Positions 1-33,988 of a stretch of 33,988 nt of DNA are shown here, in pieces. A model generated the notes under the pieces. The model was not told the origin of the DNA. It ran no database searches and saw only the letters and a program-made list of their open reading frames with translations. The stretch lies in contig JAJRSO010000036.1 in NCBI GenBank assembly GCA_024278755.1, positions 1 through 33,988 of the forward strand, given 5' to 3'. The translations under genes and the position numbers were made by a program. This stretch comes from Calditrichota bacterium (lineage in GTDB: Bacteria > Calditrichota > Calditrichia > Calditrichales > Calditrichaceae). Each line of letters opens with the position of its first letter. Within the stretch, counting starts at the first letter, position 1.

Positions 1-3000
1 CGGTTAACCGGTAGCTCTGCGTATCCGCGGCGTTAAACTGGTCTTTTACTTCTACCGAAACATCGTGCGTTCCCACGTCGCTGTTGCCCGGCGTGCCGCT
101 GATTAGTCCGCCGGCATTGACGCTTAAAAAGGCCGGAGCCGTTAGCAGCGAATAACTCAGTACCGCATCTTCGTCCACATCCGTTGCAACCACCTGGTAC
201 TGATATAAAATATCCTGCGTGGCATTCACTACCGGTTCGGAGGTTATCAGCGGCGCGTCATTGACTGAATGTACCGTAAACACTGCCGCGTTGCTGTCCG
301 CCAGCCCGCCCGGGTCTGTAGCTTTAAAAATAATCGTCTCCTGCCCGTTCCAATTGGTATCCGGGATGGCTATGGTGGCGATGCGGTTCGCGTCAATACT
401 GACCGTTAAATCCTGATTGCCCGACGTTTGCCAGCTCATTTCCGAATCGGCGTTGTCCGAATCGGATACGTAATCGTCTAAACGGATGGTGGAAAAGGTC
501 TGCCCTTCGTCTATTGTTTGATCCGGGATATCTGTTACAACGGGCGGATCATTAACGGCTGTTACGGTAAAAAGCACCGTATCCGAATCGGTATATCCGC
601 CGGGATCCATAGCGGTAAATGTAATCAGTTCACTGCCGTTCCAGTTTTCATTTGGAATAGTAATTGTTGCCTGGCGGCTGGCATTAATGGAAATCGTTAA
701 ATCCAGATTACCGCTATACGTCCAGGATAACGAATCATCCGGATGATCGGCATCCGACACATAATCATCCAGATTAATCACTGAGAAACTACCGCCTTCC
801 GGAACCGTTTGTGCCGGAATGTCGTCCACTACCGGCGCCGCGTCCGGTACCATATACATTACATCCAGACTCCAGCTATTAATGGAACCGTCATTGGAAC
901 CGGTATAATCGCCATCATAAACGCCAATTTTCCAGGCGCCCGCGGTATGTTTTCCATCAAAAGGGAAAAGCCCGTTATCAGCCTGATAACTACCCGCAAA
1001 AGGGTCACTGCCTTCTGTAATAGGAAGGGCCGCTTCATCATCAAATTTTGTATTGCTTAGTGCGCTGCCTTCGTAATACATGGCCAACCCCGCTCCTTTG
1101 TCGTCGGGACCGGTCAGGTCAATGGCGGCTTCATTTAAATTACCCGTATAATCGACCGTCACATTTAAATCCACGATTTTATAATCGTCACTAATATTAA
1201 GCGTGGATGTGTGATAATCCTGCCAGTTATTTTGCCAACTGGATGTACCGGTTTGGCTATATGTCTGAGTGGAGAAATTACCAACATGATAAATATAGTA
1301 TTTATTTGGCGCCTGACTCCCGCTACCTCCAAAAGGATAGGTTTGGCTTTTACCCTGAGCGGAATTGTCTTTCACCTCCAGATAGTATTGAACCTGTGTA
1401 CTCCATTTTTGGCCGGGAAGGGTAAACTCATAGGTATCGCCGGATGGACCATTTGTATCGCTAACGGAAGTCCAAACGCTGGTATCGGCTTCTAAAATAG
1501 TTCGGTAATGGAGGCGCGGTTCATCCGTCCCGGCCGCCAATCCGGTATTATCAGTAATATCAAAACTAAGTGTTCGCGGTTCAATACTGCGAATAGGGGC
1601 CGGCCACTGGTGCACGGCAAGCGGCGGATTTCCATCACCTCCGGCAGCAGATTGTACGGCATTCAAAGCATTTACGCGGCCGTATCCCACATGTTTATTC
1701 CATCCGGAAGTATTATAATCATACCGTTCAATTTTATCGGCTGACGTTTGCAGAGTTTGCTGCACTTCATCTGAGGTAAGTCCGGAATTTGCCGCCAGCA
1801 CAAGCGCCGCGACTCCGGCCGCATTGGGGCAAGCCGCGGAAGTTCCGCCAAAATGATCAAAATAGTCGCCCTCCACATAACCTGCCGATCCCTGAATATC
1901 GGAAGTATAAACAATGGTGGGCGCCACAAGGTCGAGCGCTGTTCCGTAATTACTGCTCCATTTGCGATTATAATCGCTGCTGCCGGAATTCTTTTTCTCA
2001 TCAAACATATTGGAAGCGCCCACCGCAATCACTTCACTTAAATCGGCCGGATATTCAACGGTTCCGTTGCCTTTGTTTCCGCTTGAAAAGAGAATAACAC
2101 AACCCAAACCTCCCCGGCCCTGCGTTTTTGCCCTCTGAATGGCTTCGGTTAAAGAGGCTTGCGGCGTAGTACCGGTCCAACTGTTGCTGATAACATCGGC
2201 GCCCTGCTGCCAGGCATAGTCGAAGGCCTGTACAAGATTGTCGGTTGATGTAACACCCCATTTATTCATAATACGCACGGGTAAAATTTGGCTGTTATAG
2301 GCTACGCCTGCCACCCCCTGTCCGTTATTTCCGGCAGCAGCCACAATGCCCGCCGTACAGGTGCCATGACCATCGGAATCATTGGCGTCGGCCTGTCCGT
2401 CGTCGGTAAAATCCTTACCGGCACTAAATAGATTCGGCTGAATATCCGGATGATCCAAATCCACACCGGAATCCAGCAGAGCAATTAAAACAGAAGCGTC
2501 TCCGCCGGCCGCGCTCCCGTTAGAGGCTAAATAATCCCAGGCCAAATCCACATCCATATCGGCGTCATTATACCCATTAACCGTTGCCGGGAAACCGTCT
2601 GCACCCGCGCCGGAACTTACCTGTTGCCCCGTATTTTTATGCGCCCACTGCTGCGGCCAATAGGTATCGTTAACGGATGCTGTTAAGATTTCTCCATTCA
2701 GATAGATGAAGTTTGGCTCGGCCCAGGTAATAATCGGGTCGTCATAAAAACTATTGGCGGCGCTTATTCCGTTTAAGCCACTACCCGCAGAGATGGAAAA
2801 CAGATAGGTGTACGACGCTATTCTTTTTATTCGTATGATTTCATTTTTTCGGATAAAAGAGTTAATTTCTGCCGAGGTAACCCCATCGTTAAAGCGAATA
2901 AAAAACTCCTGGTTTAGCGTAAAATGTACTCCGGAGTTTTTTTGAACAAAAACGGGCGCGGCCGACCCGATCTCTTTTCGATCGGTAAGCGCTACTAATA

Positions 3001-3292
3001 ATTGCTCAATTTCCGCTTCGGCATAACGCCCACTCAAACGCACCAGCCGACCATTGTGAACGATTTTTTCTTTCGCATTTTTAAAATAGGTGCCCAGTAT
3101 CTGCCGTAAAATAGAGGTATAAGCCGCTTCCGGAATTGTTTCCTTAAATATAACGGAGATTTGATTTGTTTCTACTTGTAATGGAACAGCGGTATTTTTA
3201 TAATAGTAGTACCTGTTGTTCTGTAATTCACCCGCAAATGCGGCGGATATTATAAACGGAAGCAGAAACAAAACACCTGTTTTATAGCGCAT
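1..3292 (-). CDS. Secreted subtilisin-like serine protease with P-like domain and cadherin-like repeats, C-terminus cut by window edge
   Basis: I translated the minus strand from an ATG at 3292; it stays open to base 1, giving at least 1097 residues. A signal peptide is visible (MRYKTGVLFLLPF..., likely cleaved after SAAFA), then a propeptide-like region to about residue 200. The S8 catalytic domain carries the triad Asp274 (ALLDSGVD), His309 (DGHGTCTAG) and Ser485 (GGTSAACPN), with the oxyanion Asn in SSGNKG. Residues about 670-811 resemble a proprotein-convertase P domain (ends in a G-x-W-K-I-G-V-Y-D-G-D type motif). Two tandem cadherin/Ig-like repeats of about 95 residues follow (each with a DIP-x-QT start, LDDYVSD and a VND-x-P end), then the start of a putative Ig (He_PIG-like) domain. 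It is a predicted exported or surface endopeptidase. Any C-terminal sorting signal lies outside the window. Short ORFs inside it on both strands are shadows. Confidence 0.93.
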   Translation of the reverse strand, partial: MRYKTGVLFLLPFIISAAFAGELQNNRYYYYKNTAVPLQVETNQISVIFKETIPEAAYTSILRQILGTYFKNAKEKIVHNGRLVRLSGRYAEAEIEQLLVALTDRKEIGSAAPVFVQKNSGVHFTLNQEFFIRFNDGVTSAEINSFIRKNEIIRIKRIASYTYLFSISAGSGLNGISAANSFYDDPIITWAEPNFIYLNGEILTASVNDTYWPQQWAHKNTGQQVSSGAGADGFPATVNGYNDADMDVDLAWDYLASNGSAAGGDASVLIALLDSGVDLDHPDIQPNLFSAGKDFTDDGQADANDSDGHGTCTAGIVAAAGNNGQGVAGVAYNSQILPVRIMNKWGVTSTDNLVQAFDYAWQQGADVISNSWTGTTPQASLTEAIQRAKTQGRGGLGCVILFSSGNKGNGTVEYPADLSEVIAVGASNMFDEKKNSGSSDYNRKWSSNYGTALDLVAPTIVYTSDIQGSAGYVEGDYFDHFGGTSAACPNAAGVAALVLAANSGLTSDEVQQTLQTSADKIERYDYNTSGWNKHVGYGRVNALNAVQSAAGGDGNPPLAVHQWPAPIRSIEPRTLSFDITDNTGLAAGTDEPRLHYRTILEADTSVWTSVSDTNGPSGDTYEFTLPGQKWSTQVQYYLEVKDNSAQGKSQTYPFGGSGSQAPNKYYIYHVGNFSTQTYSQTGTSSWQNNWQDYHTSTLNISDDYKIVDLNVTVDYTGNLNEAAIDLTGPDDKGAGLAMYYEGSALSNTKFDDEAALPITEGSDPFAGSYQADNGLFPFDGKHTAGAWKIGVYDGDYTGSNDGSINSWSLDVMYMVPDAAPVVDDIPAQTVPEGGSFSVINLDDYVSDADHPDDSLSWTYSGNLDLTISINASRQATITIPNENWNGSELITFTAMDPGGYTDSDTVLFTVTAVNDPPVVTDIPDQTIDEGQTFSTIRLDDYVSDSDNADSEMSWQTSGNQDLTVSIDANRIATIAIPDTNWNGQETIIFKATDPGGLADSNAAVFTVHSVNDAPLITSEPVVNATQDILYQYQVVATDVDEDAVLSYSLLTAPAFLSVNAGGLISGTPGNSDVGTHDVSVEVKDQFNAADTQSYRLT

Positions 3293-3360
3293 AGATTTCT
3301 TTCTAAAAAAAATTTAACCATATTGTTTATAATTGATGAGTCCAGTCTAAAAAGGCATAG

Positions 3361-3442
3361 CCACTGATTTCCACAGATAGACACGGATTGTTTTTATTGA
3401 AATTACATTGAATAAATTCGTGTAAATTCGTGGAATTCGTGG
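3361..3442. repeat. Imperfect inverted repeat built of CCAC units, in the 365-bp spacer 3293-3657
   Basis: The left arm (3361-3389) and the reverse complement of the right arm (3415-3442) align with the shared pattern CCAC-n5-CCAC-n6-CACG. They are separated by about 25 AT-rich bases. The internal CCAC/GTGG unit recurs every 9-10 bases. This looks like a dispersed intergenic palindrome, not a terminator, because there is no T-tract or compact loop. The rest of the spacer is AT-rich and should hold the divergent promoters for the protease and for the UPF0158-pdxA pair, but I see no convincing promoter boxes. Confidence 0.6.
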
Positions 3443-3657
3443 TTTTTATAGTGAACTCATTGATTATATAAAACTAATTTAAACAGAGGCCATCCGCAAC
3501 ATTTGCGCATTCTCACTTTGTAATTAAAAATTCGATTTTTATCTATGGCAAAATACGCTTACATTAATGAAGTCAGAAAGAGTTCTGATACTCCGTATCT
3601 ATTACTGCTTTTTATTTATAAAATATCTTTCTGAAAAACGATGAGGTATCACTAAAA

Positions 3658-4131
3658 ATGAAACGGCTGCAAATCAATTTAGATGAACTTGCCTTTATTC
3701 TGCACCGCGGCAAACTGTTAGACATGTATTGTTTTTTAAATACTTCAACGGGCGAGATTTTAAACATCCCATCCGATCGCAAAACGCTGGAAGCGATGTT
3801 CAGACTACCCGAAAACTCGGCGATGCTGACTACAGCCGATTTAGTGAGCCGAATGGTGCCTCCCGGCGTAAATTTTTTAACGGTTCCGGATCTGTTCAGC
3901 CAGAATGTATTCAATTTAATGACCGAGTTTATCGATTCTGTCCAGACATTATTCCCTACGGAAACGGAAGCGCTTATACGCGCCGTACATCAGGAAGGCG
4001 GCTGGAAAGATTTTCATGACATCGTCCGTTCAAACGAAGAATTGCTGGCAAAATATATCCGTTTTAGAGACCGTTTTTTTGAATCTTCCGCGCGGCGCTG
4101 GTTAGAAGAGAAAGATATTGAATTGGTATGA
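3658..4131 (+). CDS. UPF0158 family protein
   Basis: This 157-residue protein matches the UPF0158 pattern. The N-terminus (KRLQINLDELAFIL) resembles the family opening that precedes a 'flDleTGEi' stretch, here FLNTSTGEILNIP. The C-terminal half has the family hallmark of a helical F-MTEFIDSV segment, a G-x-W-x-F-x-D motif and an ending in YIRFRDRFF...RRWLEEKDI. The biochemical function of the family is unknown; it is cytosolic, with no signal peptide or membrane segment. Its TGA overlaps the ATG of pdxA (ATGA), so the two are translationally coupled and probably co-transcribed. The ATG at 3658 has only a weak, distant GAGG upstream. Confidence 0.8.
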   Translation: MKRLQINLDELAFILHRGKLLDMYCFLNTSTGEILNIPSDRKTLEAMFRLPENSAMLTTADLVSRMVPPGVNFLTVPDLFSQNVFNLMTEFIDSVQTLFPTETEALIRAVHQEGGWKDFHDIVRSNEELLAKYIRFRDRFFESSARRWLEEKDIELV

Positions 4132-5111
4132 AACGAATTGCCGTAACTCTCGGTGACCCTGCGGGTATCGGTCCCGAAATTATCCTTAAAGCGCTTACGG
4201 CTTCGGCCGGCTTATACAAAAACGCCCTTCCCATTGTTTTTGGGCATGCGGCTATTCTTAAACGCCAGGCAAAGGTACTGAAATTAGCAGTACAAATCGA
4301 AGGAATAAGAACCCTTGATTTAGCGGAAACCGCAGCGCCAGAAAAAATTTTATGTTTTGCAGACACCCCCCTTTCATGCGTACCCGAAACGGGAAAAATT
4401 AATCGAGTGAGCGGCCTGCTTTCATATGAATACATCCGCTCGGCAATCGAGCAAACCGTTTCGGGAAATATAAACGCCGTCTGCACCGCGCCCATAAATA
4501 AAGAAGCTTTGAAACTGGCCGGCGTTCCCTATTTGGATCATACGGCTATGTTTGCACAGCATACCAATTCAGCAAAAACAATGACGCTGTTTGTAACGGA
4601 CAATCTGCGTATCTTCTTCCTGACCCGTCATCTTGCTTTTAAAGATATTGCCGCTCGTTTAGATAAGAATAAAATTGTTAACGCTCTGCAGAACTGTACA
4701 CTTTATTTAAAACGAATCGGCATACAAAATCCCAAAATTGCCCTGGCGGCGCTCAATCCCCATGGCGGAGAGCACGGCTTATTTGGCAATGAAGAAGAAA
4801 CCGTTTTGCTGCCCGCGGTTCAGGAAGCACAAAAAAACGGTTTAGAAGTATTCGGCCCCATTCCGGCTGACTCGGTTTTTCATCTTGCCCATAAAGGCCG
4901 CTATGATGCGGTTTTGTCCCTTTACCACGACCAAGGGCACATCGCCGCCAAAACCCTGGATTTCTACGGAACCGTAAGTTTAACGATGGGGCTGCCTTTT
5001 TTACGCACTTCGGTCGATCACGGAACAGCATTCGATATTGCCGGGCAGAATAAGGCCGACGCCACCAGTATGTTAGAGGCGCTAAAGGCAGCGGTAAAAT
5101 ATGCCTGGTAA
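4128..5111 (+). CDS. pdxA: 4-hydroxythreonine-4-phosphate dehydrogenase
   Basis: PdxA oxidises 4-phosphohydroxy-L-threonine with NAD(P)+; the decarboxylated product then condenses with deoxyxylulose phosphate in pyridoxal 5'-phosphate synthesis. The 327-residue length is normal for the family. Diagnostic motifs are all present: TLGDPAGIGPEI at the N-terminus, TAPINKEAL, the metal-ligand histidine region LDHTAMF, ALNPHGGEHG, GPIPADSVFH and YHDQGHIAAK near the C-terminus, then a DHGTAFDIAG motif. The start ATG overlaps the stop of the UPF0158 gene. A cytosolic homodimer with a divalent metal site at the subunit interface is expected from the family. No other pyridoxine genes are nearby. Confidence 0.97.
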   Translation: MKRIAVTLGDPAGIGPEIILKALTASAGLYKNALPIVFGHAAILKRQAKVLKLAVQIEGIRTLDLAETAAPEKILCFADTPLSCVPETGKINRVSGLLSYEYIRSAIEQTVSGNINAVCTAPINKEALKLAGVPYLDHTAMFAQHTNSAKTMTLFVTDNLRIFFLTRHLAFKDIAARLDKNKIVNALQNCTLYLKRIGIQNPKIALAALNPHGGEHGLFGNEEETVLLPAVQEAQKNGLEVFGPIPADSVFHLAHKGRYDAVLSLYHDQGHIAAKTLDFYGTVSLTMGLPFLRTSVDHGTAFDIAGQNKADATSMLEALKAAVKYAW

Positions 5112-5146
5112 ATAGTTTGATCTATGTTTTATCGTCAGACCAGTAA

Positions 5147-5269
5147 AGAAAAACTAAATATCTGCAACTATCTACCGAATTAGAAAAAGACGCCGATAAA
5201 ATTAAAATATCAGCAGGAATGTACGCCGAAAGAATATTTATAAAAAGGGACGTTAATGAAACAGATTGA
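5147..5269 (+). other. Possible remnant of a short coding segment
   Basis: Between pdxA and the next gene, one frame is open for about 40 codons and reads like protein (...LSTELEKDADKIKIS...), ending at a TGA inside the start of the next gene. There is no start codon at the front of the stretch and the only internal ATG is late. It may be the tail of a decayed gene or chance. I cannot assign a family. Confidence 0.18.
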
Positions 5270-5954
5270 TAAAATCGAATTTGACTATATTTTTAACATT
5301 CCCGATAAAGAGGAAATGCGTTTTCATATTGCGCTCGATCCTAAAACACTTAATTGCATTCCACCGGCAGAGGCTGAGACAGCAAAATGGGCAGAACTTG
5401 AGAATGAAAAATGCACCAATTGCCCCTTAAATTCCAAACAGCACAAATTTTGCCCTATTGCCCTAAACCTGGTAAATATTCTTCCACACTTCACCGATAT
5501 TTATTCCTATCAGCAAACAACCGTTACGGTAAAAACACCGGGCCGAAACTATGTGGCCGAGACATCCCTGCAGCGTGGATTGGGTTCCATGCTCGGAATC
5601 TATATGGTAAGCAGCGGCTGCCCCATTATGGCAAAATTAAAGCCGATGGTGCGTTACCACCTACCCTTTGCCTCTATCGAAGAGACCGTTTTCCGGGCGG
5701 CCAGCACCTATCTTTTAGGCCAGTATTTTAAACATAAAAAAGGCGAACCGGCAGACTGGTCGTTGGACAATCTGGTTTTGATTTATGAAGAAGTACAAAA
5801 AGTGAATATGGCCATGGCCGAACGACTGCGTTCCGTACCGGCCAAGGACGCCAATATAAACGCTTTGATTGTGCTGGATATTTTTGCCAAAGAGATGCCC
5901 ATGAATATTGAGATGAGTTTGAAACCGTTGGAATACTTATTTGAAGAGCAGTAA
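5256..5954 (+). CDS. Conserved cysteine-containing protein, DUF6901-like
   Basis: This 232-residue cytosolic protein has no signal peptide or membrane helix. A cysteine cluster sits at C53, C56 and C66 (KCTNCPLN...KFCPIAL), spaced like a small metal site or disulfide knuckle. It is followed by a conserved-looking core (LQRGLGSMLGIYMVSSGCP, then VRYHLPFASIEETVFRAA) and a helical C-terminus containing DANINALIVLDIFAK. The pattern matches from memory a domain of unknown function found in deltaproteobacteria and relatives (I believe DUF6901); the family name is less certain than the gene itself. The ribosome site is good (AAGGGA six bases before the ATG). It is the last gene before a strong terminator. 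Function unknown. Confidence 0.75.
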   Translation: MKQIDKIEFDYIFNIPDKEEMRFHIALDPKTLNCIPPAEAETAKWAELENEKCTNCPLNSKQHKFCPIALNLVNILPHFTDIYSYQQTTVTVKTPGRNYVAETSLQRGLGSMLGIYMVSSGCPIMAKLKPMVRYHLPFASIEETVFRAASTYLLGQYFKHKKGEPADWSLDNLVLIYEEVQKVNMAMAERLRSVPAKDANINALIVLDIFAKEMPMNIEMSLKPLEYLFEEQ

Positions 5955-5977
5955 TTTTGCATCGCTCCTATGAAACC

Positions 5978-6012
5978 AAAAAGGCCGTATCCAAATGGAC
6001 ACGGCCTTTTTT
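5978..6012. terminator. Bidirectional intrinsic terminator
   Basis: A near-perfect hairpin: AAAAAGGCCGT and TCC on the left arm pair with GGA and ACGGCCTTTTTT on the right, around an AAAT loop. It is A-rich on one side and T-rich on the other, so it works in both directions. It lies exactly between two convergent genes, the DUF6901-like gene (+) and the cytochrome c peroxidase (-). Confidence 0.93.
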
Positions 6013-6027
6013 ATATGATATATGAAA

Positions 6028-7038
6028 CTATTGTTTTTGCGCAGCGGCCAGTTCTTTATCCGTTAGCGTGTTAAGGAATTTTTCTATCTGAAGCGCCTGC
6101 AGATTGTTTAATTCTTTTGCCAATTGCATATCGGCCATCCGAATTATGGAATTTTTCAAAGATTCTTCCGCGCCTTCATGAAAATACGGTTCGGTTAAAG
6201 CCACATTGCGCAAGGTGGGTACCTTAAACATAAATTTATCCGCTTCATTTTTAGTCACCATGTGTCGGCCTGTATCCACGGTATCTTCGTATGCTTTAAT
6301 AAGTCCCATCTTCTGATACATGTTTCCACCCAAAAGCGCGCCGGTATGGCAGGTAATACAACCGGTGGTAATAAACAGATCCAAACCTTTTACTTCTGTT
6401 TCGGACAGAGCGTTTAAATCACCATTCAAAAAATCGTCAAAACGGTCGTGCGTAATCAGCGTCCGTTCGAAAGCGGCAATGGCTTCGGTAATATTATCAA
6501 ATGAAATCGGTTTTTTACTACCCGGAAAAGCCACTTTAAAATCTTCCTGATATTCGGGGAGATTTTGCAGTTTTACCTCCACCGCTTCTTTGGAAGGCAT
6601 CGCCATTTCGATAGGATTTAAGATTGGTCCGCCGGCCTGCGCTTTAAGATCCGGCTCGCGGCCATCCCAGAACTGTACAAACTGAAAGCCGGCATTTAGC
6701 ACAGTGGGTGAATTACGCGTACCATCGTCACCCAGAGCGCCGGGTGAAACCGGAAGATTATCCACGCCGGCCATTCCATCGCTCAGGTCATGGCAGGTAT
6801 TACAGGATTGTGAGCCGTCCACGGAAAGGTTGGCGTCGAAATAGAGTTTTTTCCCCAGTGCAATACGCTCGGGCGTATCGTTTTCCGAACCCGGCATTTT
6901 ATCGGGCAGAACGGCAAATACTTTTTTAGCTTTTTCCAAAACCGATTGCTTTAGTTCTGTGTTTTCCTTTTTCCCACCGCAGGCAGCAATAAGCAGCCCC
7001 ATTAAAAAGAGTATAAAAATGGTAAGTTTACGAAACAT
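6028..7038 (-). CDS. Di-haem cytochrome c peroxidase (CcpA/MauG family) lipoprotein
   Basis: This 336-residue protein begins with a lipoprotein signal (hydrophobic run, then LIAAC with the lipidation Cys at position 20). It has two c-type haem sites: C79-N-T-C82-H83 and C227-I-T-C230-H231. The C-terminal domain carries the family's KVPTLRNVAL motif and PYFHEGA (His287), with Met270 just upstream as a plausible axial ligand. Family members reduce hydrogen peroxide in the periplasm with electrons from small cytochromes or, in the MauG branch, oxidise protein side chains. The NPIEMAMP and WDGRE motifs fit the peroxidase branch. It starts only 29 bases after the stop of the 2Fe-2S hydroxylase subunit gene on the same strand, so co-transcription is likely. 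Confidence 0.93.
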   Translation of the reverse strand: MFRKLTIFILFLMGLLIAACGGKKENTELKQSVLEKAKKVFAVLPDKMPGSENDTPERIALGKKLYFDANLSVDGSQSCNTCHDLSDGMAGVDNLPVSPGALGDDGTRNSPTVLNAGFQFVQFWDGREPDLKAQAGGPILNPIEMAMPSKEAVEVKLQNLPEYQEDFKVAFPGSKKPISFDNITEAIAAFERTLITHDRFDDFLNGDLNALSETEVKGLDLFITTGCITCHTGALLGGNMYQKMGLIKAYEDTVDTGRHMVTKNEADKFMFKVPTLRNVALTEPYFHEGAEESLKNSIIRMADMQLAKELNNLQALQIEKFLNTLTDKELAAAQKQ

Positions 7039-7067
7039 AATTTCTCCTTGATTAAGTTATTAAGTTA

Positions 7068-7529
7068 TCATTTATTCGTTTTAACCGCTTTCACGGCTTC
7101 GACAATTTGCTGGTATCCGGTACATCGGCATAAATTACCGGCAATGGCTTCTTTTATTTCCTGTTCGGCCGGAGCCGGATTATGTTCCAGCAGATTTACC
7201 GCGCTTAACACCATTCCCGGCGTACAGAAACCGCATTGTACCGCATCGTGTTCCAAAAAGGATGCCTGCAGCGGATGTAAACGGCCATCCCCGCCCACAC
7301 CTTCGATGGTTTTAATTGCACTGCCATCGGCCTGCACCGCGGGGACCAGACAGGAGTTTACGGTTTTCCCATTCATTATCACCGTACAGGCGCCGCATTC
7401 GCCGATTTCGCAGCCGCGCTTGGTACCGGTTAGTCCAAGGTCTTCGCGAATCACATCCAGTAAAACGGCGTCTTCTTTTACCTGTAATTCATAATTTTTA
7501 CCGTTTACCGTTATTTTTATTTCTGTCAT
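7068..7529 (-). CDS. Xanthine dehydrogenase-type hydroxylase, 2Fe-2S subunit (XdhC/CoxS-like)
   Basis: This 153-residue small subunit of a xanthine-oxidase-family molybdenum hydroxylase passes electrons from the Mo site to FAD. The plant-ferredoxin-type cluster ligands are C40, C45, C48 and C60 (RGCEIGECGACTV...NSC). The second cluster, in the alpha-helical domain, uses C99, C102, C134 and C136 (QCGFCTPGM...NLCRCTGY). There is no Tat or Sec signal, so the enzyme is cytosolic. It lies 16 bases downstream of the FAD subunit gene. E. coli xdhABC has the same order (Mo, FAD, FeS) and similar subunit sizes. The substrate is not provable from this subunit. Confidence 0.95.
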   Translation of the reverse strand: MTEIKITVNGKNYELQVKEDAVLLDVIREDLGLTGTKRGCEIGECGACTVIMNGKTVNSCLVPAVQADGSAIKTIEGVGGDGRLHPLQASFLEHDAVQCGFCTPGMVLSAVNLLEHNPAPAEQEIKEAIAGNLCRCTGYQQIVEAVKAVKTNK

Positions 7530-7545
7530 TTTTCTTCCTAAAAAA

Positions 7546-8400
7546 TCACTCTTGTTCCAAAGCCAGCATTAGAGTCCGCCTGACCAGCGCCGCTGTGACC
7601 GGCTCTTTATATGGCGTCGACCAGCGGCGCCCGCTAATTTTAATCATTTCCTCAGAAGTGATTCGGCCCGCTTCATTAAAATTATTTTCATTGGCGGTTT
7701 TTCCGGTTAAAAATTGCTCTGCCTCGTGCACACGTTTCCAGGCGGGAAAAACCGAACCCGGGGCAAGGCGCACCTCTTTGATAATATTGTTCTCATCAAC
7801 CTGTAGAATGGCCGCCATATTAATTCGCGAAATAGCCAGCGCCTTGCGCCGTCCCAGTTTAAAAAATGCCGATTTTTGATGTGGCACCAATTTTTTAAAA
7901 CGGATACGCGTTACCACTTCATTCGGTTTAATACGTGGGAAATAGGGTTTATCAAAAAAATCCTCAATGGCCGCTGTGCGTGTCCCCTGCGGTCCCAGTA
8001 TTTCCACTTCGGCATTCAGCACAATCAGCGGCGGCACCGTATCCGCACAGGGCGAAGCGTTTGTGATGTTTCCGCCGATGGTGCCCCGGTTACGGATTTG
8101 CAGGGAACCGACCTGGCGGCAGGCCACGGCCAGAAGGGGCGCATATTTCTGGATGGCGATGCTTTCGGCCAACTGTTGATGGGTTACAAGCGCACCCAAA
8201 ATAAATTGATTGTTTTCTTCTTTGATGGAGCTGATTTCCGTAACGCGGGAAATATCCAAAATATGGGCCTCAGCGGGAAGCGGCTTTTGGCGCATTTCCA
8301 CCATCAGGTCTGTCCCCCCGGCCAGGATGGTATATTCCCGGTTTGTATCTTGCAATAATTCCTGCAAGATATTTATATTTTGTGGACGGTGATAGTGCAT
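7546..8400 (-). CDS. Xanthine dehydrogenase-type hydroxylase, FAD-binding subunit (XdhB/CoxM-like)
   Basis: This 284-residue medium subunit binds FAD and hands electrons from the 2Fe-2S subunit to NAD+ or another acceptor. The two flavin-binding signatures of the family are present: LAGGTDLMVEMR at about residues 26-37 and GTIGGNITNASP at about 106-117, followed by the usual D-T-V-P-P-L stretch. The C-terminal CO-dehydrogenase-flavoprotein-like domain ends in a VTAALVRRTLMLALE helix. It lies between the Mo and FeS subunit genes; the 60-bp spacer from the Mo gene contains an imperfect palindrome. Confidence 0.94.
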   Translation of the reverse strand: MHYHRPQNINILQELLQDTNREYTILAGGTDLMVEMRQKPLPAEAHILDISRVTEISSIKEENNQFILGALVTHQQLAESIAIQKYAPLLAVACRQVGSLQIRNRGTIGGNITNASPCADTVPPLIVLNAEVEILGPQGTRTAAIEDFFDKPYFPRIKPNEVVTRIRFKKLVPHQKSAFFKLGRRKALAISRINMAAILQVDENNIIKEVRLAPGSVFPAWKRVHEAEQFLTGKTANENNFNEAGRITSEEMIKISGRRWSTPYKEPVTAALVRRTLMLALEQE

Positions 8401-8417
8401 TATTTTCCTTCAATATA

Positions 8418-8450
8418 ATGCAGTGGCAGGTCTATGACCCACCGCTACAT
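8418..8450. repeat. Imperfect palindrome between the Mo and FAD subunit genes
   Basis: Arms 8418-8432 and 8436-8450 are inverted copies around a TAT centre. They match at 11 of 15 positions, with only transition differences. In the transcript this would be a hairpin between the Mo-subunit stop and the FAD-subunit start. The pattern (GTAGCGGTGGGTC-ATA-GACCTGCC type) resembles mobile intergenic palindromes more than a terminator, since no T-tract follows. Confidence 0.5.
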
Positions 8451-8460
8451 ATCCAAACAA

Positions 8461-10815
8461 TTACATGTATTTAACAGGCCCTATTTTGCAGGAGACCGAC
8501 GCCCGCGGTGTATTGCGGCGTAATTTCCGTCCCAGCAGCACCTCTTCGAGGTTTGCCGGTAAATTGTAAATTTGTTTTCCCGTGGCGTTGAAAATCGCAT
8601 TGGCAATGGCGGGGGCGGCCATTTCCAGAGCCGGTTCTCCGATGGATTTTGCGCCAAACGGTCCCTTTTCATCGGGGTTCTCGATGATCAGCGCTTCCAT
8701 CTCCGGCATATCCAGCGCCGTCGGAATATAGTATTCATCAAAATTAACCGTTTTGGCCACTCCGTTTTCCTGGATAAATTCTTCGAGAAGACCGTAGCCC
8801 ATCCCCATAGCCACGCCGCCGAATATCTGTCCTTCCACCATTCCCTTATTGATAGCGCGTCCCACATCGTGCGCCGACCAAAAACGGACAACATCAACCT
8901 TACCCGTATCCATATCGACCTCAACCTCAGCCACATTGGCGCCATACACATAGGTAAAATAGGCGTCTCCCTGACCGGTCTCTTCATCCCACCAGGTTTC
9001 GGCAATATGACGGACGCCGCTGGCAAACAACGGACGGCCTTTGGCATAACATTTGGCAACCAGCACGTCAAATTCCGTTAGCTGTTTTAATCCTTCTGTT
9101 TGCGATTCAACAAAAATCTGTTCTTCTTTAAAGATTAATTTTTCATCGTTTAGCGCAAACCATTCGCGGGCGGTTTTTTCCAAAATAAAACGGATATTTT
9201 CGGCGGCAATTTTTACGGCGCCTCCGCCCATAATGGTTCCCCGCGAGGCAACGGTGGGTCCGGAATCGGCTACGCGTCCCGTGTCCGGTTGCAAAAAACG
9301 GATGCGTTCCATAGAAACGCCCAGCACTTCGGCGGTAATCTGCGACATGGCCGTTTGTGCGCCCTGCCCCATATCAATAATGCCCGAAGCAATGCTCAGG
9401 CTGCCGTCCGGTTGCACATACACCACCGCGCTGGCGGCATCTACGCCTTCCGCGCCAAGAGCCACACCGCGGTAAGCACACGAAAGCCCAACACCCCGGC
9501 GCACATTCCGTTTTCCGTCGTCCGGTATTCCGTCATCCTTTTCCATTTCCCGATTCACATTCCATTTTTCTTCAAAGCCGCTTTTCTTTGCAGCTTCTTT
9601 TAATACCTGTTTCAGGCTTACTTTATGTTTGAGTTTCTGTCCGGAAGCCGTTACCGAACCGGTTTCAAATCCGTTTAGCAAACGAATCTCCAGCGGCGAA
9701 CGAGCGGTTCTTTCGGCCAGCTCGTCCATCATCGATTCGATGGCAAAATTAACCTGCGGCGAACCGAATCCGCGCATGGCGCCGGTAAAATTATTATTGG
9801 TAAAAGCCGCGTACACATCGGTTTTGATATTTTCGCAGTGATAAGGGCCCGCCGCCTGTACCACCGAACGCCAGGTTACAAAGGGACTCATAGAAGTGTA
9901 TGCGCCGCCGTCGGCAATAATTTTTATCTCCATTGCCGCAATACGGCCATCCCCTTTGCAGCCCCATTTATAATGCAGTTTATAGGCGTGTCGTTTATAA
10001 CTTTGGCGAACGGAATCTTCGCGATTATTGAGCATTTTAACCGGCCGGCCTGTTTTTTGGGCCAGCAGAGCCGCCCGTGCGGCCACCATGGTAGCCGATT
10101 CGTCTTTTCCGCCAAAGGAACCGCCAAGGGTGGATTGTAATATTTGCACTTTGGACAGCGGAAGATTAAGAGCGCCGGCAAGTACTTTATGGCTGGTATA
10201 AAAGTTTTGCATACTGCCGATAACCTTAATTCCGTCCTGTTCATCCGGCTCGGCAAGGGCCGCTTCCGGTTCGATATAGGAGTGTTCGATAGGCTGAGTG
10301 GTAAAATCGCGTTCAATGATAAAATCCGCTTCGGAAAACCCTTTTGCGATATTTCCGCGGCGTAATTTATGGTGGACAATTTCGTTGCCATTAGTATGGA
10401 TTTGCGGCGCCTCCGGCAGAAGCGCTTCTTCGGGATCGAAGACGGCAGGCAGCTCACGGTATTCGACATGTATTAATTCCGCCGCTTTTTGCGCGATTGC
10501 TTTGGATTCGGCAGCGACAATGGCAACCACATCGCCAAGATAACGGGTACGGTCATCGGCTAAAATTCGAATGTCGCCGCCCAAGCCAAAACAGTTGTTT
10601 CCCGGAACATCCGCCGCCCGCATCACCGCTTCCACGCCGGGTAATTTTTGCGCTTCCGAAATATCAACGGATAAAATTTCCGCATGGGGAAATTCGGCGT
10701 ATTTTACCGCTCCGTATAGTTGATGCGTCAGGTTGTAATCATCCGCGTATTTAGCCGCCCCGGTTACTTTTCCCAGAGCGTCTACCCGTTTTTCACGTTT
10801 TCCGATTATATTCAT
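8461..10815 (-). CDS. Xanthine dehydrogenase-type hydroxylase, molybdopterin-binding catalytic subunit (XdhA-like)
   Basis: This 784-residue large subunit has the aldehyde oxidase/xanthine dehydrogenase a/b-hammerhead domain at the N-terminus (GKREKRVDALGKVTGAAKY, about residues 5-23), then the Mo-cofactor domain. Visible motifs are GGSFGGKD (231-238), an Arg (R316) placed like the substrate-binding Arg of mammalian XDH, AMRGFGSPQ (346-354), MGQGAQT (482-488), and GAKSIGEP with catalytic Glu727. The CO-dehydrogenase active-site loop (AYxCSFR) is absent, which argues against CODH. It hydroxylates a heterocycle or aldehyde with water as oxygen donor. Xanthine or another purine is the default guess, but the Asp at 238, where XDH has its substrate-binding Glu, leaves the substrate open. 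It is the first of three clustered subunit genes. Confidence 0.93.
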   Translation of the reverse strand: MNIIGKREKRVDALGKVTGAAKYADDYNLTHQLYGAVKYAEFPHAEILSVDISEAQKLPGVEAVMRAADVPGNNCFGLGGDIRILADDRTRYLGDVVAIVAAESKAIAQKAAELIHVEYRELPAVFDPEEALLPEAPQIHTNGNEIVHHKLRRGNIAKGFSEADFIIERDFTTQPIEHSYIEPEAALAEPDEQDGIKVIGSMQNFYTSHKVLAGALNLPLSKVQILQSTLGGSFGGKDESATMVAARAALLAQKTGRPVKMLNNREDSVRQSYKRHAYKLHYKWGCKGDGRIAAMEIKIIADGGAYTSMSPFVTWRSVVQAAGPYHCENIKTDVYAAFTNNNFTGAMRGFGSPQVNFAIESMMDELAERTARSPLEIRLLNGFETGSVTASGQKLKHKVSLKQVLKEAAKKSGFEEKWNVNREMEKDDGIPDDGKRNVRRGVGLSCAYRGVALGAEGVDAASAVVYVQPDGSLSIASGIIDMGQGAQTAMSQITAEVLGVSMERIRFLQPDTGRVADSGPTVASRGTIMGGGAVKIAAENIRFILEKTAREWFALNDEKLIFKEEQIFVESQTEGLKQLTEFDVLVAKCYAKGRPLFASGVRHIAETWWDEETGQGDAYFTYVYGANVAEVEVDMDTGKVDVVRFWSAHDVGRAINKGMVEGQIFGGVAMGMGYGLLEEFIQENGVAKTVNFDEYYIPTALDMPEMEALIIENPDEKGPFGAKSIGEPALEMAAPAIANAIFNATGKQIYNLPANLEEVLLGRKLRRNTPRASVSCKIGPVKYM

Positions 10816-11000
10816 ATAGTTATTGGGTTATTGGGTTCCTACATTAAATTTCCAAGAGTCAATAGTTGACTGCTGATAAAAACATTTAGGCTCCATGTTG
10901 ATCCGTGTGGGTAAATGGCCAAAGCTTCGTGTCTGCCTTTAAAGTGTCGCCGCATTACGTAAACATCCAATGACTGAAAATATTTTTTAATAACCCACCT

Positions 11001-11070
11001 GTCCCGATACCCGGGACACCCTCCCTGATATCAGGGAGGGAAGGTTCGGCGGAAGCCGAACAGGGAGGGT
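11001..11070. repeat. Composite palindromic repeat in the 431-bp spacer 10816-11246
   Basis: Three adjacent inverted repeats are present. GTCCCG/CGGGAC lies at 11001-11017. A perfect 22-bp palindrome with arms CCCTCCCTGAT/ATCAGGGAGGG spans 11019-11040. GTTCGGC-GGAA-GCCGAAC spans 11044-11061 and is followed by another CAGGGAGGG (11061-11069), which can also pair with the first CCCTCCCTG. It is far more GC-rich than the surrounding spacer. A 71-codon minus-strand frame across it (10955-11170) is a chance translation of the repeat. Elsewhere the spacer holds a short GTTATTGGG tandem at about 10820-10837 and AT-rich sequence; no gene is seen. It separates the maturation factor gene from the Mo subunit gene. 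Confidence 0.8.
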
Positions 11071-11246
11071 CAAATGCTTTGAAGCGCTGCACAAATGGTA
11101 TTGGCGATGTTTGGGATCTTGTTTTTTCAAAAATTATTTGTGTTTTGATATTCTGTTTTTCCATCTGCATAATTTAAAACAATTTTAGTACCCACACAAA
11201 ACGACATAGGCCCAACATTTATAATTCAAAATGCAAAATTTAAAAT

Positions 11247-12023
11247 TTAATTCTTGTCATTTTTTATCTGAATTAGTTCTGCCATAATGCTTAAGGCAAT
11301 TTCCTGCGGGGTTTCTCCCCCGATTTTTAATCCGATTGGCGAATGGATCTTTTGCAAATCTTTTTCCGTAAAGCCATTGTTCTCCGTCAGTTTGCCGTAA
11401 ATGTCCCGCCGCTTCACCTTACTGCCAATCATCCCGAGATAGGCAAATTTCTTTTTTAAAATATGCTTCAGAATTTCATAGTCATATTCATGTCCATGGG
11501 TAATCACTACAACATAGTCGGTATCGGTAAGCGTTACTTTTTCTGCAAAAGCAGCCGGCGCTTCATTATAGAGTTCGGCGGCATCCGGGAAGCGTTGCGG
11601 GTTACAAAATTCACTGCGATCGTCGATCACAACAAAGGGCCAATCCATTATTTCCGCCAGACGGCTGAGATGCAGCGCAATATGCCCGCCCCCAAAAATA
11701 TAGAGCTTCTCAGCGGATAAAAGGGGTTCCAGAAAAAACTCCATATTTCCCCCGCAAACCATGCCGGTATCAGCGCCGTTTTTATCATCCAAATCATGTT
11801 TCACAATCCGCGGCTTTCCGGAATGAAGCGTTTGCAGCGCTTCATCAATCACTATTTTCTCCACGGCCCCGCCGCCGATGGTTCCGTGAATGGTTCCGTC
11901 TTGCTGCACCAGCATTTTACTGCCAGCCACTCGCGGTACCGATCCTTTGGCGCTGATAACCGTAATCAGCACCGCCTGTTTTTTTTCTTTTTGCAGTTGT
12001 ATTATTTTTTGAAAGAGACTCAT
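11247..12023 (-). CDS. XdhC/CoxI family molybdenum-hydroxylase maturation factor
   Basis: This 258-residue protein belongs to the XdhC/CoxI family, which inserts the sulfurated molybdopterin cofactor into xanthine-dehydrogenase-type enzymes; it is not a catalytic subunit. The N-terminal XdhC_CoxI domain shows ISAKGSVPRVAGSKMLV and GTIGGGAVE. The C-terminal Rossmann domain shows YIFGGGHIALHLSRLA, VIDDR, YVVVITHGHEYD and LGMIGSKVKR, and ends in PIGLKIGGETPQEIALSIMAE. It lies upstream of, and in the same direction as, the hydroxylase genes, but 431 bp containing the composite palindrome separates them, so a separate promoter is possible. Its promoter region (12024-12143) is shared divergently with the next gene. 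Confidence 0.94.
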   Translation of the reverse strand: MSLFQKIIQLQKEKKQAVLITVISAKGSVPRVAGSKMLVQQDGTIHGTIGGGAVEKIVIDEALQTLHSGKPRIVKHDLDDKNGADTGMVCGGNMEFFLEPLLSAEKLYIFGGGHIALHLSRLAEIMDWPFVVIDDRSEFCNPQRFPDAAELYNEAPAAFAEKVTLTDTDYVVVITHGHEYDYEILKHILKKKFAYLGMIGSKVKRRDIYGKLTENNGFTEKDLQKIHSPIGLKIGGETPQEIALSIMAELIQIKNDKN

Positions 12024-12143
12024 TTTATAATTTTAGATTTTAGGTTTTAGATTTTGAATTCATTTTTCATCTTTTAAATACCCGCTAAATATAGTAGATT
12101 CAGGGCATTAATTCCAGCGCCTTTCATTTTACCGGGAGTTCCT

Positions 12144-14900
12144 TTGAAAAAAACGATTCTAATCATTTTCAGCCTAACCCTGTTTATTAATATTACAACA
12201 GCCGCCCAGTGGTATTCTTTAGATGGCAGCCTGGCTCGGGTGGAATATCAACAACCCAACAAATCTCTGGCCGATTCGTTGTTAAAAATTGCCGAAGAAG
12301 CTCTGCCACGTCTGGCGCAGTTTCACGGGCTCTCTGTTGCGGCGCTAAAAATGCACAAGGTGCGCATCATATTAACGGACACACCCGATATTTCCAATGG
12401 GATGGCCTTTGGAAAAACCGTTGTAATCTATGCCCGTTCTTCCATGTATATGCCAGGCTGGACGGGACGCGATCCCTGGTATGAAACGGTGGTTACGCAC
12501 GAACTGGCGCATTATGTTACTTTTCTAAAAATCAGTCGGAAACTCAACTACCTTGGCGAAGCGTTTAATTTAACCGCTCCCCGCTGGTTATTTGAAGGCC
12601 TGGCTCAGTATTTTGCCGAAGACTGGAATGCTTACCGCGGCGATTTATACCTGCAAAATGCTCTATTAGCGGGACGTCTGACTTATAATGCACTGGATGA
12701 TTTAAATGACGGCCGCCTTTTGTATGCCGCCGCCAATGGTTATATCCGCTGGCTGGCGACCACCTACGGAGATTCATCGTTAATCAGGCTACTCTCTTAT
12801 AATGAGAATCGCTGGTATTACGATTTTGACGAAGCCTTTCAATCCGTTTTCAATAAAACGCCGGAAACCCTGTTTTCCAGTTTTGTCCGCCAAATGGTTT
12901 TGCATTACGGTTCAAAACTGGCTGCATTTCCCGAAGATAAAACACTAAGGCAGCTTCCCGGCTTCGGTTACAAAGATTTTCAGATGTTGCCGCTCTCGGT
13001 AAAAGATTCCACCTGGCTGATTGTTTCGCAGGTGGATAAAAATCAGCGATATAAGACTGCACTTATTGCAAAACAGACAGGCGCATCTTATTCTGTTTTA
13101 CAACATTTAACAAACAATCTAACTAGCGCTGTCGTACTAAACGCTGACAAACAATTTGCCGCTTATGGCCGTTATCATCTAAGCAATAGTGAGAACCAGC
13201 TTAGCGTGCGTACCGACTGGTTTATCCACGATATTAAAACTGATAAAACAATACGTACTGCAATAAATGTACGGGCCAGAACGGCTGCTTTTACGCCGGA
13301 CAATAAACTGGTTTTGGCCGAAGTGTTCCCTTCGGAATCACGGCTTACACAGTATACGCCCAATGAAAAGAAAAAAATCCTGTACACAACTCCCCGTCCC
13401 ATTGGTTCGTTTATCGTTTTAAGCGATAGTTCTTTTGTTATAAGCGTACAGCGCAGAAACGGTTTCCGTGATTTAATTATCATCCGCGACGGCCGGGAGG
13501 AAGTGTTAACTTCCGATTATTTCGACGACCGCAATCCGGTTGCGCTAAACGATTCGCTGCTTATTTTTAACCGCTATCAAAACGGGAATCCCGGCCTGGC
13601 CGTCTACAATCTGCTTACGCATCGCTTTCATACGATTGTTAACGACCGGCATCCTTATTTTTTAGAAGGAAAAGGAACTACGGAAAATGAAATAATCGCT
13701 GCCCGTTGGGGAGCGGCAAGGGAAAATCAGTTTTTTATCCTGCCGGCGGATTCACTTTTAAAAAACGGAATGGTAAACGAAATAACGCTTCCCCACCCGG
13801 AGCTGGCCAAATGGACTCGGCATAAACCGCAGGAAGCCACAAACATTTTTTCCATAACGCCGAAATCTGTCTCAAAAACCGTTCGGCTGCCGCAATTTCC
13901 AATGGAACACATTTTATCTTTTGTATTGCCGGAACAAAATCCGGAAGCAGGCTGGGGAATTTCCGGGATGACTGTCTGGATGGAAGCCCTGCAGCGGCAA
14001 TCGCTGGCGGCACTATTTTTAATATTTAAGGAATATGATAAATCGTTTGTGTCCATTCAGCACACGCTAAATGTGTTTAACGGGCAACTGCTTTCCATGT
14101 TTTACCACGGACCGGTTATCTTTGGTTTTAACGGAAACAAATACCTGCATCTGCAGCAAGATGTGGCCTCCGTCGCCTGGCAGCGTCGTTTTTTTATCCG
14201 CGGCAATCCACGCCTTTCGTTTGATGCCGCTTTTTCGTATACTCATTATAAAAGCGGCGCTCCCGGCAGAAATATAAAAACATCGGCCTGGCATGGTCCT
14301 GGTTTTTCGGCTACACTAAATTACCTGCTTCCGTCCCGATATTACCCGGCGCTGCCTAAAAGACAATTTGCCACAGGAATCGGTTTTACAAAATCAATGG
14401 CTGCACAATATAATTTTTCTATTTTTCAGTCATCACTGACCTTCGCTTCCAATATTTTCGTAGAGGAGTTCGGCATAAAAAACAGAACGGTTTATATAAA
14501 ACAAAATGGGGAAATGCCGCCATACCAGTTTAGTGGAGTAGACCGTTTTTATGAATTTGATGTGCCACGGGATTTTATTTTCACACGTCCCATTCGCGGC
14601 TTGCGGGAAGATATTACGGGAAACGGATTATTATGGAATTCGTCCGAAATTATTTATCTGATTGATGACAAAACCGGCCTAAAGCTTATTTCGCTGCCCA
14701 TAAACAATGTCACAGCACAACTCTTTTTTGACTATGCGCAAATAGAGGCGCAAACAAAAAAAACCGTGTATAGCTACGGAGGAGAGATTGGCTTTGGAGA
14801 AAGCCTGATACGCCTTGGTATCGGCTATGCGAATGCCTTTGACAGCCGGGATAAAAAAAACCAAACATATTATTTTCGGTTATCTTTGGTGTTACCATAA
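12144..14900 (+). CDS. Secreted gluzincin-type metallopeptidase fused to a beta-propeller and an Omp85-like outer-membrane barrel
   Basis: The protein has 918 residues. A signal peptide (MKKTILIIFSLTLFINITTAAQ) leads into a peptidase-MA-like domain with the zinc motif H119-E120-L-A-H123 and a downstream W-L-F-E151-G-L-A-Q-Y giving the third ligand, as in gluzincins. Residues about 270-560 read as short beta strands with recurring blade-like repeats (TolB/WD40-like propeller). From about 580 to the end the sequence alternates as transmembrane strands. It contains RPIRGLREDITGNG at about 815-828, which resembles the RGY/RGF-x6-G loop of Omp85/BamA barrels, and ends in a GFGESLIRLGIGYA...YYFRLSLVLP barrel closure. 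It probably sits in the outer membrane with the protease and propeller outside the barrel. The substrate is unknown. Confidence 0.8.
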   Translation: MKKTILIIFSLTLFINITTAAQWYSLDGSLARVEYQQPNKSLADSLLKIAEEALPRLAQFHGLSVAALKMHKVRIILTDTPDISNGMAFGKTVVIYARSSMYMPGWTGRDPWYETVVTHELAHYVTFLKISRKLNYLGEAFNLTAPRWLFEGLAQYFAEDWNAYRGDLYLQNALLAGRLTYNALDDLNDGRLLYAAANGYIRWLATTYGDSSLIRLLSYNENRWYYDFDEAFQSVFNKTPETLFSSFVRQMVLHYGSKLAAFPEDKTLRQLPGFGYKDFQMLPLSVKDSTWLIVSQVDKNQRYKTALIAKQTGASYSVLQHLTNNLTSAVVLNADKQFAAYGRYHLSNSENQLSVRTDWFIHDIKTDKTIRTAINVRARTAAFTPDNKLVLAEVFPSESRLTQYTPNEKKKILYTTPRPIGSFIVLSDSSFVISVQRRNGFRDLIIIRDGREEVLTSDYFDDRNPVALNDSLLIFNRYQNGNPGLAVYNLLTHRFHTIVNDRHPYFLEGKGTTENEIIAARWGAARENQFFILPADSLLKNGMVNEITLPHPELAKWTRHKPQEATNIFSITPKSVSKTVRLPQFPMEHILSFVLPEQNPEAGWGISGMTVWMEALQRQSLAALFLIFKEYDKSFVSIQHTLNVFNGQLLSMFYHGPVIFGFNGNKYLHLQQDVASVAWQRRFFIRGNPRLSFDAAFSYTHYKSGAPGRNIKTSAWHGPGFSATLNYLLPSRYYPALPKRQFATGIGFTKSMAAQYNFSIFQSSLTFASNIFVEEFGIKNRTVYIKQNGEMPPYQFSGVDRFYEFDVPRDFIFTRPIRGLREDITGNGLLWNSSEIIYLIDDKTGLKLISLPINNVTAQLFFDYAQIEAQTKKTVYSYGGEIGFGESLIRLGIGYANAFDSRDKKNQTYYFRLSLVLP

Positions 14901-15123
14901 AACAGTGTTAACAATATCACATTTCGTATTGGAAATATGCTTAGATTACAAAATTCAGACATCCTTTTCCCATATACTGCCAAACCAAAATTAATTGAAA
15001 AGAACAGCATATATGGGTATCTTTTGTGTTTCACTTCTGTGAGTGACGTGGCGGAGCTGTGCCCGGCAGAATAGTTACTTTGGGAATCGGCAAATAATGC
15101 AGTTTAAAAATACAGGAAGACAA

Positions 15124-17367
15124 ATGAGACCGTATATTTTTGTTTTATTAACCGCTCTATTTTTTATTACCGCTGTAAAAGCCCAGACGATTGATGACTT
15201 ACGTAAGCTGGAAGCATTAAAAAAACAGTTGGAAGATACGGACAATTTACCCAAAATAAAAAAAACCGTATCTCCGGAAGATACGGGAAAATCGTTAACC
15301 GTCTTTAAAGACACCCTTTCTAAACCGATCTCCCCTGCGCCGAAAAAAACCGCGGTTAAAACACCACTGCCAATGCTTCTACCGTATTTTGGATATAGTA
15401 TTTTCCGTAATGCCAAGGTGGATTTTTCACCGGAAGTATTTGGGCCTGTGGATAACAAGTACCCGCTGGGACCCGGCGATGAAATAGTTATCAGCATTTG
15501 GGGCGAAGTGGAATTGCGTCATTCCCTGACCATCGATCGGGAAGGTCAGGTGTATATTGAGAATGTAGGAATTGTTACGTTAAGCGGTCTAAATATCAGG
15601 CAGGCTAAGAAAAAATTACGTAACGTTTTGAGTAAGTCCTATTCTTCCTTATCTGACGGTAAAGCCTTTTTAGATCTGTCCATCGGTAAATTGCGTTCCA
15701 TCCGGGTTTTTGTTGTGGGCAATGTAAAAAGTCCGGGCGTCTTTACGGTACCGGCTTTAACCTCTCCGTTTAATATGCTTTTTTATGCCGGCGGCGTTCT
15801 GCAAAACGGTTCGTTACGAAATATTTCATTGATCCGAAAAAACAAAAAAATACAGGCGCTCGATTTTTATGCCTTTTTAAATAAGGGAGAAAAATACGGC
15901 AACGTTCGGCTTCAAAACTATGATGTGATTGTAATACCCGCCGTAAAAAAACGGGTGCATCTGAGCGGCGCTGTTGTGGAACCGGCTGTCTATGAACTCG
16001 CTAAAAAGGAAAGCCTTAGCGACCTTATTCATCTTGCCGGTGGATTTAAGGCCAATGCCTATATCGAAAACATCCAGATCGAGCGATATCTCGACAATAA
16101 GGAACGGCAGTTGATTTCTGTAAATTATAAAAAAACGCATGGTAAATTTAAACTGATGGACGGCGATAGAATCGCCGTGAGCGCCATTGACCGAAAAATT
16201 GAAAATTTTATTAAAATATCCGGCCCTGTTTTTGGCCCAAAACGGTTCGAGTTTTATCCGGGAATGACTATCAAGGACCTGTTTAGTCAGGTAGACAGTA
16301 TTGCCGGCGACGCATACCTTGACCGGGTGCACATTACCCGTATGCTTCCGGATCGCAAGAAGCAGTTGTTTTCGGTAAATCTGAATGAATTTCTGGAAAA
16401 CAATGATCAGGATTTTCTGCTGGCGCCGGAAGATTATATTGAAATTCAATCCCGTCAAATGCTTTTCCCGGCCGATTCCGTGCATATATATGGAGCCATC
16501 ACAACGCCCGGTACATACGAACTAAAAAAAGACATGACATTAAAAGACCTGATTTTTTCAGCCGGCGGCTTCCTAAAAAACGCCTTAATCGGTCAGGCGG
16601 AAATATCCCGTTTAAACCCTTTTAACAATGACCCGAATAAGCTTTCAACCATTGTATATGTGGCTATCGATTCCAACTATACAAAACAGCTGGAGCCGAA
16701 TACAGGCGATCTGTTTTTCCTTAAAGCAAACGATGATATTTTTATTCGTACTAACAGCGACTGGGAGATGCAGCGGCATATTAGTGTTAGCGGAGAGGTT
16801 AAACTGCCCGGCACTTATTCTCTGAAGAGCAAAACCGAACGCATTACCGATTTAATTGAACGAGCGGGTGGCTTAAAACCCACGGCCTATCTTGAAGGCG
16901 CCCAGTTATTTCGTCGCAACCGCGGTGTCGGACAAATCGGCATCGATTTTAAAGCGATTTTTGAAGACCCCTCGGATGCACAAAACATCTTTTTAGAAGC
17001 GGGCGATCGCATTGTTATTCCGGAAAAACTGGCGACCGTAAAAATTGTTGGAGGGGTGCACTTCCCCAGCAGTGTCTTGTTTGAAAAAGGTAAGGGGCTG
17101 AATTACTACATTAAGTCCGCCGGAGGGCTTACAGAACTGGCGGATGAAAGCAATATTACCGTTCGTCTTGCCAACGGGCGGCCGGCACATCTTAAACGCT
17201 TTTTATTCTGGAAATACTTATCCGATGATATTACGGCGGGCAGTACCATTTATGTGCCGGTTTTTACCGAGAATCAGGACATTGACTGGTCGGGCGCCAT
17301 CCGCGACGCAGCGGCTATATTAAGCAGTGTCGCTACGGTGATTTTGATTGTTGACCGGGTAAGATAA
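15124..17367 (+). CDS. Outer-membrane polysaccharide export protein with multiple SLBB domains (Wza-like)
   Basis: I chose the ATG at 15124: AGGA lies a few bases upstream and it begins a clean signal peptide (MRPYIFVLLTALFFITAVKAQ). The longer GTG-started frame from 15043 would bury that peptide. The 747-residue product has the polysaccharide-export (PES) domain at about 15455-15690 (YPLGPGDEIVISIWG, then TIDREGQVYIENVG), followed by about six SLBB-type repeats to 17215. Each repeat has a V-x-G-x-V-x-x-P-G-x-Y/F strand and an AGG turn, with the third and sixth more divergent. A short C-terminal hydrophobic helix ends in LIVDRVR. It forms the outer-membrane channel for capsule or exopolysaccharide and works with the Wzz-like protein at 19986. 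A 48-nt relic of a homologue's 3' end lies at 19837-19884. Confidence 0.92.
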   Translation: MRPYIFVLLTALFFITAVKAQTIDDLRKLEALKKQLEDTDNLPKIKKTVSPEDTGKSLTVFKDTLSKPISPAPKKTAVKTPLPMLLPYFGYSIFRNAKVDFSPEVFGPVDNKYPLGPGDEIVISIWGEVELRHSLTIDREGQVYIENVGIVTLSGLNIRQAKKKLRNVLSKSYSSLSDGKAFLDLSIGKLRSIRVFVVGNVKSPGVFTVPALTSPFNMLFYAGGVLQNGSLRNISLIRKNKKIQALDFYAFLNKGEKYGNVRLQNYDVIVIPAVKKRVHLSGAVVEPAVYELAKKESLSDLIHLAGGFKANAYIENIQIERYLDNKERQLISVNYKKTHGKFKLMDGDRIAVSAIDRKIENFIKISGPVFGPKRFEFYPGMTIKDLFSQVDSIAGDAYLDRVHITRMLPDRKKQLFSVNLNEFLENNDQDFLLAPEDYIEIQSRQMLFPADSVHIYGAITTPGTYELKKDMTLKDLIFSAGGFLKNALIGQAEISRLNPFNNDPNKLSTIVYVAIDSNYTKQLEPNTGDLFFLKANDDIFIRTNSDWEMQRHISVSGEVKLPGTYSLKSKTERITDLIERAGGLKPTAYLEGAQLFRRNRGVGQIGIDFKAIFEDPSDAQNIFLEAGDRIVIPEKLATVKIVGGVHFPSSVLFEKGKGLNYYIKSAGGLTELADESNITVRLANGRPAHLKRFLFWKYLSDDITAGSTIYVPVFTENQDIDWSGAIRDAAAILSSVATVILIVDRVR

Positions 17368-17385
17368 AAGACAGGAAAACAGATA

Positions 17386-17649
17386 GTGTTTACTCTGGAT
17401 AAAAAATATTTTTGGGATATTAATTACACAGATATCGATTTACAAAAACACCGCAAATTTATAATTCCCCGTATTTTAGAACGCGGGAACTGGCCCGATT
17501 TTAAAGCGCTCATCGAATACTACGGATACGATACCGTAAAAGAAGATTTGCTCCATACACGGTATTTAGACAAAAAGTCGCTGCGTTTTTGCAGTTTTTA
17601 CTTTAGAATTCCACAGGAAAAGTTCAGATGCTTCAAACCAACGCTTTAA
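17386..17649 (+). CDS. DUF6922-like small protein, probable antitoxin partner of AbiEii-type toxin
   Basis: The product is 87 residues from a GTG start, with AGGAAA ten bases upstream. The sequence FWDINYTDIDLQKHRKFIIP...ILERGNW, then YYGYDTVKEDLL and a conserved LDKKSLRF segment, matches the small DUF6922 proteins commonly encoded just upstream of AbiEii-like nucleotidyltransferases. Its 3' end overlaps the toxin gene by 22 bases, a coupled arrangement typical of two-gene toxin-antitoxin systems. It begins only 18 bases after the exporter stop, so it may be read from the capsule promoter. The antitoxin role is inferred from context. Confidence 0.75.
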   Translation: MFTLDKKYFWDINYTDIDLQKHRKFIIPRILERGNWPDFKALIEYYGYDTVKEDLLHTRYLDKKSLRFCSFYFRIPQEKFRCFKPTL

Positions 17650-18257
17650 CGCCAGACACATGGGGGCTTTTAAATCGATTGATGGCACATCCCAGTCTTA
17701 ATGATTTTGCTTTGGCGGGTGGAACCAGCCTCGCCTTGCGCCTTGGGCATCGTATTTCAGTGGATTTAGATTTATTTTCAACTAAGAATTTTTCCGCTGA
17801 AACTCTGCTGCAAGAACTGCGTGAGGATTTTAAAATTGATATCCAAAATATCTCTAAGAATACATTAAATTTACAAATTGATGGTATTAAGGCGGATATT
17901 CTGGCTTATAAATATCCGCTGTTGGAAGATATTGAAACAATTGATAATATTCGTCTTTTTTCCGTTCCGGATATTGCCGCTATGAAGTTATCGGCGGTAA
18001 GCGCACGCGGGAGTAAAAAGGATTTTTATGATCTTCATTTTTTGTTAAAACAATATCCATTGCCGGCGCTGCTTGATTTTTATAAAAAAAAATATCAAAC
18101 GGATCAATATTATCATATTCTAAAAAGTTTAATCTTTTTTGATGATGCGGAAGACGAGCCGGAACCAAGACGATTGCAGCAAACAGTAAGCTGGGAAGCC
18201 ATAAAGTCAAGGTTTGAAAAAACTGTTAGGGCGTTAATTGAGCAAGAGGACAAATGA
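17628..18257 (+). CDS. AbiEii/AbiGii-type nucleotidyltransferase toxin
   Basis: This 209-residue protein has the AbiEii nucleotidyltransferase core: LAGGTSLALRLGHR then SVDLDLF, with G31-G32-T-S34 and the metal-binding D46 and D48. The second family motif is also present: K120 in AAMKLSAVSARGSKKDFYDL, with D132 and D135. Family members transfer nucleotides to tRNA or other RNA and act as toxins in type IV toxin-antitoxin or phage-abortive systems. It is somewhat shorter than classical AbiEii. The gene is intact and overlaps the DUF6922-like gene by 22 bases. The pair forms the first part of a block of accessory genes inserted in the polysaccharide locus. Confidence 0.88.
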   Translation: MLQTNALTPDTWGLLNRLMAHPSLNDFALAGGTSLALRLGHRISVDLDLFSTKNFSAETLLQELREDFKIDIQNISKNTLNLQIDGIKADILAYKYPLLEDIETIDNIRLFSVPDIAAMKLSAVSARGSKKDFYDLHFLLKQYPLPALLDFYKKKYQTDQYYHILKSLIFFDDAEDEPEPRRLQQTVSWEAIKSRFEKTVRALIEQEDK

Positions 18258-18348
18258 GTGTAAATATTTATCCGTGACATGGCCGCTATTTTAAGGAGCG
18301 TGGTACAATCCTTTAATTAAGCTAATACATTTAAAAAACGGGATTAAT

Positions 18349-18937
18349 ATGGCAAAGCAAAATATTCCAATTTAAAATTACGCTGCAAGGGAGCAAACCA
18401 GTAATTTGGCGAAGAATACTTGTACCAGATTCTTTTACATTCTGGGATTTGCATATGGCTATTCAGGATGCCATGGGCTGGGATAACGCGCATCTTCATG
18501 ACTTTACAGTGGCTAGTCTTGAAGGGGTTGACGAAGATCATATTGGTATCCCGGATGACAGCGGTTTTGATGAGTTCGATACAAAACCAGGCTGGAAAGT
18601 GAAAATTAAAAAATATTTTACCGAAGAAGGCGATTCGGCGTTTTATGAATATGATTTTGGCGATAGCTGGGGGCACAGTGTTGAACTGGAAAAAGTATTA
18701 CCCAAACTCATGGACATCAAATACCCTGTTTGTACCGCCGGTAAACGAGCCTGCCCGCCCGAAGACTGCGGCGGGGTTTGGGGATACAAAAATCTTTTGG
18801 ATATAATAAAAGCCCCCAGGCATGAAGAGTATGAGTCTATGATGGAATGGCTGGGCGGTGCATTTGATCCGGAAGCGTTCAATGCGGCAGAGGTATTTTT
18901 TACAGACCCCAAACAGCGTCTGAAATATATAATTTAG
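18349..18937 (+). pseudogene. Plasmid pRiA4b ORF-3-like gene with N-terminal frameshift
   Basis: The family's usual N-terminus (MAKQ...FQFKITL-G-S-K-P-V-I-W-R-R) can be read, but only in two frames. The ATG at 18349 starts MAKQ, then a one-base shift at the AAAA run 18359-18362 is needed to continue as IFQFKITLQGSKPVIWRR...FWDLHMAIQDAMGW. Without the shift the first frame stops after eight codons. The remaining open frame starts at an internal ATG (18449, 162 residues) and keeps the DFGDSWGH, CPPEDCGG and LGGAFDPEAFN motifs, so most of the domain survives. Members are often carried on mobile DNA; the function is unknown. It is either a recent pseudogene, a sequencing error, or a protein restarted at 18449 or the nearby TTG. 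Confidence 0.75.
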
Positions 18938-19039
18938 TGACAGTGACGGGAATGAAATAAAGTTTGTTTTTCAAAAAAATCTTTTTTGCAAACGGGACAG
19001 AATTTCTTAATTTTTTTTCTAAATTAAAAGGGCCTAAAA

Positions 19040-19264
19040 ATGCAGGCATTAAAATTTATTAAAACTATCAAAAAAAACAAGATTGTACTGAATATACCTG
19101 ATGAATTTGAGACGGATGATGCTGAAATTATCGTATTACCGTATAGGAAAAAAGAAAAAGATTTGCAGGCTTTGTTAAATGTTTCTATATGGAGCGCTGA
19201 AGATGTCAAGGGAATAGAAGAAGCAATTGAAGGGTTTAAAAATTGGAAAATCGAAGCATTCTGA
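19040..19264 (+). CDS. Small VapB-type antitoxin-like protein
   Basis: The product has 74 residues: an N-terminal beta strand/helix part (ALKFIKTIKKNKIVLNIPDEF) that looks like a short antitoxin DNA-binding fold, and an acidic, helical C-terminus (WSAEDVKGIEEAIEGFKNW) of the type that wraps a PIN-domain toxin. The identity rests mainly on its position: its end overlaps the start of a PIN-domain toxin gene by 22 bases. No standard MazE or RHH signature is obvious. The gene is clearly more AT-rich than the exporter gene upstream. Confidence 0.75.
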   Translation: MQALKFIKTIKKNKIVLNIPDEFETDDAEIIVLPYRKKEKDLQALLNVSIWSAEDVKGIEEAIEGFKNWKIEAF

Positions 19265-19638
19265 TAGATACTTCTATCGTAATTGATCATCTAAGAAAAT
19301 CTAGAAAAGATAATACATTACTCACAACATATTTTGAAAAATATACTCTTTTTACTTCTACAATCACTGTTTTTGAATTGTATGTGGGCGCCACTGATAA
19401 AAGAAAATATAGCGATATAGAAAAAATATTAAGTCAGGTTGCTATAATAGATTTCAATAGACCAATTGCTCAAAATGCAAGTATAATTTTTAATAAGCTA
19501 AAATTCAAGAATCAACTTATTGATTACAGAGATTTGTTTATTGCCGCTACAGCTATTGCAAACAACATCCCTTTAGCAACTCTTAATATCAAACATTTTG
19601 AGAGAGTAGAAGAGTTGAAATTAGCTCCCATGAAATAG
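19243..19638 (+). CDS. PIN-domain toxin, VapC-like ribonuclease
   Basis: This 131-residue PIN domain starts at a TTG inside the antitoxin gene. Acidic active-site residues are visible: D9 in ILIDTSIVID, E45 in VFELYVGA and D97 in DLFIAATAIA. In the last motif (LATLNIKHFERV) the usual acidic residue is replaced by N115/H118, a variant also common in this family. VapC toxins cleave tRNA or rRNA when the antitoxin is lost. It forms a toxin-antitoxin pair with the upstream small gene. Downstream lies the scar region 19639-19985, 347 bases that hold only two gene fragments and AT-rich leader sequence for the Wzz gene. Confidence 0.9.
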   Translation: MENRSILIDTSIVIDHLRKSRKDNTLLTTYFEKYTLFTSTITVFELYVGATDKRKYSDIEKILSQVAIIDFNRPIAQNASIIFNKLKFKNQLIDYRDLFIAATAIANNIPLATLNIKHFERVEELKLAPMK

Positions 19639-19716
19639 GGACTTTCCAAAGCGCAAAAAGGCATATCGTACTATTAATAAAATTGGTAAATCATTACCGT
19701 AACGGGCGTTATAGTA

Positions 19717-19815
19717 ATGATGGAATGGCTGGGCGGTGCGTTTGATCCGGAAGCGTTCAATGCGGCAGAGGTATTTTTTACAGACCCCAAACAGCGCCTG
19801 AAATATGTTTTATAG
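19717..19815 (+). pseudogene. 3' fragment of a second pRiA4b ORF-3-like gene
   Basis: These 99 bases match 18839-18937 at 93 positions and encode the same C-terminal residues (MMEWLGGAFDPEAF...DPKQRLKY) with a different last pair (VL instead of II) and a stop. Homology starts abruptly at the ATGATG and nothing upstream resembles the rest of the gene. The different ending shows that it came from a related gene, not from a simple copy of the neighbour. It has no plausible product of its own. Confidence 0.88.
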
Positions 19816-19836
19816 CGCAAGCGCCACAGAGTGGTT

Positions 19837-19884
19837 TTAAGTAGCGTGGCGTCTGTAACTTTGAACGTAGATCGGGTGAGATAG
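19837..19884 (+). pseudogene. 3' remnant of a Wza-like exporter gene
   Basis: This segment encodes LSSVASVTLNVDRVR and stop, against LSSVATVILIVDRVR and stop at the end of the exporter gene (17320-17367): 12 of 15 residues are identical. The DNA matches at 34 of 48 positions, with most differences in third codon positions, as expected for a diverged coding homologue. No longer frame extends upstream. It sits directly before the Wzz-like gene, where the end of an exporter gene would be expected in an unbroken operon. Confidence 0.72.
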
Positions 19885-19985
19885 AGGCATAAGAATACCA
19901 AAAAAGAATGGTTTTATGTTTTGTTTAGAGACAGTAATTACAATATTAATTCTGAAAATATATCAATTATCTATGAGAAATTATA

Positions 19986-20972
19986 ATGTCAAAACAAATA
20001 ACAAATATGGAAGAACTTTTTCAGCAGCTTTGGGCTAAAAGAATAAAGTTTTTACTAATTTCAGGTACTTTTTTCTTTTTAACTATTATTTATCTTGTCT
20101 TTGCTACAAATTGGTATACTGCCACTATTAAAATTATTCCTTCAGAGCCAAATGACAATATGATGTTAAGACAATATGCAAGCATTGCCGCCCTTGCCGG
20201 TGTAAATATTCCAATGGGAGCTGCTAGTCAACACTATTTTTATCCCGAAATTATAAAATCAAACTTTATCTTAGACAGAATACTTGAGCATAAATTCAAA
20301 ACAGAAAACCCCAATATTCAAATGACCGTTTTCGATATATTAGGTATTGAAATTGATTCAAGCGAAGCTGACTGGAGGTTTAAACTCTATGAAAAAACAA
20401 AAAAAAGATTTCGTAATAGTTTCATTAAAACCGAGATCGATGAATTAACAGAGATGATTATTGTAAGCATAGAATTACCGAATGATAGGATTTTTGTTAA
20501 AGAAGTGGCAAATTTTATTATAACTGAATTAGATAAATATAACCGTATCTATAAAAGGACTAAGGCAAAAGACCAACGATTGGTTATTGAAAAAGGAATT
20601 AAAGAAAACTTAAAAAACTTAAAAAATGCTGAAGCAAAACTTGTACAATTTGAAATAAAGAATAAAGATGTCACATCTCCTGAAAAAAAGGTTTATTTAA
20701 ATGGTTTACAAATGGATGTGGATATTTTTTATACTATAGTAAAAGAACTGAAGAAACAATTAGAATTAATTAAAATTGAAGAAGTAAAACAGACCCCAAC
20801 ATTGGATATACTGGAAAAAGCAAGTAAACCTTATGAAGCAAGTAAACCTAAAAAAATTGTACTTTTATTTCTTGGACTAATTTTAAGCGTACTTATTGCA
20901 TTCTTTTTTGTATTATTCCCGGTGTCTACTATAAAAAGCTATTTTAACCTTTCTAAAATTATAAATAAGTAA
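19986..20972 (+). CDS. Wzz-like polysaccharide chain-length regulator (PCP family)
   Basis: The protein has 328 residues. A cytosolic N-terminus is followed by a first membrane helix at about residues 22-42 (KFLLISGTFFFLTIIYLVFA), a long periplasmic region rich in helices and coiled coil (EKGIKENLKNLKNAEAKLV), then a P-rich segment and a second membrane helix at about 288-310 (KIVLLFLGLILSVLIAFFF). This is the polysaccharide co-polymerase topology. No Walker motif or tyrosine cluster follows, so it lacks the kinase domain of Wzc. It should set polymer length with the Wzy polymerase and touch the outer-membrane exporter. It is the first gene of the tightly packed AT-rich part of the operon. 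Confidence 0.87.
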   Translation: MSKQITNMEELFQQLWAKRIKFLLISGTFFFLTIIYLVFATNWYTATIKIIPSEPNDNMMLRQYASIAALAGVNIPMGAASQHYFYPEIIKSNFILDRILEHKFKTENPNIQMTVFDILGIEIDSSEADWRFKLYEKTKKRFRNSFIKTEIDELTEMIIVSIELPNDRIFVKEVANFIITELDKYNRIYKRTKAKDQRLVIEKGIKENLKNLKNAEAKLVQFEIKNKDVTSPEKKVYLNGLQMDVDIFYTIVKELKKQLELIKIEEVKQTPTLDILEKASKPYEASKPKKIVLLFLGLILSVLIAFFFVLFPVSTIKSYFNLSKIINK

Positions 20973-20979
20973 AAATCTA

Positions 20980-22278
20980 TTGGCATTCAAAAATTTTACA
21001 TTTTGGATTAAGGACAAACTAGACAAAAGGCCAATTGTGAGAAACATTGGCCTTTTGACATCTGGAACGATCTTAGCCCAAATAGTCTCCATTACCGCAT
21101 CGCCATTCCTAACTAGAATATTTTCTCCTGAAGATTTTGGCATTCAAAATACATTCCTTTCACTTTTATCTATTTTGAACGTTGCTGCTGCTTTAAGATT
21201 TGAACTTGTTATTCCATTAGTCAAGCAAAATAGAATAGCGTCTCAGATGGTTCTATTATCTATTTTGGCAGTCTTCTTTTCGTCAACGATTGTTTTTCTA
21301 TGTATCATTTTTCTACATCTAAATAATTATCAATTTTTTAGTTTTCAGATTTCAAATAACTATCTTTTTTTAATTCCTGTTAGTTTATTATTTTCTGGGT
21401 TTTACCTAGTTCTAAATTATTGGGCAATTCGAATTGAAAGGTTCGAGGTAATTGCCAAAACAAAATTATTACAGGCATTTAACGGTACAGTGAGCCAAAT
21501 CATTCTTGGACTAATTGGAGTCAAACCACTTGGTCTAATCATTGGTTCGATTATTAAACAGGCAAGCGGTGGATGGAAATTATTTAGAGTTTATAAAAAA
21601 ACATCCTTAACACTAAGGCCTGATTTTAATATCATGGTTAAATTGGCCAAAAAATATAAAAGTTATCCCCTTGTTTCCAGTTGGTCTGGTATCGTTAATG
21701 TCCTAAGTTTAAACTTACCGGTGTTATTACTTTCTAAATTATACGGTTTTAAAATAGCCGGATATTTTGGTTTTAGTTTAATGATTATTAGCCTTCCGGT
21801 AACTTTGGTTGGTAAATCAATTTCACAAGTTTTTATTGGCCAAGCCTCAAAGTTAATTGGGAAAGATCTTCAACAATTAAAAAAACTTTATAATAAAATC
21901 ATAAAAACACTTTTTTTAACAGGTGTTCTTCCTACTCTTTTTTTATTCTCTTTTGGACCACAGTTATTTGCATTTGTTTTTGGAGAAAATTGGTATATAT
22001 CAGGGGTTATTGTCCGGGCTCTTTCTCTTGTATTTCTATTCCAATTTATTTTAATTCCGACATCTCAACTGTTAAACATTTTACAAAGACAAAGCATCCA
22101 GTTTGTTTGGGATTTTATTCGTTTTATTTTTATCCTTTCAAGTATTCTTATTCCCAGCATTTTAGAATATACTTATTTACAAACAATCGTTTCCTATAGT
22201 ATCACAATGATAGTATTCTATATTGTTTTGTATGTTATCCATATCTATGAATTGAATACAATAAAATTAACCAGCTAA
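20980..22278 (+). CDS. Wzx-type polysaccharide flippase (MOP superfamily)
   Basis: This 432-residue integral membrane protein has about a dozen hydrophobic helices. The N-terminus (RNIGLLTSGTILAQIVSITASPFLTRIFSPEDFG) is the standard opening of the polysaccharide-synthesis MATE-like family. It moves undecaprenyl-linked repeat units from the cytosolic to the periplasmic face of the inner membrane. The start is a TTG seven bases after the Wzz-like stop. There is no clear Shine-Dalgarno, so coupling to the upstream gene is likely; no better ATG occurs before the conserved N-terminus. Confidence 0.93.
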   Translation: MAFKNFTFWIKDKLDKRPIVRNIGLLTSGTILAQIVSITASPFLTRIFSPEDFGIQNTFLSLLSILNVAAALRFELVIPLVKQNRIASQMVLLSILAVFFSSTIVFLCIIFLHLNNYQFFSFQISNNYLFLIPVSLLFSGFYLVLNYWAIRIERFEVIAKTKLLQAFNGTVSQIILGLIGVKPLGLIIGSIIKQASGGWKLFRVYKKTSLTLRPDFNIMVKLAKKYKSYPLVSSWSGIVNVLSLNLPVLLLSKLYGFKIAGYFGFSLMIISLPVTLVGKSISQVFIGQASKLIGKDLQQLKKLYNKIIKTLFLTGVLPTLFLFSFGPQLFAFVFGENWYISGVIVRALSLVFLFQFILIPTSQLLNILQRQSIQFVWDFIRFIFILSSILIPSILEYTYLQTIVSYSITMIVFYIVLYVIHIYELNTIKLTS

Positions 22279-22279
22279 A

Positions 22280-23362
22280 ATGAAAAAAATAAAAAAGATC
22301 GTTTATTTCATATATTTAAATGATGGAATTGAGAGCGGTGTCTATAAAAAAATCAGAGATACTATACTCTTATGGAAGCAATTTCATATAAACCATCTAT
22401 TAATAATTATAACATCCAATCCTGATACACAGGAAAGTATAAAAACCGTAAGAAATATAAACATAAAATGTTATTTATTTAACAATTATTTTGAACGTTT
22501 AATTCAGTACAGATTAATTAGAAAAGAAATCTATAGATATAAACCAGATATCGTCTATTTTAGATTTCAATCCTATAGCCCCGATTATTCAAAAATTGCT
22601 AAATCCTTTCCTGTTTTTGTTGAAATAAATTCAAATGAAAGTATTGAACGAAAAGCGACAAATGCCTTATCTTATTATTATAATGTATTCACCAGGCATC
22701 TGATTCTTTCAAAAGCATCTGGATTGGTATTTGTTTCCAGAGAGCTTTCAAATAGCAAAAGTTATAAAAGATTTAATAAAAGTATACTTGTATTGGGAAA
22801 TGGTATAGACTTTAAACGTATTACAAAAATTTCCCCTCCCAAAAATTCAAATCCAAATCTTGTTTTTTTAGGAAATGGCAAACAAATATGGAGTGGTATT
22901 GATAAGATACTAACTCTGGCGAATCTCTTTCCTAAATGGCATTTTCATCTCATTGGGATAAAGAAGAGTGAGTTACCGCATGCACCAGAGAACATTACCC
23001 TTTATGGTTACTTACCCTATGATAAGTATATTAAAATTTATGAGAAAATTGATGTCGCTATTGGAACACTAGCACTTCATAGAAAAAACATGAATGAAAC
23101 TTCTGCTTTAAAAATCCTAGAATATCTGTCATGTGGAATACCCGTTATTATCGGCTATAAAGAAACAAACTTTCCTAATATTGAAAAGTTTATTTTACGA
23201 TTGCCGAATGTGGAAAACAATATTACTCCCTATAAAAAAAGGATTGAAACTTTTGTTCATAACTGGATGAATAAAAGAGTTAACCTTAATGATATTGAAC
23301 ATATTAATTCTGAGGCGATTGAAATGAAGCGAATTTCATTTCTAATGGAAAATTGGAAATAG
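22280..23362 (+). CDS. GT-B glycosyltransferase, GT4-like
   Basis: The 360-residue cytosolic or peripheral enzyme has a GT-B fold pattern. The N-terminal acceptor half (KKIVYFIYLNDGIESGVYKK) and C-terminal donor half (LVFLGNGKQIWSGIDKILTLA) each carry a nucleotide-sugar-fold glycine loop. The E-x7-E motif of retaining GT4 enzymes is E273...E281 in ETSALKILEYLSCGIPVI. It adds one sugar to the lipid-linked repeat unit; donor and acceptor cannot be told. It starts one base after the flippase stop, and the whole gene is strongly AT-rich. Confidence 0.85.
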   Translation: MKKIKKIVYFIYLNDGIESGVYKKIRDTILLWKQFHINHLLIIITSNPDTQESIKTVRNINIKCYLFNNYFERLIQYRLIRKEIYRYKPDIVYFRFQSYSPDYSKIAKSFPVFVEINSNESIERKATNALSYYYNVFTRHLILSKASGLVFVSRELSNSKSYKRFNKSILVLGNGIDFKRITKISPPKNSNPNLVFLGNGKQIWSGIDKILTLANLFPKWHFHLIGIKKSELPHAPENITLYGYLPYDKYIKIYEKIDVAIGTLALHRKNMNETSALKILEYLSCGIPVIIGYKETNFPNIEKFILRLPNVENNITPYKKRIETFVHNWMNKRVNLNDIEHINSEAIEMKRISFLMENWK

Positions 23363-23366
23363 TTTT

Positions 23367-24614
23367 ATGCTGTTTTTTGCATCAATAGTTATTTTGTTAT
23401 TAACCGCATTTATTATATATATTTTAATCTTAAATAGGATAAAAATTGATATTGGCTGGTTGATAGGTTTCTATCTGTTTTTTGATATATACGGCTATCT
23501 GTTTCTTCAAATTACTAATTTATTTTCACCTCTTTTACTAATCGTATATCTTTCAGTTGCATCTATCTTGTATTCATTAATTAGCGACTACCAAGTTTTT
23601 CTCCGTGGCATAAAAAATTGGTCTATCATTTTATGGCTAATTTTTGTTTTATATATTATCGTATCAGTTCTTTGGACGAAAAATCCATCATATGCTGTTT
23701 TTAAACTTCAGATTTTTTTTATACGTGCATTTTTACCAGGACTATCCATATACTTTGTTTATAATAGATTTCATTTATTTTCTTGGAGGCCTGTACTATT
23801 AAGCGGATTGTTTTATACATTTTTATTTATTGTTTTAGGAAAGGCCTCAACCGCATACCAAGGCAGAATCACATTAGCAGGAGCAAACCCTATTTGGTTG
23901 GGAAGAGTTTCCCTCTTATTTGTTACAATTGCTATGCTTGTTCCAGGAACAAAAAAAGTTTATAAATATATAATCGTTACCATCGGATTAATAGCCGGGT
24001 ATTTTGCTCAATCAAAAGGGCCTTTTATGGGTTTACTTATTGCATTATTGGTATATAGGTTATTAATTCAAAACAAAAAGAACAACATCGATACTCAAAA
24101 AAAGATAAAGTATATTTTAAAACTATTAATTGTATCAATTATTGGTTTTATAGCGATTGCTGTCTTTCTAAATTACATTGGTTTATTCGAAGGGACTCGA
24201 TTTGAAGTACTTTTTAGTTTTAAACAAATGTTTTCAAATATTTCCTTTTTAGATAGAATTCTGAGATATATTAAAGCAATCCGATTGTTTGGGTCGAACC
24301 CTGTTACCGGTGTTGGAGTAGGAGGTTTCTCAGTACTTGATGAACGTGATTATCCCCACAATCTTTTACTTGAAATTGGATGTGAATTGGGAAGTCTTGG
24401 TTTGATTTTATGGATTGCTATAATTTTACAAACATATAGGAAATCAAATAATTTTATTATTATTTCAACATTATTTACACAATCTTTAGTTTACTCTTTA
24501 TTCAGTGGAGACCTTGGTTATAACTATGAATATGCTCTATTTAGTTTTATTGCAATTACTTTACACAATAATCTGGTAAAAAAGAAATTTCTAAACTATG
24601 AAAAAAAAGCCTAA
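23367..24614 (+). CDS. O-antigen polymerase/ligase family protein (Wzy-like)
   Basis: This 415-residue membrane protein has about ten or more helices and the Wzy_C signature region: a periplasmic loop followed by NPVTGVGVGGFSVL, then YPHNLLLEIGCELGSLGLIL. This glycine-rich HN-x-L-x-E pattern is shared by O-antigen polymerases and WaaL-type ligases. Given the Wzz- and Wzx-like genes beside it, a repeat-unit polymerase is the better reading. Its 3' end overlaps the deacetylase gene by 17 bases, so translation is coupled. Confidence 0.88.
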   Translation: MLFFASIVILLLTAFIIYILILNRIKIDIGWLIGFYLFFDIYGYLFLQITNLFSPLLLIVYLSVASILYSLISDYQVFLRGIKNWSIILWLIFVLYIIVSVLWTKNPSYAVFKLQIFFIRAFLPGLSIYFVYNRFHLFSWRPVLLSGLFYTFLFIVLGKASTAYQGRITLAGANPIWLGRVSLLFVTIAMLVPGTKKVYKYIIVTIGLIAGYFAQSKGPFMGLLIALLVYRLLIQNKKNNIDTQKKIKYILKLLIVSIIGFIAIAVFLNYIGLFEGTRFEVLFSFKQMFSNISFLDRILRYIKAIRLFGSNPVTGVGVGGFSVLDERDYPHNLLLEIGCELGSLGLILWIAIILQTYRKSNNFIIISTLFTQSLVYSLFSGDLGYNYEYALFSFIAITLHNNLVKKKFLNYEKKA

Positions 24615-25770
24615 AAAAAATACAGCAATCCCTATTATTTATTACCATAGTATTGCAAATCAAAAAAAGAAGAGTCCTTGGAGTTTCCTTAGCTATCCAA
24701 TTGATCTTTTTGAAGCACACATGAAATATCTTCGTAAAAAAGGATTTACATTCCTTTTTATGAACGATGTTTATGAAATAATGAAAACCGGAAACTACCC
24801 TTCATCTAAAGTTATCGCTATTCATTTTGATGATGGCTTTTTAGATAATTGGGTATTCGCATTTCCTATTTTAAAAAAGTATCATATTAAAGCGACTATT
24901 TATGTGAACCCAGAGTTTGCAGATACAATAGTTCAACCCAGACCAACAATGGAAGATGTAATAGCCGGTTCAATAAGATATGACGATCTAGACTGGTGGG
25001 GATATCTATCATGGAATGAAATGAAAATTATGGAAGAATCCGGTCTTATTGATATTCAATCACATTCACTAACCCATACTTGGTACTTTTCAGGTAATAG
25101 CATAATTGATTTTCATCATCCGAACGATCACTACTATTGGTTGTTCTGGAATAAGTTTCCAAAGAAAAAACCTGTCTGGCTTTCTGAAATAGACCATCAT
25201 ACGTTTGAGCTTGGGAGACCTGTATATGAAAATGGTAAATCTATTACAATAAAAAAATATTATGAAGATGAAACACTAAAAAGTCTTTTGATAAAATTTG
25301 TTAACGACAATGGCGCCGGACGTTTTTTTGATAATCCTAATTGGAAAACAATTTTATATGAACAAGTAAATTCATATAAAAAAAAGAATACGCTCAATGA
25401 GCGTTTTGAAACAGAGGAAGAATACTGCGACCGTGTAAGATATGAATTAGCGAAAAGCAAAAAACTTATCGAGCAACACTTAAACAAACAAATTGACTTT
25501 TTATGCTGGCCTGGCGGTGGACAAAATAGCACCTCCTTTGATATTGCCTATAAAGTTGGATATAAAAGTACAACAAAAGGAAATAACTTAAATAAATTTG
25601 GCGGAGATCCAAGATCTGTTAGTCGCGTCGCAGCAAACATTAATATTAAAATACCAGTTTTTCAAAAATGGTTTGATTTAATGTTTTTGCATTTCCAAAT
25701 AATTCGGGGTCAGGGTGGTTTAGTCAGCAAATCCATAGGTAATATCCTTAAAAAACTATTCTTAAAATAA
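24598..25770 (+). CDS. CE4 polysaccharide deacetylase family protein (NodB homology)
   Basis: The product is 390 residues. CE4 motifs are present: IPIIYYHSI near the N-terminus, motif 1 in IHFDDGF (D78, D79), motif 2 in QSHSLTH (metal ligands H156 and H160), and a motif-3-like LCWPGGGQNSTS near residue 300. A long insert of about 140 residues, rich in Trp, Lys and aromatic residues, separates motifs 2 and 3. CE4 enzymes remove N- or O-acetyl groups from sugars. No signal peptide is visible (the N-terminus is MKKKPKKNTAI), so unlike most CE4 enzymes it may act in the cytosol on lipid-linked sugar intermediates. It overlaps the polymerase gene. Confidence 0.88.
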   Translation: MKKKPKKNTAIPIIYYHSIANQKKKSPWSFLSYPIDLFEAHMKYLRKKGFTFLFMNDVYEIMKTGNYPSSKVIAIHFDDGFLDNWVFAFPILKKYHIKATIYVNPEFADTIVQPRPTMEDVIAGSIRYDDLDWWGYLSWNEMKIMEESGLIDIQSHSLTHTWYFSGNSIIDFHHPNDHYYWLFWNKFPKKKPVWLSEIDHHTFELGRPVYENGKSITIKKYYEDETLKSLLIKFVNDNGAGRFFDNPNWKTILYEQVNSYKKKNTLNERFETEEEYCDRVRYELAKSKKLIEQHLNKQIDFLCWPGGGQNSTSFDIAYKVGYKSTTKGNNLNKFGGDPRSVSRVAANINIKIPVFQKWFDLMFLHFQIIRGQGGLVSKSIGNILKKLFLK

Positions 25771-25782
25771 AAGATTTTTTTA

Positions 25783-26907
25783 ATGAAAAAGAAAAAAAAT
25801 ATATTATTTCTAATTACAAGTCTTTCACTTGGAGGTGCAGAAAAACACGTACTTTCATTAGCAAAAGAATTATTAGAATCATCCGAGTTTAGTCCCATCA
25901 TTGCTAGTTTATCAAAGGAAGGTTCTTTTTATAGAGAGGCAACAAAAGCTGGGATCACAGTTCTGACAATAAAACGATATTTCCGCTATGATATATTTGT
26001 AATATTTCAACTAATAAAACTACTAAAAGACAAACGTATTTCAATACTGCACACACATATGTTTTATTCAAATATGGTTGGACGTATAGCCGGTAGATTA
26101 GCGCATACGCCAGTGATAATCGCAACGGAACATGGACAGTCCGTCTGGAAAAATAAGATTCTAATAGAGTTAGATCATTTAACCCAAGGATTTGTTGACA
26201 AAGTCATTACGGTTTCAGAAATATCAAAAAGCATCCGAAAAAAACGTGAACGAATAAGCGAAGATAAACTTATTAAAATCCATAATTTTGTTAACCTGGA
26301 TGAATTCTCAGTAGCAGAGGAAGGAAATACAGCTTTAAAGACAAACTTTAACCTAACAAATGCACCATTGATTGGTATGCTAACAAGATTAAATAATAAT
26401 AAAAGAGTGCAGGATGCGATTATTGCACTAGAAATAGTTGTCCAAAAATTTCCATCTGTAAAACTAATTATTCTGGGCGAAGGACCGTTGAGAGATGAAC
26501 TTCAGAAGTTATCTTTAAAACACGGTGTGGCTCAAAATGTTTTATTCGCAGGGTTTCAGATTAATACCAGAGATTGGTTAAGTATTTTTGATTTATTTCT
26601 ATTACTCTCCAGTAGAGAGGATTTTCCCATCTCACTTCTGGAAGCAATGGCAATGAAAAAACCGGTTATTGCCACAAATGTCGGCGGTATCCCTGAAGTT
26701 GTGTCTGAATCCGAAGGGATTCTTATTAAACCTGAAAAACCAGATATTTTAGCAGAAAAAATTATTTGGATGTTGAAAAACCCAGAAAAAGCCAAGGCGA
26801 TGGGCCAAGCTGGATTAGAGAAAATTAAAAACAATTTTACAAATAAAGTAATTGTTCCTCAAATAATCACTTTATACAAAGAATGTTTAGCGGCTAAAAA
26901 CAAATGA
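25783..26907 (+). CDS. Glycosyltransferase family 4 enzyme
   Basis: This 374-residue GT4 enzyme has the N-terminal loop ITSLSLGGAEKHVLSLAKEL, the acceptor-domain region ILHTHMFYSNMVGRIAG...IIATEHGQS, the donor-domain start LIGMLTRLNNNKRVQDAI and the nucleotide-sugar E-x7-E motif E279...E287 in EDFPISLLEAM, followed by KPVIATNVGGIPEVV. It is a retaining transferase that adds a sugar to the repeat unit at the inner face of the membrane. Its stop overlaps the start of the next gene as ATGA. Confidence 0.94.
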   Translation: MKKKKNILFLITSLSLGGAEKHVLSLAKELLESSEFSPIIASLSKEGSFYREATKAGITVLTIKRYFRYDIFVIFQLIKLLKDKRISILHTHMFYSNMVGRIAGRLAHTPVIIATEHGQSVWKNKILIELDHLTQGFVDKVITVSEISKSIRKKRERISEDKLIKIHNFVNLDEFSVAEEGNTALKTNFNLTNAPLIGMLTRLNNNKRVQDAIIALEIVVQKFPSVKLIILGEGPLRDELQKLSLKHGVAQNVLFAGFQINTRDWLSIFDLFLLLSSREDFPISLLEAMAMKKPVIATNVGGIPEVVSESEGILIKPEKPDILAEKIIWMLKNPEKAKAMGQAGLEKIKNNFTNKVIVPQIITLYKECLAAKNK

Positions 26908-28310
26908 ACCCTATTTTTTCAACACTATATGAAAATTTGCCAACATTTCTTCAGGAAATAGCTATTTCTTTTTATGGTTTGATTCGTGAACATCAGCGAT
27001 ATGGCGGGAATTATCATAAGTACACTAATTGGCTTTTGGAAACTGAAAAAATGTCTAAATCTGATTTAGATACACTTCAATTCAATGAATTAAAAAAATT
27101 TATTCTTCATACTTATAAAAATGTACCATATTATAAAAAACTATTTGATGATAATAATATCACTCCGTACAATATTAATAGTCTGGAAGATTTAAAGAAA
27201 ATTCCAATTTTATCAAAAGAAGCTTTACGAAAAGATCCTGAATCGTTTCAGGCAAAAAATTTTTATACGCGTGATTTATTAGAATTTCATACAAGTGGAA
27301 CAACAGGAAAAGCATTAAGTGTTAAAATCGGAAAAGATGATTTCAGAAAAAGGATGGCTTTCCTTGAAAGACAGCGCATTTGGGCAGGAACTACAAATGG
27401 TAAAAAAGTTGCAACCTTTACAGGAAAAATTATTTCACCAAAACCCGGTAAAAATAAATTTTGGAGATATAATTATTTTGGCAGGCAACTCTATTTTTCC
27501 AGTTATCATATTAAAGATGAAAATACTATCTTTTATGTACGGGCTCTCGAGAAATTTAAACCCCAAATTATAGAAGGATATCCTTCTGCTATTTTTCTTA
27601 TTGCTCAGTGGATGTTTAATAATGCGTATAACCATAATATTCGTCCTAAAGCAATTCTCACAACCGGTGAAACATTATTAGAGTATCAAAAAGAAATAAT
27701 AGAGAAGGTCTTTAAAACGACTACTTATAATTATTACGCCTCTTCGGAAGGGGCCCCATTTATTACACAATGTGAATTTGGCTGTCTTCATATAAATCCC
27801 GAATCCGGTATATTTGAGATTGTTGACACTAATAATAATCCGGTAACAGCTCCCGGCGAAACCGGAGCGCTAATTGTCACTAGTTTTCTGACATACGCAA
27901 CGCCGTTGCTTCGTTATCGAATCAATGATAGTGTTGTTTTGTCTAATAAAAAATGCACCTGCGGCAGGAATTTTCCTATAGTTGAACGGATTATTGGTAG
28001 AGTTGATGATATGCTTTATACACAAGAACGGGGATATATCGGTAGACTTAGCCCTGCAATTAAAGCATTTCCAAATTCCGTGAAAGAGGTTCAGTTTGTC
28101 CAGAATTCCCTTGAACAAATAGATTTATTTATTGTACCGGATGAAAAGAAATTTAACGATAACCATTTAAATCTTGTAATCGAAGAAATAAAAAAACGTA
28201 CCGGTGATAAAGTCAAAATCATACCGCATCTTGTTAATCAAATTAAACGTGGTTCAAACAATAAATTCAGATTAACTATTCGAAACTTTAATCCTTCATC
28301 TATAACATAA
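26904..28310 (+). CDS. CapK/PaaK-like adenylate-forming enzyme
   Basis: The 468-residue protein belongs to the phenylacetate-CoA-ligase-like (CapK) branch of adenylate-forming enzymes. The P-loop-like ATP motif HTSGTTGKAL lies at residues 129-138. Later motifs are YNYYASSEGAPF, PGETGALIVTSF, a PLLRYRINDSV segment and KKCTCGRNFP...RIIGRVDDML, the usual C-terminal hinge. CapK-type members in capsule loci are thought to activate or attach an acyl or amino-acid group to the polysaccharide, but the substrate is unknown. It is coupled to the upstream glycosyltransferase by the ATGA overlap, which supports a shared role in repeat-unit assembly. Confidence 0.88.
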   Translation: MNPIFSTLYENLPTFLQEIAISFYGLIREHQRYGGNYHKYTNWLLETEKMSKSDLDTLQFNELKKFILHTYKNVPYYKKLFDDNNITPYNINSLEDLKKIPILSKEALRKDPESFQAKNFYTRDLLEFHTSGTTGKALSVKIGKDDFRKRMAFLERQRIWAGTTNGKKVATFTGKIISPKPGKNKFWRYNYFGRQLYFSSYHIKDENTIFYVRALEKFKPQIIEGYPSAIFLIAQWMFNNAYNHNIRPKAILTTGETLLEYQKEIIEKVFKTTTYNYYASSEGAPFITQCEFGCLHINPESGIFEIVDTNNNPVTAPGETGALIVTSFLTYATPLLRYRINDSVVLSNKKCTCGRNFPIVERIIGRVDDMLYTQERGYIGRLSPAIKAFPNSVKEVQFVQNSLEQIDLFIVPDEKKFNDNHLNLVIEEIKKRTGDKVKIIPHLVNQIKRGSNNKFRLTIRNFNPSSIT

Positions 28311-28319
28311 TACAAAAAA

Positions 28320-29435
28320 ATGAAAATTATTATTTTAGCGGGATATACACCTTCACTCGTCAATTTTAGATTACAGCTTATTCAAGATTTTATTAAACGA
28401 AATTATGAAGTGATCGCTTGCGCCCCAGAATATCATCAGCCAACAATAGATAAACTACAACAAATGGGCGTTCAGTTTAAGCAAGTAAACTTATATGTAA
28501 CTAGCATGAATCCCTTTGCGGATATATTAAGTTTAATATCTTTATATAAACTTTTTTTTAAGATCAAGCCGGACATTCTCTTTTCTTATACAATTAAACC
28601 GGTTATTTATGGTTCAATTGCTGCCAGAATGGCAAAAATTCCTAAAATTTATTCTCTCATAACCGGTCTTGGTTTTAGTTCTGGCTCTAAAACCTTTAAA
28701 CAAAAAGCGGCAAGTTTTATTAGCAAGATTTTATACTCAATCGCCTTAAAATATAATTCTTGTATTTTTTTTCAAAACAATGATGATAAATCAATGTTCA
28801 TTCAAAAAAAAATAATCAGCTCTAACACTATCACTCAAATTGTCAATGGTTCTGGTGTAGATCTCGATTATTTTAAATATATTCCTTATATCAAAAAAAA
28901 GAACTTTAATTTTCTTCTAATTGCTCGTTTATTATATGATAAAGGAATTGCTGAATATGTTGAGTCAGCAAAAAAGATTCGTTCTGTTTATCCTGAAATC
29001 GTATTTAATTTAATCGGATATTTTTACAAATCTCCCAATGCAATTTCAGAAGCTCAAATTAATGAATGGAGTTCAGCCGGCTTAATTAATTTCATTGGAA
29101 AAACAGATGATGTACGCCCTTATTTGGCAGAATGTTCTGTTTATGTTCTTCCTTCGTACCGAGAAGGAACACCTCGTTCCGTTCTTGAGGCAATGGCAAT
29201 CGGGCGCCCAATTATTACAACAGATGTTCCCGGTTGTCGGGAAACAGTTGTGGATGGAGAAAATGGATTCCTTGTAAAAGATCATGATCCAGATTCTTTA
29301 ACCAAAGCCATGCTTAAGCTTTATATTGATTCCAGTTTACCCAAGAAGATGGGAGAAAGAAGCAGAAAACTGGCCGAAGAAAAATATGATGTTCATAAAG
29401 TAAATGCAGTAATCTTAAATAAAATGGCCATTTAA
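28320..29435 (+). CDS. Glycosyltransferase family 4 enzyme, PglA-like
   Basis: This 371-residue GT4 enzyme has an N-terminus ([21 protein letters not shown]) and region [22 protein letters not shown]...LITGLGF typical of the transferases that act just after the initiating sugar, including Campylobacter PglA. The donor half shows [22 protein letters not shown] and E282...E290 in [11 protein letters not shown], then [20 protein letters not shown]. Because it lies directly before PglC-, PglD- and PglE-like genes, it may add the second sugar onto a bacillosamine-type lipid-linked sugar. That acceptor is inferred from position. Confidence 0.93.
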
Positions 29436-29436
29436 A

Positions 29437-30051
29437 TTGGATATTTATAGAATATATATCAAAGTATTTATGGATATACTTTTATCCTTGAGCTCATTGT
29501 TTTTACTATCTCCGGTAATCCTGATAGTTTCTATTTTAATAAAACTTAAACTCGGCTCCCCTGTTTTATTCACCCAGCAGCGCCCGGGATATAAAGAGAA
29601 ACTATTTACACTCTATAAATTCCGTACGATGACAAATCAACGGGATACAGAAGGCAAACTCCTTCCCGACGAAACACGGCTGACTAAATTCGGAAGATTT
29701 TTACGTAGTACCAGCCTCGATGAATTGCCGGAGCTTTTTAATGTTCTAAAAGGCGAAATGTCCTTCGTGGGGCCACGTCCCTTACTTCAGGAATATCTGC
29801 CCCTGTATTCAAAAGAACAGAGACGGCGCCATGAGGTAAAACCGGGTATTACCGGCTGGGCACAGATAAACGGACGAAATAACATTAACTGGAAAAACAA
29901 ATTTGAATTAGACATCTGGTATGTAAAGCATATTTCTTTTATATTGGATATTAAAATTTTGTGGCTAACCTTCTGGAAAGTTATCCGACGGGAAGGTATT
30001 GCTCAGGAAGGCCGGGCGACAATGGAAAAATTCACCGGAACAGAAGGATAA
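29437..30051 (+). CDS. pglC: PglC-like initiating phosphoglycosyl transferase
   Basis: This monotopic phosphoglycosyl transferase of 204 residues moves a sugar-1-phosphate from a UDP-sugar to undecaprenyl phosphate and so starts each repeat unit. It lacks the large N-terminal membrane domain of WbaP. Visible are the re-entrant membrane helix (about residues 12-35), KFRTM (61-65), the catalytic pair D95-E96 in [24 protein letters not shown] (111-115) and [14 protein letters not shown]. The start is a TTG two bases after the previous stop; it gives the full reentrant helix, while the ATG at 29470 would remove part of it. The first hundred bases are AT-rich and the rest is visibly richer in GC. 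Confidence 0.88.
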
Positions 30052-30054
30052 ATA

Positions 30055-30690
30055 ATGAGCACGGAACCTATTTTCATTTATGGCGGAGGCGGACACGGCA
30101 AGGTCGTAATAGAAACTCTGGAGCGACATTTTGGAGCCAAACGCATAGGCGGTGTTTTTGACGATGACCCGCAGAAAGCAGGCTCTGCCTTTTTCGGATA
30201 TACAATCATCGGTACAATAAAAGATTATAAAGGACAAATCTCAAACTTAATCCTTGCTATCGGTAATAATGAAACCCGTAAAAACAAAGCTGCCGAAGTA
30301 GAACGACTGATTACATCGTTTATATCGGCCGTAGACCCTTCCTGCCACATATCCCGAACGGCAAAAATTGGCACAGGTACGCTATTGATGCCGGAAGTCA
30401 TTATTAATGCAGACACGTATATTGGTGACCATTGCATATTAAACACTAACGCTGTTATCGAACACGACTGCCGTGTAGGCAGCTATACACATATTGCTCC
30501 TGGCGCCGTATTAACCGGCGCTGTAAAAATAGGAGGAACGACGATGATCGGTGCGAATGCGGTTATCGTTCCCGGTATCGAAATCGGAAACAATTGTTTG
30601 ATTGCCGCCGGTAGTGTTGTAACTGCAAATATACCGGATAATGCGGTTGTTCGTGGCAACCCAGCGCGAATACTTAAAATAAGAAAGTAA
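30055..30690 (+). CDS. pglD: PglD-like UDP-4-amino-sugar N-acetyltransferase
   Basis: This 211-residue enzyme uses acetyl-CoA to acetylate the C4 amine of UDP-4-amino-4,6-dideoxy-GlcNAc, giving UDP-di-N-acetylbacillosamine in the model pathway. The N-terminal Rossmann-like part (FIYGGGGHGKVVIETL) is followed by a left-handed beta-helix of hexapeptide repeats (about residues 95-200). The catalytic histidine is H137 in NAVIEHDCRVG. The C-terminus VVRGNPARILK is typical of the NeuD/PglD group, so a related sialic- or legionaminic-type NeuD is the main alternative. It lies three bases after the pglC-like gene and two bases before the pglE-like gene. Confidence 0.9.
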   Translation: MSTEPIFIYGGGGHGKVVIETLERHFGAKRIGGVFDDDPQKAGSAFFGYTIIGTIKDYKGQISNLILAIGNNETRKNKAAEVERLITSFISAVDPSCHISRTAKIGTGTLLMPEVIINADTYIGDHCILNTNAVIEHDCRVGSYTHIAPGAVLTGAVKIGGTTMIGANAVIVPGIEIGNNCLIAAGSVVTANIPDNAVVRGNPARILKIRK

Positions 30691-30692
30691 AA

Positions 30693-31817
30693 ATGAATAA
30701 AAGAATCTGGCTATCTTCCCCCAATATGGGCGGCGATGAATTGAACTATATCCACGAGGCCTTTGATACCAACTGGATTGCCCCCCTCGGCCCACACGTG
30801 AATAACTTTGAAAAAGAAATGGCAGCTTATGTGGGCACACAACATGCCGCCGCTCTTTCGTCGGGAACAGCCGCTATCCATCTGGCCTTAATACTATCGA
30901 ATGTAAAAGCCGGAGATGAAGTCATCTGTCAATCGCTCACCTTTTCGGCCAGCGCCAATCCCATTGCTTACCAGCAGGCAACACCCGTTTTTATCGATAG
31001 CGAAGAAGAAACCTGGAATATGGATCCGGCTCTGCTCGAAACGGCAATTAAAGATCGTCTTTCTAGCGGAAAGAAACCGAAGGCTGTTATCGTTGTACAT
31101 TTATACGGACAACCGGCAAAGATGGAAGAAATCACTTCCATCTGCCGCCAATATGAAATCCCGCTGATAGAAGACGCCGCCGAAGCACTGGGTAGCTCCT
31201 ATAAAAATAAGAGGGCCGGAAGTTTCGGCCGGTTTGGTATTTTATCTTTTAACGGTAATAAAATTATTACCACCTCCGGCGGCGGAATGCTTGTATCCGA
31301 CAATGAAGAACTAATTTCGAAAGCGCGTTTTCTGGCGACACAGGCCCGTGATGACGCTCCTCATTATCAGCACTCCCATATCGGCTATAACTACAGAATG
31401 AGCAATGTACTTGCAGGGATCGGTTTGGGTCAGTTAAAAGTTCTGGAACAACGCATTAAACAAAAGCGAAATATTTTTAATTTTTATTCAAGTACACTTT
31501 CCCATATTGCAGGTATTTCTTTTCAGCCGGAACTGGCTGAAACAAAATCTAACCGCTGGCTAACCGCCCTGACTATCGATCCTGCTTTTTGTAAAATTAA
31601 CCGTGAAACATTGCGTCTGGCTTTCGAAAAAGAAAATATTGAGGCGCGCCCATTATGGAAGCCTATGCATCTTCAGCCTGTATTTAAATCTGCACCCGCC
31701 TATGTAAACGGCACTTCCGAAAAACTCTTTCAGAACGGCCTCTGTCTGCCCTCCGATACAAATATGACGGCAGATGATCGTTCACGAATCCGCACTGTTT
31801 TAAACACCCTCTTTTAA
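30693..31817 (+). CDS. pglE: PglE-like PLP-dependent UDP-4-keto-sugar aminotransferase
   Basis: This 374-residue DegT/DnrJ/EryC1-family enzyme transfers an amine from glutamate to the 4-keto group of UDP-2-acetamido-2,6-dideoxy-4-keto-glucose, the step before PglD. The similarity to Campylobacter PglE is strong throughout: LSSPNMGGDELNYI, NWIAPLGPHV, SGTAAIHLAL, EDAAEALGS, the PLP lysine K190 in SFNGNKIITTSGGGML, ATQARDDAPHYQH, GYNYRMSNVLAGIGLGQ, and RPLWKPMHLQPVF. It is the last gene of the polysaccharide operon in this window. The 4,6-dehydratase (PglF) that would supply its substrate is not here. Confidence 0.92.
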   Translation: MNKRIWLSSPNMGGDELNYIHEAFDTNWIAPLGPHVNNFEKEMAAYVGTQHAAALSSGTAAIHLALILSNVKAGDEVICQSLTFSASANPIAYQQATPVFIDSEEETWNMDPALLETAIKDRLSSGKKPKAVIVVHLYGQPAKMEEITSICRQYEIPLIEDAAEALGSSYKNKRAGSFGRFGILSFNGNKIITTSGGGMLVSDNEELISKARFLATQARDDAPHYQHSHIGYNYRMSNVLAGIGLGQLKVLEQRIKQKRNIFNFYSSTLSHIAGISFQPELAETKSNRWLTALTIDPAFCKINRETLRLAFEKENIEARPLWKPMHLQPVFKSAPAYVNGTSEKLFQNGLCLPSDTNMTADDRSRIRTVLNTLF

Positions 31818-31913
31818 CCCGCCCTTCTTTCCGCATTATGCCTTGCATTTAAAACCCAAAATCTTGTCCGGCGCCGTCGGAATCTTCGTTAATAATTTTT
31901 CGTTCCCCTCAAC

Positions 31914-31960
31914 GCATTCAACATCTATAATCCAACATTCATAATTTCCTTCCCTTTTTC
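31914..31960. repeat. Left 47-bp direct repeat flanking the ATPase gene
   Basis: This segment matches 33367-33413 at 45 of 47 positions, in the same orientation (it contains GCATTCAACATC and TTCATAATTTCC). The two copies bracket about 1.4 kb holding only the DUF4143-type ATPase gene and its promoter. Confidence 0.9.
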
Positions 31961-31999
31961 ATCTCTTCCAATAACCACAACCGAAAGCATAACCGAATA

Positions 32000-32062
32000 T
32001 TTGCATTGGAAATAGAAACTTTTATTTATAAGTTTGCATTGACAATAGAAACTATATATATT
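32000..32062 (+). promoter_or_regulatory. Probable promoter with two direct operator-like repeats
   Basis: A 21-bp unit occurs twice, at 32000-32020 and 32033-32053, with 19 of 21 matches and a start-to-start distance of 33 bp, close to three helical turns. The second copy overlaps a sigma70-like promoter: TTGCAT (32034-32039), a 17-bp spacer, and TATATT (32057-32062). The ATPase ATG follows 17 bases later with a good GAGGT site. A protein bound to the repeats would block this promoter. Confidence 0.5.
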
Positions 32063-32078
32063 CCTGCCGAGGTACGAT

Positions 32079-33338
32079 ATGAATCGCAGCACCATTATTT
32101 CCGTCATACTAGATCAACGGGAATCCTTAAAAAAGACAAAATATATTTCCCGTCTGGCTGAATACCCGATTCCTAATGATAATGAGATTGTCGTTATTTC
32201 CGGGATTCGACGCTGCGGCAAGTCGGTATTATTGCAGGAAATAAGAACCGCCAACGAAGAGAAAGATTATTTTTTAAATTTTGACGATGAACGGCTGATT
32301 CAGTTTAAAGTAGATGATTTCCAGTTACTGATCGAAATTTTTATCGAGTTATTTGGAACTCAATCAACCTTCTATTTCGATGAGATTCAAAACATATTAG
32401 GCTGGGAACGCTTTGCCAGAAGATTATATGATCAGGGTAATAAGATTTATATTACCGGCTCAAATGCATCTATGTTAAGTAAGGAATTAGGTACGCATTT
32501 AACAGGCCGTTTTTATCAGATAGAACTGTATCCTTTTTCTTTTAAAGAATATCTTACTTTTAAAAAGATCGATTATAAAAAAACAGATTTTTATACAACC
32601 AGAGGCAAAGCAGAATTAAAAACGCATTTTAATAAATACTTTGAATCTGGCGGTTTCCCGGCATTCCTGCAAAATAAAAACCGTCAATATTTAAAATCTC
32701 TTTACGAAAGCATTCTTTACCGGGATGTAATGGTTCGTAACAATATCACAAAAGAGCGGGAAATTTTAGAACTTGTTTACTACCTCGCCAGTAACACATC
32801 AAAGCTAATTACGTATAACAGTTTAAAAAATATTATATACCTGCAAAATGCCACTACTGTAAAAAAATACTTGGATTATATTCAAAATACATATTTGATA
32901 TTTCTAACAAGCAAATATGACCCTTCATTAAAAAAACAGCTCCAGAATCCTAAAAAAGTTTATTTCATTGACAATGCTCTTTCCAATGAGCTTGGTTTCC
33001 GCACTTCGGATGACAGAGGAAGGTTATTAGAGAACCTCGTATTTATTGAACTAAAACGCCGCGGCTATGATATTTTTTACAATAAGAATAAACAGGAATG
33101 TGATTTTGTTATTAGAGAGAAAAATCATATAGCACAAGTGATTCAGGTAAGCTGGTCAATATATGACAAGGATACAAGAAATAGAGAAATTAATGGTTTA
33201 AAAGAAGCGATGGATTTATACAATTTAGATTCAGGCTGTATACTGACAGAAAACGATGAAGAAATAATAAATATCAGAAATAAGAACATTTTCATCAAAC
33301 CGGTATGGAAATGGTTATTAGATAAAACAACGAAATAA
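32079..33338 (+). CDS. AAA-family ATPase with C-terminal DUF4143 domain
   Basis: The product is 419 residues. The N-terminal AAA_14-type ATPase has Walker A in SGIRRCGKS (G42-S49), Walker B in FYFDEIQN (D101, E102) and a sensor-1-like ITGSNASML, then the family's GRFYQIELYPFSFKEYL segment. The C-terminal DUF4143 domain shows LYRDVMVRN, a winged-helix-like part and LLENLVFIELKRRGYDIFY...ECDFVI. In relatives that last region resembles a PD-(D/E)xK nuclease fold; here the final lysine of an ExK motif is not seen (it reads IQVSW). Function is unknown; such genes are frequently horizontally moved. It stands alone between direct repeats, with AGGT five bases before the ATG. Confidence 0.92.
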   Translation: MNRSTIISVILDQRESLKKTKYISRLAEYPIPNDNEIVVISGIRRCGKSVLLQEIRTANEEKDYFLNFDDERLIQFKVDDFQLLIEIFIELFGTQSTFYFDEIQNILGWERFARRLYDQGNKIYITGSNASMLSKELGTHLTGRFYQIELYPFSFKEYLTFKKIDYKKTDFYTTRGKAELKTHFNKYFESGGFPAFLQNKNRQYLKSLYESILYRDVMVRNNITKEREILELVYYLASNTSKLITYNSLKNIIYLQNATTVKKYLDYIQNTYLIFLTSKYDPSLKKQLQNPKKVYFIDNALSNELGFRTSDDRGRLLENLVFIELKRRGYDIFYNKNKQECDFVIREKNHIAQVIQVSWSIYDKDTRNREINGLKEAMDLYNLDSGCILTENDEEIINIRNKNIFIKPVWKWLLDKTTK

Positions 33339-33366
33339 AAAACCTGTCTTCCTCCCGCAGCCGCCT

Positions 33367-33413
33367 GCATTCAACATCCATAATCCAACATTCATAATTT
33401 CCTTCCCTTCTTC
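33367..33413. repeat. Right 47-bp direct repeat flanking the ATPase gene
   Basis: The partner of 31914-31960, with two mismatches. The sequence between this copy and hisC (33414-33594) is AT-rich leader; a TATACT box at 33512-33517 could be a -10 element for hisC, but I find no good -35 box at the right distance. Confidence 0.9.
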
Positions 33414-33594
33414 CTCCTTGCCAATTCTCATTTCGCACCTCTTGATCACTCGAAACTGTAACCTATCAACCCAACGCGATTTGCCGATAACCGTAAATTA
33501 TTCCCTTCGATTATACTCAGGGCAAGCATTGTATTGTTTCATTTTTCTTGCTACATTCCCATGCTTAAATTTCAAAATTAAAAAGGAATAGACC

Positions 33595-33988
33595 ATGCCT
33601 CTGGTTCCCAAACATATACAGGATTTAAATCCCTACAAAGCCGGCAAACCCATTGATGAACTGCGTCGGGAACTCGGCCTTAAGCGCATCGTTAAACTCG
33701 CTTCCAATGAGAACCCATTGGGCGTTTCGCCTTTAGCGCAGAAGGCCATTCAAAACGCAATTGCCGATGTAAACCGCTACCCCAGTCCCGACGGCTATGC
33801 GTTGCGTAGGGCGCTGGCAGACCGCTATGACGTAGAAATGGGCAACGTCTTTCTCGGGCATGGCTCCGAGGGAATTATCTCGCTGATTATGCGCACCTTC
33901 CTTTTAGATGACGAAGAAGCCGTTACCTCGGCCGGTTCGTTTATCACCTTTGATATTCAGGCGCAATCCCGCGGCATCAAATTACACC
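33595..33988 (+). CDS. hisC: Histidinol-phosphate aminotransferase, 5' part only
   Basis: The frame starts at an ATG with AGGAA eight bases upstream and is open to the window end, giving 131 codons. It shows the HisC N-terminus: HIQDLNPYKAGKPIDEL, VKLASNENPLGVSP, NRYPSPDGYALRRALA and the cofactor-binding HGSEGIISLIMRTFL. HisC converts imidazole-acetol phosphate to histidinol phosphate in histidine synthesis. The PLP lysine lies outside the window. Its base composition is like the left part of the window, so it marks the return to core chromosome after the polysaccharide locus. Confidence 0.93.
   Translation, partial: MPLVPKHIQDLNPYKAGKPIDELRRELGLKRIVKLASNENPLGVSPLAQKAIQNAIADVNRYPSPDGYALRRALADRYDVEMGNVFLGHGSEGIISLIMRTFLLDDEEAVTSAGSFITFDIQAQSRGIKLH

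Follow-up and report, generated by a model that had tools for sequence, protein, structure and literature searches.

Apparent nested insertions of addiction- and defence-type genes with duplicated target gene tails at a wza–wzz junction in Calditrichota

Between a wza-like polysaccharide exporter gene and a wzz-like chain-length determinant gene, the stretch of DNA analysed here (the window, 33,988 nt) contains several small accessory genes interspersed with what appear to be the broken ends of their neighbours, and the question is how this arrangement arose. A sequence-only reading had taken two such gene ends to record a rearrangement in the operon. The scars are real, but rather than a single event they point to separate, nested insertions of different age, and there is a third scar as well. 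The order of the segment is wza [DUF6922-AbiEii] wza-tail [pRiA4b [VapB-PIN] pRiA4b-tail] wza-tail wzz (Table 1). The three cargo units are matched by three scars and their order is nested, with one tail per insertion. We conclude that the segment very probably arose through three or more successive insertions of small addiction- or defence-type genes, each of which duplicated the tail of its target.

Table 1. Genes and scars in the window from wza to wzz.
Feature	Coordinates	Strand	Remarks
wza-like polysaccharide exporter gene, intact	15043..17367	+	Poly_export and SLBB domains; 3′ end is the duplicated target
Cargo 1a, DUF6922 protein gene	17386..17649	+	Small gene ahead of AbiEii; PF21956, E 5e-20
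Cargo 1b, AbiEii-type nucleotidyltransferase toxin gene (type IV toxin–antitoxin)	17628..18257	+	Profile match
Scar A, degraded wza tail	18269..18303	+	I R D M A A I L R S V; 12 nt past the AbiEii stop
Cargo 2, pRiA4b ORF-3-like protein gene	18449..18937	+	Profile match begins at position 31
Cargo 3a, small ORF overlapping the PIN gene	19040..19264	+	No Pfam match
Cargo 3b, PIN-domain protein gene (VapC-like toxin)	19243..19638	+	PF01850, E 4e-16
Cargo 3 scar, copy of the final 99 nt of the pRiA4b gene	19717..19815	+	93/99
Scar B, wza tail with stop (TAG)	19837..19884	+	34/48 to own wza, 39/49 to congener wza
wzz-like chain-length determinant gene	19986..20972	+	Original downstream neighbour of wza; adjoins wza in G003

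Compared with type IV toxin–antitoxin (AbiE) systems, the window has AbiEii, whose neighbouring partner is the DUF6922 protein, with no match there to an AbiEi model; the DUF6922 protein presumably acts as the antitoxin. Judged by its position, the small ORF overlapping the PIN gene would be a VapB-like antitoxin. The pRiA4b-like gene has a likely true start at ATG 18349 (MAKQ..) that is out of frame with its body (IFQFKITLQGSKPVIWRR..), and this +1 frameshift (18349-18449) seems to reflect either a pseudogene or an assembly error. The window also contains an AAA_14/DUF4143 ATPase gene (32079-33338), which lies close to where the capsule cluster ends.

A repeat search recovers the copied pRiA4b tail as a 94% identical direct repeat of the end of the intact gene (18839-18937), as had been described. 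No further copies of this 99-nt repeat are present in the same genome, where the next matches are chance ones of 13-24 nt. The final codons of the intact pRiA4b gene differ from the scar as one block; the insert may have supplied them. The intact copy of a valS-like gene at another locus (described below) likewise differs from its scar in a block of final codons, as if the insert brings a new stop.

Scar B begins 21 bp past the pRiA4b scar, and its reported match to the end of the window wza gene (12/15 residues) is confirmed; in a hand count on the alignment, 11 of the 14 nucleotide differences fall at third codon positions. Its local alignment score against wza is 21, while 2000 dinucleotide shuffles gave no more than 15, and the congener wza tail matches it too, so this 48-nt stretch does not behave as random similarity. 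When the whole window was scanned for stop-anchored tails, only two pairs were returned, the pRiA4b repeat and scar B with wza. Scar A, which the earlier description did not include, follows directly after the AbiEii stop codon; it is a short (35 nt) and incomplete tail that matches the wza tail of the congener G001 (L039/L040) at 30/35 positions with a score of 25, which none of 20,000 dinucleotide shuffles reached (maximum 17), and it scores 16 against the window's own wza, a value reached by 2/5000 shuffles. When the congener tail is searched against the whole window it finds wza, scar B and scar A, and then only background. The sequence-only reading had asked whether the wza tail of a relative matches the relic better than the present gene does, and this is so for both scars, with congener versus own scores of 25 vs 16 for scar A and 29 vs 21 for scar B. 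At most of the positions where the window wza departs from that of the congener through synonymous changes of its own, the scars agree with the congener, and so the comparison is most simply explained if the intact window wza drifted synonymously after duplication. By divergence, the wza scars appear to be old and the pRiA4b scar young.

The window comes from a Calditrichaceae relative, and its wza–wzz junction was compared with those of related genomes. The two genes are contiguous in G003, where wzz is confirmed; in both G007 and G009 an ORF whose start looks wzz-like by eye comes after wza, within about 30 nt of it. These three uninterrupted relatives belong to different genera and are not the same species. 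In the congener G001, wza is followed by an AlbA_2-HATPase gene, a second wza tail (58/62 nt) and a short wzz-like start, and in G008, from another genus, by DUF6922-AbiEii, a wza tail (83/92 nt) and a wzz-like gene. The block is thus not shared everywhere in the same place, since G003 is contiguous and G001 carries other cargo, and because different cargo with tails occurs among relatives that also include the uninterrupted form, we regard the junction as a hotspot. The G006 interval contains accessory genes and a broken DUF6922 gene with no detectable wza tail; these genes (L041 6983-14292) are rfbC-like, Rpn-like in tandem copies, pRiA4b-like, a DUF4143 ATPase gene, and the remnant of a DUF6922 gene, which contains a stop codon. 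The sequence-only reading had offered repeated integration at the exporter 3′ end, leaving tails behind, and the relatives with different cargo and a wza tail at the same place, together with the uninterrupted ones, bear this out in large part. Its choice of the exporter end as target agrees with the wza tails but is too narrow, as pRiA4b and unrelated gene ends are hit too.

These other targets came from loci containing AbiEii, DUF6922, AlbA_2, PIN and DUF4143 genes, which were searched by self-comparison and by a stop-anchored scan for copied peptide tails. An RNase_T exonuclease gene is followed by AbiEi-AbiEii and a tail copy (46/52; L082), a luxR-type response regulator gene by PhdYefM-PIN and a tail of 97/100 (L137), and a valS-like gene, a name that we take from reading the protein, by an AlbA_2 gene and a tail copy (L118). 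The exonuclease has no homologue in five related genomes, so that its native allele is not identifiable. Behind a desulfoferrodoxin gene, a PIN gene is followed by a tail of 171/182 (L158, 1-3336); here the repeat runs past the stop codon, with an identical 3′ part and a coding 5′ part of about 90% identity, a mosaic that suggests later allele exchange. The intact end of an hsdS gene precedes an IS200-like (RAYT-type) gene and a 41-nt copy (37/41) just ahead of an AlbA_2 gene (L112, 1-1410). In an unrelated genome (L054) the copied part is a gene head, and DUF6922-AbiEii separates this copy from the intact DegT aminotransferase gene (127/135).

Only a few of the cargo loci that we examined have a detectable tail; the tail pattern is specific without being universal, and tails decay. 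Among the DUF4143 loci sampled there is no tail duplication; DUF4143 genes are very numerous in the family, with up to 20 matches per genome. Among 29 more DUF6922 loci around a second genome, G101, there is one clean flanking repeat of 63 nt at 100% identity (L246) and one of 476 nt (L255). The latter, in a relative of G101 (860-2494), is a 98% identical direct repeat around an antisense DUF6922-containing gene.

In a cross-locus null for the stop-anchored scan, in which tails were compared with other loci and same-locus draws were set aside, the only comparable matches were antisense pRiA4b homologues and one low-complexity pair with a score of 50. Twenty 20-kb stretches (400 kb) from two relatives, some of them picked to contain PIN or DUF4143 genes, yielded only paralogues and low-complexity repeats and no clean case. 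Several candidates were set aside: L079, L094, L104, L108, L120 and L128 have dispersed or low-complexity flanking repeats and were classed as intergenic repeats, L065 has an AT-rich repeat, and L041, L110, L195, L206 and L260 have tandem gene copies or domain repeats. An AbiE module flanked by a non-coding, intergenic repeat (L084; 139 nt, 72%), of which that genome has only two long copies, was left uncounted and may be an older case of the same pattern. At L090 the repeats around AbiEi/ii look by eye like the start of an IS110 transposase.

The repeats of target sequence flanking the inserts vary in length from about 35 to 182 nt, and the end points of the same cargo vary between genomes. 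Terminal inverted repeats are absent from 8/9 inserts tested, and we saw no terminal repeats common to the inserts. Close to its ends the VapB-PIN insert (18937-19716) contains an inverted repeat that is weak and imperfect (GTGACGGGAATG / CATTACCGTAAC; shuffling p 0.007, in 1/9 tests). No integrase or transposase is linked to the cargo genes, except that the L112 cargo is itself IS200-like (RAYT-type). The inserts thus lack the short target duplication of fixed length and the terminal inverted repeats of classical transposons, and equally the integrase and fixed attachment site of tRNA-type genomic islands, with many different genes serving as targets.

We propose that each insertion duplicates tens to about 100 bp of its target, such that a gene hit near its 3′ end would stay whole upstream of the insert, with a copy of its tail remaining downstream. 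In the window, pRiA4b would have entered behind wza, giving rise to scar B, and DUF6922-AbiEii would have entered behind wza, giving rise to scar A, either earlier or later than pRiA4b; VapB-PIN would have come last, behind pRiA4b, leaving the youngest scar. The incoming fragment may be joined at the gene end, with synthesis re-entering the template some tens of bases upstream, either by a template switch or by one-sided illegitimate recombination during DNA uptake. Because there is no transposase, integrase or common terminal repeat and the duplication length varies, the duplication step is most likely a repair-type event. Selection for intact neighbours would then filter the insertions, and the survivors would carry a tail copy because in tightly packed operons only tail-duplicating insertions save both the upstream gene end and the downstream gene start. 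The valS-like case illustrates this: in G015, G017, G018 and G020 the start codon of the next gene lies inside the valS-like tail, the G016 valS-like scar retains a downstream-gene start of that kind, and insertion there without duplication would break one of the two genes. Summed over the cases and the window, about 31/48 of the differences between intact genes and scars are at third codon positions, more than simple neutral decay of scars would give, and most of the divergence in the G008 and L158 repeats falls in their 5′ part. Both features hint that, in some cases, the intact gene underwent allele exchange or that import took place.

These same features would be accounted for, as third-position bias and mosaic divergence in G008 and L158, if the cargo and a tail were excised as a circle between the two tails and re-entered the same gene elsewhere by a single homologous crossover, which yields exactly a tail-cargo-tail arrangement. 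Such a route is unlikely, however, as it still requires a first insertion with duplication, repeats of 50-100 bp offer homologous recombination little length, and no circle was observed. The sequence-only reading had also suggested that the accessory block and exporter came in together, with a donor wza and its accessory genes recombining into the recipient wza and the end of the old gene persisting as scar B. The dominance of third-position differences (11/14 in scar B and 7/9 in G008) is what is seen between two functional alleles, and recombination that is homologous on one side and illegitimate on the other is a known process (PMC3240628). Replacement is nonetheless unnecessary and, in our judgement, quite improbable: identity between the window and congener wza genes is even (0.65-0.86 per 150 bases), with no 3′ step or breakpoint, ordinary drift explains why the scars have the congener state at the synonymous changes of the window wza, and the pRiA4b scar and scar A need further events.

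Were the wza 3′ end an attachment site for site-specific integration, as for islands at tRNA genes, the tails would be att repeats, and three genomes of two genera do have cargo and wza tails at the same place. We consider this very unlikely, as the cargo has no integrase, cargo and end positions differ, and the repeats at pRiA4b, valS-like, exonuclease, luxR-type, desulfoferrodoxin and hsdS genes and at the degT head contradict one fixed site. Chance similarity or tandem paralogy might be invoked for short scars such as the 35-nt scar A, which alone could coincide, but is hardly credible given the shuffle and cross-locus nulls and a 400-kb control without clean cases. Nested insertion with tail duplication is therefore the reading that we carry forward.

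Several known processes resemble these insertions in part. Minimal mobile elements of Neisseria are alternative gene sets without mobility genes that lie between the same conserved neighbours, and the wza–wzz junction similarly carries different cargo in different genomes; they are explained by exchange through flanking homology, with no tail duplication, unlike the wza–wzz inserts. For homology-facilitated illegitimate recombination we know of no regular 50-180-bp duplications. This process, in transformation or conjugation, is likewise free of transposase and joins foreign DNA beside a homologous anchor, but it requires that anchor (PMC3240628).

The closest parallel is insertion with long target duplication, reported for restriction-modification genes (Nobusato et al. 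2000, Gene 259:99; Furuta et al. 2010, NAR 38:2428) and first seen in Helicobacter pylori, as summarised in PMC3874152, PMC3031569 and PMC1643837. Some restriction-modification genes insert with long, variable target duplications on the order of 100 bp (PMC3874152), and the same long target duplication is described in PMC3031569 and PMC1643837. The published insertions and those described here both involve a small selfish unit without a linked transposase, a long and variable direct duplication of the target, and recognition by comparison with uninterrupted relatives. Restriction-modification cargo is replaced here by AbiEii, VapB-PIN, AlbA_2, pRiA4b and RAYT-type genes, and the inserts differ from the published ones, as these sources present them, in lying mostly at gene 3′ ends inside operons, in being nested, and in occurring in Calditrichota and others. 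The long repeat, uninterrupted relatives and lack of transposase or integrase are thus present and the restriction-modification cargo is not; we take the insertion pattern, rather than the cargo, as defining. In a partial coverage of the literature we found no report of long target duplication with toxin-antitoxin or AbiE cargo, and the additions to the known pattern are mainly the cargo (toxin-antitoxin, AbiE and AlbA_2), the nesting and the gene-end setting.

More tentatively, small addiction and defence genes in general, beyond restriction-modification systems, might enter genomes by a common transposase-free route in which about 50-180 bp of the target are duplicated. Such insertions would be retained best at the ends of genes in compact operons, since the duplication leaves both neighbours functional, and their tails would record the order of arrival. 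The findings bear on how toxin-antitoxin and defence genes that stand alone can move when no transposon carries them. Any genome can be searched for tail duplications, which show that such genes inserted one by one and, through their nesting, in which order. The pattern known from restriction-modification genes is extended to other addiction-type cargo, and a simple reason is suggested for the survival of such insertions inside operons.
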